Shown here piece after piece: positions 1-54,714 of a DNA stretch of 54,714 nt. The stretch is taken from the NCBI GenBank assembly GCA_028711445.1, contig JAQTSD010000005.1:1-54714 (forward strand), given 5' to 3'. Position 1 is the stretch's first letter; every line of letters starts with the position of its first letter. The notes below the pieces were generated by a model that was not told where the DNA came from, did not search any database, and saw nothing but the letters and a program-made list of their open reading frames with translations. The DNA comes from Candidatus Peribacteraceae bacterium (GTDB lineage Bacteria > Patescibacteriota > Gracilibacteria > Peribacterales > Peribacteraceae). A program made the position numbers and the translations under genes.

Positions 1-29
1 ATCGTCGAAGGATGACGTGCAGACAACAA

Positions 30-776
30 TCAGATCTGGATCTTCGAGAAGAGGTAACTTCCGAGGATGAGCAGGAAGGCGGTGATGACAGTGAGGATAG
101 CGAAGTCTAAGCCGAGGCCGAAGTGAGCGACGGAAACGAGCGTGCCGCGCAGACCGTCTACGCCGTAGGAGAGGGGATTCAAGCGTGTGATGATTGTCAG
201 TGTGCGGGGGAGGCCGTCGAGTGGGAAGAGCGCGCCCGAGAGGAAGAAGAGCGGCATGACGACGAAATTCATGATGAGCTGGAAGCCGTGGAAGTCATCG
301 AGGACGGAAGCAATGGCCGTGCCCAGCGCGGTGAAGAGGAGCGCGATCAGGATCATGAAGAGAAGAGCCTCCGGCAGCAGAGTCCAGTCCGCCGGGCGGA
401 AACCGGCGACGAGCGTGATGAGGAAGACGATGCAGCCTTGCAGGACGGCGACCGTCGCGCCGCCGAGCGTGCGGCCGATCATGATGTTGAGGCGGCTCAC
501 GGGCGCCACGAGCGTTTCCTTCAGGAAGCCGAACTGCCGGTCCCAGATGATCTCGATACCGGAGAAGATGGAGGTGAACAGGACCGTCATCGCCACGATG
601 CCGGGAGCGAGAAATTGGATATAGTTGCCCTCTCCTGCCTTCTGGAAGACGGGCCCGAAACCGAACCCGAGTGCGATGAGAAAGAGGAGCGGTTGGCCCA
701 GCGAGCCGATCATGCGCGAGCGTGAGCGGACGAAGCGCTTGAGTTGCCGGAGCCAGAGAATATAGATAGTGCTCAT
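30..776 (-). CDS. ABC-2 type transporter permease
   Basis: A 248-aa integral membrane protein with about six hydrophobic segments and the layout of the ABC-2/DrrB permease family, which forms the membrane channel of small ATP-driven exporters of drugs, lipids or polysaccharides. The start lies 9 nt beyond the stop of the ATPase gene, so the two are one operon and one transporter. The substrate cannot be told from the sequence. There is no purine-rich ribosome site before the ATG; the spacer is pyrimidine-rich (CCTCTTCC). Length is normal for the family. Confidence 0.88.
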   Translation of the reverse strand: MSTIYILWLRQLKRFVRSRSRMIGSLGQPLLFLIALGFGFGPVFQKAGEGNYIQFLAPGIVAMTVLFTSIFSGIEIIWDRQFGFLKETLVAPVSRLNIMIGRTLGGATVAVLQGCIVFLITLVAGFRPADWTLLPEALLFMILIALLFTALGTAIASVLDDFHGFQLIMNFVVMPLFFLSGALFPLDGLPRTLTIITRLNPLSYGVDGLRGTLVSVAHFGLGLDFAILTVITAFLLILGSYLFSKIQI

Positions 777-785
777 GGAAGAGGG

Positions 786-1580
786 TTAACGACGCGTCCA
801 GAGACGGTGGCGCATGCGGAGGTGATCGATGGATCCGGCCTCCTCCTCGCGGATACCGGAGCCGGTGAGAGAGAGAAAAGCTTGTTCGAGTGAGTCCGCA
901 TCCGTCTGTCGCTTGAGCTCCGTGGCGGAGCCTTGCGTGAGGATCTTCCCGTGGTCGATGACGGCGATCTGTGAGGCGATGCGGTCGGCTTCCTCCATGT
1001 AGTGCGTCGTGAAGAAGATGGTTACGCCCTCCTCGCGGTTCAGCTTCTGGATGTACTCCCAGATGTGATTGCGCGTCTGGGGGTCGAGGCCGACGGTCGG
1101 CTCGTCGAGGAAGAGGACTTTCGGATGGTGGAGCAAGCCCCGTGCGATTTCGAGGCGGCGCTTCATGCCGCCGGAGAAGTGGCTTAAGATATCGTCTTTG
1201 CGGTCCCAGAGGCCCACGAACGTGAGCAGCTGCTCGATACGTTTGCGTCGCAGAGCCTTCTCCATGCCGTAGAGCACGCCATGAAATTCCATATTCTCAA
1301 AGGCCGTGAGCTCGTCATCCACACTCGGATCCTGGAAGACGATTCCGAAGGATCTGCGCACGCCTTCCGGATCTGTGAGTGCATCCTTCTCATCGAGCAG
1401 GATGGTACCCGCGTCGGGATGGAGTAGCGTGGTAAGCATCTTGATGGTCGTGGTTTTGCCAGCGCCGTTGGGTCCGAGGAATGCGAAGACCTCGCCCTTC
1501 TTCACGTCGAACGAAATGTCATCCACCGCAGTGAACGCAGCGAACTTCTTCGTGAGGTTCCGGACAGAGATGATGGGCAT
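786..1580 (-). CDS. ABC transporter ATP-binding protein (DrrA-like)
   Basis: A 264-aa nucleotide-binding domain that powers the adjacent permease at the inner face of the membrane. Walker A is GPNGAGKTT (about residues 37-45), the Q-loop is FQDPSVDDELT, the signature is FSGGMKRR and Walker B is VLFLDEPTVGLDP, with the switch histidine in TTHYMEE. This motif set is typical of the DrrA/NodI/CcmA exporter group. A TACTCT hexamer ends 7 nt before the ATG with only TTCCCCC between, so the message is probably leaderless. The physiological substrate is unknown. Confidence 0.9.
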   Translation of the reverse strand: MPIISVRNLTKKFAAFTAVDDISFDVKKGEVFAFLGPNGAGKTTTIKMLTTLLHPDAGTILLDEKDALTDPEGVRRSFGIVFQDPSVDDELTAFENMEFHGVLYGMEKALRRKRIEQLLTFVGLWDRKDDILSHFSGGMKRRLEIARGLLHHPKVLFLDEPTVGLDPQTRNHIWEYIQKLNREEGVTIFFTTHYMEEADRIASQIAVIDHGKILTQGSATELKRQTDADSLEQAFLSLTGSGIREEEAGSIDHLRMRHRLWTRR

Positions 1581-1746
1581 GGGGGAAAGAGTACAGGAAG
1601 AGGAATTAAGGAGGGATTAATGGTTGAGTTAATCTTTGTAACCTTGCAGCCCAGCCCATTCCTGCCAAACGAAGATTGATACTGTAATGGATTGCATAAG
1701 GTTCGCTGTCGTGGGAATGGGCTGGGCGGCGCCACGATGAAGCTTT

Positions 1747-1972
1747 GCCACCTTTTTCAGTTATGAAAAAGGTGGCGCCAAAAAGGTTTCGGCGGCTCAT
1801 CATTATGGGAAACACCAGAGGCGTGTCACCCTGAGCTTGTCGAAGGGTCGACACGCCGCCAAGCCACAAATGTGTCGAGTCTTCGACAGGCTCAGACTGA
1901 CACATTTGTGCTTTACTACATACTAATGCCATCTCGCCCGCGTCGTACCACATCGGCTCGCAGGGCGCCGAA
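1747..1972. repeat. Cluster of palindromic intergenic repeats
   Basis: The 468-base gap before rlmN is mostly repeats. 1747-1776 is a perfect hairpin, GCCACCTTTTTC/GAAAAAGGTGGC; the hairpin and its tail to 1794 recur at 25253-25300. Near 1827-1856 lies a CTGAGCTTGTCGAAGGG unit. 1865-1910 is a 46-bp element with CACAAATGTGTC/GACACATTTGTG ends, present as an identical copy at 36503-36548. 1951-1972 carries a CGGCTCGCAGGGCGCCGA unit seen again near 5030. No gene is supported here. Confidence 0.8.
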
Positions 1973-2048
1973 GGTATTCATTTTGATATGAAGCAAAATG
2001 GCGTGCCTCCCCTCCCTTCCATTTTCATGAAAGGAGTACTCTAACTCC

Positions 2049-3110
2049 GTGTCTTCCCAGTCGTTCCCTCCACCGCCTTCAAGAGAAGAATGCTTCCGGG
2101 AGCTCTTTCCCCGGGAGCCCGCATTTCGCTTCCGTCAGATCGAAGCCGCGCTCTTCCAGTCGAAGTGGAAGAGGTGGTCGGATGTGACGATTCTTTCGAA
2201 AGCACTGCGTGACAGTTTGAGCGCTTCCATGCCGTGGACATCTGTGACGCCGGGGGTTGTGCTCCGTAGTATCAAGGGCGACACGTTCAAGGCACTCCTC
2301 CAGACAGCCGACGGATTGAAATTTGAAACGGTTCTTATGAGTAATGCCCGCGATCAGTGGACGGTCTGCGCTTCCTCACAAGTCGGCTGCGCGATGGGGT
2401 GCAAGTTCTGCGCGACGGGTGCGATGGGCCTCAAGCGAAGCCTTCTTGCCGATGAGATCATGGATCAGCTTCGGTATTGGAGGACATTTCTGGAAGAGCG
2501 CGGAGATCTCCCCGGCCGCATCAGTAATGTTGTCTTCATGGGCATGGGCGAACCGCTCAATAACGTGGAGAACGTGAAGCGCGCGATCGCGGCATGGACG
2601 AAACATACGGACCTCGGCCCCGTGCACGTCACCGTCTCCACCGTGGGCGTCCTTGCGCAACTGGAAGCCCTCCTTGCAGATAAAACATGGCCGCCCGTGC
2701 GCATCGCCATTTCGCTGCACAGCGCGGACCAGAAGACACGCGAGCAGATCGTGCCGTCGACGGTGCCGGATTTCCTTACGAAGCTTGCGGACTGGTCGCA
2801 CCGCTATGCCGATGTGCTCGGTAACCGACGTCACCATCTCACGTTCGAGTACACGCTCATAAGCGGCGTGAATGACTCGCTGCAGCATGCCAAGGAGCTC
2901 GCGCGCTACGTCTCGAAGACGGCGGTGAAGAAGGTGAACGTCATTCCCTTGAATGCAGTCACGGGAAAGGGGTTCTCTCGCAGTGACTTGAAGAGTGTGG
3001 AGGCATTCAAGGCTGTGCTCTTGAAGCAGGGGATCGATGTCACGGAGCGGCGAACCATGGGCGATGATATTGCCGCGGCTTGCGGGCAGCTGGCGACGGA
3101 GAAGGTGTGA
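2049..3110 (+). CDS. rlmN: 23S rRNA (adenine2503-C2)/tRNA A37 methyltransferase RlmN
   Basis: A 353-aa radical-SAM enzyme that methylates A2503 of 23S rRNA (and A37 of some tRNAs in characterised relatives), supporting translational accuracy. The radical SAM cluster ligands are C114-x3-C118-x2-C121, followed by the GEP motif in MGMGEPLNN. The C-terminal catalytic cysteine sits in DDIAAACGQL, and the other conserved cysteine is in TVCASSQVGC. The start is GTG, preceded at 12 nt by AAGGAG, one of the few real Shine-Dalgarno sites in this window. Its 3' end faces the aspartokinase 3' end 10 nt away. Confidence 0.95.
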   Translation: MSSQSFPPPPSREECFRELFPREPAFRFRQIEAALFQSKWKRWSDVTILSKALRDSLSASMPWTSVTPGVVLRSIKGDTFKALLQTADGLKFETVLMSNARDQWTVCASSQVGCAMGCKFCATGAMGLKRSLLADEIMDQLRYWRTFLEERGDLPGRISNVVFMGMGEPLNNVENVKRAIAAWTKHTDLGPVHVTVSTVGVLAQLEALLADKTWPPVRIAISLHSADQKTREQIVPSTVPDFLTKLADWSHRYADVLGNRRHHLTFEYTLISGVNDSLQHAKELARYVSKTAVKKVNVIPLNAVTGKGFSRSDLKSVEAFKAVLLKQGIDVTERRTMGDDIAAACGQLATEKV

Positions 3111-3120
3111 TGAGTCCTCC

Positions 3121-4737
3121 TCACGGGTTTCCTTTGCGTTCGATACACACCTCATGCAGACGCTTGAGGGCAGGCAACGCTTTATCGCTATCCACGGCAA
3201 AGGTCATAACGAGCTCATTGAATCCCTGCGAGATGAGGCGGATATCCGCATCCACGTTATGGAGTGCCAAAACGGCGCTCAGAGCCGGACCGGATTGCTT
3301 CATGTTGTTTCCGAGGCAGTACAGCAGTGTCTTGTCGCGAATGATCGAGAGCGCGAGGGTACGGTCCGGCCCGAAATGTTCCTGAAGGAACGTTTGAAAT
3401 TCCTCGGTTTCTTGCGGTTTGAGGTCCCCGTTCGTGAATGTGAAGGAGACAGTGACTTCGCTCGTCGTCACCTGATCGATCGAGATACCCCGTTCTGCGA
3501 ACCACGCGGTCACAGTACTGAGGAATCCAGCTTGTCCGAACATTTTCGTCGAGCGCATCTCCAGTGCGACGGGCATCTTGCGTGCAGCGACGATTTCGAT
3601 GCCGTTGGATTGAGGGTCGAAGCGGCGGATGTGGGTGATGCGGTTCAACGCAGGATCTTCCGCAGGATTGAACACCAGCGTATCGATATCATCTTCCGCG
3701 AGCATGGAGAGCGCTTGCGGATGGATGGCTCCGCCGTCGGCTCCGCGCGTATTGCCGAAGGCTTCCATGGCGAGTGCGAATGTCATGTCATGGATGACGG
3801 TCGCGCGGTCGCGGCCCACGTGCTTAGGATCGGCACTCATGATCGGATACTGTTTCTCGACGAGGTATGCGACCCATTCCCCTGCATCTTTTGCGGCTTG
3901 CGCGAGAAGTGCCCCCGTCTTGTCACTGTAGCCGCGCTGGCTGCCGAGGATCGGCAGATACCCCCCGGCGATGAGCACGGAGTGAGCAGGCAGCAATCTG
4001 GCGATGCGGTTCTGCATCGCACGCCGCACCGTCTCGATGGCGAGTGCCGTCTGGCGCTCGTTTGCGATGATGTTTTCAGGTTTTGAACCGAAAACCCGCT
4101 CGCCGATCCCTCCGGTATCGACCGCATGGGCCGGAAGGTTCTTCAATGTGAAGTATGTGGCATAGATGGCTTGTGCGAGGGCTTCGCCGACACCGGTGAT
4201 GGATACACACTCGCGGGTGTCTTTCAGGATCCAGTCTGCACCAAGCTGCGCGATCTTGTTCCCGTCGCATGCGTCGATGCGTTGCAAAAATACATCGAGG
4301 ATACGATCGATGGCGGCATGGAGACCGCGGCACGCTTCCGGAGCATCGGGCATCGGATCATCTTGCACCTGAGCGGCGACGATCTCTTTCGTAAAGGTGC
4401 GGATCCGCTCAAGTATGTCGTGTGCGGACTTGCGGTCTCCCGCTTGCAGCCGTTTCGCAAGTTCGATCAAGTGTGAGGTGGTATTGAAGCCGTGTTTCAT
4501 GCGGCCTGTGCTGTCGTGGTCGACGACGTTTCCGTGTGCATAGTGATCAAAGCGCTCGGAGGAACTACGCAGGGCCGAGACGGCGATGATTTGTTTCTTT
4601 CCCTCCGCAGCCCTGCGTGCGACAATTGCGGTATTGCTCCGTAGGTCCGCGGCATTCTCGCCGCCGATTTTCGCAACGTAGGTTTCCGCGTTCCGGAGCA
4701 CACGTTGTCCTGAGCTTAAAGGTGGAAGGATTTCCAT
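3121..4737 (-). CDS. Aspartokinase with C-terminal ACT domains
   Basis: A 538-aa protein of the aspartate kinase family, which phosphorylates L-aspartate as the entry to lysine, threonine and methionine synthesis. The N-terminus carries YVAKIGGENAAD, a diverged form of the usual KFGG-S kinase motif, followed by the conserved AVSAL segment. The kinase body includes GGIGERVFGS and AGGYLPILGS. From about residue 390, paired ACT domains follow (for example FGQAGFLSTVTAWFAERGISIDQV), the usual site of feedback inhibition. Expression appears controlled by the attenuator directly upstream. No other aspartate-pathway gene is in the window. The pyrimidine-rich CTCCCCTCCCC precedes the ATG, with no Shine-Dalgarno. 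Confidence 0.85.
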   Translation of the reverse strand: MEILPPLSSGQRVLRNAETYVAKIGGENAADLRSNTAIVARRAAEGKKQIIAVSALRSSSERFDHYAHGNVVDHDSTGRMKHGFNTTSHLIELAKRLQAGDRKSAHDILERIRTFTKEIVAAQVQDDPMPDAPEACRGLHAAIDRILDVFLQRIDACDGNKIAQLGADWILKDTRECVSITGVGEALAQAIYATYFTLKNLPAHAVDTGGIGERVFGSKPENIIANERQTALAIETVRRAMQNRIARLLPAHSVLIAGGYLPILGSQRGYSDKTGALLAQAAKDAGEWVAYLVEKQYPIMSADPKHVGRDRATVIHDMTFALAMEAFGNTRGADGGAIHPQALSMLAEDDIDTLVFNPAEDPALNRITHIRRFDPQSNGIEIVAARKMPVALEMRSTKMFGQAGFLSTVTAWFAERGISIDQVTTSEVTVSFTFTNGDLKPQETEEFQTFLQEHFGPDRTLALSIIRDKTLLYCLGNNMKQSGPALSAVLALHNVDADIRLISQGFNELVMTFAVDSDKALPALKRLHEVCIERKGNP

Positions 4738-4761
4738 GGGGGAGGGGAGAACAAGAAATAC

Positions 4762-4844
4762 AAAAAACCCCTTTCTGTGCGGGAAGGGGCTGGAAACCTA
4801 GGAAGAATGTAGGTCCTAGCAGCCGTCCTTCCCGGAGAGGGAGG
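4762..4844 (-). promoter_or_regulatory. Transcription attenuator of the aspartokinase gene
   Basis: Read on the minus strand, three mutually exclusive structures are visible. The terminator pairs CCCCTT (4789-4784) with AAGGGG (4773-4768) and is followed by six T. The antiterminator pairs CGGGAAGG+GGCTG (4834-4820, AC bulged) with CAGCC+CCTTCCCG (4792-4780): 13 bp, overlapping the terminator's 5' arm. A pause-type hairpin pairs CCTCCC (4844-4839) with GGG(A)AGG (4833-4827). A ribosome finishing the leader would cover the antiterminator's 5' strand and allow termination; one stalled at Thr/Met/Lys codons would leave it free. Confidence 0.85.
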
Positions 4845-4881
4845 TCTTCGTCATCTTCTTCATGGTGACGAAACGCTGCAT
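4816..4881 (-). CDS. Aspartokinase attenuator leader peptide (Thr/Met/Lys-rich)
   Basis: A 21-codon open frame, ATG to TAG, between promoter and terminator. Residues 6-13 read Thr-Met-Lys-Lys-Met-Thr-Lys-Thr, all end products of the aspartate pathway, the kind of bias seen in the E. coli thr leader. The ATG is 9 nt after the -10 hexamer, so the transcript would begin at most a few bases before it; no Shine-Dalgarno is possible. The start context CCGTCATGCAGC is identical to that of the leucine leader at 21394. Confidence 0.8.
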   Translation of the reverse strand: MQRFVTMKKMTKTSLSGKDGC

Positions 4882-4890
4882 GACGGAAAC

Positions 4891-4918
4891 ATCCTAGGAG
4901 AATGGAGGTGGTTGTCAA
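4891..4918 (-). promoter_or_regulatory. Promoter of the aspartokinase leader
   Basis: Minus-strand TTGACA (4918-4913), 16-bp spacer, TAGGAT (4896-4891). The -35 is a perfect consensus and the -10 matches at four of six positions. The predicted start lies at about 4884-4881, at the leader ATG. Confidence 0.75.
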
Positions 4919-4980
4919 TGAAGTTGGTCTCGCGGATGCAGTTTCTTGATCATCGGTGTTTTTCCTTTCCTGAAGCATTC

Positions 4981-5046
4981 TCTCACCCTGAACTCGTCGA
5001 AGGATCGCCGCCCGTATGACATCGACTCGGCTCGCAGGGCGCCGAT
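4981..5046. repeat. Intergenic repeat units
   Basis: Contains CACCCTGAACTCGTCGAAGGAT followed by CGGCTCGCAGGGCGCCGA, the same two units found in the 1747-1972 cluster. The remaining gap, 5047-5164, shows nothing I can name. Confidence 0.6.
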
Positions 5047-5164
5047 GATTCGTATTTGGTAGGCTGGCGCACCAGCGCTTTGGCACCATCAAAGTCGCCC
5101 GGACAAAGGTGATAAAAAGGAATCGATAATCAAGTAATGGTGTCCGCGCGGGAAAATCTGACTC

Positions 5165-5323
5165 TTAATTTCTTCTGGATGGTGCCCGTACGGAGATGAC
5201 AAGATTGGATGTGGATTGATCGACGATGCGGGCGATCTCGTGCTGCAGGCGAATGAGAGTCACGAGCAGGGTTATGAGACACACGATGAAGGCGATGAGG
5301 AGACCAAAGGTGCTGACGCGCAT
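5165..5323 (-). CDS. Small single-pass membrane protein
   Basis: A 52-aa frame starting 13 nt after the stop of the thioredoxin-fold gene, so probably the last gene of that operon. Residues 7-25 (GLLIAFIVCLITLLVTLIR) form one strongly hydrophobic helix, followed by a short polar tail ending in SVRAPSRRN. I recognise no family. The operon position suggests a partner or accessory of the membrane disulfide protein, which is inference only. Confidence 0.6.
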   Translation of the reverse strand: MRVSTFGLLIAFIVCLITLLVTLIRLQHEIARIVDQSTSNLVISVRAPSRRN

Positions 5324-5336
5324 GGAAAGGAGAAGG

Positions 5337-6416
5337 TTACTTCAGTGTTTTGACGTCGACGACCCGGTCGTAGCGTCGGCCGTCGAAGACGAGCGTGGGA
5401 ATCTTGATCGTGTGGAGCCTATTCTCGACGATCTCCTTCTGCTCGGAAAGGGAATGGATCACGTCGTCGCCTGCAGCGAGACGCGTGATCTTCGTGATAT
5501 CCGCGGGACCGTAGCCGATCTCTTTCAGGAGCTCCTTCAAGCGTGCTTGTGCCTGTTCGGTTGTGAAGGCGATATTGAACTTCGTCTGAAGATCGAGGCC
5601 GTCGGGATCGAAGCGGTTGAAGATGATCTCCAAGAGCTGCCAGTCGGGTGGGATGCTCTTGGAATTGGTCTTGAGCGGCACCATCTTCACCGCTTCGATC
5701 GTCTGGGCAAGGAGGAGCGATTTGGCGAACTTGTACCCCGTGTCCTTCTTCGCATCCGGAATGGGATAGAGGATGTAGGTGAAGTTGTAGCGATTCTCGA
5801 AGCCGGCACTCTGGATATTGCTGAGGAGCTTTCTACAGAAGGTGCAGCCGGGATCGAGCACTTCGAGCGCGTACGGCTTGGTAGGATCTTTCGGGAGGGA
5901 ATAGGTGGCCGTCGGCGGTAAGTAGTCGGCAGCTTCCCAACGCTTGAGACGATCGGGAATGCGTGAGACGGTTTCTGCGAATTGTGCGAAGGGCGCAACG
6001 GCCCACTCGCCGATGCGGCCTTCCCGTACGGCATCCAGGAGATTGATCTGGTATTTATTGACTCCGCATGCTTCGCCGGAGAGCGAACAAGACTCCACGT
6101 TTGCGGGACGGCAGGTGCCCCACACCCAGAGATTCAGGCCGGCAACCGCCAGGTACACGACGCTCCAGATGCTTAAAAGGACGAAGGCGAACGCGAGCCA
6201 GTCGATCCAGCGGTCGAGGAACCGCGCCCAGCGCGGATGCGTGAGGATCATCTTGCCGATGAGCCGGCCCTTCACCTCGTCGCTGAAGCTGATGTCGCAG
6301 GGGCGGAAGGTGACGCGGCGGATCACGCAGTGCCACGCTTTCGCGGCGAGCGGCCGATACGTTGCAGAGAAGACGCTTAAGATAGCGAAGACGATGAAGG
6401 CGGCAATGCAGAACAT
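5337..6416 (-). CDS. Membrane-anchored thioredoxin-fold protein with CTFC motif
   Basis: A 359-aa protein with two hydrophobic segments (about residues 1-20 and 72-97) followed by an extracytoplasmic part. The thioredoxin-like domain begins near residue 180; C191-x-x-C194 (DPGCTFC) is the redox motif, as in DsbA/DsbG-type thiol-disulfide exchange proteins. Four further cysteines at 30, 40, 102 and 110 may form structural bonds. It starts 3 nt after the cysteine desulfurase gene ends, so the two are co-transcribed. It may act in oxidative folding of secreted cysteine-containing proteins; substrate and direction of electron flow are not visible. Confidence 0.75.
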   Translation of the reverse strand: MFCIAAFIVFAILSVFSATYRPLAAKAWHCVIRRVTFRPCDISFSDEVKGRLIGKMILTHPRWARFLDRWIDWLAFAFVLLSIWSVVYLAVAGLNLWVWGTCRPANVESCSLSGEACGVNKYQINLLDAVREGRIGEWAVAPFAQFAETVSRIPDRLKRWEAADYLPPTATYSLPKDPTKPYALEVLDPGCTFCRKLLSNIQSAGFENRYNFTYILYPIPDAKKDTGYKFAKSLLLAQTIEAVKMVPLKTNSKSIPPDWQLLEIIFNRFDPDGLDLQTKFNIAFTTEQAQARLKELLKEIGYGPADITKITRLAAGDDVIHSLSEQKEIVENRLHTIKIPTLVFDGRRYDRVVDVKTLK

Positions 6417-6419
6417 GTA

Positions 6420-7637
6420 TCAGGTGTTGCGGAGGATCTGATCGAGTGTCGCGAGGAAGTGTTCCACCTGCGCGGGGGTATTGTGCAAACCCAAGGCGAT
6501 GCGCAGAAGCGGTGGGACCTTCAGGAGATTCTTCAGGTAATAGTGGCAGCAGAAATAGCCGCTACGGCACATGATGTTCTGCTCGCCTAAGTATAAGGAG
6601 AGCTTGTGAGCGTCGACCGTATCACTGTAGATACTGATCGTTGGACTTGCCTCCATATTGAACACTGTGAGTCCCTTCATCTTCTTGAGTCCTTCGAAAA
6701 GCTGCACAGCCAATGCATGTTCGTACTCTTGAGGCTTATTGCCTTGGGGCCGATAGTCTGCCGCCCAGTCCACTGCGGTCTTCAGCCCGATGATGCCTGC
6801 CCAGTTCTGGAGACCTGTCTCGAGGAGGGTATGCAGCTCGTGATCCTCGTCGATGAGATCGAAGTCGTCCAAACGGACATCATTCACTGTTCCGCCGCCG
6901 AGAAAGCGGTGATCGAGACGGCGAATGAGATCTTTGCGGATAACGATGATGCCGATGCTCGGCCCGTACATCTTGTGTCCGGAACCGAAGAGCGCATCGA
7001 AAGGGACATCCTTCAGCTCCTCGATGCCATGTGCGAAGTGCTGGGCGCCATCGAGCAGGAGCAGCCCATCATTGTGGTGAATGTCTTCTGCGAGTGTGTG
7101 AGCATTGCCAAGCTTGCGGCCGTCAATATTCGACATGCTGCTGAGGATCACGACTGCGCGGCCGAGTTTTTTTGCGTCAGAGGGGAGACTGCCGTCCTCG
7201 GAGCGCGGCAGAACGACGCGCTCTTTGCCTTGCGCGCGGCTCCACGTGATCGATGGCAGGAAGACGGAGTTATGTTCGATCTCGGACGTTACGATCCGAT
7301 CGAAATCCTTTCCGGGGAGCTGCTGCAAGACGAGGTTGATGCCGTAGGTGGTGTTGAGGGTGAAGGCAACAGCGTAGTCACGCTCGGACTTCCCGGTGAG
7401 TTTGAGGATTTTTTTGCGGGCATCAGCGACGGCATCATCCACTTTTATGCCCCATGCGTACTTGACTCGCTCGCCGCAGGCTCCGTAGCGATGATAGTAC
7501 TCGGATTCCGCTTCGATGACCTGTTGCGGCCTGAGTGTCTGACAGGCGGAATCGAAGTAAAAGACGTTCTCGGGGAGGTAGCCGAAGTCTTTCATATCGA
7601 CACCTTTGGCCAATGGTGAGTGTTTGGAACGGAACAT
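6420..7637 (-). CDS. Cysteine desulfurase (class V aminotransferase, SufS/Csd-like)
   Basis: A 405-aa PLP enzyme that should convert cysteine to alanine and pass the sulfur, as a persulfide, to Fe-S or thio-modification pathways. The PLP lysine is K222 in GSGHKMYGP, with conserved H122 (EIEHNS) and D196 (LLDGAQH). The active-site cysteine is in MCRSGYFCC, the short loop of SufS-type enzymes. No SufU/SufE or scaffold gene is adjacent. An internal ATG at 7595 (MKDFGYLP) is an alternative start. TATAGT lies 18 nt upstream of the annotated ATG. Confidence 0.88.
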   Translation of the reverse strand: MFRSKHSPLAKGVDMKDFGYLPENVFYFDSACQTLRPQQVIEAESEYYHRYGACGERVKYAWGIKVDDAVADARKKILKLTGKSERDYAVAFTLNTTYGINLVLQQLPGKDFDRIVTSEIEHNSVFLPSITWSRAQGKERVVLPRSEDGSLPSDAKKLGRAVVILSSMSNIDGRKLGNAHTLAEDIHHNDGLLLLDGAQHFAHGIEELKDVPFDALFGSGHKMYGPSIGIIVIRKDLIRRLDHRFLGGGTVNDVRLDDFDLIDEDHELHTLLETGLQNWAGIIGLKTAVDWAADYRPQGNKPQEYEHALAVQLFEGLKKMKGLTVFNMEASPTISIYSDTVDAHKLSLYLGEQNIMCRSGYFCCHYYLKNLLKVPPLLRIALGLHNTPAQVEHFLATLDQILRNT

Positions 7638-7795
7638 GGTTGTTCAGTGGAAGGCACTATACATGAAGGAGGAAAGAGAGACCAAAGCGGCCGAAGGAGA
7701 TACTGGAGCAATACTTCGAATTCCAGGCAATGCGTCTATGTGGAGTCCTAAGGCTATCCAGCGTACCGTCTTCATATACTTTCTCATTTTGAGTT

Positions 7796-8290
7796 ATGGC
7801 ATCTTTCCGGCGTTTCTTCTTCCTTTCTCTCGCGGGCGCCCTCTCCGTGACCTGTATCACGGTTGCTTCGGCTCGTACGATGACAGGCGCATGCCCCGCA
7901 GGCGTGAAGCGGTGTCTCCTGACGAAGACAGTGAAGACGGTAAAAGCGGAAGCCACAGATACCTCGTGCAAGAAGATGAAGGGGGATCGTTTGCGAGAGT
8001 GCCAGCTCTCCGGCAAGCGCCCGCAGACCAATGCGACGAATAACGATATTCTCATGCGTGGACGCTGCTCCGCCAAGACGGCTGCCGAGCGCAAGGAATG
8101 CGAACAGAAGATGACTGGCAATGCCGAGAGTATTCGCCAGAGAGTCGGCAAGCGTTTCGTGCAGGCGAGCCAAAATGCCCTGAAGACGGAGGTCGAGCTG
8201 AAGTGTAAGCCGTTGAAGACGGCAGCGGAGCGGATCAAGTGTACGCAGGAAGTGAGGACTGCTTTCGAGAACAATCGAACGGGAGAATAA
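7796..8290 (+). CDS. Secreted cysteine-repeat protein
   Basis: A 164-aa protein with a signal peptide (RRFFFLSLAGALSVTCITVASA, cleaved near residue 26). The mature part is basic and contains three similar units of the form C-x(7-9)-[DE]R-x2-C: CKKMKGDRLREC, CSAKTAAERKEC and CKPLKTAAERIKC. This suggests a series of disulfide-linked helical hairpins. A related spacing occurs in the 12624-13154 protein. I do not recognise the family. A TATACT box lies 15 nt upstream of the ATG. The gene ends 1 nt from the convergent copA. Confidence 0.7.
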   Translation: MASFRRFFFLSLAGALSVTCITVASARTMTGACPAGVKRCLLTKTVKTVKAEATDTSCKKMKGDRLRECQLSGKRPQTNATNNDILMRGRCSAKTAAERKECEQKMTGNAESIRQRVGKRFVQASQNALKTEVELKCKPLKTAAERIKCTQEVRTAFENNRTGE

Positions 8291-8291
8291 T

Positions 8292-10619
8292 TCAACGGAT
8301 GCGGGCGAAGAGAAGAAAGAGTGCTGTGAAGCCAATCGCCATCGCTACCGGTGCGATGGAAGAGAGAAACGAGCGTTTATTCGGGTGGAAGGTCTTCAGA
8401 AGCAGAGCATTACTTACGACGGAGACGGAGCTTAAGGCCATGGCCAGACCTGCGAGCTCGGGCTTGAGGATGAAGCCCATGAAGGCGAACACGCGTGCGG
8501 CGATAGGAATGCCGATGATGTTGTAGAAGAGAGCGAAAAAGAGATTTTCCTTGATCTTCCGCACGGTGGCGCGGCTTAGACGGATAGACAGAGCGATGTC
8601 TCGCAGATCGTTCCGAACGAGGACGATCCCCCCGGTTTCCATCGCGATATCTGTACCGGAACCCATGACGATGCCGAGATCGGCCTGTGCGAGCGCCGGG
8701 GCGTCATTGATGCCGTCGCCAACCATAGCGACACGTTGGCCATCGGCCTGGAGGCGTTTCACTTCCTCTGCTTTATGTTCTGGGAGGACCTCCGCTATCA
8801 CACGATCGATGCCTGCCTGTGCGGCGATGGTGCGAGCGGTTCGTGCGTTGTCGCCCGTGATCATCACGACGGAGAGCCCCATGTTCTTAAGATCTGCAAC
8901 GGCGGATGAAGATGAGGGTTTCAGCGTATCGGCAACCGCAATGATGCCGAGGATATGCTGCGTATCGGCGAGAAGCATGGTGGTCTTGCCTGCTCCCTCC
9001 AGCGTGTGGAGCCAGGTTTTGGCTTCTTGGAGAGGGATGGAGCGTGAGCGCATGAGTGCGCGATTGCCGAAGAAGTAGGTCGCGCCTTTGAGTGTTCCTT
9101 CGATGCCGTGGCCGGGGACGGCGCGGAAGTGTTCCGCGTGGGAGAGCGGGAGGCCGAGGGACTCCGCGTGACCAACGATGCTCTCGGCGAGCGGATGCTC
9201 GGATCCGCGTTCGAGACTTGCGGCGATGGTGAGTAATGCATCAGCGGAGAGCTCGGAATCGGGGAGGGGGATGGCATCCGTCACGTCCGGAGAGCCGACG
9301 GTGAGGGTTCCCGTTTTGTCGAGTACGACGGTGGTCAGAGCGTTGGCTGCTTCAAGCGGTTCTCCGCCGCGGATGAGGATGCCGAGTTCCGCCCCTTTGC
9401 CCGTGCCAACCATGATGCTGGTGGGCGTGGCGAGCCCGAGAGCGCAGGGGCAGGCGATGACGATGACGGAGACGAACGCGAGGAGCGAGAAGGTGAGCGT
9501 TTGTCCGAGCAGCATCCAAGCGACGAAGGTTGCGATGGCGATGAGGATGACGGCCGGCACGAACCACGCGGAGATCCTGTCTGCGAAATCCTGAATCGGA
9601 GCCTTGGATCCCTGTGCGTCCTCCACGAAGCGGATGATGCGGGCAAGGGCCGTTTCCGCGCCGATCTTCTCGGCCCGGAAGCGGAGAGAGCCGTGGCGGT
9701 TCATCGTCGCGCCGAAGACGCGGTCTCCCTCCTTCTTCTCCACGGGGATGCTCTCCCCCGTCAGCATGGATTCGTCCACGGAGGAGAGGCCGGCGATCAC
9801 GGTGCCGTCCACAGGGAATTTCTCTCCCGGGCGCACGATGACCGTGTCGCCGATTGCAACAGCTTCGATGGGGATTTCCTGCTCGTGCTCGCCTCGTAGT
9901 ACGCGTGCAGTTTTCGCTTGCAAGTTCATGAGTTTGCCGATGGCTTCGCTGGTTTTGCCTTTTGCGCTGGTTTCGAGCCATTTACCGAGGAGCACGAAGG
10001 CGATGAGGAGGGCGGAAACTTCGAAGTAGAGGTCCGTGCGTTCACCGATGAGCGAACCTGAGCGCGCACTCTGAAGGACGTACTCGAAGAGACTGTAGAA
10101 GTACGAGGTCGACGTGCCGATAGCGATGAGACTGTCCATGGAGAACGTTCGCATCTTCAGGCTCGACCACATGCCGCGGTAGAAACCTCTGCCCAGCCAG
10201 AATTGAATGGGAGTGGAGAAGAGGAAGCCGATGATTCCCATCCACGGATCGATGTACACCGTCATGGGATTTTCCGGGAAGAATGCAAGGATCATCATAA
10301 GGACAAGCGGGGAGCTGAAGGCCAGCGCGATGAGAAAAGCATTACGGTAGAAGCGGAGTCCTCCCTTGCGTCGCTTCCGGTCCTCCTCATGATTACTTGC
10401 ATCAGTCATCTGTGCGCCGTAGCCGGTATTTTCCACCGCCGTGAGGATGGTGGATTCTTGGAGTATCTCTGGGTCGTAGCGGATGTGCGCTTTCTCCGCG
10501 GCAAGATTCACATGAGCTTCTTCGACGCCTTTGAGTTCATGGAGTGAACGCGTGATGAGTGTTGCACAGCTTGCACAGTGCATGCCGGTGATGGAAAGAG
10601 TGATATTCTTGGATGACAT
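8292..10619 (-). CDS. copA: Copper-exporting P1B-type ATPase
   Basis: A 775-aa heavy-metal ATPase. Domains in order: an N-terminal HMA metal-binding domain with GMHCASC (C15, C18), eight expected membrane helices, an actuator domain with TGES (287-290), the transmembrane C390-P391-C392 metal site of Cu(I) pumps, the phosphorylation motif D434-KTGTLT, an N-domain with an SEHPLAESI histidine and GDGINDAPA. It should expel Cu(I) from the cytoplasm. It follows the HMA-SafE-cupredoxin gene by about 40 nt on the same strand. The upstream tract CCCCTCCTCCCTCCC is pyrimidine-only, with no Shine-Dalgarno. Confidence 0.95.
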
Positions 10620-10658
10620 GGGAGGGAGGAGGGGAATCGAAAGAATGAATTGCGTGCA

Positions 10659-12098
10659 TTAGTGCACGATGAAGACACCGCGAACCATGCCCATCGAACA
10701 GCTGAAGGCGATCTTGCCGGGAGTGGATGGCGCGGTGAACTCGATCACGTTCTCACCGCGCTTCAGGATGCGTTGGATACCAAGATCCGGTACCACGAGG
10801 CCGCTCGTGCAGCCGCTTGCATTGGAGGCATCAATGATCCACCGGACGGGGACGCCGGCCTGAAGGGTGATAACTTCCGGATCATAGCTGTATGAGGACA
10901 CTTTCATGGAGATCTGTTGCAGACCCGCAGGGGCGGAGACTTGTGCCTGGTTGGAAGGTGCTTGCGGGGTCGGTGCGGGCTCTTGGACAGGAGGTGGCGG
11001 TAGTTGCTGCGCGGCGACTTGCTGTTTCCCTGTTGTCGAATCACTGAGAGAAATAGTGTAGCCGAGGAGAGTTAAGCCGCTGCGGATATTGAAGAGCGCA
11101 AGGACGAGCACAAGGGTCCCGGAAAAACGCAGGAAAATGCGTGAGAACGATCCGTGCGACAGGGAGGAGACGAGACTGACGCCCAGCAGTGCCGGCAGAG
11201 TACCGAGCGCGAAGAAGAACATCGTGAAGGCGCCCATTTGGAAGCTGCCGGAAGCGAGTGCAGCGAGCTGCAGAGATTGCGTGAAGCCGCAGGGCAGAAA
11301 GAAGGTAAGTGCTCCGAGCGCGAAGGGGGCGAGCGGGTGATCTGTTTCGGAAAGTCTCGCGATGCGGTGAGCGAGTGCATTCGGCAGCCGGATGGGGAAG
11401 CTGCCTTTTGGAATAATCTTCAAGATCGTGAGGGCGAGGTAGAGCATGACGAGGGCGACGACGATCGTCATATACCCCGTCATCTTCGTCGAGAGGGCGA
11501 TCGATTGGCCGAGCCAGCCTGCGAGACCGCCCAAGAGGAAGTAGGAGATCAGGCGTCCGATATTGAAATGCAGAAGCGGCATGACGCGCTGCGCACCCGT
11601 GGAAGATCGGTGCGTTTCGTTGTACTTCGCAGCGACTGCGAGCAAAAGGCCGCCCGTGACGGCCAGGCAGCTCGATGCACCCGCGACGAGGCCGATGACG
11701 AAGATGCCGCCGAAGGTGAGTGCTCCCGATGTGGAGGGGGCGAGGGAGACGATGTCGTATGCACTCAGGATCTTATAGATGGCGAAAATGGTGATCAGCG
11801 CCCCGCCGATCTCCAGCCACGGGTTGTTGGAGGAGTTTGCGGATTCCTCTGCGGGCCGCTCAGGGCCGTCGATGCTGCGGTAACCTGCCTTGTGAATGGC
11901 TGAAAAGATCGCTTGCTGAAGCTCTGCAAATGGTTTTTCAGTCCGGACCCTCGCCGTGCCGCTGCGCCTGTTCACATGCGCTTCGAGGATGCCGGGAAGT
12001 GCACGTAGGGTCCGCTCGAGCAGGATCTCGCAGCTGTCGCAGGTCATCCCGCCGATGCGGACGGTCGTTTCGTTCGGTGATGGAGATGAAGTCGTCAT
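10659..12098 (-). CDS. HMA / SafE-type membrane / cupredoxin fusion protein
   Basis: About 479 aa. The N-terminal HMA domain has GGMTCDSCEILLE; a six-to-eight-helix section resembling the TauE/SafE/DsbD-like family follows (SCLAVTGGLLLAVAAKY, FFLPCGFTQSLQ with two prolines and a cysteine); a Pro/Gln-rich linker leads to a C-terminal plastocyanin-like domain with GCTSGLVVPDLG and FSCSMGMVRG, which carry likely copper ligands. The combination suggests binding, translocation and extracytoplasmic hand-over of copper. ATG 12098 is chosen over 12128 because it sits right after the CT-rich tract seen before many genes here. It lies upstream of copA on the same strand. Confidence 0.82.
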   Translation of the reverse strand: MTTSSPSPNETTVRIGGMTCDSCEILLERTLRALPGILEAHVNRRSGTARVRTEKPFAELQQAIFSAIHKAGYRSIDGPERPAEESANSSNNPWLEIGGALITIFAIYKILSAYDIVSLAPSTSGALTFGGIFVIGLVAGASSCLAVTGGLLLAVAAKYNETHRSSTGAQRVMPLLHFNIGRLISYFLLGGLAGWLGQSIALSTKMTGYMTIVVALVMLYLALTILKIIPKGSFPIRLPNALAHRIARLSETDHPLAPFALGALTFFLPCGFTQSLQLAALASGSFQMGAFTMFFFALGTLPALLGVSLVSSLSHGSFSRIFLRFSGTLVLVLALFNIRSGLTLLGYTISLSDSTTGKQQVAAQQLPPPPVQEPAPTPQAPSNQAQVSAPAGLQQISMKVSSYSYDPEVITLQAGVPVRWIIDASNASGCTSGLVVPDLGIQRILKRGENVIEFTAPSTPGKIAFSCSMGMVRGVFIVH

Positions 12099-12164
12099 AG
12101 GAGAGAGGAGAAGACAATCAAAGAACACTCCTATCGTTGAGTGCTCGAAAAGAAGAACTCCTCT

Positions 12165-12530
12165 CTACTGCTGAAGAACGATTGTTTCGGTAAGGAAATC
12201 GGGCGGAGGCGGCCACTCCATGAAGACGGGGTTGTCCGCAGAGGGTGGGAGCAGAGTGAGAACGAGAGGGGCCTGCGAGACCGGTAGGACTGCGGCAATG
12301 CTCCATGGCATGGATGAGTGCAGGCTGACCGTCGGCATCAGGGAACAGTGTTCGCCGTGCGCGGGCATCGGGGGAGCGTCGGATGAACGGTGTCCGGGGC
12401 ACCCGTGCCCCATCGTTTGCATCGCTGCCTCCATCGCCGACTGGTCTGTCGGGAGGGGGGCTGCCTGCGCGATACAGGTGTTGCACAACAGGACATTGAG
12501 GCCGAAGGCGATGCTCAAGACGAGCTTCAT
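12165..12530 (-). CDS. Small secreted His/Met-rich protein, putative copper-associated
   Basis: 121 aa with a signal peptide (MKLVLSIAFGLNVLLCNTCIAQA). The mature region has clusters of potential metal ligands, MEAAMQTMGHGCPGH and MPAHGEHCSLM, then a hydrophobic stretch and a proline-rich tail. Ligand content and position next to copper genes suggest periplasmic-type copper binding, but no family is recognised. The promoter at 12541-12568 supports the ATG at 12530; the longer frame back to 12602 would begin upstream of that promoter. Confidence 0.6.
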   Translation of the reverse strand: MKLVLSIAFGLNVLLCNTCIAQAAPLPTDQSAMEAAMQTMGHGCPGHRSSDAPPMPAHGEHCSLMPTVSLHSSMPWSIAAVLPVSQAPLVLTLLPPSADNPVFMEWPPPPDFLTETIVLQQ

Positions 12531-12540
12531 GGGAAGCATC

Positions 12541-12574
12541 AGTATAGGGCTTTTCAGAAAAAATGCAAGCATTT
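12541..12574 (-). promoter_or_regulatory. Promoter with palindromic operator before the copper cluster
   Basis: Minus-strand TTGCAT (12568-12563), 16-bp spacer, TATACT (12546-12541), with the ATG 10 nt downstream. The -35 box lies inside the palindrome AAATGC-AA-GCATTT (12561-12574). A two-fold symmetric site over a -35 is where a dimeric repressor would bind; its place ahead of copper genes suggests a metal sensor. It does not match the CopY box (TACAnnTGTA). No regulator gene is in the cluster. Confidence 0.55.
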
Positions 12575-12623
12575 GGCAATTCTCGGCAGAATTTTCAGTC
12601 ATAGAGGTGGATGGTGAGGGGGA

Positions 12624-13154
12624 TTATCCCTTCCGTCCGACCATGCTCTCGCGGTTCATCCGCATCTTCTCTTGTGCTTCGGTCGTGATGGCCTTGAGAC
12701 AGCGAGCACGCGGACGCCCCGGCTCGACGTCGCGCATGCAGTGCAGGCGTTGCGCGCGGATGTCATTCACATAGGGCAGACGCTCCGTGTTGATGTCCGT
12801 CACTGGCTTGAATTCTCCGAACGTTCGACGATTCACTTCCCAGTAGCGCTGGTTCTCCTTGTAGCGCTGCTCCTGCAGTCGCTTGCGCAATTTGGTGCCG
12901 CCGATATCCAGACGGTCGTAGACGGCGTACGTTTCCGTGGGTTTCGCGAGACCCCAGCTCGTGCGGACATGCATCAGCTGACGTTCCTCACAGCGTATCT
13001 GGTCGGTGTAATCGACATTTCGGCAAGTGCGCAGCAGCTGTTCGCGCTGCTCTGTGGTGAGTTCCGGTTGCGCGAGCATAGCCGCGGAAGCATTGAGCGG
13101 TGAGAGGAGCAGTATCCATACGAACAAGCCGGTGGAGAGCGTACGAGAGGACAT
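12624..13154 (-). CDS. Secreted protein with paired-cysteine motifs
   Basis: About 176 aa with a signal peptide (STGLFVWILLLSPLNASA). The mature protein is highly charged and has two Cys pairs, CRNVDYTDQIRC and CMRDVEPGRPRARC, spaced like the pairs in the 7796-8290 protein. It has no hydrophobic core beyond the signal, and coiled or helical-hairpin structure is likely. No family recognised. ATG 13163 is an equally possible start (adds three residues). Confidence 0.55.
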   Translation of the reverse strand: MSSRTLSTGLFVWILLLSPLNASAAMLAQPELTTEQREQLLRTCRNVDYTDQIRCEERQLMHVRTSWGLAKPTETYAVYDRLDIGGTKLRKRLQEQRYKENQRYWEVNRRTFGEFKPVTDINTERLPYVNDIRAQRLHCMRDVEPGRPRARCLKAITTEAQEKMRMNRESMVGRKG

Positions 13155-13215
13155 GGGACACATCAGATGAGGAGACTTATCCTAAGCGAATTATGGATCG
13201 AGTCCAGCAAGTATG

Positions 13216-13245
13216 CAAAAAATCACCCCTGTGAAGGGGTGATTT
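13216..13245 (-). terminator. Intrinsic terminator of the zinc-ribbon gene
   Basis: Perfect 10-bp stem AAATCACCCC/GGGGTGATTT with a 6-nt loop, followed on the minus strand by a run of T. It lies 24 nt after the zinc-ribbon stop codon. Confidence 0.8.
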
Positions 13246-13269
13246 CCCATTCGATGGTAAGTCAGAGAC

Positions 13270-13548
13270 TTACTCCGAACGCTCCGCCCGGAAGCACGTA
13301 TTGCATAGGACGGGTCTGCCGCCCTCTTCCGGGGTCCGCGGCTTGAAGCGCACCTGGCAGGCGGCTCCGCACTTGGCGCACACGGCGTCGTAGAGCGGAC
13401 GATTCGCCCGGTCGGACTTCCGCGACGCTCGGCAGGACTTGCAGCGCTGTGGGGCGCTCAAGTTCTTCGAGGCGTAGAACTCCTGCTCACCTTCGGTGAA
13501 GGTGAAGGTTGCGCCGCAATCGCGGCACGTGATCTCCTGATCGGCCAT
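13270..13548 (-). CDS. Double zinc-ribbon protein
   Basis: A 92-aa protein with two predicted zinc sites: C8-x2-C11 with CKSC near residue 36, and CAKC near 57 with CNTC near 82. The first half matches the small zinc-ribbon domain (CRDCGATFTFT...EQEFY) common in candidate-phylum bacteria. Function is unknown; nucleic-acid or protein binding is likely from the fold. It has its own strong promoter, an unusual hairpin against the start codon, and its own terminator, so it is a well-defined single-gene unit. Confidence 0.82.
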   Translation of the reverse strand: MADQEITCRDCGATFTFTEGEQEFYASKNLSAPQRCKSCRASRKSDRANRPLYDAVCAKCGAACQVRFKPRTPEEGGRPVLCNTCFRAERSE

Positions 13549-13552
13549 AAAG

Positions 13553-13594
13553 CTGATGAGGAAGGAAATAAAGATACAGGTTCCTTCTCATCAG
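13553..13594 (-). promoter_or_regulatory. 5'-UTR hairpin abutting the zinc-ribbon start codon
   Basis: Arms CTGATGAG+AAGGAA and TTCCTT+CTCATCAG pair for 14 bp with one bulged base and a 12- to 14-nt loop. The stem ends four bases before the ATG at 13548, so it could gate ribosome entry, for example thermally or through a ligand or protein. Confidence 0.55.
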
Positions 13595-13642
13595 GTTTCT
13601 CGTTGAAGCGATAACGTCTGCTCGAAGGTCTCTGCTATTCTC

Positions 13643-13671
13643 ACTGTACTAGAGACGGGAGGCAATGTCAA
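13643..13671 (-). promoter_or_regulatory. Promoter of the zinc-ribbon gene
   Basis: Minus-strand TTGACA (13671-13666), 17-bp spacer, TACAGT (13648-13643). It is close to sigma-70 consensus and implies a 5' UTR of about 85-90 nt containing the hairpin at 13553-13594. Confidence 0.75.
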
Positions 13672-13792
13672 TGATTTGCACGCATTGCCTCACCCCCCTC
13701 CGTCCCGCACCGCCTCTGAAAAATCTCCATGATCGGTTGACAGACGGGGGAGTCCGCACTTGAATGTGCCCCCAGTTTCTTCCCCAAATTAT

Positions 13793-14056
13793 ATGTCTGA
13801 ATTCCCAAAGGATGATACGACCGTGCTGGTCCCCGGCATTCTTGTTCCATTGGATTCGGAAGGAAAACCTGTCGGAGGAGCCCCGGCTCTTTTGGAGATG
13901 ACCAAGAAATCAGTTCAGGATGCCATGAGCGAGGGCGGGGAAAAATCCGATGCACAAGGTGAAGGTACGCAGGACACGGGTGCGCGGCGCGGACCGGCCG
14001 TCAACAAACGGTCATTCGACCAGGGTTGGGAAGCGATTTTTGGGAAGAAGAATTGA
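13793..14056 (+). CDS. Hypothetical 87-aa protein
   Basis: Begins MSEFPKDDTTVLVPGILVPLD and ends in a basic, aromatic tail (FDQGWEAIFGKKN). It is soluble, with a low-complexity Gly/Glu/Asp middle. A promoter-like TTGACA at about 13737 with TTGAAT 17 bp later would start RNA near 13766, upstream of this ATG but after the in-frame ATG at 13760, so the shorter form is preferred. No family recognised. It converges on the oxidoreductase genes with a 6-nt gap. Confidence 0.5.
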   Translation: MSEFPKDDTTVLVPGILVPLDSEGKPVGGAPALLEMTKKSVQDAMSEGGEKSDAQGEGTQDTGARRGPAVNKRSFDQGWEAIFGKKN

Positions 14057-14062
14057 TGTATT

Positions 14063-14959
14063 CTAAATGAATCGTTCCATCCAGCGAGAAATATCGGTGA
14101 TCGCCACCTCCTCCACGGGGGTGGTTTTCCTATTCTTGCGCGGCTGCAGCCGTTCGATGAAGTCCGGCACGGCCTTCGCTTGATAGAGGATGCCGGTGGC
14201 GATCTTCTTGCTCGTATCCACTGCGGTCTTCCGGGCGAGGTCGAAGTCAGAGGTGTCGTACTTCTTCTTGCTCTCTTGGACAGAGTAGCAATGCTCTTCG
14301 AGCCACTCCTGCGTGGCGAAGTGGTTGTAGCTCGGACAGGCTTGGAGGATGTCCACGTAGGCAAATCCCCTGTGCGTGATCGCCGCTTTCATGATCTGCA
14401 CCATTTGTGGAACGTTCCCCGAGAACGCGCGGGCGACGAACGTGGGCTTCAGCGAGAAGACGAAATCCATGCTGTTCAAGGTCTCTTCGGGAATGCCGTT
14501 GGGGGAGGAGTTCATCCGCTCGCCCTTCTTGGTGAGTGCGCTTGCCTGACCCGTGGTGAGGCCGTAGTTGGCGTTGTTGTGCATGAGCAGCGTGATCGGA
14601 TAGTTACTGCGGACCGCGTGCACGAGGTGTCCGACCCCCTCCGAGAAGCTCGCGCCGTCGCCCCCGACGGCGATCACAGGCAGGCCGGGATTGGCGAGCT
14701 TCGCGCCCGCCGCGAGCGGGATCACGCGGCCGTGGAGTCCGTGGATGCGATAACCCAGCAGTTTATCTGCCATATTGCCGTGGCAGCCGACGTCGAAGCA
14801 GAGCAACACTTGCCATGGTTGGAGCTTGAGTTCAACGAGAACCTGCTTGAGAGCTGACCAGATGCCGTAGTTGCCGCAGCCCTCGCACCACGTGGGGGCC
14901 GCGGAGCTTACGAAGTCCTTCATCTGGGGGCCGGAAGCGGAGAGAGGAATCTTCTTCAT
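14063..14959 (-). CDS. 2-oxoacid:ferredoxin oxidoreductase, beta subunit
   Basis: A 298-aa TPP-binding subunit of the KorB/PorB family. It carries TWCEGCGNYG with C25 and C28, the TPP/Mg motif GGDGASFSEG and a further conserved cysteine in ILQACPSYNH, which together can hold an Fe-S cluster. With the alpha/gamma subunit it would oxidise a 2-oxoacid (2-oxoglutarate, pyruvate or a branched-chain oxoacid) to its acyl-CoA, reducing ferredoxin. The start overlaps the alpha-subunit stop by 4 nt, so the two are translationally coupled. Substrate cannot be fixed from sequence. Confidence 0.9.
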   Translation of the reverse strand: MKKIPLSASGPQMKDFVSSAAPTWCEGCGNYGIWSALKQVLVELKLQPWQVLLCFDVGCHGNMADKLLGYRIHGLHGRVIPLAAGAKLANPGLPVIAVGGDGASFSEGVGHLVHAVRSNYPITLLMHNNANYGLTTGQASALTKKGERMNSSPNGIPEETLNSMDFVFSLKPTFVARAFSGNVPQMVQIMKAAITHRGFAYVDILQACPSYNHFATQEWLEEHCYSVQESKKKYDTSDFDLARKTAVDTSKKIATGILYQAKAVPDFIERLQPRKNRKTTPVEEVAITDISRWMERFI

Positions 14960-16710
14960 GGACGGAGAAAAGGCAGGAGCTTCTCCTTCAGTTCATCATA
15001 GAAGAACGGACGGCCGTCCGCCTTCAGGATCTGGTCGGTGGGACCGGTTCCACAGGCACGCTTGAGGAGCATGGAGAGTTGACCTGTGTGATTGCATTCC
15101 ACACAGACAACGCGTCTCGCCGTTTTTGCAAGCGCTTCGAAGCGCTGCGTCTTGAGCGGCCAGAGGTACGCGTAGTGGAGGTGAGCGATCTGCCGTCCCT
15201 TGCATACTTCGTCTCCGAGTATGTCTTCGACGACGCCTTTTGTGCTTCCCCAGCTCACGATGAGGATTTCCGGATGCGCCGAACCTGAGAGGTCGGGTTC
15301 GGGGAGAGAGGCTGCGAGCGCTTCCATCTTCTTCATGCGCTTCCGCATCTGCTCAGTTGCATTCTCGGCTGTTTCTACGGAGTTGCCTTCGTTGTCGTGC
15401 TCGTCGCCCTGCGCGCAGTACGTGGCTGCCTCGCTCCCCGGAAGCCAGCGGAGAGAAATGCCATCGGTGGCGGATGGATCGTAGCGGTCGGATGCCTTGA
15501 GTGTTTTGAGTTTCACAGGATCGGTCACGAGTGAACCGCGCCGGAGCCGGGCGCGTTTCTGATCGTAGGGCTTTTGGGTGAAGAGCGCTTCGGCGAGGTG
15601 CTTATCGGTGAGGACGATGACAGGGATCTGGAACTCCTCCGCCTTATTGAATGCTTCCGGCATGAGATCGAAGGAATCGATGCTGTTACCCGGGGCGAGA
15701 ACGAGGCGCGGGAACTCGCCGTGACCGGCATGGACTGCGAGCAGCAGGTCTCCCTGCGCCGTCCATGTGGGGAGGCCCGTACCGGGTCCCGGTCGCTGAG
15801 CGAGAACGAAGACGGCGGGCGTCTCGGTGATCCCGGCGAGGGAGAGCGTCTCCGTCATGAGGTCGAATCCGCCGCCGGACGTTGCCGTGATTGCGCGCGT
15901 GCCCATGTGCATTGCACCGACCATCATCTGCGCGGCGGTGATCTCATCTTCCGCCTGTTTCACCGTCATGCCTGTCTCGTTCTGCAGGTCGGCGATGTAC
16001 GTGAGCAGGGGACTCGACGGCGTCATCGGATAGCCCGCGTACAGGCGGCAGCCCGCATGCACGATGCCGAGACCCATCGCGTGGCTCCCGGTGAGCAGCA
16101 ACTGTTTGCACCATTGAGCATTCGGCTCCGGCAGGATGACACAGATATTCGCCGCGTGGTTTCCGTGGAAGGCGAAGCCCTCTTCGATGCAGGAGAAGTT
16201 CTGCGTGAGGAGATCCTTCTTGTGGCCGAATTGCTCCGTGACGAGTTCTTTCAGTTCCTCGGGCTTGCGTTTCAGGATCGCCCACACCACAGCGGTGATG
16301 AGAACGTTTCCCAAGATGGGTTTGGCGTTTAACGTGCGGAGGATGTCGATTGTCGGGAGCTCGATGATCTTCAAATGTTTTGCAGAGATGAGCTCCGCTT
16401 CCTCGGGCGAAAATTTCCACTGCGCTGTCTGATGGATGAGGATGCCGCTCTCCTTGAGGTCGTGTAGGTTCGTGCGGATGCCGTTATTATTGAAGCAGAC
16501 GACGACATCGACGTGCGTTTCGGAGCTTCGGACGTGGTTTGAGGCGATATCCAGCTGGTAGCTGGAATGGCCGCCGCGAATGAGCGACATATACTCCCGG
16601 TATCCGAAGACGCAGTACCCGGCGCGCTTGAGCCCTTTTGCACACATTTCCCCCACGGAGTTCACTCCTTGGCCTTGAGCGCCGACGACTTTGAGCGAAA
16701 CACGCTGCAT
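14956..16710 (-). CDS. 2-oxoacid:ferredoxin oxidoreductase, fused gamma-alpha subunit
   Basis: A 584-aa subunit. Residues 1-180 are the gamma domain (GAQGQGVNSVGEM, SLIRGGHSSYQL), and from about 195 the pyrimidine-binding alpha domain follows (AGCRLYAGYPMTPSSPLLTYIADL, QAEDEITAAQMMVGA, ATSGGGFDLM). This fused order is the KorA-type found in many anaerobes. It pairs with the beta subunit downstream. No ferredoxin-like delta subunit is encoded nearby. TACAAT lies 18 nt before the ATG, with a pyrimidine-rich spacer. Confidence 0.9.
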   Translation of the reverse strand: MQRVSLKVVGAQGQGVNSVGEMCAKGLKRAGYCVFGYREYMSLIRGGHSSYQLDIASNHVRSSETHVDVVVCFNNNGIRTNLHDLKESGILIHQTAQWKFSPEEAELISAKHLKIIELPTIDILRTLNAKPILGNVLITAVVWAILKRKPEELKELVTEQFGHKKDLLTQNFSCIEEGFAFHGNHAANICVILPEPNAQWCKQLLLTGSHAMGLGIVHAGCRLYAGYPMTPSSPLLTYIADLQNETGMTVKQAEDEITAAQMMVGAMHMGTRAITATSGGGFDLMTETLSLAGITETPAVFVLAQRPGPGTGLPTWTAQGDLLLAVHAGHGEFPRLVLAPGNSIDSFDLMPEAFNKAEEFQIPVIVLTDKHLAEALFTQKPYDQKRARLRRGSLVTDPVKLKTLKASDRYDPSATDGISLRWLPGSEAATYCAQGDEHDNEGNSVETAENATEQMRKRMKKMEALAASLPEPDLSGSAHPEILIVSWGSTKGVVEDILGDEVCKGRQIAHLHYAYLWPLKTQRFEALAKTARRVVCVECNHTGQLSMLLKRACGTGPTDQILKADGRPFFYDELKEKLLPFLRP

Positions 16711-16770
16711 GCTGAGGATGAGGGCAGCATTGTACCCTATGTTGGTCGAAAATCAGCGAAAAAGTCCCCA

Positions 16771-16799
16771 TTGACCTTCCCTATTTCGAGGCTTAGGCT
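16771..16799 (+). promoter_or_regulatory. Candidate plus-strand promoter
   Basis: TTGACC (16771-16776), 17-bp spacer, TAGGCT (16794-16799). It points towards the ORF starting at 16824 and is the main support for reading that strand. Confidence 0.4.
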
Positions 16800-16823
16800 C
16801 CCGGCGATTTACCATCCTTTTCT

Positions 16824-17099
16824 ATGGTCAATGTACATCGGGAAAACGGTTGGAGTGGTCTCTACGACGACTATGTACGGTTCCAATTGGCGAGGCGGCG
16901 CGATGGTGTGGCAGACGGTCCTCTGCGTGATGAGCGGGAATTCGGCGAATTCATGGACAGTCGCCGGGGCGATATGCCCACACTCCTGGTCAAGTTGTAT
17001 CACGGTGGATTCGAGAGAGTCATCGGGACCACGCCCAAGACGATTCCGCGAATCAACCGGGGACATAAGCCGAGGATCACCATCACTTCTTGTTCTTGA
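16824..17099 (+). CDS. Uncertain 91-aa ORF
   Basis: The region 16800-17080 lies between two assigned genes and is open on both strands. The plus frame (MVNVHRENGWSGLYDDYVRF...) has a promoter candidate 24 nt upstream and a slightly better purine bias in first codon positions. The minus frame 16809-17066 (85 aa, ending ETTPTVFPMYIDHRKGW) starts 16 nt after the dehydrogenase stop and could be its operon partner. Neither resembles a family I know. The plus frame overlaps the dehydrogenase 3' end by 17 bp. Confidence 0.33.
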   Translation: MVNVHRENGWSGLYDDYVRFQLARRRDGVADGPLRDEREFGEFMDSRRGDMPTLLVKLYHGGFERVIGTTPKTIPRINRGHKPRITITSCS

Positions 17100-18075
17100 C
17101 CGTCGACAGGTCGCAGATAACCTGGGGAGGCTTCACGAAATGTTCCGGTTGTGCGCCGGTCTTCCACTGTTCGATGGAGAGGAAGGCATCGTGGTACATA
17201 TTCCCCATACTTTCGTCCGTGTAAAACGCGATGTGGGGGGTGGAGACGACGCCGGGAAACGCGATCAGTTCTTTGTTCTCCGAGAAATTCTTCTCGTGCT
17301 CGAGCACGTCGAGCAGGGCATAGCGCACTTTCCCGCTCTTGATGGCCTTCACGAGCGCGGGCGAGTCGATGACCGATCCGCGTGCGGTATTTACAAGAAT
17401 CACGCCATCTTTCATTTGCTTGAATGCCGCAGAGGAAATCATGTGCTCGGTCTCCGGAATGGCCGGCACATGGATGGTGATGATGTCACTCTGTGCCAGG
17501 AGCTCAGGAAGCGGCACGTACTCAACGCCGAGGAGATCTTCGAGCTCAAGCGTGCGGCAGCGGTCTGTTGCAAGAATCTTCATGGAGAAGCCGTGGGCAA
17601 TCTGAGCGACCCTGCGGCCGATCTTCCCCGTGCCGATGATGCCGATTGTCTTGCCGCGCAGAGTGATGCCGCGCAGTCCGTGATAATCGAAGGTTCCTCC
17701 TTCCACGCGTTCATCGCCCTCCCGGACATGCCGCAACGTTCCCAAGAGCAGTGCGAAGACGTGTTCCGCGATTACATGGGACCCGTAGTCAGGGACATTG
17801 CAGACGACGATATCTCGCTCTTTGCAGGCGGCGAGATCGATGTGGTCGTAGCCGACGGAGCGAGTGGCAATGAGCTTGAGCTTGGGAAGTTTCTTCAAGG
17901 CGTCCTTCGTGAACTGCGAGTAGATGAAACAGGAGATGATCTCGGCATCTTTGCACTTTTCCAAGATGCCTTTTCCCTGGAGGTCCTCGGCGAGGATAAC
18001 GGCGTCACCGAAATGTTCTGTGACTGTGGAGCGGTCCTGCGGTTCGACTTCGAGGAAGACGATAGGAGAAGACAT
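17083..18075 (-). CDS. D-2-hydroxyacid dehydrogenase, NAD-dependent
   Basis: About 330 aa of the D-isomer-specific 2-hydroxyacid dehydrogenase family. The Rossmann motif is GIIGTGKIGRRVAQIA, the catalytic residues lie in VNTARGSVID (Arg), the LEHEKN region (Glu) and STPHIAFYT (His). Likely substrates are D-lactate/pyruvate or a related oxoacid; the neighbourhood with an oxoacid:ferredoxin oxidoreductase fits fermentative redox balance. ATG 18075 is chosen because TACAAT ends exactly 6 nt before it (GTCTCC between), making the mRNA leaderless. The longer frame back to 18093 would begin before the promoter. Confidence 0.87.
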   Translation of the reverse strand: MSSPIVFLEVEPQDRSTVTEHFGDAVILAEDLQGKGILEKCKDAEIISCFIYSQFTKDALKKLPKLKLIATRSVGYDHIDLAACKERDIVVCNVPDYGSHVIAEHVFALLLGTLRHVREGDERVEGGTFDYHGLRGITLRGKTIGIIGTGKIGRRVAQIAHGFSMKILATDRCRTLELEDLLGVEYVPLPELLAQSDIITIHVPAIPETEHMISSAAFKQMKDGVILVNTARGSVIDSPALVKAIKSGKVRYALLDVLEHEKNFSENKELIAFPGVVSTPHIAFYTDESMGNMYHDAFLSIEQWKTGAQPEHFVKPPQVICDLSTVKNKK

Positions 18076-18228
18076 GGAGACATTGTAGTGCACTTTTAAT
18101 ATGATGGCACATACGGTTCGAAATGGCCGCAGACCGTCCTTCGGGACGCTCAGCGGGGCTCCTCAGCGACATAGGGCGGTGCAGGCCGCTTCATCATGAG
18201 AGGCGGCGACGGATTCCGCACTAGATAA

Positions 18229-18978
18229 CTAAGCGATGATGCCAACGAAACCCCGCAGTAGTGCCCCCACGCCGAAGGCAATTGCTGCACAGACGGCTCC
18301 GATGGAGACGATCTCAAGCGGCCCTTTGAACCAGCGTTCCTTTGTGATGAAGCTGCGGGTAGTGCCGAGAACAATGAGAGCGGCGAACGTGGCGCCGATG
18401 GCAGATGGGAAACGCGAAGCGTCCGCGAAACGGAAAAAATAGGGGAGAAGCGGGATGGAACCGAAGAGGGCGAAGGAAAGAAATGTGAAGAAAGCGGTCT
18501 GGAGCGGATAGTCCGCCGCCTCCTCGTGGACTCCGTGCTCCTCCGCCAGCATGGTCTCCACCCAGAGATTCTTGTCGGCAGTGATGGTCGCCACAATCCG
18601 TTCGAGAGTTTCACCGGAAAATCCCTTTGCTTGAAAAGCGTGGCGGATCTCCTCGCGCTCCATGTCCGGTTCCTCTTCGATCTCCGCGAGTTCCTCCTTG
18701 CGCAATTTTCTGAATTTGTCACGATCGGATTTGACCGAGAGGTAGGTCCCCGCGCCCATGGAAACGCCGTCTGCGAGGAGGTTGGCGAGTCCGAGGATGA
18801 TGATGACGGAACCGGGGAGCTGAGCACCCACGGTCCCCGCGACGACGGCGAATGTCGTCACGATGCCATCATTGCCGCCAAGCACGATGGAGCCGATGAA
18901 TTCGCGTAGCTTCGTGCCGTGCACATCGGTAGCGAGGTGAGCTTGGAGCTTCGGCGACAGATCGTGATAGAAGGACAT
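18229..18978 (-). CDS. VIT1/CCC1-family metal transporter
   Basis: 249 aa with about five membrane helices. [15 protein letters not shown] and the glycine-rich helix [17 protein letters not shown] are hallmarks of the vacuolar-iron-transporter family, and the charged mid-loop rich in Glu/Met ([13 protein letters not shown]) is the usual cytoplasmic metal-binding helical bundle. It probably exports Fe(II) or Mn(II) across the cell membrane. ATG 18978 follows a CT-rich tract; an upstream in-frame start at 19008 would overlap the next gene. The 150-bp gap at its 3' side holds no gene. Confidence 0.85.
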
Positions 18979-19004
18979 GGAGGACGGAAGAAAGGAAGGC
19001 CGAT

Positions 19005-19370
19005 TCAACGTGTGGTATTTTGATCGGTCTTCTGTCCTGAGCTCTTCAAGTTATTCAGGAAATCCTGATAAGAGGCACGTTCATCGTCGTCGAGATCGCG
19101 GTTCATCATCCAACCGGGGCCACCAAGGCTGCGAGCAGAGAACATTGTCCGCAGACCACCGGCTGTCATCGGGAAGGTGAGGAGCGCTCCGAGGATGCCT
19201 AAGACGATGAGCCAGATGCTGAGTGTTTTCAGGCTTTCCTTCTTCAAGTTCTTGCTGGCCCAGACAATGAACAGCACGAGGCCGGTCAAAGCAACGACAC
19301 CGAAGAAGAAGTGGATGCAGGAGCCTGCGAAAAGGAGGGGTGATCCGAAAGAGGAGAAGACATTCATCAT
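19005..19370 (-). CDS. Small membrane protein, two or three helices
   Basis: 121 aa. Hydrophobic segments at about residues 10-39 and 50-72, then a polar tail with a [25 protein letters not shown] segment. No family is recognised. It lies 26 nt upstream of the VIT1-type transporter gene on the same strand and may share its transcript. The start is one of two adjacent ATG codons. Confidence 0.6.
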
Positions 19371-19402
19371 TGGTAAAGAGGGGAAAGGAGCATCAGTATA
19401 GC

Positions 19403-20980
19403 TTATGAAGTGCGCCTTCTGCCACGCTTGTATTCCTCGATGGCATAGAGCGTATTGAACGCGGCGATGTGGGCTTGGAGGATCGCCTCGTTCGTGTTCG
19501 CAGCTTCCACGGTCCGGTGGACGGTACAGTCGTTGTGCATCGTGGCGGTGACACGGGCGTTCCCGCCGGATCCTTCGCTGATATTTGCTAGATTGAATCC
19601 TCCCGCGGGGATAGTGAGTCCGGGCATCGCCGCTTGCATGCCCTGCACAAAGGCGTCGATGACACCCTCATCCGGGCCGCTCGCGGTACCGGTGACGGTC
19701 TTGCCGTCCCTCGTGCGGATGCTCACGGTCACCGGCTGGCCTTTCCTACCCCTCTTTTCCTTCACGCTGATGACATAGGGCGTACTGGCATATTCCCCGA
19801 TGAGGGGTAGGTAGAGCTCCTCGAACAGCTCCGCATCGGACATGTACTTTCCTTTGCCTGCCTTCAATTTTTCATCCATGCGTGCCTTGAAGCGTTGTCT
19901 GAACGTTTTTCTGTCTTCGTCGCGCAGAGGCAAGCCATCTTTCTGGAGACATGCGGCGAGAGCACGGATCCCGGAATGTTTCCCGAGGACCAGATCACTC
20001 TGACGCCGGCCGACATCCCCCGGTCGCATGATTTCGTACGTCCTGCGATCCTTCAAAAAACCGTCTTGGTGGATACCCGCTTCGTGCGCGAACGCATTCT
20101 TTCCGACCACCGCTTTGTTACGCGCCTTTGGGAATGTGAAGCTTTCCACCAGGTCGCTTGTTTCGACAAGCTTGCGTGTGCGGATGCCTGTGACGGCATG
20201 GAATATATCCCTGCGCGTTCGCATCGCCATGACCACTTCCTCCAGCGAACAGTTGCCCGCACGCTCACCGATGCCGTTGATCGTACACTCGATTTGGCCC
20301 GCTCCGGCATCGACTGCGGCCAAGCTGTTGGCGACTGCCATGCCCAGGTCATCATGACAGTGCACGCTGATGGTTGCTTGGTCGATGTTCGGAACACGAC
20401 GACGGAGCGTTCGGATCAATCTGCCCATTTGATCGGGAACCGCATACCCGACGGTGTCGGGTATATTGACGGTGGTCGCGCCGGCGGCAATCGCAGCACG
20501 GACCACTTTGCACAGGAAGTCGATCTCCGTTCGCACGGCGTCCTCGGGGGAGAATTCTACATTTGGGCAGTATCCTTTTGCCCGCTCGACGCCTTCGACG
20601 GCGCGCCGGATGATTTGTTCCTTCGTCATCTTGAGTTTGCTTTCCCGGTGGATGGCGCTCGTGGCGAGGAAGACGTGGATGCGCGGATCGCGTGCGTATT
20701 GCACCGCGTCCCACGCACAGTCGATGTCTCCATGATTACAGCGTGCCAATCCGCAAATGGTAGCTTTTCGCACTTCCTTGGCGATGGCCGTGACAGAAGC
20801 GTGGTCGTCTTCCGAGGCAATGGGGAATCCGGCTTCGATGACATCGGCGCCGAGACGCTGCAGCGCGATGGCAACTTCCATTTTCTGATCGAGGGTCATG
20901 GAGCATCCCGGCGACTGCTCGCCGTCGCGCAGCGTGGTATCGAATATTTGGATCCGTCGTTCTGGTGCAGAAATTTTCAT
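19403..20980 (-). CDS. leuA: 2-isopropylmalate synthase
   Basis: A 525-aa enzyme condensing acetyl-CoA with 2-oxoisovalerate, the first committed step to leucine. The catalytic TIM barrel starts with DTTLRDGEQSPG (residues 14-25); the metal-binding HxH is in VHCHDDLGMAVANSL; GGxGERxGN reads INGIGERAGNCSLEE; subdomain I has NAFAHEAGIHQDG. A C-terminal LeuA dimer/feedback domain follows (about 390-525). The identity as LeuA rather than citramalate or homocitrate synthase is supported by the leucine leader peptide upstream. Other leu genes are not in the window. The tract TTTCTCCTCACTCCC precedes the ATG. Confidence 0.9.
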   Translation of the reverse strand: MKISAPERRIQIFDTTLRDGEQSPGCSMTLDQKMEVAIALQRLGADVIEAGFPIASEDDHASVTAIAKEVRKATICGLARCNHGDIDCAWDAVQYARDPRIHVFLATSAIHRESKLKMTKEQIIRRAVEGVERAKGYCPNVEFSPEDAVRTEIDFLCKVVRAAIAAGATTVNIPDTVGYAVPDQMGRLIRTLRRRVPNIDQATISVHCHDDLGMAVANSLAAVDAGAGQIECTINGIGERAGNCSLEEVVMAMRTRRDIFHAVTGIRTRKLVETSDLVESFTFPKARNKAVVGKNAFAHEAGIHQDGFLKDRRTYEIMRPGDVGRRQSDLVLGKHSGIRALAACLQKDGLPLRDEDRKTFRQRFKARMDEKLKAGKGKYMSDAELFEELYLPLIGEYASTPYVISVKEKRGRKGQPVTVSIRTRDGKTVTGTASGPDEGVIDAFVQGMQAAMPGLTIPAGGFNLANISEGSGGNARVTATMHNDCTVHRTVEAANTNEAILQAHIAAFNTLYAIEEYKRGRRRTS

Positions 20981-21001
20981 GGGAGTGAGGAGAAATGAGA
21001 A

Positions 21002-21220
21002 TCAAAAATCGGGCAGATGGCGCACTCGTGCGCGTATCGCTTCAGTGTTTCTGGTAACGGTTTTTTGGTGGATACCGGCTTCGTGGCAGAAGGCATGTTC
21101 GTCAACAACAGACCTTTTCAGGGGAGCCGGTTGTTGGCGCAATACCGCAATAGCTTGTCTCATCATGTCGGCTTCCATGTCGTTGTAGCGCCACGGTTCT
21201 TCGAAGGGTGATGGACTCAT
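21002..21220 (-). CDS. Mini-protein resembling LeuA subdomain I
   Basis: A 72-aa frame between the leucine attenuator and leuA, so the first structural gene of that operon. Its C-terminal half reads KRSVVDEHAFCHEAGIHQ, clearly similar to the NKAVVGKNAFAHEAGIHQ segment of the LeuA encoded next door, but there is no TIM barrel. The N-terminal half (SPFEEPWRYNDMEADMMRQ) is not obviously LeuA. It has its own CT-rich start region (CCCTTCCTCCC). It could be a decaying duplication or a small regulator/subunit. Function unknown. Confidence 0.55.
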   Translation of the reverse strand: MSPSPFEEPWRYNDMEADMMRQAIAVLRQQPAPLKRSVVDEHAFCHEAGIHQKTVTRNTEAIRARVRHLPDF

Positions 21221-21244
21221 GGGAGGAAGGGAAAAAGAAACAAC

Positions 21245-21320
21245 AAAAAACCTCGCCTTCGCTTGGAAAGGAGGCTCGTGCGGTTTCAGCAATTCACATC
21301 ATGCACGCAACATCCCTTCC
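21245..21320 (-). promoter_or_regulatory. Transcription attenuator of the leucine operon
   Basis: Terminator arms CCTCCTTTC (21274-21266) and GAAGGCGAGG (21260-21251; one bulged C) with loop CAAGC, followed by six T. A competing pairing joins GGAAGGGA (21320-21313), inside the last codons of the leader peptide, with TCCTTTCC (21272-21265) in the terminator's 5' arm. Ribosome stalling at the Leu codons would leave GGAAGGGA free to prevent termination; completing the leader would mask it. Confidence 0.75.
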
Positions 21321-21394
21321 GCCGTAAGGAGCCCTTCGACAAGGCTCAGGGCAGAGAAGGAGAGGCCGAGGAGCAGAAGCCCTCGTTGCTGCAT
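21299..21394 (-). CDS. leuL: Leucine attenuator leader peptide
   Basis: A 31-codon frame, ATG to TGA. Residues 5-11 read Gly-Leu-Leu-Leu-Leu-Gly-Leu (codons CTT CTG CTC CTC GGC CTC for 6-11), with more Leu later. The ATG is 9 nt after the -10 box in the context CCGTCATGCAGC shared with the aspartokinase leader. Its later codons run through a copy of the genome's common CTGAGCCTTGTCGAAGGG repeat, here serving as coding sequence. Confidence 0.78.
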   Translation of the reverse strand: MQQRGLLLLGLSFSALSLVEGLLTAEGMLRA

Positions 21395-21403
21395 GACGGG
21401 GGC

Positions 21404-21431
21404 ATTGTACGGAGAGTCACAGTCCTGTCAA
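21404..21431 (-). promoter_or_regulatory. Promoter of the leucine leader
   Basis: Minus-strand TTGACA (21431-21426), 16-bp spacer, TACAAT (21409-21404): near-perfect sigma-70 boxes with the same spacing as the aspartokinase leader promoter. Confidence 0.82.
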
Positions 21432-21434
21432 GGA

Positions 21435-22301
21435 CTAGGCGATGATCGATGAGCCACGCTGAGGAGAGAGCGAACCAACTTCCAAAGCTTCCATGTCGGC
21501 TTCATCGACGGCATGGGCGATGTGCATGAGGAGGGGGTGCGTGATGGAGTACTTCGGTTCGCGGTAGCGTGCGATTCCGTAAGCCGATATCGCTCTTCGT
21601 GCATCAGGCGGGCTCTTCCTCTCGTTCCATGCGACGAACGAGGCGAGGCCCCCGTGTTGCCACAGGTGCGCTGTTCCGTTGTCGAACACGAGGTGAGCGC
21701 GTTCTCCGTCAGAGCGACTCAAGAGCGGGCAAAAAGCCATCACGTGCCAGTCGATGTCGAGGAAGTGCCGCAGAGGCGGTGCGATAGCCAAAAGGTGCAT
21801 GGGCATTCCGTATCGCGAGAATGATCGGCATGCGCCGTAGGCGTGATTGTTGCAGCGCCGTCGGGAGGGATCGGGAACGTCATCAGCTCCGTAGTAGCTG
21901 AAGAACTCTCGGGCGTTGTCGGGAATGTTTGTGATGCCCGTGTCCGCTGCCCGCTGCATGCCGTTTCCGATCATGGCGGGAAGGTCGGCGATCGAGCCTT
22001 CGCCCGGATCGTCCGGTTGAAGGTTCGGTGCTTCCGGTTCATCAATGGCTACGTTCATCTCGCGATGGACGATGTACCCAAGCTCAGGAAGCGAGCGCGG
22101 GCGCGGATATTCCGGCGAGAGGGGGCGGGCTGTGGTGAGCTCTCGGAACCCCATCCCGCCGAGCACGTTGAGGATGACGACGGAAGCAGAGTATTTCAGA
22201 AAACGCCGCCGTCGATCAACGCTCGCTTTTAGTTCCTCGAGGGACATACTCTCGAATGGTCGGGAGGCACGCCGTGTGCAACCGGTCTCGTGGCTCTCCA
22301 T
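21435..22301 (-). CDS. Putative Tat-exported protein, possible transglutaminase-like fold
   Basis: About 288 aa. The N-terminal region contains DRRRRFLKYSASVVILNVLGG, an RRxFLK twin-arginine motif followed by a hydrophobic stretch. In the mature part, a cysteine in CNNHAYGACRSFSRYGMP, a histidine in DIDWHVMAFCPL and an Asp in LVFDNGTAHLW are ordered like a Cys-His-Asp triad of transglutaminase-like domains; this is suggestive only. Starts at 22382, 22301 and 22247 are all possible; 22301 is preferred because a TACGGT box precedes it by 7 nt. It is co-directional with the leu unit, whose -35 box begins 3 nt after its stop. Confidence 0.5.
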   Translation of the reverse strand: MESHETGCTRRASRPFESMSLEELKASVDRRRRFLKYSASVVILNVLGGMGFRELTTARPLSPEYPRPRSLPELGYIVHREMNVAIDEPEAPNLQPDDPGEGSIADLPAMIGNGMQRAADTGITNIPDNAREFFSYYGADDVPDPSRRRCNNHAYGACRSFSRYGMPMHLLAIAPPLRHFLDIDWHVMAFCPLLSRSDGERAHLVFDNGTAHLWQHGGLASFVAWNERKSPPDARRAISAYGIARYREPKYSITHPLLMHIAHAVDEADMEALEVGSLSPQRGSSIIA

Positions 22302-22441
22302 CGTGTCCACCGTACGCCACCGACTGCGGCAGGACAATCCATCTTTTGCCGACGCAATTCGTTGATTAAGGCGCGAAGACATCGGCACAATGGAATTGCT
22401 TTTTGTAGAAAAAACCTTAATGTAGTGCCTTTTTTGTTCCG

Positions 22442-24106
22442 ATGTCACATCACGGATTTCATCCGCGGCTAAATAAGGGGCTTCCGTCCTACTCCGGGCC
22501 TCCTCGTGAGGAGGCCAGGCCGGAGTTTTTGCCTCTGGAGAGGAGGATCATTGCGACTGCCCGTCAGTTCGGTGTGCGTATCAAGGAGCGTTCGCTCACG
22601 CCGGAGGATGTGGCACGAACGGTTGCAGCTTACGAGCAAAAGCGGGATCAGGTGCCCGTTGGCTGGAGCCTGGAGGCGCTGCGCGCAATGGGGAATATTC
22701 CGCAACTGCGTGCAATAATCAGGGCGAAAGCTGAGGAGATGGCCGCGCCGACTCCTCCCACATCTTCACCTCAGCCTCCTCCTGCGCCACCACCACCTCC
22801 GGCACCTGCCGCGCCCCCTCCGTGCCCGAAGCCGGTGACACGTGCAGAAATACCGGATGCCTCTGAATCACCCGATGCAAAGAAAGCGGACAGCCCGGTT
22901 CGCCGCAAGCTCGCGGCGCCGTCTACAATCGATCTCATCGCTCTCGAGCGGCAGTTCCATCGGCCCCCGACCCGGCGGGATGAGCCGCATTCATTCACGA
23001 TGGAGCAGATCCGTGCCGGATTGGCGTTGTATGACTATCATTGCGGTCGGGGGAATGGCGAAAAGTTCTTGAGAGAACGCGGCCTTTCACCGTCGGCGCC
23101 TTCGGACTGGAGGCAGTTGCTCGCACAGTCGGATGGGGCGGCAGGGTCGGATGGGCAAAAGGAGCCTGCTGAACGTCCGAGGCGGGCAAGAGCATCGCCC
23201 GTGCCGCTTCGTTCGGCACCCGCCAAGGAAGCGCAAAAAGGTCGGAGAGCAGACGGGAGGAAGAGCCCGCTTCCTCAGAAGCGCCCCAGGCCTTCACCGA
23301 ATACGTCGACTATCCTTCTGCCGTCCATGCAGCCTTTCGATCTGCCGACACTTGCAGAGCTTGCGCAGTGGGAGCGTGAACAGGGTGTGGAAAAACCATT
23401 TACGAGAGAGGAGCGGCTCGTCATCGTCCGCAAAGGCGTCGACTTGGAGCGCAGAGACGCTGCCGCATTTAATCAATTTTTGAGTGACTGCGGGCTGAAG
23501 CATCACGAATTTGAGAGGTGGAGGTTGATGCATAAGCGTCTCCTCCTTGGCTTGGAGCCGGTTGAGAGTGTGTCTCCTCCTCCGTTTCTTGACGAGGGAC
23601 GCGGTGACGGAGAATGGGCGGCGGGAGAAGACGCAGGTGAAGAAGAGGAAGACGAATCAGACGGTGCGGTCGAGGATGACGACGAGATCGATGATGACGA
23701 AGAAGCCGATAGCCCTTCGGGCATCCCGCTCGGTCATGTTTCCGATGTTCTCTTGAGCGAAGGGAGTCACGTATCGGCGTACATGGCCCTCTTTGATGAT
23801 GAGGGGGGAGAAGGAGAACATGAGACGAACAGGGCCGGCATCATGTCACGCTTTCTGGGACCGAAAGATGAGATAGTTACCGAACTCACGATGCTGCGTG
23901 GCATCGCGTATGCCCAGCGCAGCGCAGCCATGCGAGAAAAACTTGCAACATTACTCATTGCGGAACGCGGTCTGCAGGACACCGCCGAGAGCAGGGAGTA
24001 TGCGATGCTCGTGCAGATTCCGGAAGACCGCAGGACTTCGGAGCAGCGTTTGCGGCTCATGGATCTCGCGTGCGAACTTTTCAATTGCACGATGGCTGAA
24101 GAATGA
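22442..24106 (+). CDS. Large protein with three HTH-like repeats and acidic region
   Basis: 554 aa, unrecognised as a whole. Three modules of about 55-65 aa recur, near residues 32-93, 160-235 and 305-370. Each has a hydrophobic first helix, an (F/L)T-x-E motif, then FL..(C/R)GL and a Trp-containing helix; the third reads FTREERLVIVRKG...FNQFLSDCGLKHHEFERWR, similar in layout to the HTH of IS3-type transposase OrfA proteins. Linkers are proline-rich (about 85-110) and basic (about 240-290). An acidic run (EEEEDESDGAVEDDDEIDDDEE) follows, then a helical C-terminal domain. DNA binding is plausible. Its stop abuts the purM stop. Confidence 0.65.
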   Translation: MSHHGFHPRLNKGLPSYSGPPREEARPEFLPLERRIIATARQFGVRIKERSLTPEDVARTVAAYEQKRDQVPVGWSLEALRAMGNIPQLRAIIRAKAEEMAAPTPPTSSPQPPPAPPPPPAPAAPPPCPKPVTRAEIPDASESPDAKKADSPVRRKLAAPSTIDLIALERQFHRPPTRRDEPHSFTMEQIRAGLALYDYHCGRGNGEKFLRERGLSPSAPSDWRQLLAQSDGAAGSDGQKEPAERPRRARASPVPLRSAPAKEAQKGRRADGRKSPLPQKRPRPSPNTSTILLPSMQPFDLPTLAELAQWEREQGVEKPFTREERLVIVRKGVDLERRDAAAFNQFLSDCGLKHHEFERWRLMHKRLLLGLEPVESVSPPPFLDEGRGDGEWAAGEDAGEEEEDESDGAVEDDDEIDDDEEADSPSGIPLGHVSDVLLSEGSHVSAYMALFDDEGGEGEHETNRAGIMSRFLGPKDEIVTELTMLRGIAYAQRSAAMREKLATLLIAERGLQDTAESREYAMLVQIPEDRRTSEQRLRLMDLACELFNCTMAEE

Positions 24107-25180
24107 TTACGCAGCCGGAAACTCGATGGTCTTTCCCGTGAACGCTTTCAGACGAATGACCGATTCGGCAGTGATCGTCCCGGCGCGCTTCGCTTCGATG
24201 CCCTCTCCCTTCAGGAGCTTGAGCGCTTGGGGGACGTCCTTTTCCGGGAGGACGACGAGCATGCCGTTTGAGAGATTCCACGTCCGATAAGCTTCCTCGA
24301 TCGGCACGTTTCCGAGCTTGATCAAATCCTGCATCGCCTCATGGGGCGGCCAGAGATCTGGGAGCTCCGCGCCGGTGCCGCTGCGTTTCAGGATGCGCTT
24401 GAGTTTGCCCGGGATGCCTCCGCCCGTGATGTGCGCGAGACCCTTCACGGGAACGGATCGCCCCTCGCCGAATCGGCCGATGAGCTTGAGGAGTGCGGCG
24501 GAGAAGATGACGCTGGGAGTGAGCATGATTTCTCCCCAACTGATGCCTTTCTTCCATTCCTTCTTGAACCACTGGGGGCCGAACGCGTCCGAGAGGATTT
24601 TGCGGATGAGAGAGAAACCGTTCGAACGCGCCACAGTGCACTTGAGGGTGAGGATGGCATCACCGGGAGCGATCGTCTGAGGCTCAAGGACTTTGTCTTT
24701 CTTCACGATGCCCACGACGGTTGCGCTCCACACGCCTCTGGCGACGGCACCGGGAACTTCCGCGATCTCGCCGGCCGGAACGGCGATCTTCTGCTCACTG
24801 CAGGCTTTCGCGAGTCCGCCCATCAGATGGTCGATGACGGAGGCATCGATCTTCGGCACGTCGATGGTGTTCGTGATGGCGATACTCTCCGCTCCGGTAC
24901 ACACGGCGTCATCCGCGACCATCGCTGCGAGATCGTAACCGAGCGTATCGAACTTCCCCACGTCGAACGCGAGATCGATCTTGGATCCCGTCGAATCGTC
25001 GCTCACGACGAGGTAGTGGTCCCCCATGTCGAGCAGTCCTCCATAGCCGTCTTTCTCGAAGACGGGAGCGCCGATGAGCCCCTTGCGGGAGGCGAAAGTG
25101 GAAGCGGCATGCTTGTATGCGTTCATTGACGCGCGATCCCCTTCGGAGATATCGACGCCGGCATCCTTGTAGGTGGTCAT
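24107..25180 (-). CDS. purM: Phosphoribosylformylglycinamidine cyclo-ligase (AIR synthase)
   Basis: A 357-aa member of the PurM family, which closes the imidazole ring of AIR using ATP. It begins with YKDAGVDI, the N-terminal signature of PurM; other family segments are VSDDSTGSKIDLA, MVADDAVCTGAE (nucleotide/substrate loop) and HITGGGIPGKLKRIL. Length matches the family. purE is found at 32332, so part of de novo purine synthesis is present though dispersed. The tract CTGCTCCCCCCTCCC precedes the ATG, with no Shine-Dalgarno. Confidence 0.9.
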   Translation of the reverse strand: MTTYKDAGVDISEGDRASMNAYKHAASTFASRKGLIGAPVFEKDGYGGLLDMGDHYLVVSDDSTGSKIDLAFDVGKFDTLGYDLAAMVADDAVCTGAESIAITNTIDVPKIDASVIDHLMGGLAKACSEQKIAVPAGEIAEVPGAVARGVWSATVVGIVKKDKVLEPQTIAPGDAILTLKCTVARSNGFSLIRKILSDAFGPQWFKKEWKKGISWGEIMLTPSVIFSAALLKLIGRFGEGRSVPVKGLAHITGGGIPGKLKRILKRSGTGAELPDLWPPHEAMQDLIKLGNVPIEEAYRTWNLSNGMLVVLPEKDVPQALKLLKGEGIEAKRAGTITAESVIRLKAFTGKTIEFPAA

Positions 25181-25252
25181 GGGAGGGGGGAGCAGGTGAG
25201 CTCAGGGTAGCGGAAGATGTGTAATGGGTGTAGCGGGAACGATCACATGTCT

Positions 25253-25449
25253 GCCACCTTTTTCGTAACCGAAAAAGGTGGCGCCAAAAAGGTTTCGGCG
25301 CTGATGCTCGCCGCCTGTACGACATCGGCTCGTCTCGCGTCGCGCCACAAACTCCTCGTTCGCTTCGCTCATTCGTCGGACATGTGGCGCTCCCTGCTGG
25401 CGCTCGACTCGCCGTGTCGTACGACGGCAGCTCGCAGAGCGCTGTAGGT
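25253..25449. repeat. Repeat-bearing intergenic region upstream of purM
   Basis: 25253-25282 is a perfect 12-bp hairpin (GCCACCTTTTTC/GAAAAAGGTGGC) followed by a GCCAAAAAGGTTTCGGCG tail, repeating 1747-1794 apart from the hairpin loop. Beyond it are GTACGACATCGGCTCG and its near-inverse, CGTGTCGTACGACGGCAGCTCG, bracketing a Cys/Arg-rich pseudo-frame. No gene is supported. Confidence 0.65.
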
Positions 25450-25450
25450 T

Positions 25451-26239
25451 TCAGCTATTGATCGATGTCACTCGCACTTTCCGTGCGCGCGGTTTCGGCT
25501 GCGCAGCGGCTTCATCGGGAGGAGGGGTCGGGAGATCGCCGAGAAGCTTGTGCGGTTGCGGACGGACTGTGCGGTAACCGCCCGCGGAGTCGCGGGTGAT
25601 CCGGCCATTCTCGAGCGAGACGACGCGAGTTTGGAGGGAATCGACGAGGCCCGCGTCGTGAGTGGCGAGGATGACGGTCGTTCCGTCTTTGTTGATCTTT
25701 TGGAGGAGTGCAAGGATCTGCTTGGACTGTTCGGGATCGAGATTGCCCGTCGGTTCGTCGAGAAGGATGACCATGGGGCGGTGGACGATGGCCCGTGCGA
25801 TGGCTGTGCGCGCCTTCTCTCCGCCGGAGAGGCAGTAGGGAAGCGACTCCGCTTGGTTGACGAGATCCATGTTCCTCATGAGCTCCGCCACGCGCTTGCG
25901 GATCTCTTGGTCCGAGGCGCAGCAGACTTCGAGGGGGAAAGCGATATTCTCCCGGACGGTTAAGTGTGACAGGAGTTTGCCATCCTGGAAGACGATGCCC
26001 ACCCTGCGGCGGAAGAGTCGCATGGCCATCGGCGGGATCGCATGGAGCTTCACGCCGTCCACTTCGATCGTACCGCTGCTTACCTCCTCCGCGCCGGCGA
26101 TCAGGTGCACAAGAGTGGACTTTCCCGCGCCGCTGCGTCCAATGATGCAAACGAATTCGCCCGGATTGATCTGCAGAGAAATATCCGAGAGGACCTTGCG
26201 TCCGGAGAACGATTTGCTGACGCTCTTCAGCGTGATCAT
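25451..26239 (-). CDS. ftsE: Cell-division ABC ATPase FtsE-like
   Basis: 262 aa. Walker A GRSGAGKST (about 34-42), Q-loop FQDGKLL, signature LSGGEKART, Walker B VILLDEPTGNLDPEQ and switch H in LATHDAGLV. The GNLDPE wording and MITLKSVSKSF start are typical of FtsE, which with FtsX regulates peptidoglycan hydrolases at division. No FtsX is adjacent, so the partner must be elsewhere, or this serves another MacB-like permease. A C-terminal Pro/Arg tail of about 35 aa is extra. TATAAT lies 7 nt before the ATG, so the message is likely leaderless. Confidence 0.8.
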   Translation of the reverse strand: MITLKSVSKSFSGRKVLSDISLQINPGEFVCIIGRSGAGKSTLVHLIAGAEEVSSGTIEVDGVKLHAIPPMAMRLFRRRVGIVFQDGKLLSHLTVRENIAFPLEVCCASDQEIRKRVAELMRNMDLVNQAESLPYCLSGGEKARTAIARAIVHRPMVILLDEPTGNLDPEQSKQILALLQKINKDGTTVILATHDAGLVDSLQTRVVSLENGRITRDSAGGYRTVRPQPHKLLGDLPTPPPDEAAAQPKPRARKVRVTSINS

Positions 26240-26278
26240 GGAGATGATTATACAGGACTTCGGATCCTTCGACAGTCT

Positions 26279-26881
26279 CTACCGGCGCCCCTTGGTTTTT
26301 CGGAGCAGCACATAGATCTCCTTGCTCCGATCCCTGCTCGCTTCGACCTGTGTCGTGCGCACCGAGCCCCAGTCGTGTTTCAACTGCTTCAGAAAGCTGT
26401 CGAAATCCGCGCCGCGCAGCACTTTGATTACGCAGATACCGTCGGATTTCAGGAATCGTTCCGCGATGTCCGCTACTGCTTGGCTCAGCTCGATTGAACG
26501 CCACTGATCGACATCTTTCACTCCGCTCGTAGAGGGTGCTAAATCAGAGAGGATGAGATCGAAGGAGTGAATATTTTGCTTGGCGAGCAGAGTGGAGACA
26601 CCTTGAATATCCATGATGTCTTGCACGAAGGTCGTCGCCCCTTCTACGGGTTTCACTTCCTGTACATCCATCCCGATGAAGTGCCCTGTGAGACCAATGC
26701 GCTTCACCGTGTACTGCATCCAGCTGCCCGGCGCACAACCGAGATCCAGAACCGTCATCCCGGACTTGAGAAGAGAAAACCGCTCGTCTAATTCCATGAG
26801 CTTGTAGACGGAACGGGCGCGGTAGCCCTCTTTGGCGGCTCTGCGGCTCCAGGCGTCATTGGGTGTGTAGGGTTTGGGCAT
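26279..26881 (-). CDS. rlmE: 23S rRNA (uridine2552-2'-O)-methyltransferase
   Basis: A 200-aa FtsJ/RrmJ-family enzyme that methylates U2552 in the ribosomal A-loop. SAM-binding motif I is VLDLGCAPGSWMQY; the K-D-K-E tetrad is visible as K (YKLMELDERF region), D (LSDLAPSTSGVKD), K (ICVIKVLRG) and E (TQVEASRDRSKE). Length is standard. It lies between rsmG and ftsE on the same strand with gaps of 32 and 39 nt, forming an RNA-modification pair with rsmG. Confidence 0.92.
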   Translation of the reverse strand: MPKPYTPNDAWSRRAAKEGYRARSVYKLMELDERFSLLKSGMTVLDLGCAPGSWMQYTVKRIGLTGHFIGMDVQEVKPVEGATTFVQDIMDIQGVSTLLAKQNIHSFDLILSDLAPSTSGVKDVDQWRSIELSQAVADIAERFLKSDGICVIKVLRGADFDSFLKQLKHDWGSVRTTQVEASRDRSKEIYVLLRKTKGRR

Positions 26882-26913
26882 AAGAGAAAAGAGAAGTCAG
26901 TGATGTAGAGCCT

Positions 26914-27594
26914 TCATCGTAGTGGATGTTTCTTGATCATTGCTGCACTCCGTGGATATTTCTCATTCGTCTTGAAAGTCTTTTGAAAGACCAACAATTG
27001 GCGTTCCCCCCATCCGGCCGGGAGTTCGTAGCGGTACTGGTCCGTGAGGTGACAGCTGAGTTCCGCGCGGGCGAGGAGGGATTCCGTGAGTTCCGCATCG
27101 ATCTTCATACTCTTCCAGGCGACGACTCTTCCGCCGACCTTTGCAAACGGGGCGCACCACTCGAGCAGGACGTTGAGCGGGGCGACGGCGCGGGAGAGGA
27201 CGAGATCGAAGTGCTCACGATATCTTTCGTCGTGTCCAAGATCTTCCGCACGTCCGGTGACCGTTTCGGCATTCATGATGTCGAGAGCGGCAATGATCCG
27301 GGAAACGGCGTCCATCTTCTTTCCGATGGAGTCGAGGCCGGTAAACCGACATTTCTCTCTACAGATCGCGAGCGGCAGGAGTGGGTAGCCTCCACCGGTG
27401 CCGAGATCGAGGATGCGAAGATCGGATGAATCCTGGAGCAGGAGCGGTGTATCGAGGATGGCGAGAGAGTCTACGATATTGCCGTACCAGTTGAGCTCCT
27501 TCGTGCGCATCGCCGAGAGATTGAGCTTCTGGTTCTCTTTGAGAAACGCATCGCTGAGCGCCTCGAGCCGACTATGGAACGCTTCGGGGATCAT
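26914..27594 (-). CDS. rsmG: 16S rRNA (guanine527-N7)-methyltransferase
   Basis: About 226 aa. SAM-binding motif LDLGTGGGYPLLPLAI, followed by LDSIGKKMDAV and the LSRAVAPLNVLLEW segment conserved in RsmG (GidB). It methylates G527 of 16S rRNA in the decoding site. ATG 27594 is chosen; GGAGG lies 14 nt upstream, and the alternative GTG at 27609 overlaps that GGAGG. It is divergent from pyrE with only 23 nt between start codons, so each promoter must overlap the other gene's start. Confidence 0.9.
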   Translation of the reverse strand: MIPEAFHSRLEALSDAFLKENQKLNLSAMRTKELNWYGNIVDSLAILDTPLLLQDSSDLRILDLGTGGGYPLLPLAICREKCRFTGLDSIGKKMDAVSRIIAALDIMNAETVTGRAEDLGHDERYREHFDLVLSRAVAPLNVLLEWCAPFAKVGGRVVAWKSMKIDAELTESLLARAELSCHLTDQYRYELPAGWGERQLLVFQKTFKTNEKYPRSAAMIKKHPLR

Positions 27595-27617
27595 GGAATT
27601 GAGGTTCACCTCCGTTC

Positions 27618-28286
27618 ATGTTAGCGTCAGGATACACCTTCCCACCCTCTCCTGTGCCGCACGGACAACGCATCGCAGAACTCCTCCTCAATGTCGGAGC
27701 AGTGAAGCTCTCCGTCGATCCGCCCTTCACGTGGACGAGCGGGATCAAGTCGCCGATTTACTGCGATAACCGCATGCTCTACAGCCATCCCGATGCGCGC
27801 GAGTTCGTCGTGCGCGCGCTCATGGAGCGGGTGAAGACGCTGCACATCGAGCCGGATGTCATTGCCGGAACAGCGACAGCCGCCATCGGCTGGGGCGCGC
27901 TCGTCGCGGATCGATTGGGTCTTCCTTTCGTGTACGTCCGCTCAAAGGCCAAGGAGCACGGGGCTCAGAAGAGGATCGAGGGGGATCTGAAACCCGAGCA
28001 GCACATCGTGCTCATCGAGGACTTGATCTCCACGGGTGGCAGTTCCATTTCCTCGGTGGAGGCCCTGCGGGAGGAGGGGAAGGGCTTCGTCACCGACATC
28101 GTCGCCATCTTCAGCTATGAGCTCCTCGCCGGTCGCGAGAAAGCGCAGGAAGCCCGCGTCACCCTGCACCCGCTCTCCACCTTCTCGGTCCTGATCGATG
28201 TTGCCGTCAAACAGGATCGGATCATGGAGGAGGATGCGGTGGTCGCGCGCGAGTTCATCCGCGATCCGGAGCACTGGAAACGTTAG
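27618..28286 (+). CDS. pyrE: Orotate phosphoribosyltransferase
   Basis: 222 aa. It joins orotate to PRPP to make OMP in pyrimidine synthesis. The PRPP-binding motif is VLIEDLISTGGSS, preceded by FVYVRSKAKEHGAQKRIEG, whose lysines bind orotate/PRPP; FTWTSGIKSPIYCDNR is the N-terminal substrate loop. Length is normal. The 3' end overlaps the convergent 28255-28674 gene by 32 bp. No other pyr gene is in the window. Confidence 0.92.
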   Translation: MLASGYTFPPSPVPHGQRIAELLLNVGAVKLSVDPPFTWTSGIKSPIYCDNRMLYSHPDAREFVVRALMERVKTLHIEPDVIAGTATAAIGWGALVADRLGLPFVYVRSKAKEHGAQKRIEGDLKPEQHIVLIEDLISTGGSSISSVEALREEGKGFVTDIVAIFSYELLAGREKAQEARVTLHPLSTFSVLIDVAVKQDRIMEEDAVVAREFIRDPEHWKR

Positions 28287-28674
28287 AGAAGCGCCTCGCG
28301 ACGGAGCAGAAGATCATGCGGAATCTTCCGGACAGGAAGCAGATCGCTCTGTCCACTTCTTCCTCCAAGGCGACGGGATCGATGTCCAGTTCCCGCAGAC
28401 GTGCGTGACTCTCATCCATCCATTTCCGACTCATCGTGCTGCCGATGAGGCGGTGGTAGTTGAGGGATGCGAGAGTGACTATCCGGATATTCTCATCCGG
28501 ATAAGCCTCTCTGAAGTGCGGATAACGCGCTTCGATCTTCTTCTCGAGTTCCCGGCACATTTTGACGAGGAGTATCGAGAGCTGTGAGTGCTGCTTCCAT
28601 CCCAACTTGGATTCGGCGGCCCGGAGAATGGTTCTCGTGCCTTGAATAGCCGCAGATACTTCGGGATCCTCCAT
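28255..28674 (-). CDS. Hypothetical helical protein
   Basis: 139 aa, soluble and mostly helical by composition (LRAAESKLGWKQHSQLSILLVKMCRELEKKIEARY). No family recognised. ATG 28674 is chosen because TACTAT ends 6 nt upstream (AACCAA between), making it leaderless; an in-frame ATG lies at 28707. Its last 32 bp overlap the end of pyrE on the other strand, so the C-terminal residues are encoded antisense to pyrE. Confidence 0.5.
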   Translation of the reverse strand: MEDPEVSAAIQGTRTILRAAESKLGWKQHSQLSILLVKMCRELEKKIEARYPHFREAYPDENIRIVTLASLNYHRLIGSTMSRKWMDESHARLRELDIDPVALEEEVDRAICFLSGRFRMIFCSVARRFSNVSSAPDRG

Positions 28675-28776
28675 TTGGTTATAGTATATTTCACAATATT
28701 CATTCAACTATTCAAATCTTAGGAAATTTTGATCAAAATCTGATGAGAATTGTATGAATAAGCCAAACCTTGATAT

Positions 28777-28804
28777 TTGACAATTATAATAAATATATTA
28801 AAAT
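28777..28804 (+). promoter_or_regulatory. Promoter of the small gene at 28853
   Basis: TTGACA (28777-28782), 16-bp spacer, TAAAAT (28799-28804), in a notably AT-rich 100-bp stretch. Confidence 0.7.
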
Positions 28805-28852
28805 ATCAGTTACGGTCCTTCACCTACCCTTGGTCATTTCAGGAGCGCTGCC

Positions 28853-29005
28853 GTGTCTGAAGGTCAGAGTTTCAATCGCCCTGTTCTTGTTAGGGATCGG
28901 GATGGCCATTTGCAGTTTCGCAGAGCCGGAGAAGCCTTGCAGAAAGGCGACAGCTATATCCGGGATGCGAATGAGACCGAGATCCGCATGAATCATCTCC
29001 GGTGA
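28853..29005 (+). CDS. Small hypothetical protein, GTG start
   Basis: A 50-aa frame that reads like protein: RPVLVRDRDGHLQFRRAGEA, then GDSYIRDANETEIRMNHLR. It begins with GTG, about 40 nt after the predicted transcription start of a strong promoter, and is followed by a GC-rich hairpin, making a complete small transcription unit. No family recognised. An alternative is that the unit encodes a regulatory RNA rather than a protein. Confidence 0.5.
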   Translation: MSEGQSFNRPVLVRDRDGHLQFRRAGEALQKGDSYIRDANETEIRMNHLR

Positions 29006-29017
29006 TTCGCTACGGAA

Positions 29018-29043
29018 GCCGCCTGCCCCGAAGGGCAGGCGGC
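29018..29043 (+). terminator. Hairpin terminator candidate
   Basis: Perfect 11-bp stem GCCGCCTGCCC/GGGCAGGCGGC with loop CGAA, followed by GATTGTTT. It follows the small gene's stop by 12 nt; the T-tract is weak. Confidence 0.5.
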
Positions 29044-29054
29044 GATTGTTTATG

Positions 29055-29183
29055 GAACCGTTGGGAAACGCCCTTCGAAACGGCTTGGCGTGTCATGCTG
29101 AGGAGGAGCCCGCCATAGGCGAACGACATCTCGAAGTATGAACACGCCGGGCCTCCTCATGATGACACGTTTCCCAACGGTTC
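29055..29183. repeat. 129-bp nested inverted repeat
   Basis: Outer arms GAACCGTTGGGAAACG (29055-29070) and CGTTTCCCAACGGTTC (29168-29183) are perfect over 16 bp. Inner arms TGTCAT/ATGACA and GAGGAGG/CCTCCTC align in register. It resembles a non-coding palindromic mobile element and shares the TGTCAT...CTGAG motif with the other repeats. No coding content. Confidence 0.7.
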
Positions 29184-29262
29184 TTAAAATTGTTTCAAGA
29201 ATCTCAAATCTCCCTCGAAGGTCGATCGCACGTCCGGCCTGCCGGCCGTAGCTTCCTTCAGA

Positions 29263-30279
29263 TCAAAATTGCCTGAGAAATCTCAGATCACCCTCAAAGA
29301 AGGAGCGAAGGTCGGGGATCTGATGCTTGATCATGATCATGCGCTCGATGCCAAAGCCGAAGGCGAAGCCCTGCCACTTGGCGGGGTCCACGCCGCCGTT
29401 CCTTAAGACCTGTGGATGCACCATCCCGCAGCCGACGATCTCGAGCCACTTTCCTTCGCGACTCTGCTCATCGTTTCCCTGCCAACGCATGTCCACCTCC
29501 AGCCCCGGTTCCACGAAGGGGAAGAATCCCGTGCGGAAGCGGAACTCCGATTTAGGCGAAATGAGTTCGCGGATGGTGGTGATCATAACGGCCTTCATAT
29601 TTGCGAGTGTGATGTCCTTACCTACCATGAGTCCTTCAAACTGATGGAACATGGGGGAGTGTGTGGCATCGGCGTCCTTGCGGTAGACCTTCCCGGGAAA
29701 AATCGCACGGAATGGGGGCTTGTGAGTCCGCATATAGCGGATCTGCACCGGGGAGGTGTGGGTCCGCAGAACCTTCTTCTCTTCGCCGGCCGTCTTCACC
29801 CAGAAGGTGTCCTGTGCGTCGCGAGCGGGATGCGTGGGCGGGATATTCAAAAGATTGAAGTTGTACTCCTCGGTCTCCACTTCCGGCCCGCGTGCCACGT
29901 CGAAGCCCATGCGTCCGAAGACCTCCTCCACCTGTCGAATGAATTCCGGGATGAGATGCAGGTGGCCATGCTCCTGTTCGGGAAGAGAGAGCGTGGGATC
30001 AATGCGGTCGGCATCCTTCAACTGCGTGGAGGATGGGATTGCGAGAACCTTGCGACGCTGATTGATGAGGTCTGTGAGCTTGGTCTTCCACTCGTTGAGA
30101 TCCTGCGCAGCAACTTTCATCTTCTCCGGCGGAAGCTTTTTGAGTTCTGCGAGTGCCACGGTCATGAGCCCCCCCTTGCGTCCAAAGAGCTCGTGTTCGA
30201 GATGCGTAAGTTCCGACAGTGAGGAGGTCTCCAGAATGAGTTTCTCCTTATCAGCCCAGAGGGAGGCAGCTGAAGTCAT
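29263..30279 (-). CDS. pheS: Phenylalanyl-tRNA synthetase alpha subunit
   Basis: 338 aa. An N-terminal coiled-coil (about 1-95) precedes the class II catalytic core. Motif 2 region is FRAIFPGKVYRKDADATHSPMFHQFEG, with HTSPVQIRYM before it; motif 3 is GFAFGFGIERMIMIKHQI. It charges tRNA-Phe with the beta subunit PheT, which is not adjacent in this window. TACTAT lies 9 nt before the ATG. The 155-bp upstream gap holds the promoter region but no leader peptide that I can find. Confidence 0.95.
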   Translation of the reverse strand: MTSAASLWADKEKLILETSSLSELTHLEHELFGRKGGLMTVALAELKKLPPEKMKVAAQDLNEWKTKLTDLINQRRKVLAIPSSTQLKDADRIDPTLSLPEQEHGHLHLIPEFIRQVEEVFGRMGFDVARGPEVETEEYNFNLLNIPPTHPARDAQDTFWVKTAGEEKKVLRTHTSPVQIRYMRTHKPPFRAIFPGKVYRKDADATHSPMFHQFEGLMVGKDITLANMKAVMITTIRELISPKSEFRFRTGFFPFVEPGLEVDMRWQGNDEQSREGKWLEIVGCGMVHPQVLRNGGVDPAKWQGFAFGFGIERMIMIKHQIPDLRSFFEGDLRFLRQF

Positions 30280-30434
30280 AGCGGGTTCATAGTACGTGGA
30301 AAGCGTTCATACGACTATGCAATCTATTCGATAGACTTGGGCGTGTGTCATGTCAATGTATATTGGCGTAGCTTCGCCGATATTCGTGATGCTTCACCAA
30401 GCTCGATAGATGTTCTTAATAATGCGAAGCCGTA

Positions 30435-30797
30435 TCAATGCTCCAGCGCGAGTTCGATCAAAAGAAAGGTTGCGTAAATCATGACGGCGATCCACCAGTT
30501 GAGAAGACTCAAAAGGTGGAAGACGACGAGAATGACGGTGGCAGATGCAAGCAAGATGCCTTGCCTCAGCGAGATACTCATAAGCTTCCCCGTATCCCAC
30601 GAGTGGATCGGGATGAACTTCCACAGCATGAGGAACAGGAGCGTTGCGACGGTGGAGATCGAGAGAAAGAGGCTCAAGAAGAATGCAGGCAGCGCTTGAG
30701 CCGGAGAGAGGAGCGGACTCACCCTCAAAAGCACCACGAGAAGCGATGTCACCGAGAAGAGCGCCGAGAGGATGATACCAAAGAGAAGGGAGCTCAT
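30435..30797 (-). CDS. Small integral membrane protein, four helices
   Basis: 120 aa, almost entirely hydrophobic with about four transmembrane segments (for example LFGIILSALFSVTSLLVVLL and GILLASATVILVVFHLL). The start overlaps the stop of the uracil-DNA glycosylase gene by 4 nt (ATGA), so the two are translationally coupled. No family recognised and no functional tie to DNA repair is evident. Confidence 0.65.
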   Translation of the reverse strand: MSSLLFGIILSALFSVTSLLVVLLRVSPLLSPAQALPAFFLSLFLSISTVATLLFLMLWKFIPIHSWDTGKLMSISLRQGILLASATVILVVFHLLSLLNWWIAVMIYATFLLIELALEH

Positions 30798-31396
30798 GAG
30801 GGGACTTCGGACTTCGGGATGCGGACTCCGGGATTCAAATTTCGGACGTGTTCATCGAGAAACTGTTTCAGGGCTTTGAAATCTTCGAAGAGTGAGTTGC
30901 GTAAGCCTCCGTTATGGAGTGCTGCAGCAGGATGGTAGATGGGAAAAACGGTGACACTGTCATTCAGTTTTTGGGGTTTGCCGTGCACGGCAGTGATGGA
31001 GAGCTTCGAGAAGAAGTGCCCGAGAGCATGGCGACCGAGAGGCACGATGATCTTTGGTTTGATGAGAGCGATCTCTGCCTGCAGCCACGGCATGCATTGT
31101 GCTTTTTCCTCGTCCGTCGGCTCGCGATTGGCGGGGGGCCGGTACTTTACGACATTGGAGATGTAGACGTCCGCGCGCTTCAGTCCGATGGATTCGAGAA
31201 GTTCGTCTAGGAACTTGCCCGCGGGGCCCACGAACGGGCGCTTCAGTTTGTCCTCCTGTTCTCCGGGTGCTTCACCGATGAACATGATCTCGGCATGTGG
31301 GTTGCCTTCGCCGAGGACGGCGTTTGCCGTCTCGTGGAGCGGGCAGCCTTTCCATCCGCGAAGTTTCTCTTGGAGGGCGGGAAGGGTGAGTTCCAT
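30794..31396 (-). CDS. Family 4-type uracil-DNA glycosylase lacking full Fe-S ligands
   Basis: 200 aa, removes uracil from DNA. Motif 1 is GEAPGEQEDKLKRPFVGPAGK and the second motif YHPAAALHNGG. Family 4 enzymes normally bind a 4Fe-4S cluster through four cysteines; here the second (GCPLHE) and fourth (AQCMPWL) are present, but the first position (RGWKGC) is Trp and the third, normally VVKCRPP, is VVKYRPP. The cluster is therefore probably absent or altered. ATG 31396 follows TACCAT by 7 nt (leaderless); the upstream in-frame start at 31474 is rejected. Confidence 0.85.
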   Translation of the reverse strand: MELTLPALQEKLRGWKGCPLHETANAVLGEGNPHAEIMFIGEAPGEQEDKLKRPFVGPAGKFLDELLESIGLKRADVYISNVVKYRPPANREPTDEEKAQCMPWLQAEIALIKPKIIVPLGRHALGHFFSKLSITAVHGKPQKLNDSVTVFPIYHPAAALHNGGLRNSLFEDFKALKQFLDEHVRNLNPGVRIPKSEVPS

Positions 31397-31418
31397 CCGG
31401 CCTATGGTAGCACCTTCG

Positions 31419-31871
31419 CTATCTTCGGAAATATTGATCGATGCGGTTTCTCGTTGAGGGAGACCGCTGCGCATAGTCGAGGCCGAAATGTTTCTGGATG
31501 CGGTTTACGGTTGCGGATGAACGCTGCGGGTGCATGATGTCGAGATGCAGGAGTTCTCTGCGGTATTGTCGTAGAAATCTTGGACTGAGTGGCTGCGAGA
31601 TCGGGAGCGACTGCACTTGTTGCTGCAATATCTTCTCGAGAGCCAGGATATGGTCGTATCTCTTTGCAGCGCCTTCGTCGGACGACCGACTGAAGCTGCT
31701 CAATAGTTCATTAGCACGCCTGAATAGGCGGCAGTACTGTGCGCGCACTGCGGCACGGATACTCTCAGCGTATGCTACTTTGGGCTTCATCATTTCCACG
31801 CCGGCTGCTTCCTCGAGCAGGTCGGCGAGCGTGCGGATGCCGTGGCAGAGCTCTCTTCGTAAGGGGGACAT
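31419..31871 (-). CDS. Hypothetical helical protein, paralogue of the 31940 gene
   Basis: About 150 aa, soluble and rich in Arg/Leu helices. Its segment LPISQPLSPRFLRQYRRELL, followed by a P..S..VNRIQKHFGL end, aligns with LPTDIRYPPENLQEFHLELQ and VQDRIGQYL in the neighbouring 125-aa protein, so the two look like ancient duplicates. The final RIDQYF repeats the ending again. No family recognised. ATG 31871 is preferred over 31880 only because it is nearer the preceding purE-tail remnant. Confidence 0.5.
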   Translation of the reverse strand: MSPLRRELCHGIRTLADLLEEAAGVEMMKPKVAYAESIRAAVRAQYCRLFRRANELLSSFSRSSDEGAAKRYDHILALEKILQQQVQSLPISQPLSPRFLRQYRRELLHLDIMHPQRSSATVNRIQKHFGLDYAQRSPSTRNRIDQYFRR

Positions 31872-31882
31872 GGTCGACAAGC

Positions 31883-31930
31883 CTAATATCCCGCCTTGAT
31901 CTTCTCAATCCGCTTGGCGACTTTTTCCGA
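31883..31930 (-). pseudogene. Duplicated purE 3'-end remnant
   Basis: Minus-strand sequence encodes EKVAKRIEKIKAGY followed by TAG, nearly identical in DNA and protein to the end of purE (EKVAKRIEKIKAEY-stop at 32332). It has no start and lies between the two paralogous hypothetical genes. It marks an unequal duplication of a purE-tail plus downstream-gene block. Confidence 0.75.
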
Positions 31931-31939
31931 CACGCCGAA

Positions 31940-32317
31940 TTACAGGTATTGTCCGATGCGGTCTTGTACGGAGCCGTCCGACGGGGGATCGAGCAGTGGA
32001 AGCAGTTGCAGCTCGAGGTGAAACTCTTGCAGGTTCTCGGGCGGGTAGCGGATGTCGGTCGGGAGCCTTCCGAGCGGACCCACGATCTCTTCAAGATCGC
32101 GAAGTTTCGCAGCGGAAGTATGGGAGAGACTCGCTTCCGCCAGTGTCTGCTCGATGCGGTGGAGGAGCAGCGTGCAACGGCGTCGGAGCCTGTGCCGGTA
32201 CGACTGTAAGATGTCGATGGGCATGTGACGGTCGCACTCCGCCTCGCCGCGCGCGCGGATATCGCTGAGCAGGCTGTCTGTCACCATCTGCCGAAAATAT
32301 GCCTCGTCGTACTCCAT
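31940..32317 (-). CDS. Hypothetical helical protein downstream of purE
   Basis: 125 aa, charged and helical (DILQSYRHRLRRRCTLLLHRIEQ). It starts 14 nt after the purE stop, so probably in its operon. Paralogous to the 31419-31871 product over its last 40 residues. No family recognised. Whether it relates to purine synthesis or merely follows purE is unknown. Confidence 0.5.
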   Translation of the reverse strand: MEYDEAYFRQMVTDSLLSDIRARGEAECDRHMPIDILQSYRHRLRRRCTLLLHRIEQTLAEASLSHTSAAKLRDLEEIVGPLGRLPTDIRYPPENLQEFHLELQLLPLLDPPSDGSVQDRIGQYL

Positions 32318-32331
32318 AGTGGCCGCGCACT

Positions 32332-32781
32332 CTAGTATTCCGCTTTGATCTTCTCAATCCGCTTGGCGACTTTTTCCTTCAGCGCTCTATCGCTTTCCGC
32401 GAGGATTCGGATGGCCGCCAGCGCGGCATTCTTGGGATTGAGGACGGTCATGACCGGGACGTCGGAAGGCATGCGCAAGCTCGAGTGGAGATCCACCTGA
32501 TACTCCTCGAGGCTCTTGGCAGGGGGGCACGTGATGACGGGATGTACGCAGCTGCCGGCCACCACGCCGCCCAAGCCGTTACTCATTCCCACCACCGTGA
32601 TGACGACTTGCGGCTGCGGATCGGCGTTGAGTTTCTGGATCGTCTCGACGACGTTCTCCGGCACCTTGTGGGCCGAGGCGACGATCGTCTGGGACGGCAC
32701 GGAGAATTCTTCGAGAACCGCTTCGATCTTCGCGGCAAATTCCGCATCCGACTTGCTTCCGAGGAGGAGGGTGACGAGCAT
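32332..32781 (-). CDS. purE: N5-carboxyaminoimidazole ribonucleotide mutase
   Basis: 149 aa. It begins VTLLLGSKSDAEFAAKI and continues with VASAHKVPENV (usual SAHRTP), VVGMSNGLGGVVAGSCVHPVITCPP and NPKNAALAAIRILA, the conserved PurE strands that bind CAIR. The class (mutase or AIR carboxylase) is not certain from sequence. ATG 32781 is supported by TATACT ending 6 nt upstream (GCAGCC), a leaderless arrangement; the 32856 start lies before the promoter. purM is at 24107. Confidence 0.9.
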   Translation of the reverse strand: MLVTLLLGSKSDAEFAAKIEAVLEEFSVPSQTIVASAHKVPENVVETIQKLNADPQPQVVITVVGMSNGLGGVVAGSCVHPVITCPPAKSLEEYQVDLHSSLRMPSDVPVMTVLNPKNAALAAIRILAESDRALKEKVAKRIEKIKAEY

Positions 32782-33034
32782 GGCTGCAGTATACCGCATC
32801 TTCAATGATTCCATAAAACTCAGGGCATCCTCGCGGATACCCTGGTCCAGCAGCAACCCCTGCTGGGGTGGGTGCAGAGAGAGGAGTCAAACCTCGATCT
32901 CCAAAGTCCTCATGGAAGTTTCATTGTCGCGACTCTTCCGAGAGCACCTCGGCGCATTTCTCAACTATGCTATTCTCCGCTAACGATAACTCTATCAATG
33001 AATGTTGTTGTCAAATAGTGGGAACGTCTGAATT

Positions 33035-33044
33035 TTGGTGGAGC
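33035..33044. other. Candidate distal attachment site (attR-like)
   Basis: TTGGTGGAGC repeats directly the complement of the tRNA-Ala 3' end at 36036-36045. It marks the point where AT content changes and so may be the far boundary of an element integrated at that tRNA. Confidence 0.4.
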
Positions 33045-33432
33045 ATCCGTGACGAGTTTCAAACTTTTTGGGCGCTCACATACCGATCTTATTATAACAG
33101 CAGAACGCCTCAGAGAACTGACAAATGCACTGTTTTCGACAATTTCGATCCTCAAAAATCCGCCCGAAAACCCATGGAAATTCGTGCTCTGAATGTGCAA
33201 CTTCGTTCAACTTTGCATACCAAGCTAACGGGACTTCAAACTATGTCCTAATTATAGATGGCTTAGTAATACGGTTTTCCCTTCTCATCGATTCCCAATG
33301 CGCGTGGATCATCGAGTGGTTTTTAGTTCTTTATCTCTCGCATGATCATAAGCAGTCCGATGACGTTACTCATCTCCAGATCGTCGCAGAGCGGATCATA
33401 GTCGTCCATAGTGGGCAGACAGTTGATCGTTA

Positions 33433-33457
33433 GCAAAACAAACGCAACTAGAGTTGC
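33433..33457 (-). terminator. Terminator candidate after the AT-rich operon
   Basis: Minus-strand GCAAC-TCTA-GTTGC hairpin followed by GTTTGTTTT, 30 bases after the last stop codon of the three-gene AT-rich operon. Confidence 0.5.
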
Positions 33458-33488
33458 TGGACTTTATCTGCAAAAGGAATTGACAAGG

Positions 33489-34460
33489 CTATTTTAGTGA
33501 TTTTATGAAACAGTTGGAGCCGCTCGCGCATTCATACTCTAATAATGCCTCAGTAATCGTCGCAAATATTCTATTTCTTGGATCCTCTACTATCATGGAA
33601 TTTCCGTCCGCAACATAAAGAGAACCGTCTAAGGTATTTGAGTTTCTGTTGTTAATTTTACTTACGAATTTAACCATTTCACCGCCAGCACTTTCAACAT
33701 TTGCCATTTTTACTTCACCTAAATCAAATTCTCTTTTGGCGGGAGTATCGGTTCCCTTGAAGATTCCATAATCATTTAGGTTCAATCTGTTGCTTCTAAT
33801 TTTCTCTGCTCCGATTGTACGTGGAATTTCTTCACTAATTTCAAACTGAAAATAGTAGTATTCAGGAATTTTAAAACTAGTAGTTGCTATTGCAATGAGT
33901 TTGATCGATTTAAATTGGCCACCGAATTCAAGTAATAAATTGTCCCTACTAGGCTTGTATGGAGCTTGAGTATTTACCGGATCAACTTCTGTTGTGTAGT
34001 CCTTGAGAATTACTGTCTGTTTGCTCACAGTCGGCTCACAACTTCGTTTAAGTGGGAATTCACTATAGTTAATTTTACAATTGGCGTTTCCTACTTTTTG
34101 TATTTCTCTCGTTTCAGAAAATCCGCCTGTGTCCTCACCACAAATTGACCAGTCACTTATATTCAAGTTTTCCTCCTTACAATCTGGCACATATTCACAT
34201 GCAATTTTTTCATCTGGGCGCTCAACTTTTCCTGGATTCAAACAAGTAATATTTGACCTTCTTATAACATTTCTAACTATGTAGTTATCTTCATTGCATT
34301 CTTTCTCATCTCTAATTTCATAAACGTCATCCACAGTGCATTCGCCCGGTATTACTCCTAGTCCTTGCAACAAATATTTAAGCCCAAAAAGAAGCGCAGA
34401 AACGCCTAGAACCAATACTGCTAATTCCTTTATGCCAATTTTTTTAGCTTCGTCTGTCAT
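33489..34460 (-). CDS. Membrane-anchored cysteine-rich hypothetical protein
   Basis: 323 aa, strongly AT-biased codons unlike the surrounding genes. One N-terminal helix (ELAVLVLGVSALLFGLKYLL) anchors an extracytoplasmic part. Residues about 38-145 hold ten cysteines; ISDWSICGEDTGGFSETREI with later C..C resembles a thrombospondin-type-1 repeat (W-x2-C, G, R). The C-terminal half is beta-rich. No family assigned. The start overlaps the preceding membrane-protein gene by 17 bp. Probably acquired. Confidence 0.6.
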   Translation of the reverse strand: MTDEAKKIGIKELAVLVLGVSALLFGLKYLLQGLGVIPGECTVDDVYEIRDEKECNEDNYIVRNVIRRSNITCLNPGKVERPDEKIACEYVPDCKEENLNISDWSICGEDTGGFSETREIQKVGNANCKINYSEFPLKRSCEPTVSKQTVILKDYTTEVDPVNTQAPYKPSRDNLLLEFGGQFKSIKLIAIATTSFKIPEYYYFQFEISEEIPRTIGAEKIRSNRLNLNDYGIFKGTDTPAKREFDLGEVKMANVESAGGEMVKFVSKINNRNSNTLDGSLYVADGNSMIVEDPRNRIFATITEALLEYECASGSNCFIKSLK

Positions 34461-34746
34461 ACGTTATTCGAAAATTAAAGAAAGATGATAAATTGTATGC
34501 TGATAACAAAGACAGGATGCACATTGCAAAACGCTTAAACTTAAAATCATAATCAATAAATTTTCTAACTGCATTAGTAATCCTTTTATCTAATGGGATG
34601 GTGATTTTAGAGTTATTGCCTAGAAAAGCAATTACGGCGAAAACTGTTGTGAAAAATGCGATAATTGCATAATTCAAAGTGAGATAGATACCATTTAGGG
34701 CTAGCAAGATTAGCCAAGCCGATTCTTCATTAAGTTTAAAGTTCAT
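34444..34746 (-). CDS. Small membrane protein of the AT-rich island
   Basis: 100 aa with two or three hydrophobic segments (LILLALNGIYLTLNYAIIAFFTTVFAVIAFLG and FAMCILSLLSAYNLSSFF). AT-rich. Its first base overlaps the last base of the upstream lipoprotein gene, and its end overlaps the next gene, so all three are tightly coupled. Unrecognised. Confidence 0.55.
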   Translation of the reverse strand: MNFKLNEESAWLILLALNGIYLTLNYAIIAFFTTVFAVIAFLGNNSKITIPLDKRITNAVRKFIDYDFKFKRFAMCILSLLSAYNLSSFFNFRITYDRRS

Positions 34747-35903
34747 TATTTATTTTGGAGTAGATACTTTTTGCCCTGGTTAAATTCTTCCAAAGTCTTG
34801 GCGCATACAACATCCTGCCCCATTGCTTTTGCGGCGGCGCATTTCATCCCTTCTCCACCGTTGTAATAGTGTATGAGCATGTTCTTTGTGAACATGTCGT
34901 ACAGCATGATTGCATATGCCGTACCAGGTCCATATTCCTCTCGCTGCAATATGCACGTATCTAGGGTGGGACTGTAGTAAAACTCAAACTCAATAGAGCC
35001 ATCATCAAAGTGAGTATCCTCATACTCCTGCTGTCCGAATTGCTCACACTTCATTTTGCTGTCGACAGCAGATGGTTCGTGATTAGAAGGTTGTGCTATT
35101 ATTTGAACAGGAGGTGTAGATTCAGTCTGACAAACCTGTCGAGGAACGATAGATTCAATAAACCAACCATTACTTCTCTCTGTCACATTCACATCCATCA
35201 TGTCCTTGCACTTCTCTTTGCCTTGTTCTTTGTAGGTATATACAACGCGCCTCTGCGTCTCTCCAACCCAATCTATCCGCTCAATCTTAAGCATTTGTTC
35301 TAAACCTCCATAGTATTTGGTCATCCGCTCAGAAACGTAACTGCCAGTTTCTTGTTTTTCAGGAATTATAAATTGAACTGCTTTTGAACCGTTTCCCATG
35401 CTCAAAGCATTATAAAAAGCACTCACTGCATTTTCTGCCGAAATTGCACCATTTGTAGTCTTGGCATCCAATTTACTAACAGGTTTTGCATCAGTAGCTT
35501 TCGCACTGTTAATGCACTCAATTTGGACAATATTTTTTAATTTATCTTCAATACCCAAGCCACATCCAAATGCGTCATCCAATATAACATTGTTATCGCT
35601 CGGGCTTCCACAGCTGGCAATTGTGAATCCTTCAGCGCACGAAACCCACATCAAATCACCGGGCGTGTTAAATGATGTGAATATCAGATTTGTCGCATCA
35701 AAGTTCGCAGAGTCTGTTGCGGTCGGAGCATTCCAGGCATTCTTAGTAATCGACCGAGATCCAACTCCACCAACCTGTATTACTTCGGCAACATATCCAA
35801 TGTCTGCTCCGAATGGGATGCTGCTGCCATTATTTGTAGCGGTACATCCAATAAGAATTAGCGTTGCCGTCATTAGGAGCATTTTTTTCATTATGTAAAG
35901 CAT
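34746..35903 (-). CDS. Putative lipoprotein of the AT-rich island
   Basis: 385 aa with a lipoprotein signal: KKMLLMTATLILIGC ends in the lipobox LIGC. The mature protein is threonine/asparagine-rich, with scattered cysteines and an NTF2/DUF4878-like middle (AENAVSAFYNALSMGNGSKAVQFIIPE... VNVTERSNGWFIESIV), a fold that often senses or binds ligands outside cells. Unlike most genes here it has an AAGGA five to six bases before the first ATG. AT-rich codons mark it as foreign to this genome. Confidence 0.62.
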   Translation of the reverse strand: MLYIMKKMLLMTATLILIGCTATNNGSSIPFGADIGYVAEVIQVGGVGSRSITKNAWNAPTATDSANFDATNLIFTSFNTPGDLMWVSCAEGFTIASCGSPSDNNVILDDAFGCGLGIEDKLKNIVQIECINSAKATDAKPVSKLDAKTTNGAISAENAVSAFYNALSMGNGSKAVQFIIPEKQETGSYVSERMTKYYGGLEQMLKIERIDWVGETQRRVVYTYKEQGKEKCKDMMDVNVTERSNGWFIESIVPRQVCQTESTPPVQIIAQPSNHEPSAVDSKMKCEQFGQQEYEDTHFDDGSIEFEFYYSPTLDTCILQREEYGPGTAYAIMLYDMFTKNMLIHYYNGGEGMKCAAAKAMGQDVVCAKTLEEFNQGKKYLLQNK

Positions 35904-36036
35904 CGTATTCCTTGCTACCGGTCTATGTCACGATGAGTTTTAAGTCCCGCTAGCTCGACCTGTTTATTTTTCAAACTTTGTAGCAGTGACTTTTGCTCTT
36001 CCAGTAAACGAAGAGTCGAATTTGAATGGAAGGTGT

Positions 36037-36113
<77 letters not shown>

Positions 36114-36220
36114 ACGAGATGAGGTCTACCATGAGCGAGCGGCAGCGATAGTAGGCTCTTCGACTCACTACGCTACGCTTTGTTTGCTCAGAGTCATTCG
36201 CCTCGCTGACGCGAGTCGAA

Positions 36221-36298
36221 TGGTGCGCCCGGCAGGATTTGAACCTACGACTTCCAGGTCCGCAACCTGGCGTTCTATCCGGGCTGAACTACGGGCGC
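36221..36298 (-). tRNA. tRNA-Arg (anticodon GCG)
   Basis: Minus-strand, 78 nt. Acceptor GCGCCCG/CGGGCGC, D-arm GTTC/GAAC, anticodon stem CCAGG/CCTGG with loop TTGCGGA giving GCG, T-arm containing TAGGTTCAAATCCTG, encoded CCA. It would read CGC and CGU through G34. Most bacteria use ACG, deaminated to ICG, for this codon box. Confidence 0.93.
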
Positions 36299-36393
36299 AC
36301 GCGCGAACGGAGAAAGAACTGCGAATTGCTCGAAACGAGCCGCCAGAGCGTAGCATCCGCGCGGAGGAGAAACAAACCGTTTTGCAGAGAAGA

Positions 36394-36548
36394 GCGCCGG
36401 TTTTCTGTCACGAGCTAAAGTGGTTCGACGGGCTCACCATGACAGAAAACCGGCGCATGTCATCCTGAGCTCGACGAAGGATCGAATGGGCGATACGCCC
36501 TCCACAAATGTGTCGAGTCTTCGACAGGCTCAGACTGACACATTTGTG
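36394..36548. repeat. Tandem palindromic repeats
   Basis: 36394-36410 and 36440-36456 are perfect 17-bp inverted arms (GCGCCGGTTTTCTGTCA and its complement) around a TTCGACGGGCTCACCATGACA module. CATGTCATCCTGAGCTCGACGAAGGAT follows. 36503-36548 is an identical copy of the 46-bp element at 1865-1910. The stretch 36299-36576 has no gene. Confidence 0.75.
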
Positions 36549-36576
36549 ACGAACGGAATGCAACCGGTTTTTCAGC

Positions 36577-39087
36577 TTAATAGATCACATCCTCGATTCC
36601 CCCCGCCTCCGCTTCGAAGATGACAGAGCCTTCGGGTGTGATACTCGGGAAGGCGTGGCTCTGCACTTCGGTGTCCGAGACGGTGTAGAGGGAGTCGGAG
36701 ATGCGCAGGACGCGGAAGATATCCTTCCTGCCGGAATACCAGTAGTCGCCGGCCTTGAGGAAGGTGTCTGAGGCATAGTGGGTGATCGTCCCGAGGAGCT
36801 CGAAGCCGTCTGCGAGCGTGAAGTTGTAGACGTATGCCCCCTGGAAGATGGGACTCCCGTAGGCGCTCGGCTCACCGGACTGCTTCTGCTCGGAGGGGAT
36901 CTGGTAAACGGTGACCGGGAAGCTGATCAACCCCCGCTCCTTGTCGAAGAGCAGCGCTTTGTGATTGGTCAGGAGCGGGCTCGATGTTCCGCGGTCGCCG
37001 ATGACCTCGCGGTACATTTCCTTCGGATTCCCGACATCCGTGACGTCGAACACGGCGATCTTCATGCCCTGGTACCACGCGAAGGATCCTTCCTTGGCGT
37101 CCTCCGCTTCCTTGCCGAAGCCGATGATGTGGGTGGCATCGTAGGGGTGCAGGTAGTCGCTGAAACCGGGGATCTTGAGCTTGCCGAGGATCGTCGGATG
37201 CCGGGGATCCTCCAAGCCGATGACGAAGAACGGATCGATCTTCTTGAAGGTGACCATGTAGGCGCGATCGCCCATGAAACGCACGGAGTAGATCTGTTCG
37301 CCGGGGGCGATATCCTCGATGGAGCCGATCGTCTCCATGTTCATCGAGAGGACGTAGAGATTGTTCATCGACGGGTTCGCCTCGTTCCATACTTCGCCCT
37401 TCGTGGTTGCGATGCGGAAGGTATCGTTGTCTTCATCCATGGAGAATTGGTTCAGGATGTGGCCCGGGACCGATCCCTTTGCTTCGAAGGAAACGCCGTC
37501 ATCGGTGAAGCTGAAACGGTAGATGGAAGTCTTCTGGGTGTTGTCAGATGTCGGCGCGTCGTATCTCCACTGGTAGTTCCATTCCGTCTGCGCGACATAG
37601 AGATTCTCCAGGGATGCATAGACATTTTGGGCATTGCCGACGATCACTTCGCGCCCCACTTCCTTGGAGGTGTTCGTGAGAGGGATGATCGCGACGGTAA
37701 GGTACTGCGGGGAGGGAACATGAGGGAGGATGACGACGTTTCCGCAGCGTGCCATCGGCTGCTCGGTGGCGGATATGGTGGTGTCCTCGAAGCGCGGCAT
37801 CAGGCTGCTCTCCTCGGTTTTGAGCGTGGGGATCGGCTCGCGGATGGCCATCGGCGTATTGAGCACGAGGTAGAGTGAGTCAGAGATGCGTCGGGAAGAC
37901 GTGAGCGAACCGTCGAGCGTCACGCGGCGCTTGAGCACCGGAGCAGCGGGATCGGAGACGTCGTAGAGACGCGCTTCCGTGCGGTTGACGTAGTAGGGGT
38001 ACGGCCAGACGACGGGCATCACGGACTTTTCCATAATGCGGACTGGGCTACCACTCTTCCTTCCGATGATCGTGAGGATGTCATGGTCGATGTAGAGATC
38101 GGTGGGGGAGAACGAATCATCATCGAACCGTATGGTGCTCGTGAGCGCGAGGGCGTCCGCAGGGAGCGCCTTCACGATGCGCACGACCGTTCCGCCGGAG
38201 ATCATGTAGAGGTACTTTCCGTCGGTCTTCACGATGTCCCCTTCATCCACGCCTGCCACCTGCGCGTTCGTTTGCGAGTAGTCGCCGTCATCGGCGGCCG
38301 TTTCCGCCGATTGTGCCGCAGTCGGTGCGAGTCCGAGCGATGGGACGATTGATTTTTCGCGCATCATTCCTCCGTAGCCCATTCCGGTTTGTTGTGCTTG
38401 CTCAGCCAATGCCCGGAGATCGGCGCAGGACTTGGCCTGTTGCGGGACATCGCTCGCCATGTTCACCGTCATCTCCGGGTACTTCACATTGAGGACGCCA
38501 ATGCTCGGTTGGTCGGTCTTACCCTCCGCAAGTCGCCACATGATCTCCGCCATCTCGCCGCGGTTGATGGGCCGATCGAAGCCAGAGATGCTTGGCGGGA
38601 TCGCTTTGGAGCTCTCGAGTGCGCGAACGAACGGCTCAAACCAATCATCGCTCCCGTTATCCGAAACGGTTTGCTTGAATGCGAGAGTGACGATCTTGGA
38701 TGCCTCCACGAACGTGATGGTCTGCTCGGGTTTGAAGGTGCCGTCGGGATAGCCGCTGACGATACCCTCCTTCTTGGCCGTGCAGACGTACAGAGCGAAC
38801 CATTGGTCCATGACGTCGGGGAAGCAGTCGCTGCCGGAGAATGTCTGCCCCTTCGTGCGCCCCTCGAGGACGATCTTGAGGAATTCCGCGCGATTGATTG
38901 TGCTCAGAGGCTTGAATGTCCCATCTGCGTATCCCTCGATCACGCCATTGCCCTCAAGGGCATCGATCGCTTCCTGATAGGAAGTCTGCGAGCTGACATC
39001 CGAGAAGGCGAACACGGGCAGGCTGCCCGGCCACAGAAGGGATGCGAGCAGCGTAATAAAGACAAGGCGCGATGAAGAGTGGCGCAT
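36577..39087 (-). CDS. Secreted SLH-domain protein with beta-propeller
   Basis: About 836 aa. A signal peptide (SSSRLVFITLLASLLWPGSLPVFA) is followed by three S-layer-homology units: GVIEGYADGTFKPLSTINRAEF, GIVSGYPDGTFKPEQTITFVEA and a weaker third (DRPINRGEMAEIMWRLAEG). These usually attach proteins to the cell-wall polymer. From about residue 285 the protein matches the secreted beta-propeller family, with repeated YLYMISGGTVVRIVKA / DRAYMVTFKKIDPFFVIGLEDP-type blades. A surface structural or binding role is likely. Shares its SLH part with the 45546-46799 protein. Confidence 0.85.
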   Translation of the reverse strand: MRHSSSRLVFITLLASLLWPGSLPVFAFSDVSSQTSYQEAIDALEGNGVIEGYADGTFKPLSTINRAEFLKIVLEGRTKGQTFSGSDCFPDVMDQWFALYVCTAKKEGIVSGYPDGTFKPEQTITFVEASKIVTLAFKQTVSDNGSDDWFEPFVRALESSKAIPPSISGFDRPINRGEMAEIMWRLAEGKTDQPSIGVLNVKYPEMTVNMASDVPQQAKSCADLRALAEQAQQTGMGYGGMMREKSIVPSLGLAPTAAQSAETAADDGDYSQTNAQVAGVDEGDIVKTDGKYLYMISGGTVVRIVKALPADALALTSTIRFDDDSFSPTDLYIDHDILTIIGRKSGSPVRIMEKSVMPVVWPYPYYVNRTEARLYDVSDPAAPVLKRRVTLDGSLTSSRRISDSLYLVLNTPMAIREPIPTLKTEESSLMPRFEDTTISATEQPMARCGNVVILPHVPSPQYLTVAIIPLTNTSKEVGREVIVGNAQNVYASLENLYVAQTEWNYQWRYDAPTSDNTQKTSIYRFSFTDDGVSFEAKGSVPGHILNQFSMDEDNDTFRIATTKGEVWNEANPSMNNLYVLSMNMETIGSIEDIAPGEQIYSVRFMGDRAYMVTFKKIDPFFVIGLEDPRHPTILGKLKIPGFSDYLHPYDATHIIGFGKEAEDAKEGSFAWYQGMKIAVFDVTDVGNPKEMYREVIGDRGTSSPLLTNHKALLFDKERGLISFPVTVYQIPSEQKQSGEPSAYGSPIFQGAYVYNFTLADGFELLGTITHYASDTFLKAGDYWYSGRKDIFRVLRISDSLYTVSDTEVQSHAFPSITPEGSVIFEAEAGGIEDVIY

Positions 39088-39225
39088 ACGATTGGGGGGT
39101 GAGAATGACACTAAGACGACAGGGTACAGGTTTTCTTACAGAAAATCAGGACGATGCTTTTCGTTCTTGCACATTGGCATTGCGGTGATGCGGGAGGTGC
39201 TGAAGAATGCCGGCCCTCCAATATA

Positions 39226-39534
39226 ATGTTTCAAAATTGGTTCTCATCCTTCAGAAGAGGCGAGACTGATCCGCAGAGCGATACGCAGACGGAAATATCC
39301 GGTGGCAGTTTCGCGGTCGGGGACCTCGTGCAGCATAAATTCCGTCCGTGGTACGGGCGCATTGTTGCCTTTGAGCCGGCGTCAACTGCGGGGGGCAGGG
39401 GGGAGTGGGCAGTGGTGGAAACCGGAGAGATGTGCGGAGCGGATCATCTGATGTTCTTCGCATCATTTCGTACGAGTGTGGCGAATCTTCTGAAGATGAA
39501 TGAAGGTGATGAAAAATCGCAAGCTGTCAGTTAG
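39226..39534 (+). CDS. Hypothetical protein with small beta-barrel
   Basis: About 102 aa. The middle, GGSFAVGDLVQHKFRPWYGRIVAFE, has the VGD-V-hydrophobic-G-x-I pattern of SH3-like/KOW or CarD-like barrels, and then GEWAVVETGE. No family is certain. The ATG at 39226 lies inside a TATAAT, which cannot be its own -10, so the promoter and exact start are unclear; the frame stays open back to 39154. Confidence 0.45.
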   Translation: MFQNWFSSFRRGETDPQSDTQTEISGGSFAVGDLVQHKFRPWYGRIVAFEPASTAGGRGEWAVVETGEMCGADHLMFFASFRTSVANLLKMNEGDEKSQAVS

Positions 39535-39616
39535 GCTCGTTCCTTCTTTCTTTGTCAGGGAAAAAAGAAGAAGCGTGGCTAAGTTATGCGAAATTATTCA
39601 TATTAAGGGAATCGCG

Positions 39617-39757
39617 AAGCGTTGGGTCTCGCGGGCCCCAACGCTGGAGCGATACCTTGAAGGGAAAGGGGTGTCCATGAGGGGGAAACCGTCAAGGTTT
39701 CCCCCTCATGAATTTCTTAAAATGGGCATCTGCCCGGGTTGAGATGGGCAGATGCCC
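39617..39757. other. Three consecutive perfect hairpins
   Basis: Arms AGCGTTGGG/CCCAACGCT; then CATGAGGGGGAAACC (39676-39690) / GGTTTCCCCCTCATG (39696-39710), loop GTCAA; then GGGCATCTGCCC (39724-39735) / GGGCAGATGCCC (39746-39757). On the minus strand the last is followed by ATTTTAAG and could terminate the structured RNA. On the plus strand they would lie upstream of it. Confidence 0.6.
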
Positions 39758-39777
39758 TGCGGTGACCAACCGCGTTA

Positions 39778-40113
39778 CTCCCTACCCGTTGATGCCGTAG
39801 GTGGCATCAGGCCTTGTGTGTTTGTGTAGAGCCCGAATGCTCGGGCAACGGCTCCCCGTTTTGATCCCTCGGGGAAGGGGAGTTGTTTGTTTGTGTCCTG
39901 CAACCCGCCTGATTTGGACGGGTGACGATGGTCAGTCGTGAGCAGGGAGGTGCGAGAAGTGACTGGACACAGGACTCGTGAAGAACCCTGCGCCCGGGGA
40001 GACCCCGGGAAAGGACCGTAAGACATGGGAATGGCGAGCGGTGAGGCCCTCCAAACCATGTGACCCACGGTGTCACTTCTCACATCTCCCTGCGAGTGAG
40101 AATGGGTCGGGAG
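39778..40113 (-). ncRNA. Large structured RNA of unknown class
   Basis: A stretch without protein-coding character but with dense complementarity. Closing helix: CTCCCTACCC (39778-39787) with GGGTCGGGAG (40104-40113), one mismatch. Long helix: 39942-39963 with 40072-40093, 22 pairs of which 20 are Watson-Crick, one G-T, one mismatch. Nested inside: ACCGT/ACGGT, ACATGG/CCATGT, CCCGGGG-AGA-CCCCGGG. Other hairpins: TGATGCC/GGCATCA, GCCCGA/TCGGGC. TGTGTCC (39892) can pair with GGACACA (39965), a pseudoknot. The minus strand has a consensus promoter and a terminator; the plus strand has purine-richer loops. The strand is therefore a preference. Confidence 0.6.
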
Positions 40114-40135
40114 CTGCGAAAGAACGAATCTCATA

Positions 40136-40164
40136 AGTATAGCATCTCTGGACATAGTCAGCAA
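40136..40164 (-). promoter_or_regulatory. Promoter of the structured RNA
   Basis: Minus-strand TTGCTG (40164-40159), 17-bp spacer, TATACT (40141-40136). It would start RNA near 40129. It overlaps, in the opposite direction, the gmk promoter region. Confidence 0.65.
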
Positions 40165-40190
40165 GGCTTCGATCCGCTAGGATTGCCTCC

Positions 40191-40793
40191 ATGAAGCGCT
40201 CCAAAGAGCATGGCTCCGGCAAGCTTCTCCTGCTCATCGGCCCGAGTGGCGTGGGGAAGAGCGTCATTCTCAATGCCTTGCGTGAGCGGCATCCGGAGCT
40301 TCATTTCCCGCGCAGTGCCACGACGAGATCACGCCGTTCCGGAGAGGGGGACATGCTCTATCGCTTTGTGACGGACGAGGAATTCGATCGGCTCATTGCG
40401 GAGAACAAGGTGCTCGAGTGGGCGGTGGTTCACGGGGGCGCGCGTTACGGGACGCTCGAGGAGGAGATCGTGCCGTTCATCGAGTCGGGCAAGACCGTCG
40501 TGCGAGAGGTGGATGTGCAGGGGTTCGATTCCATTCGCAACCACCATTTTTTCCGCGGGCCGGATGCTCCGTACTGCCTAGAGTCTCTCTTCATTCTCCC
40601 CGAGAGACGCGAACAGCTGGTCGATCGCATCCGCAAGCGTGCACCCATTGCGGAGGATGAGCTGCAGCGGCGCATTGCGAGTATGGAGCGGGAGCTCACA
40701 TATGCACGGCTTTGTGATCATCAGGTGGTGAATCGGGAAGGGGCCCTCGATGCAACCATTGAGTCTGTAGAGAAAATACTTTCTGTGTCCTGA
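40191..40793 (+). CDS. gmk: Guanylate kinase
   Basis: A 200-aa enzyme phosphorylating GMP to GDP. P-loop GPSGVGKS (about residues 18-25), GMP-binding segment SATTRSRRSGEGDMLYRFV, EWAVVHGGARYGT, and the LID region RIRKRAPIAEDELQRRIAS. The second GMP-binding stretch differs slightly from the usual RxPRxGExxGxDYxF. TAGGAT lies 7 nt before the ATG (TGCCTCC between), so the mRNA is likely leaderless. Confidence 0.92.
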   Translation: MKRSKEHGSGKLLLLIGPSGVGKSVILNALRERHPELHFPRSATTRSRRSGEGDMLYRFVTDEEFDRLIAENKVLEWAVVHGGARYGTLEEEIVPFIESGKTVVREVDVQGFDSIRNHHFFRGPDAPYCLESLFILPERREQLVDRIRKRAPIAEDELQRRIASMERELTYARLCDHQVVNREGALDATIESVEKILSVS

Positions 40794-40814
40794 GGTCGTC
40801 GGTAGAATCCACCT

Positions 40815-41807
40815 ATGGCGCGTCAGAAAATTGCACTGCTCTACGTTGGAGGGTCGATCGGAATGAGGGCGAATCAGAAAACGGGGCGTATCGAGCCCAT
40901 TGAATCCCTGAACGAGATTCATCGTTTTTTGCCGGAATTGCAACGGGAGGTCGCACTCAAATTCTTCACGCTCACCAACGTCGGATCGTCGGAGGTTACG
41001 CCGGAGCACTGGACGGAGATCGCGCGTACGATCGAATCCATCTATGATGAATTCGAGGGATTCGTCGTCGTACACGGGACGAACACAATGGGGTTTACGG
41101 CTGCAGCGTTGAGCTTTGCCTTGCAGGGTCTGAGCAAGCCGGTCATTCTCACGGGTGCAATTTTGCCGATGAATGACATCGCTGGTGACGGTCGTATGAA
41201 TCTCATCTATGCCATTCGTGCCGCACAGCTCGATATTGCGGAGGTGTGTGTCGTGCTGGGGCCTCGCGTGTTGCGTGGTAGCCGCACGAAGAAGGTCAAT
41301 CAATCACTCATCAAAACATTCGATACGCCGACGCTCAATACGCTTGTGGATTTCAATGTGGAACTGAGGATGTCGCCGCTGCGCATCGTACGTCGCAAGC
41401 GCACCTTGAGCTGTCACCCGACCTTCGATTCGAACGTTGTCATCGTCACGATCTACCCTGGCATGCCTGAGGCGTATCTCGATGTTATCCTCGCTGCCAA
41501 GCCGCACGGCATTGTATTGCGGGCATACGGACCGGGCATGCTGCCCGAGAGAATCTTCCCATGGCTCGGGCGGGTGACCAAAGCGCAGATTCCCATCGTC
41601 ATTACTTCGCAGGCGCTGCGTGGGAGGATCGATCTCCATCGTTATCGCAAGCAGCTGACACTCGAACGCCTTGGTCTCATATCTGGTAAGGATATGACTT
41701 ACGAATGCGCCACGACCAAACTCATGTGGGGTCTCACGCGCGCGAAGAACATGCATGCGTTGCGGGAATTGATGGAGAAGAGTCTGGTGGGGGAATTGTC
41801 GGAATAA
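40815..41807 (+). CDS. Asparaginase-family protein with altered catalytic motifs
   Basis: 330 aa, full length for the type I L-asparaginase family. The first catalytic motif, normally TGGTIGM, reads VGGSIGM, replacing the nucleophilic Thr by Ser. The second, normally HGTDTM, reads HGTNTM, with Asn for the catalytic Asp. The lysine in RGSRTKKV is retained. Activity may be weak, or the substrate different. It starts 21 nt after gmk with its own TAGAAT 6 nt before the ATG (CCACCT between), a leaderless pattern. Confidence 0.8.
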   Translation: MARQKIALLYVGGSIGMRANQKTGRIEPIESLNEIHRFLPELQREVALKFFTLTNVGSSEVTPEHWTEIARTIESIYDEFEGFVVVHGTNTMGFTAAALSFALQGLSKPVILTGAILPMNDIAGDGRMNLIYAIRAAQLDIAEVCVVLGPRVLRGSRTKKVNQSLIKTFDTPTLNTLVDFNVELRMSPLRIVRRKRTLSCHPTFDSNVVIVTIYPGMPEAYLDVILAAKPHGIVLRAYGPGMLPERIFPWLGRVTKAQIPIVITSQALRGRIDLHRYRKQLTLERLGLISGKDMTYECATTKLMWGLTRAKNMHALRELMEKSLVGELSE

Positions 41808-41860
41808 GGTGAGGGCCCGTGGTGTTGGCGAATTGATCTTTTTCCTGTCTTGAAGCGGTA

Positions 41861-41935
41861 TCACCCCGAGCGCAGTCGAAGGGTGACACCGTGTGACTAT
41901 GGTTCGATTGCGCTCACCATGGCACGCTTTTTTTA
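41861..41935. repeat. Intergenic repeat unit
   Basis: CACCCCGAGCGCAGTCGAAGGGTGACA followed by TGGTTCGATTGCGCTCACCATGGCA and a run of seven T. The two modules are those found at 36421 and 42228. The hairpin-plus-T arrangement may terminate the upstream transcript. Confidence 0.55.
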
Positions 41936-41976
41936 ACATTCGTTATTCATGTGAGCGTTTTACGAGTAAGTGAACG

Positions 41977-42156
41977 CTATTTAGCTTCATCTTCACCCTC
42001 TTTTCTCTTCTCTTTCCGATGTTTTTCCTCGTGCAATTCCACAAGTTTCTTTCCCACGATGGAGCCAATGGCTCCGCCAATGATCAGACCAACGACTAGC
42101 CGTTCCATCGACTTCTTGATCTTGCCTCCTTCTTGTTTTCGGCGAAAGGGCCACAT
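41977..42156 (-). CDS. Small glycine-zipper membrane protein
   Basis: 59 aa. A basic N-terminus (MWPFRRKQEGGKIKKS) precedes one helix with small-residue repeats (LVVGLIIGGAIGSIVGKKLVE) and a highly charged tail. Such YtxH-like proteins are common and poorly characterised. TACCAT lies 7 nt before the ATG, giving a leaderless pattern identical to that of the uracil-DNA glycosylase gene. Confidence 0.65.
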   Translation of the reverse strand: MWPFRRKQEGGKIKKSMERLVVGLIIGGAIGSIVGKKLVELHEEKHRKEKRKEGEDEAK

Positions 42157-42221
42157 CGAAACAATGGTAGCACGGGGAGTGATTGGCGTGAAGTCAACAG
42201 AGGCAAACGCTGAAAAAACGA

Positions 42222-42308
42222 AAACATGTCATCCTGAGCTCGTCGAAGGATGACATGCGGATGAAAGGAGGAGCGTCATGGTTCGACGCGCTCACCATGA
42301 CGTGTTTC
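42222..42308. repeat. Palindromic repeat pair
   Basis: 42225-42257 is a near-perfect palindrome with CATGTCATCC/GGATGACATG ends around TGAGCTCGTCGA. 42277-42301 holds the companion module, TCATGGT/ACCATGA around TCGACGCGCTC. Outer bases AAACATGTCAT/ATGACGTGTTT also pair. Confidence 0.7.
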
Positions 42309-42311
42309 CAG

Positions 42312-43721
42312 CTAGGAAGCCAAGTTGATTACCGGATACGTTCGCAAATGATCGAGGACGATCTCCTTCACCTCTTTCAGTTTCGCTTCGCTGCGCGCCT
42401 CTATGCACAGAGACAGGCATGGACTCGTGTTACTCTGACGCACACCCGCCCATGCGCTCTCTCCGAAATCGATCCGCGCGCCGTCGAGATCGTTGACCGG
42501 ATAGGATTTTTTGAAGTGATCCGTGATCGCTTTCACGATGCGCGACTTCTCGCTGTCCGGGCAGTGCGGGCGAAGCTCGGGGGCCTGGAAGACTTTCGGA
42601 AAATCGGTAAAGAGGGAAGAGAAGGCTGATTTTCCTTTTTTCATTTTCAATTTTTCATTCGAAAAGATCACGAGGACTTGGAGAGCGGCGACGAGGGCGT
42701 CGTCGTAACCTGCGGTAAATTCTCCGAGGAAGTAGTGTCCCGACTGCTCGCCGCCGAGAAGAGAGCCGTATTCACGCATTGCATGCTCCACGAAAGAGTG
42801 ACCCACTTTGCACATGATCGGCTTCCCGCCCCATTTCCTGATCTCCGTTTCCAGAGTGTTTGAGTTACTCACGGTGAAGACGATAGGGGCGCCCGGATGA
42901 CGCTCGAGGTGATCGCGGGCGAGCAGGAGCAGGATTTCATCCGCCGATCGAATCGCGCCTGTTTCATCGATGAACCCGACGCGATCCCCATCCCCGTCAA
43001 ACGCGAGGCCGAGTGATGCCCGTTTTTCCCGTACGGTTTCCTGCAGGACAGTGAGGGTTGCACGCTTACTCGGATCTGCGATGTGATTCGGGAAAGTGCC
43101 GTCAGGATCGCTATAGAGCTCGATCACTTGGCAGCCGATGTCTTGGAGAATGTGATTGTAGACGGGCCCCGTGATGCCGTTGCCGTTATCGATTGCGACG
43201 GTGAGTCCTTTCCCCGCCCCCGCGAACCTTTTGACGAGCTGTTGCGAGTACGGTTCGATGGCTTCGATCTCTTCAAAAGATCCTGTGCCACTCAGGAAAT
43301 CCTGTGCCTCGATACGACGCCGCAGGATCTGGATGTCCTCTCCGGAAAAAGCTTCCGCACCGCGTACCTGCAGTTTAAGACCGTTATCTTCCTTCGGATT
43401 GTGGCTTGCGGTCACTTGCACGCTCGCGTCGAACCCCTTCTCCGCGAGGATGAAGTAGTTCACGGGAGTGGGGGTCTGGCCGATGGACTTCACATGACAG
43501 CCTGCAGACTGAAGCCCTTTCGATGTAGCCACTTCGAATTCCTTTCCGTGCGTGCGCGCATCCCGGCCGACGACAACAGTGGGGTGCTCTATCTTGTAGC
43601 GTTCCCGCAGGATCGAGCCGAAGGCTCGTCCGATGAGCGTGCAGACGCGTGCGTCGATCTGATGGTGGGCTCTCCCCCGGATGTCGTAGGCGCGGAAGAT
43701 GTGGGGGTCGAGTGTAGGCAT
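42312..43721 (-). CDS. Phosphomannomutase/phosphoglucomutase
   Basis: 469 aa of the alpha-D-phosphohexomutase superfamily. FRAYDIRGR is the N-terminal substrate loop, TASHNPKEDNG holds the phosphoserine, DGDGDRVGFID the metal site, GGEQSGHYF the sugar-binding loop and ARSEAKLKE the C-terminal phosphate loop. It interconverts 1- and 6-phosphates of glucose or mannose. It is divergent from the glucan phosphorylase gene, which makes glucose 1-phosphate, so the pair can feed glucan into glycolysis or sugar-nucleotide synthesis. Confidence 0.92.
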   Translation of the reverse strand: MPTLDPHIFRAYDIRGRAHHQIDARVCTLIGRAFGSILRERYKIEHPTVVVGRDARTHGKEFEVATSKGLQSAGCHVKSIGQTPTPVNYFILAEKGFDASVQVTASHNPKEDNGLKLQVRGAEAFSGEDIQILRRRIEAQDFLSGTGSFEEIEAIEPYSQQLVKRFAGAGKGLTVAIDNGNGITGPVYNHILQDIGCQVIELYSDPDGTFPNHIADPSKRATLTVLQETVREKRASLGLAFDGDGDRVGFIDETGAIRSADEILLLLARDHLERHPGAPIVFTVSNSNTLETEIRKWGGKPIMCKVGHSFVEHAMREYGSLLGGEQSGHYFLGEFTAGYDDALVAALQVLVIFSNEKLKMKKGKSAFSSLFTDFPKVFQAPELRPHCPDSEKSRIVKAITDHFKKSYPVNDLDGARIDFGESAWAGVRQSNTSPCLSLCIEARSEAKLKEVKEIVLDHLRTYPVINLAS

Positions 43722-43817
43722 GCGGAGCGGAGAATAAACGAGAATTGTGAAACCCGAAACTGGCGCGGTATCACCTTGCCGTATTTTATGCTATAATTGA
43801 AGCAGAAACCCACATCT

Positions 43818-45485
43818 ATGCCGGATAAGCCCCTCACTGTCGCCTACTTCACGATGGAGATCGGCCTCACGAGCTCTATGCCCACTTTTGCGGGAGGGTT
43901 GGGCATTCTGGCAGCCGATATCATGCGATCCTGTGCGGATCTTGCCGTGCCAGCAGCTTGTATCACGGTTTGTTGGCAGCATGGCTATCTCCATCAGCAC
44001 ATTCATGCCGATGGCACGCAGGAGTATGAGAATACCCCGTGGGATCCGGCGAGCGTCTTGAAGCGCCTGCCCGAGACGGTGAAAGTGAGCCTCGAAGGAC
44101 GGGAGGTTACAGTGGGTGCGTGGCTCTATGAGATCGTGAGCAACGGACACACGGTACCCGTCTACTTTCTCGATACGAATCTGCAGGAGAACACTCCGGA
44201 AGATCGCGAGATCACCAGTTTCCTCTACGGGGGGGATTTGGCGATGCGCATCCGTCAGGAGGCTGTACTCGGCATCGGTGGTGTGCGGATGCTCCGCGCA
44301 CTCAAGTACGGAGAGATCGGCACCTATCACATGAACGAGGGACATGCAGCATTCCTCACATTGGAGCTCCTGAAGGAACGTGAGTACTCTGACGGGAACG
44401 TCCGCAAGTCCTGTGCTTTCACCACGCACACGCCCGTGAAGGCGGGGCACGATGTCTTTGATTATGGTTTGGCATCACGCGTCCTCGGTGACGCGATCCC
44501 GTGGCACATCAAGAAGATTGCAGGGGAAGATGCGCTCTCCATGACGCACCTTGCCATGCATTTGAGTCGCTATACGTGCGCGGTCTCGCGCATCCACGGA
44601 CAGGTTTCGCGGCGAATGTTTCCAGGGGAATCGATCGATGCCATCACCAACGGTGTCCACCATACTACGTGGACGTGTCCATCGATGCAGAGCCTCTTCG
44701 ATCGTTACGCATCCGGTTGGCGCAATGACCCATCCGTGCTGGAGCGGACGTGTCGCGAGTTCCCGGATGACGATCTCTGGGAGGCGCATCAGGAGGCGAA
44801 GAAGGCACTCCTTGCATATGTAAACGAACGGACCGATCAGACCTTTGACGTCGATACTCTCACCATCGCGAGCGCGCGTAGAGTCGTCCCGTACAAGCGG
44901 CCGGAGCTTCTGTACACCAATCTTGAGCGCCTGAAGGAAGTCTGCGGCGGCCGCGTGCAGATCATCCATTCGGGAAACGCCCACCCGTCGGATCCCTTCT
45001 CGCAGGAAGTCATCCAGCGGATGGTTCAGCGCTCGCGCACGCTTCATGATTTTGTGAAGATTCACTACATCGAGAATTACAACCCCGATCTTGCCAAGCT
45101 CCTCGTCGCCGGCACGGATGTCTGGCTCAATACTCCCACCCGCCTCCATGAGGCATCGGGCACGTCGGGTATGAAGGCTTGTGTGAACGGGGTCCTCAAT
45201 CTCTCCACGCTGGATGGCTGGTGGATCGAGGGCTACGGCCGTGATCCAGAGGCTGGCTGGCGAATCGGTCCGTTGGCCGAAGCACTCGGTGACGCCGAGG
45301 AGGATCGCAAAGTGGATGCGGAAGATTTTTACACGCAACTGCAGTACGAGGTCATCCCGGAGTACTACTATCAGGAACGTCGCCGCTGGATCCGCCGCAT
45401 GAAGCGCGCGGTTGGTCTGATGGGGTACTTCAACACGCATCGCTGTGTTCATGAGTATTTGAGGAAAGCGTGGACGCCATCGTAG
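43818..45485 (+). CDS. Alpha-glucan phosphorylase (short form)
   Basis: 555 aa, a GT35-family enzyme of the compact Thermus type, lacking the large N-terminal regulatory region. It releases glucose 1-phosphate from alpha-1,4-glucans. The N-terminus has YFTMEIGL and FAGGLGILAAD; the pyridoxal-phosphate lysine is in EASGTSGMKA; YNPDLAKLLVAGTDVWLNTP and ARRVVPYKRPELL are other conserved parts. An extended -10 promoter (TGCTATAAT) lies about 20 nt upstream. ATG 43818 gives the family's usual start; 43797 is an unsupported extension. Confidence 0.92.
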   Translation: MPDKPLTVAYFTMEIGLTSSMPTFAGGLGILAADIMRSCADLAVPAACITVCWQHGYLHQHIHADGTQEYENTPWDPASVLKRLPETVKVSLEGREVTVGAWLYEIVSNGHTVPVYFLDTNLQENTPEDREITSFLYGGDLAMRIRQEAVLGIGGVRMLRALKYGEIGTYHMNEGHAAFLTLELLKEREYSDGNVRKSCAFTTHTPVKAGHDVFDYGLASRVLGDAIPWHIKKIAGEDALSMTHLAMHLSRYTCAVSRIHGQVSRRMFPGESIDAITNGVHHTTWTCPSMQSLFDRYASGWRNDPSVLERTCREFPDDDLWEAHQEAKKALLAYVNERTDQTFDVDTLTIASARRVVPYKRPELLYTNLERLKEVCGGRVQIIHSGNAHPSDPFSQEVIQRMVQRSRTLHDFVKIHYIENYNPDLAKLLVAGTDVWLNTPTRLHEASGTSGMKACVNGVLNLSTLDGWWIEGYGRDPEAGWRIGPLAEALGDAEEDRKVDAEDFYTQLQYEVIPEYYYQERRRWIRRMKRAVGLMGYFNTHRCVHEYLRKAWTPS

Positions 45486-45510
45486 AGACACCCCGACGGG
45501 GTGTCTCTAC
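45482..45510 (+). terminator. Hairpin overlapping the phosphorylase stop codon
   Basis: Perfect 13-bp arms GTAGAGACACCCC/GGGGTGTCTCTAC, loop GAC. The TAG stop lies within the first arm. No T-tract follows, so it may be a weak terminator or a 3'-end stabiliser. Confidence 0.6.
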
Positions 45511-45545
45511 AGCTCAGAAGCCCAGACTGTGCTACTCTTTCATCC

Positions 45546-46799
45546 ATGCGGATTGTTTCTCTTCCGGTTGCCTCTGCGGGTATCTTCCTGATACCTGCGT
45601 TGGCCTTCGCCGCCTTCCCCGATGTCCCGCAGGATCACCCGAATGCGGATGCTGTCGTTTACGTGCAATCGGAGGGCATCGTGAAGGGGTATGCAGACGG
45701 CACCTTCAAGCCCGAACAGGTCATCAACCGTGCGGAGTTCACGAAGATTGTCGTTGGTGCCGCGCTTGAGTCGGATCAAGCGGTGGCTGAGAATTGTCTC
45801 AAAGGCATCGTTGCAGAGAGTTGGTTTACCGATGTGGACGCGAAAGCGTGGTTTGCCGGTCCGCTCTGTATCGCCCGCATGCAGGGGATCATCGGCGGAT
45901 ATGCTGATGGCTCCTTCAAACCGGAACAGCCTATCAATTTCGTCGAGGCATCGAAGATCATAGGGAACGCATTCGGTATCACGGCCCTCGTCATGCCGGT
46001 TGCAAGCGATCCGTGGTACGGCGTTTTCGTGAAGACGCTTGAGCAGCGTGCGGCGGTTCCGCAGAGCATTCAGCGTTTTGAGCAGCCTCTCACGCGCGGG
46101 GAGATGGCCGAGATTATCTATCGCCTCGCGGCTGGTGTGAGCAATAAGCCGACGCAGACATACGTGCAAATGACGCATATCACCAACGAATTGCCTGCGC
46201 TCTTTCCGCTCACATTCCGTAATTTCGTAGTGCTCCTCTCTATGACGAAGGACCGAGCGGAAGCAGTGCGGCAATCGCGCAACCTCGAGGCGTGGGTGCT
46301 GCCGACGGACCTCACGGCCAATCTCAAGCGCGGCTATTTCGCCGTGGTCTACGGACCGTACCAGACATCCCGGATGGCGACGGATAAGTACGACAGTCTG
46401 TCATCGTACGTGCTCAAGATGGCGCCTGAGGCGACGGTGGTGGACACAGGTGTCCTGCGCAAGATCTCCTCTTCCGTGCGCGACTCTTTTGCGTCGCTCC
46501 CGCGCCAGTTGCAGGCGGCGTTCGCCGGGTCCGTTCACCCCGGTGTGCTCGCCGAGAGCGACGTACGCATATTTTGGAGCGAGGAGGGCGGGACGCTCTG
46601 TCAGCCGATCGGGCCGTCGTACTACTTTCAGCTGGTGCGCAACTTTGCGAATGTCGAGGAGCCGATTACCGATCAGGAAGAGCAGGCTATCCGTCTCAAG
46701 ATGGGGGTGCTCGGGACGCAGAATCAGACAGATCCGTTGCACTTCCGCATGCGTGCGGGTAGTGACGAAGTGCTTCGCCTCGGTATCTGTCTGAATTGA
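45546..46799 (+). CDS. SLH-domain secreted protein
   Basis: 417 aa with a signal peptide (SLPVASAGIFLIPALAFA) and three SLH units: GIVKGYADGTFKPEQVINRAEF, GIIGGYADGSFKPEQPINFVEA and QPLTRGEMAEIIYRLAAG. The remaining 220 aa are a different passenger, with a SPOR-like segment (AWVLPTDLTANLKRGYFAVVYGPYQTSRMA). SPOR domains bind denuded peptidoglycan. It shares SLH motifs almost word for word with the 36577-39087 protein. TACTCT lies 7 nt before the ATG, so leaderless. Confidence 0.82.
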   Translation: MRIVSLPVASAGIFLIPALAFAAFPDVPQDHPNADAVVYVQSEGIVKGYADGTFKPEQVINRAEFTKIVVGAALESDQAVAENCLKGIVAESWFTDVDAKAWFAGPLCIARMQGIIGGYADGSFKPEQPINFVEASKIIGNAFGITALVMPVASDPWYGVFVKTLEQRAAVPQSIQRFEQPLTRGEMAEIIYRLAAGVSNKPTQTYVQMTHITNELPALFPLTFRNFVVLLSMTKDRAEAVRQSRNLEAWVLPTDLTANLKRGYFAVVYGPYQTSRMATDKYDSLSSYVLKMAPEATVVDTGVLRKISSSVRDSFASLPRQLQAAFAGSVHPGVLAESDVRIFWSEEGGTLCQPIGPSYYFQLVRNFANVEEPITDQEEQAIRLKMGVLGTQNQTDPLHFRMRAGSDEVLRLGICLN

Positions 46800-46807
46800 T
46801 CCTTTCC

Positions 46808-47617
46808 ATGCCCTCCGTCACAATCGTCGGCGTTCTCAATATCACGCCTGATTCCTACTATGATGGTGGTAAGTTCGTTGCTCGGGATGCGGCTCTCCGG
46901 CAAACGGAGCGGCTCATGGCCGAAGGAGCGGACATCATCGAAATCGGCGGGCAATCCACGGGCCCGGGGTCGATGGATGTTTCCGTTGAGGAGGAACTTA
47001 AGCGCGTGATGCCGGTTATCGAGAGGATCGCACGATCGTTGCCGTCTGCTCGTCTCAGCATCGATACGTGGCAAGCGGATGTAGCTCTTCGGGCAATCGA
47101 GGCAGGGGTGACGATGGTGAACGATGTAACCGCCGGCCGCGGCGATGTAACAATGTTTCCGACATTAAAAAATCATGACGTGCCGGTGGTGCTCATGTAT
47201 GCCAAGGATGCAACCGCGCGTACCGTAGTGCACGATGAACGCTATGCGTCCGTCATCGAGACGATCATGCAATTCCTTCGTGAGCGAAGTCAGGCGGCTG
47301 TGGCCGCCGGCATCGCTTCGGAACGACTTATCCTCGATCCGGGGCTCGGACATTTCGTTTCAAGCGACCCCAAATACTCCTTCGAGATCCTTGCACGATT
47401 GAAAGAGTTTCTCGATCTTGGTCATCCGCTGCTCGTGAGCCCGTCACGTAAGTCCTTCCTCGCCGGAAGAGAGAAACTTTCCACAGCTGAGCGCCTTCCG
47501 GGTACCATTGCCGCTTCGGCGATTGCGGTTCTCAACGGGGCATCATATATTCGCACGCATGATGTAGGAGAAGTGCGCCGCGGATGCGAGATCGCGGAAG
47601 CGATGAAGAATGCCTGA
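46808..47617 (+). CDS. folP: Dihydropteroate synthase
   Basis: 269 aa. It joins dihydropterin pyrophosphate and p-aminobenzoate in folate synthesis. VGVLNITPDSYYDGG is the first signature and EIGGQSTGPGS the second; ILDPGLGHF and SPSRKSFLAGRE complete the active site. No other fol gene is adjacent. The start follows the SLH gene by 8 nt (GATCCTTTCC before the ATG), with no Shine-Dalgarno. An in-frame start at 46796 would overlap the upstream stop. Confidence 0.93.
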   Translation: MPSVTIVGVLNITPDSYYDGGKFVARDAALRQTERLMAEGADIIEIGGQSTGPGSMDVSVEEELKRVMPVIERIARSLPSARLSIDTWQADVALRAIEAGVTMVNDVTAGRGDVTMFPTLKNHDVPVVLMYAKDATARTVVHDERYASVIETIMQFLRERSQAAVAAGIASERLILDPGLGHFVSSDPKYSFEILARLKEFLDLGHPLLVSPSRKSFLAGREKLSTAERLPGTIAASAIAVLNGASYIRTHDVGEVRRGCEIAEAMKNA

Positions 47618-47620
47618 TCT

Positions 47621-48433
47621 CTACGCCATGACAAGTGCCGCGATGGCTGCAGCACAGAGGATCACAATGAGTCCAATCGCCACACGTGCGATGATTCCTT
47701 TGGCTTTTGTGTATTGCTCTTCATTATCCACATTCACGATCATCATGATGCCGGCATAGATGATAACCACGACGGCGAGCAGTGTGACGAATCCGAGAAT
47801 GGCACCCACAATCGTCAGGATTGCCGTGATGATCGGATCCGGCGATCTGGGGATAATGGTAGTGTCATCGACAAGGAAGGCTTTCGCAGCGATGAGGAAA
47901 ACACCGAAGAGCACCGAGAAGATTGTCCGGCGGATGTGTGTAAGTCCTTCGTCGCTGCCGTAGCTTGTCACTGCGCGGATACCGCTGATGACGATCATGA
48001 GCACTGCGGCTGCTCCGGCGGGGATCTCAAGTTGTGCGAAGATATCGCGGATGATCTGCCCGAGACTCGTGGCAGCTGCCGCACCGCCTCCGTCGCCGAA
48101 GCCGATGAGTGCGTCGCGGATGGCAACAGCGGATCCTATGATGATGAGCGCAGCGAGTGCACTGATGACTGCATTACGCGCTTTGTCCGCCTGCTGACTG
48201 CCAGGATCGATGGCGAGGCGGAAACCTGCAAACATCACGATGACAATCGCGATGACCGCAGCAATTGGAATAAATGCATTTGCGATACCGGCGATGATCT
48301 CGCCAAGTGTCCCTGTTGTTTTCGGAATGAGGGCATTACCTGCCACGATGCTGATGACATCTTGCAATGATGCGTGTGCTTTGGGAACAAGGAGCGCAGC
48401 GACAGCCGAAAGTGTGGAGGAGAAGACTTGCAT
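47621..48433 (-). CDS. TrbC/VirB2-like multi-helix membrane protein (second of pair)
   Basis: 270 aa with a signal-like N-terminus (VAALLVPKAHA) and six helices in two similar halves. Each half has a hydrophobic pair with a G(F/I)(R/M) turn and a charged link (AIDPGSQQADKARNAVISALAALIIIG; VNVDNEEQYTKAKGIIARVAIGLIVIL), the pattern of TrbC/VirB2 pilin-like domains. Possible roles are a secretion/conjugation pore or pilus subunit, but no VirB4/VirD4-type gene is nearby. It starts 5 nt after the related upstream gene. Confidence 0.65.
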   Translation of the reverse strand: MQVFSSTLSAVAALLVPKAHASLQDVISIVAGNALIPKTTGTLGEIIAGIANAFIPIAAVIAIVIVMFAGFRLAIDPGSQQADKARNAVISALAALIIIGSAVAIRDALIGFGDGGGAAAATSLGQIIRDIFAQLEIPAGAAAVLMIVISGIRAVTSYGSDEGLTHIRRTIFSVLFGVFLIAAKAFLVDDTTIIPRSPDPIITAILTIVGAILGFVTLLAVVVIIYAGIMMIVNVDNEEQYTKAKGIIARVAIGLIVILCAAAIAALVMA

Positions 48434-48438
48434 GACAC

Positions 48439-49239
48439 TCAGAAGATGACGAAATTAATGATCGCCTGTGCAGCGGATACGACAGCGAGGGCGACGAGCC
48501 CCGTGATGATCGATTTCTTACCCTTTTCTTTGAATGACTCGTCGTAAGAGATAACGAGCATGAAGCCGCCGATGATGATGGCGATGAGTGCGAGCACGCC
48601 GAAGATCGTCGCGAGGAAGCCGACAACGCCTGAGATCTCGGTTGATAATTTATTTCCTTCCAATTGCCCTGTTCCAGTAACCGATTCAACGATGACCCGT
48701 GCGAGGATGAGCACGGCTGCACCGATCATTGCGTAGACGAGATTCTTACGGGCTTCAGATGCTTGTCCTTCCTCTTGTGCGACAATCATGCGAATGCCTT
48801 GAATAGTGATGGCAACGATGAGTGCGGTGCCGCCCAATCCGAAGATAAAATCGAGAACGTTGTTGATGATCGTCACGATCGGACTGACAGTGACGATGGT
48901 TGCACTGGGCATGAATGCTGAAGCGATCACACTGGCACCCATCACGAGGGTGGCGCCGCCGATCGCGTAGGCGAAGGCGGTTTTTACTTCTGTTTGTGCA
49001 TTTTCTTCATTGGCTCCAAACAGAAGCTTGAATCCGTAGAAGATGATCATGGCGAGCAGAAAGCCGACGAACATGGTTGTTGCCTGCGTGTCGATGCTTC
49101 CGATGACGTCAGAGAGAGGATTGCAAGGAAATGCCACTCCGTATTCATTGAGAGGACACGGTGAAAACGTCACGATGGCGAAAGCACTCGTAGGGACGAG
49201 TGCGAACAGCATGCCGGCAGCCCAGAGAAGAAAGCGCAT
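48439..49239 (-). CDS. TrbC/VirB2-like multi-helix membrane protein (first of pair)
   Basis: 266 aa, with a signal peptide (LLWAAGMLFALVPTSAFA) and six helices in two related halves, including GANEENAQTEVKTAFAYAIGG, QEEGQASEARKNLVYAMIGAAVLIL and SYDESFKEKGKKSIITGLVALAV. The repeated E..(A/K)K..I..A..G pattern mirrors the gene downstream, so the two are paralogues in one operon. TATAAT lies 11 nt before the ATG. Assignment to TrbC/VirB2-like domains is by topology and motif; function is open. Confidence 0.65.
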   Translation of the reverse strand: MRFLLWAAGMLFALVPTSAFAIVTFSPCPLNEYGVAFPCNPLSDVIGSIDTQATTMFVGFLLAMIIFYGFKLLFGANEENAQTEVKTAFAYAIGGATLVMGASVIASAFMPSATIVTVSPIVTIINNVLDFIFGLGGTALIVAITIQGIRMIVAQEEGQASEARKNLVYAMIGAAVLILARVIVESVTGTGQLEGNKLSTEISGVVGFLATIFGVLALIAIIIGGFMLVISYDESFKEKGKKSIITGLVALAVVSAAQAIINFVIF

Positions 49240-49355
49240 AGAATCCAGTTATTATAGCAGAGATTGCGATTTGCCGCCACTGTGTTCGGGGCAGGAGCTT
49301 CAGGTATAGAGTGCATCTTTTAGAAACCTTAATGTGTACCTGATATGATGGATCC

Positions 49356-50054
49356 ATGCCTTCCTTCCCTCGCACAGTAGCCGGTACCCGGCCTATCGCT
49401 CTCAGCTCCTCCACGCAGTCGCAGGTTTACGCGCTCTTCGCGCTTGCCATGGCGCTTACGACGGCCGGCGTATTTCTCGGTATGCAGTATGCCGAGGCGA
49501 TCTTTTCATCGGGATGGAGCCTTTTCTTTCTCGTCGCGGAGCTCATCCTCATCTTCACTGCGCGCCTGTGGATGGATCGCTCGCCGCTCAACATCATTCT
49601 CTTCGGGGCATTTCCTCTGCTCTCTGGCGTCACCGTGACGCCGTATCTCATCGCTGTTCTCACGGGGTATGCCAACGGTGGGGCAATCCTTTTCAACGCG
49701 GTGCTTGCGACGACTTTTATGGCCGGAGCTGCCGCGATCTTCGCATCGACCACGAAGTGGGATCTTTCGTTCTTGGGACGCGTGCTTCTCCTCATGCTCT
49801 TGGGGCTACTCTTTTTCGGAATTCTACAAATTTTCTTCGCGTCCTTGCGAACGACAGGCATGGAGATGGTTCTATCCGGTTTGAGTATCGTGCTCTTCGC
49901 AGTCTTCACGGCATACGACGTCCAACGCATTCAGCGCCTCGCTCGTCTTGGGGCGAACCCCTTTTTGATGGCTCTAAGCCTCTATCTCGATATCTTCAAT
50001 CTGTTCCTCTCTATCCTGCGCTTCATGGTGGCTGTGTCGGGAAACAGAAGGTAG
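49356..50054 (+). CDS. Bax inhibitor-1 family membrane protein
   Basis: 232 aa, with seven predicted helices. FALAMALTTAGVFLGM opens the fold; the family's C-terminal signatures appear as VLFAVFTAYDVQRIQRL and ALSLYLDIFNLFLSILRFM. Bacterial members (YetJ, YccA-like) are calcium-leak channels or protease regulators; the role here is not deducible. TATGAT lies 6 nt before the ATG (GGATCC between), leaderless. Confidence 0.87.
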   Translation: MPSFPRTVAGTRPIALSSSTQSQVYALFALAMALTTAGVFLGMQYAEAIFSSGWSLFFLVAELILIFTARLWMDRSPLNIILFGAFPLLSGVTVTPYLIAVLTGYANGGAILFNAVLATTFMAGAAAIFASTTKWDLSFLGRVLLLMLLGLLFFGILQIFFASLRTTGMEMVLSGLSIVLFAVFTAYDVQRIQRLARLGANPFLMALSLYLDIFNLFLSILRFMVAVSGNRR

Positions 50055-50154
50055 AACTGCGAGGATCGTGCATGCCTTAGGCTTATTTTTTGTTCTTCCA
50101 TTCCTCCACTTTTTCTTTGCAATACCTCTGTCTCTCCTTTACTCTTGGCCCGCT

Positions 50155-50340
50155 ATGTCCAAGAGACCTACCCCAAAGAAGCGACGCGAGAAGAGCAGGG
50201 GACGCACACAGTTCGGCGTTTACATGCGCAGCGAGATTCGCAGGCTGACCAACAAGCTGAACTCTCCGTACGCACCGGTGGCTGAGTCCAAGAGCAAGGC
50301 GGAGAAAGCCCTGAAGGGCATTACAAGGATTAAGGCTTGA
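50155..50340 (+). CDS. Small basic protein, possibly ribosome-associated
   Basis: 61 aa, very basic at its N-terminus (SKRPTPKKRREKSRGRTQFG), then EIRRLTNKLNSPYAPVAESKSK. Size, basicity and position before nusB and rnc suggest an RNA-binding or ribosomal role. I considered bL32, but its zinc motif and typical core are absent. TACTCT lies 9 nt before the ATG. A frame open back to 50068 encodes a hydrophobic stretch judged spurious. Confidence 0.5.
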   Translation: MSKRPTPKKRREKSRGRTQFGVYMRSEIRRLTNKLNSPYAPVAESKSKAEKALKGITRIKA

Positions 50341-50375
50341 GCCCGCTTTGATATTCAATCTGCTACCATAAGACC

Positions 50376-50774
50376 ATGGCCCGTCGTCGCCACCTATCGC
50401 GCATCGCTGTCATGCAGGTTCTCTTCGAGACGGAGCGCAGGCCGGGGATAGCCGCGGAGGATTCTCTCGTGCGTAATATCCGTGAACTCGGAGCGGTCGA
50501 TGAGGAGTTTGCGCGTAAGATCTTGGATGGAGTCCTCTCGAAGTATGCAGAGCTGAAGCGAACGGTGGAAGAGCATGCACCTGGATGGTCTTATGAGCGT
50601 ATGGATCCGATTTCCCGCTGTGCGTTGCTCATTGGGGCGTATGAGCTTCTCTTTGCGCACGACGCTCCTCCGGCTGTGGCCATGAACGAAGCAATCGAGA
50701 TTGCCAAGGAGTATGGCACGGACGAAAGTGGAAAGTTTGTGAATGGCGTACTGAATGCGATTGCACATAGATAG
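50376..50774 (+). CDS. nusB: Transcription antitermination factor NusB
   Basis: 132 aa, all-helical. It begins [18 protein letters not shown], the arginine-rich RNA-binding N-terminus, and contains [20 protein letters not shown] and [28 protein letters not shown], all standard for NusB. With NusE (S10, encoded at 51709) it binds boxA RNA during rRNA transcription. TACCAT ends 6 nt before the ATG (AAGACC), leaderless. Confidence 0.92.
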
Positions 50775-50823
50775 ATTTCACTCATCTTCCCTCGTCATAC
50801 TTTTCCCCCTACACTTCTTTCGT

Positions 50824-51516
50824 ATGACGAATCCTGCTTCGTTTGTGCATCTGGAAAAGGCCATTGGCATCATCTTCCGTGATAAGGAGATTCTCGTGGA
50901 GGCACTCACGCATCGGAGTGCTGTGCGCGGGGGTTCCACTAAGCGTCATAACGAACGATTCGAGTTCCTCGGCGATGCTGTTCTCGAGCTGGTGGCTACG
51001 GAATATCTTTTTCAGTACCAGGACAAATCGGAAGGGGAGCTTACCAACTGGCGCGCGGCTCTCGTAAAGGGTGAGCATCTTGCTTCAGTGGCTCAAGATC
51101 TGAAGCTGGGGGAATACCTTTTCTTGAGTAGGGGGGAGGAGGCCAGCGGCGGACGCCAAAAAGCATCGACGCTCGCTAATGCCCTCGAAGCCCTCATCGG
51201 CGCCATATTTCTCGATCGAGGTTTCCAAGAGGCTAAGCGTTTCTGTGACGAATTCATTCTCATCCGACTCGAGAGGCTTCTTGCGCAGGGAAAGGATCGT
51301 GACGAGAAGAGCGTCTTCCAGGAGCGATCTCAGGAGCTCTTTGGTATTACCCCACACTACAAGGTGGTGCATGAACACGGGCCCGATCACAACAAGCAAT
51401 TCACGAGTGCGGTCTTTATTGGTGAAGAAGAAGTGGCACGGGGTACAGGGAACTCCAAGCAGCGCGCCGAACAAGCTGCTGCGAAGGCTGGGCTCAAAGA
51501 GAAGGGGTGGAAGTAA
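50824..51516 (+). CDS. rnc: Ribonuclease III
   Basis: 230 aa. The nuclease domain has NERFEFLGDAVLELVATEYLF (signature with catalytic Glu/Asp) and ANALEALIGAIFLDRGF with the second metal-binding Asp/Glu pair; the C-terminal double-stranded-RNA-binding domain ends GNSKQRAEQAAAKAGL. It processes rRNA precursors and structured RNAs. A frame open back to 50755 overlaps nusB and is rejected. Convergent with rpsJ; the gap 51517-51708 has two small hairpins (GACAC/GTGTC; CCAGCG/CGCTGG) that could end both transcripts. Confidence 0.94.
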   Translation: MTNPASFVHLEKAIGIIFRDKEILVEALTHRSAVRGGSTKRHNERFEFLGDAVLELVATEYLFQYQDKSEGELTNWRAALVKGEHLASVAQDLKLGEYLFLSRGEEASGGRQKASTLANALEALIGAIFLDRGFQEAKRFCDEFILIRLERLLAQGKDRDEKSVFQERSQELFGITPHYKVVHEHGPDHNKQFTSAVFIGEEEVARGTGNSKQRAEQAAAKAGLKEKGWK

Positions 51517-51708
51517 GGAAGCATGAGAGAGACACTTACGGTGTCCCGCCCACGAGCCCACCCCTCCCTTCAAATCAAAGGTGCGGCTCCAGCGCGGGGC
51601 CCACGAGACCAGCGCTTCGCTGGATCATTAAGAAGCCATCCACAAAGTATAGATTCAAAAGATGGTGAGCTCGACGAACATGACGTCGATGATCACCGTG
51701 AGGTGAGG

Positions 51709-52233
51709 CTAGCCCATCTTGATTTCAATATCCACACCCGAGGGCAAACTGAGGTTCTGCAAACTCTCGATGGTCTTGAACGTGGTTTCGGTAAGGTCGA
51801 TCAGGCGTCTATGTGTGCGCATTTCGAACTGATCGCGCGCGTCTTTGTGGACGAACGTGGAACGGTTCACGGTAAACTTGCGAATTTTAGTGGGGAGCGG
51901 GATCGGACCGTGAACCACTGCGCCGCTGCGTTCCGCCGTATCCACGATCTTCGCTGCAGCCTCGTCGAGAACCACGTGGTCGAAAGCACTCAAGCGGATG
52001 CGAATGGAAGAGACCTTCGCCTCAGGCTTCTTGGCGGCTCCTGCGCGTTTGGGGGACGGATCGAAGAGTGTGGGCTGATCTTTGGTGACAGCCGCCTCCT
52101 TCTTCGTTGGTTCCGACTTCTTCAAGGCTTCTTTCTTTACCCCCTTCTTTGTGCCTTTGTCTGTCTTCTTCGCAGCAGGTTTCGCCTTCTTGGAGGCGGA
52201 GGATTTCGCTGCTGGTTTCTTGGCAGGACTCAT
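51709..52233 (-). CDS. rpsJ: Ribosomal protein uS10 with Lys/Ala-rich N-terminal extension
   Basis: 174 aa against the usual 100-105. The core begins near residue 75 ([23 protein letters not shown]) and includes [39 protein letters not shown], all typical of S10. The first 74 residues are low-complexity: [22 protein letters not shown] and so on, then [11 protein letters not shown]. It lies 54 nt after tuf. The usual next genes (rplC, rplD) are absent; the gene is last in its unit. S10 also acts as NusE with NusB. Confidence 0.93.
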
Positions 52234-52287
52234 GGGACGAAAGGGGGAAAGAGCGGGGGCCGAAGGAGAGGGAAAATCTCCGAACGC

Positions 52288-53469
52288 TTACTTGAGGATC
52301 TTGGTCACGACGCCAGCTCCGACGGTGCGACCGCCTTCACGGATGGCGAAGCGGGTACCGGTGTCGAGAGCGATCGGGCAGCCGAGAGTCACAATAAACT
52401 TCACTTCATCGCCCGGCATAACCATCTCCACATTGGCCGGGAGTTCGACGGTGCCGGTAACATCCGTTGTGCGGATGTAGAATTGCGGCTTGTAGCCCTT
52501 GAAGAACGGCGTATGACGGCCACCTTCCTCCTTCGTGAGCACGTACATTTCAGCTTCGAAATTCGTGTGCGGTGTGATAGAACCTGGCTTCGCAAGAACC
52601 TGTCCGCGTTCGATGTCATCGCGCTCGATACCACGCAGCAGAAGACCAACGTTGTCACCGGCGAGACCCTCGTCGAGCAGTTTGTGGAACATCTCCACGC
52701 CTGTCACCACCACTTTGCGGGTGTCATGGATGCCGATGAGCTCCACTTCTTCATTCACCTTGATTTTTCCTTGCTCGATGCGGCCCGTGGCGACGGTACC
52801 GCGACCCTTGATGGAGAAGACGTCTTCCACAGACATGAGGAAGGGCTTGTCTGTCTCGCGCTTGGGATCGGGAATGAAGGAATCGAGAACATCGAGAAGC
52901 TCCTTAAGCTTGGCGATCTGCGTGGCATCACCTTCGAGAGCTTTGAGTGCGGAACCGCGGATGATCGGGGTCTTCTCACCTGGGAACTCGTACTTCGTCA
53001 AAAGTTCGCGAATCTCCGTTTCAACCAGATCGATGAGCTCCGGATCGGAGACCATGTCCACCTTGTTTAGGAAGACGACGATGTACGGAACGTTCACCTG
53101 GCGGGCGAGCAGGATGTGCTCGCGGGTCTGCGGCATTGGGCCGTCAGCGGCGGAGACCACGAGGATGGCTGCGTCCATCTGAGCGGCGCCTGTAATCATG
53201 TTCTTCACGTAGTCGGCATGCCCCGGGCAGTCCACGTGCGCATAGTGACGTTTGTCGGACTCATACTCCACGTGCGCAGTGTTGATCGTGATTCCGCGCT
53301 CGCGCTCTTCAGGGGCATTGTCGATGGAAGCGTAATCTTTCTTCTCTCCTTCCGGCGAGAAGTTGAGAGATAGGGCGGCCGTGAGGGTCGTCTTCCCATG
53401 GTCGACGTGACCGATGGTACCGACGTTCACGTGCGTCTTGCTACGATTGAATTTCTTGCTCTCTGCCAT
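52288..53469 (-). CDS. tuf: Elongation factor Tu
   Basis: 393 aa. It delivers aminoacyl-tRNA to the ribosome. G1 GHVDHGKT, the switch RGITIN, G3 DCPGHADY, G4 NKVD and G5 GSALKAL are all present, followed by domains II and III ([13 protein letters not shown]; GMRxGG-type end reads [18 protein letters not shown]). ATG 53469 ([11 protein letters not shown]) fits the family; the in-frame ATG at 53508 adds 13 hydrophobic residues and is unlikely. Cotranscribed with rpsJ. Confidence 0.96.
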
Positions 53470-53509
53470 AGTCAAGGAGGGAAAAAGAAAAGAAGCAGAT
53501 GGAAACATC

Positions 53510-53526
53510 GAGGAGGTAACCTCCTC
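53510..53526 (-). promoter_or_regulatory. 5'-end hairpin of the tuf message
   Basis: GAGGAGG-TTA-CCTCCTC on the minus strand, a perfect 7-bp stem lying within a few bases of the predicted transcription start. It pairs an SD-like GGAGG with an anti-SD-like CCTCC. It could protect the 5' end or regulate initiation. Confidence 0.5.
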
Positions 53527-53535
53527 TCGCGCGGC

Positions 53536-53564
53536 AGTCTAGGGAGAACTGCAAGAGGAGTCAA
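53536..53564 (-). promoter_or_regulatory. Promoter of tuf-rpsJ
   Basis: Minus-strand TTGACT (53564-53559), 17-bp spacer, TAGACT (53541-53536). It predicts RNA starting near 53529 and a leader of about 60 nt. Confidence 0.7.
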
Positions 53565-53625
53565 CAGGATCAAACGTGAAATATGGGTTTCTTTCTGCCA
53601 CTCGGAGACACTGTACACTGTTGCT

Positions 53626-54666
53626 GTGCATGTCCGTGAACGCATGGCCGGCTTCGTGAATGTGATCTGGGAGTGGTATGCATCGCATAAGCGCACGCTC
53701 CCGTGGCGAGATCTTGCGATAGCGGATGATACCGAGCGCGCGTACCGGATTCTCGTTTCGGAGGTGATGCTTCAACAGACGCAGGTAGAACGGGTGAAGG
53801 TAATTTATCGAGCTTTCCTTGAGCGCTTCTCAACACCCGCTTCGCTTGCGGAAGCATCGAATCGCGACGTGCTCTTCGCGTGGCGGGGAATGGGCTACAA
53901 CAGGCGAGCTCTTCGGTTGCGGGATGCGGCGAAAGCCATTGTGGAACGCTTCGACGGTGTCTTCCCGCAGGAGATGATTGCATTGCGGAGCATCAAGGGC
54001 ATCGGCTCTTATACGGCGGCTGCCATTCGTAATTTTGCCTTCAATATCCCCACCCCCTGCATCGACACGAACATCCGCCGGATTCTTCATCGCACGTTCT
54101 ATGGACCAGAGAATCCCGATGAGAGTTTTCGCATCGGAGATCGGCAACTTCTGAGGTTGGCGGGGAAGGTATTGGAAATGGCATGCGGTAAAGGCGGGCG
54201 GGACTCGCTCTGTGTCATCCTGAGCCCGTCGAAGGACGAGTCCCGCCCGCCTCGCGATGCCGCCAATTGGCATGCAGCATTGATGGACTTCGGCTCAATT
54301 ATTCAAACGAAAACCAACCCTCGCTGGCATCTCTGCCCGCTCACGCGGTTGAAACTCATGAAGACGACGCCGCAAGTGTGGGAGCGGCGTCTCAGGATGA
54401 CACCGAGCGAACGGCGCCGCACTTCCAAGTCCGAGCCCGGCCGCATCATCGGCGGGCGTTTCGTCCCCAACCGCATCATCCGCGGGCGGATCGTGGAGGA
54501 ATTGCGCGACGAGTTTGCGGGCCTTTCCTTGGATGCATTGGGACGGCGCATCTGCATCGATTGGTCACCGAGGCATCATCGCGCGTGGCTGAGGATGATC
54601 GTGGAAGAACTCATATGCGAGCAAATGCTCCGAGTGGTTGAAGATAAGTATCAATTACAAACATAG
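53626..54666 (+). CDS. mutY: A/G-specific adenine glycosylase, repeat-invaded, Fe-S ligands lost
   Basis: 346 aa. It removes adenine mispaired with 8-oxoguanine. LPWRD, EVMLQQTQVERV, the HhH SIKGIGSYTAAAI and PCIDTNIRRIL (catalytic Asp) identify it. The family's C-x6-C-x2-C-x5-C cluster loop is degenerate: IIQTKTNPRWHLCPL keeps one clear Cys. Two palindromic repeats are inserted in frame (54193-54251, and near 54366-54402), adding about 20 and 15 residues; the reading frame survives both. No NUDIX-like C-terminal domain is visible. The start is GTG 53626, 6 nt after TACACT; ATG 53644 is an alternative. Confidence 0.85.
   Translation: MHVRERMAGFVNVIWEWYASHKRTLPWRDLAIADDTERAYRILVSEVMLQQTQVERVKVIYRAFLERFSTPASLAEASNRDVLFAWRGMGYNRRALRLRDAAKAIVERFDGVFPQEMIALRSIKGIGSYTAAAIRNFAFNIPTPCIDTNIRRILHRTFYGPENPDESFRIGDRQLLRLAGKVLEMACGKGGRDSLCVILSPSKDESRPPRDAANWHAALMDFGSIIQTKTNPRWHLCPLTRLKLMKTTPQVWERRLRMTPSERRRTSKSEPGRIIGGRFVPNRIIRGRIVEELRDEFAGLSLDALGRRICIDWSPRHHRAWLRMIVEELICEQMLRVVEDKYQLQT
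54193..54251 (+). repeat. Palindromic element inserted in frame in mutY
   Basis: Perfect 15-bp arms GGCGGGCGGGACTCG (54193-54207) and CGAGTCCCGCCCGCC (54237-54251) flank a core TGTCATCCTGAGCCCGTCGAAGGA, the common repeat of this genome's intergenic regions. Translated in the mutY frame it gives SLCVILSPSKDES. Confidence 0.78.
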
Positions 54667-54690
54667 GGCAAGAATCTTCTTGCCCTATGT
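54661..54690 (+). terminator. Palindrome overlapping the mutY stop codon
   Basis: Perfect 14-bp arms ACATAGGGCAAGAA/TTCTTGCCCTATGT around TC; the TAG stop is in the first arm. No T-tract. The same style is seen at the phosphorylase stop (45482-45510). Confidence 0.55.
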
Positions 54691-54714
54691 GATTGCACGA
54701 TATGAATTACCCCC

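Follow-up and report, generated by a model that had tools for sequence, protein, structure and literature searches.

Ribosome-mediated attenuation is a textbook mechanism. Among described systems, thrL of enteric thrABC (RF00506, Thr_leader) is close to the locus reported here: the two have in common a leader peptide rich in cognate codons, alternative antiterminator and terminator structures and a target of the aspartokinase (AK) family. Unlike thrL, which reads Thr and Ile, the leader in the window (the whole 54.7-kb stretch of DNA analysed) encodes Lys, Thr and Met and precedes a lone, divergent AK gene; it also carries no recognisable Shine-Dalgarno sequence, and its ORF would be near-leaderless. 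RF00506 gave no match to this leader at the gathering score or at E-values up to 10.

Leaderless leader ORFs have been described in the trpL attenuator of Sinorhizobium meliloti (PMC7298713) and in the Cys-rich upstream ORFs of mycobacteria (PMC4633059). As in these two cases, the start codon would lie at or near the 5′ end of the transcript and cognate codons precede a biosynthetic gene, but the amino acids and phyla are different and leaderlessness is predicted here from the −10 spacing. Outside the Proteobacteria, the general mechanism is shared by leader-peptide attenuators of actinobacteria and bacilli (PMC1262725, PMC2965389). In the actinobacterial survey, genes for threonine, lysine or methionine yielded no RNA structures, and in the searched parts of the two surveys Patescibacteria are not treated. 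The lysine riboswitch (RF00168) of lysC likewise controls AK in response to lysine, Shewanella lysC being an example of control of the lysine riboswitch/T-box type (PMC2659441). It is, however, a small-molecule aptamer, whereas the control proposed here is ribosome-based, and neither RF00168 nor the T-box models of Rfam matched the window leader. No description of leader-peptide attenuation in Patescibacteria was found in the open-access literature searched, in which its occurrence in this group, the leaderless leader ORFs, the Lys/Thr/Met code and a scaffold shared by several genes all appear to be undescribed.

The leader of the aspartokinase-like gene

Judged from its sequence, the region upstream of the AK-like gene is with high probability a ribosome-mediated transcription attenuator that reads codons for Lys, for Thr and probably for Met. 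Its parts, all on the minus strand, are the following.

4918–4913, minus strand: −35 hexamer TTGACA (direct reading and consensus scan)
4896–4891, minus strand: −10 hexamer TAGGAT, 16 nt from the −35 and with its end 9 nt upstream of the leader ATG (reading and consensus scan)
4881–4816, minus strand: leader ORF of 21 codons, MQRFVTMKKMTKTSLSGKDGC, ATG at 4881 and stop codon TAG at 4818–4816 (reading; orthologous leaders)
4866–4843, minus strand: control codons 6–13, ACC ATG AAG AAG ATG ACG AAG ACC, or TMKKMTKT (ribosome scan)
4844–4839, minus strand: segment 1, CCTCCC, a possible partner of segment 2 or of the terminator 3′ arm/U tract
4834–4820, minus strand: segment 2, antiterminator 5′ arm CGGGAAGG-AC-GGCTG, within the leader ORF (cognate pairing beats all arm swaps)
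4819–4798, minus strand: small hairpin CTAGGA...TCCTAG, starting at the leader stop codon and lying inside the antiterminator loop (MFE fold); kept in some relatives, not in all
4792–4780, minus strand: segment 3, antiterminator 3′ arm CAGCCCCTTCCCG, including the terminator 5′ arm (fold, swap tests)
4789–4762, minus strand: intrinsic terminator, CCCCTT-loop-AAGGGG followed by TTTTTT (reading, fold)
4737–3121, minus strand: AK-like gene, 538 aa, AA_kinase and two ACT domains, presumed target of the attenuator (Pfam, PDB profile)

Most of this layout had been proposed in an initial annotation. The promoter TTGACA-16-TAGGAT was read directly and its −10 was also picked by the consensus scan; the 21-codon leader with Thr-Met-Lys-Lys-Met-Thr-Lys-Thr at codons 6–13 is correct by direct reading; and the 13-bp antiterminator overlapping the leader end was recovered as 4834–4820 paired with 4792–4780. 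The intrinsic terminator with six T residues before the AK ATG is also present, with its stem corrected to 6–7 bp and its loop to 10 nt; with the leader masked, it folds at −10.5 kcal/mol. The ATG at 4737 lies 24 nt past the T tract, and no promoter-like sequence is evident in these 24 nt.

Since the consensus scan meets promoter-like sites often in this sequence (3, with 3.8 expected), the promoter call rests on conservation: TTGAC occurs at the matching place in 14 of the 15 family leaders, when one more base change in the −35 is allowed. The end of the −10 is separated from the leader ATG by about 6–11 nt in family leaders. With a start some 7 nt past the −10, this spacing leaves a 5′ UTR of 0–4 nt; the transcript therefore probably begins at the leader ATG or a few bases away from it, and the leader ORF would be leaderless or near-leaderless.

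In the proposed mechanism, when charged Lys-, Thr- and probably Met-tRNA are ample, the ribosome would cross codons 6–13 to the stop codon and cover segment 2 (4834–4820), segments 3 and 4 would form the terminator, and transcription would stop short of the AK-like gene. If one of these tRNAs runs short, the ribosome would stall at a control codon, upstream of segment 2. The latter, left free, would pair with segment 3, the outer helix would also trap the terminator 3′ arm, and formation of the antiterminator would allow readthrough into the AK-like gene. Start site, stalling, termination and the benefit of making the kinase are what we infer in this scheme.

The 538-aa product matches PF00696 (AA_kinase) and PF22468 (ACT_9) above the Pfam cut-offs, as well as PDB aspartokinases in a profile search. 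Residues K23, S54, T86/87, E185, R268, S271 and D272 align with canonical AKs, in whose structures they have catalytic roles. The protein differs from canonical AKs by a GGTS to GGEN change and two insertions, and missed the NCBIfam AK cut-off (best 102 bits, cut-off 455). By sequence it is divergent from curated aspartokinases and probably an active amino-acid kinase. An AlphaFold model computed from a two-sequence alignment reached a pLDDT of 50 and was discarded.

Lys, Thr and Met had initially been taken as the end products of the pathway. This argument finds no support in the host genome: hom (PF00742), asd (PF02774), dapA (PF00701) and thrC (TIGR00260) were not detected there (G000; 1.25 Mb, 99.7% complete), with searches that were positive in 14 of 14 control genomes. 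Among the family relatives tested, hom was found only in G012, on the same contig as AK, a PF02774 protein in G013, G016 and G026, and dapA in G013 and G038. The kinase looks orphaned in its host. Because these four genes went undetected there, simple end-product feedback is unsupported, and the AK-like enzyme is not simply the first step of a complete Lys/Thr/Met pathway. Its product may enter a salvage or exchange reaction, or the enzyme may be a relict on whose control selection still acts. Regulation by the supply of Lys and Thr holds even though the end-product argument, as stated, does not.

Conservation and alternative folding

Among 74 genomes of the family, 15 AK orthologs were found, with AK identities as low as 33%. 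All 15 have a Lys/Thr(/Met) leader, placed before AK itself in 14 and before a dapA-AK pair in one (G013); examples are MQLVSSMKKTTKTSRSGKDGC, MQLLGHTKTMKTKKTSSYRKGDC, MIHCCYTTTKTTKTTSSGGRLSV, MRHFATKTKQMKKTPLMGR and MQHFASTKKTMKTSLIGKDSC. A terminator separates leader and AK in 13 of the 15. None was recognised behind the G013 leader, nor in G103 (L063, 3700–3900), in which a hairpin CCCTCCA/TGGAGGG covers the AK ATG instead. This start-codon hairpin is alternative to the antiterminator and flips past the control codons, an apparent change from transcriptional to translational attenuation.

Codon content was assessed over 19 related leaders, whose pooled counts come from related sequences and are not independent, so they give no strict probabilities. 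Lys was observed 78 times (19 expected, a fourfold excess), Thr 57 times (24.6 expected) and Met 21 times (8.6 expected, 2.4 times). Lys and Thr are present in every leader tested; Met, probably sensed as well, shows a weaker excess. Leader Lys codons are 75 AAG and 3 AAA, those in the long ORFs of the window 88 AAG and 54 AAA. When both strands of the window were searched for short ORFs that have 6 or more Lys/Thr within 8 residues and lie ahead of a terminator, only the AK leader was retrieved.

The leader folds with a z-score of −2.2 against shuffles, and when the leader end was shuffled 1000 times, a single shuffle paired with the terminator arm as well as the native sequence does. RNAalifold returned no consensus pairs on a MAFFT alignment of 13 leaders, because the arms are offset by a base between leaders, and arm-swap tests were used in its place. 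Cognate antiterminator arms paired at a mean of −31.2 kcal/mol, compared with −24.3 (sd 1.0) for arms permuted among species, and none of 50,000 permutations was as good as the cognate set. Restricting the set to a single leader for each arm type did not change the outcome. Arms were picked by hand for the first arm-pairing test and chosen mechanically for the repeat swap.

Switching was examined by a ribosome scan based on equilibrium folding, in which the ribosome was assumed to cover 13 nt counted from the codon in the A site. In the window, terminator probability was 0.00–0.01 with codons 4–13 in the A site and 0.86–1.00 from codon 14, the change occurring between codon 13 (0.01) and codon 14 (0.86). 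Over the leaders scanned it was about 0 at the control codons and about 1 past them, and in 12 of 15 leaders the switch to the terminator came no more than about one codon away from the last control codon. The flip was predicted earlier than the last control codons in G038, G053 and G008, and in the distant G080 and G089 equilibrium folding always favoured the terminator. As modelled, a ribosome at the control codons leaves the antiterminator free and a ribosome at the stop codon masks it. In the MFE fold, the ACCTCC codons also hold the terminator 3′ arm, adding an outer helix to the antiterminator. A protector (1:2) hairpin is possible in all leaders and in none more stable than shuffles (window probability 0.52). 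Parts, conservation, arm covariation and switching geometry are thus observed at the computational level.

Leaders before other genes

A second predicted attenuator, with Leu control codons, lies upstream of leuA in the window.

Within 21431–21242, minus strand: promoter TTGACA-16-TACAAT-9-ATG, with the spacing of the AK leader
21394–21299, minus strand: Leu leader MQQRGLLLLGLSFSALSLVEGLLTAEGMLRA, ending at a stop codon, before leuA
About 21277–21242, minus strand: terminator, preceding leuA
20980–19403, minus strand: leuA (2-isopropylmalate synthase), presumed target of the Leu attenuator

Poly-Leu leaders are found at 11 of 14 leuA-like loci of the family, for example MQQKGLLLGLLLLLLTEGGRLRA in G037. 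Between the Leu terminator and leuA of the window is a 72-aa ORF (about 21220–21002, minus strand) containing EHAFCHEAGIHQ, which resembles a fragment of the LeuA C-terminal motif.

The 74 genomes of the family were searched with a covariance model built from AK leaders (R1), which gives only rough E-values when leaders are paralogous. The model detected poly-Thr leaders before threonyl-tRNA synthetase genes (equivalog TIGR00418), at about half of the thrS loci examined; thrS of the host genome has none. A second R1 match in the host genome (C21) was rejected as chance. The other leaders and their genes are listed by locus.

L135, L134, L138, L139, L130, L141, L133, L145–L147, L156, L158, L164: poly-Thr leaders before thrS, for example MSQRATTTTTTTTSR, ending at a stop codon
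L131, L132, L136, L137, L140: poly-Met leaders (MMMSMMM) before an uncharacterised family of 309–367 aa
L117, L123 (formyltransferase-like), L124, L125 (another family), L120 (AK-like, KIGGS): Lys leaders (KQKKAKKTS) on the shared scaffold
L114, L115, L118, L119, L121, L113: Lys/Thr/Met leader scaffold before small proteins of 73–134 aa

One member of the poly-Met-led family has a sub-threshold match to SAM_HAT_C, the C-terminal domain of SAM hydroxide adenosyltransferase, and in a profile search of the PDB a SAM hydrolase appeared only at E = 0.53; if the SAM_HAT_C match is real, the protein would release methionine. The small proteins behind Lys/Thr/Met leaders had no Pfam match, and no AK of this type was found by the AK search in their genomes. 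The common scaffold consists of MQxF...control codons...TSxxGKxxC, GGGAAGG/CCTTCCC arms and a near-leaderless start.

Some other families of the class use TGA as a sense codon, a trait consistent with a probable placement in GTDB class Gracilibacteria. In other families of the class, monofunctional AKs (G080, G089, G221, G225, G227, G238 and others) are preceded by a Lys leader and a terminator. Thr/Ile leaders before AK genes, the arrangement of Escherichia coli thrL, occur in G274 (L175, MFMSRLVTITTTTITTITS) and G060 (L178, MSTIQSTTTIITTTTTGSLMR), both ending at a stop codon; the G060 AK is a bifunctional AK/homoserine dehydrogenase above the NCBIfam cut-off. KIGGAN-type AKs of the class (e.g. 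G273, G260, G263, G262, G246) are mostly without leaders in an automatic scan. Control codons therefore fit the gene, Thr/Ile with thrA, Lys with monofunctional AK, Thr with thrS and Leu with leuA, a pattern with no easy explanation other than amino-acid sensing.

Alternative explanations and biological meaning

That chance has put an AAG/ACC-rich short ORF behind a promoter-like site and ahead of an ordinary terminator, and that nothing is regulated there, is extremely improbable. Promoter-like sites are indeed not above expectation in this sequence, and AAG/ACC-rich stretches and pyrimidine/purine arms easily arise at high GC, as the protector test illustrates. It is mainly conservation that refutes chance, layout and codons being kept in 15 of 15 family orthologs while the arms change jointly; in addition, the window holds a single such site, and codon identity tracks gene identity over five gene types. 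Nor do we give more than minimal credence to a ligand-binding riboswitch or T-box controlling the terminator, with the ORF incidental. Elsewhere among bacteria, both classes regulate genes for AK and for aminoacyl-tRNA synthetases, but no Rfam model matched near the locus at gathering score, and the matches up to E = 10 were unrelated, none being a riboswitch, a T-box or an amino-acid leader family. The codons are conserved, and no conserved aptamer-like core was seen outside the ORF.

In favour of a functional small peptide made along with the kinase, several AK leaders of the family keep at their C terminus GKDGC or a version differing by one letter. This stretch, however, doubles as the antiterminator arm, and where the arm changes the peptide varies freely (GKDGC, RKGDC, GELRA, SSGGRLSV) while the Lys/Thr content stays, making a peptide function very improbable. 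Translational attenuation, in which leader translation would expose or hide the AK start codon, is very improbable for the window: G103 seems to offer just such a case, having no terminator and a hairpin over the AK ATG that flips past the control codons, but in the window and 12 relatives a T tract follows the alternate hairpin, and the AK start of the window lies 24 nt beyond it. Conservation, covariation of the arms, the geometry of switching and independent cases within the clade strongly support transcription attenuation, as initially proposed. The initial annotation had named, among the observations that would count against it, related genomes without the codon bias or the alternative stems; none such occurred.

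Whether this Peregrinibacteria-like lineage has copied one scaffold before many genes, swapping the sensor codons, and so acquired an RNA-only amino-acid-starvation regulon for acquisition or salvage instead of biosynthesis is a question on which we stand evenly divided. This reading covers Lys/Thr/Met leaders with an orphan AK and small proteins, poly-Thr with thrS, poly-Met with the SAM-hydrolase-like family (a weak assignment) and Lys with the formyltransferase-like family. If true, the regulon would belong to symbionts that have lost most amino-acid synthesis. In Candidatus Peribacter, the inferred capacity for amino-acid synthesis is limited to Ala, Ser and Gly (PMC4736985). Patescibacteria largely import amino acids, and a re-codable attenuator family is one way in which near-auxotrophic, ultra-small cells could sense shortage. 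The family also predicts which uncharacterised genes would respond to which amino acid, so that Thr/Ile, Lys, Thr, Leu and Met codons may serve as functional clues for proteins that sequence similarity leaves unnamed.
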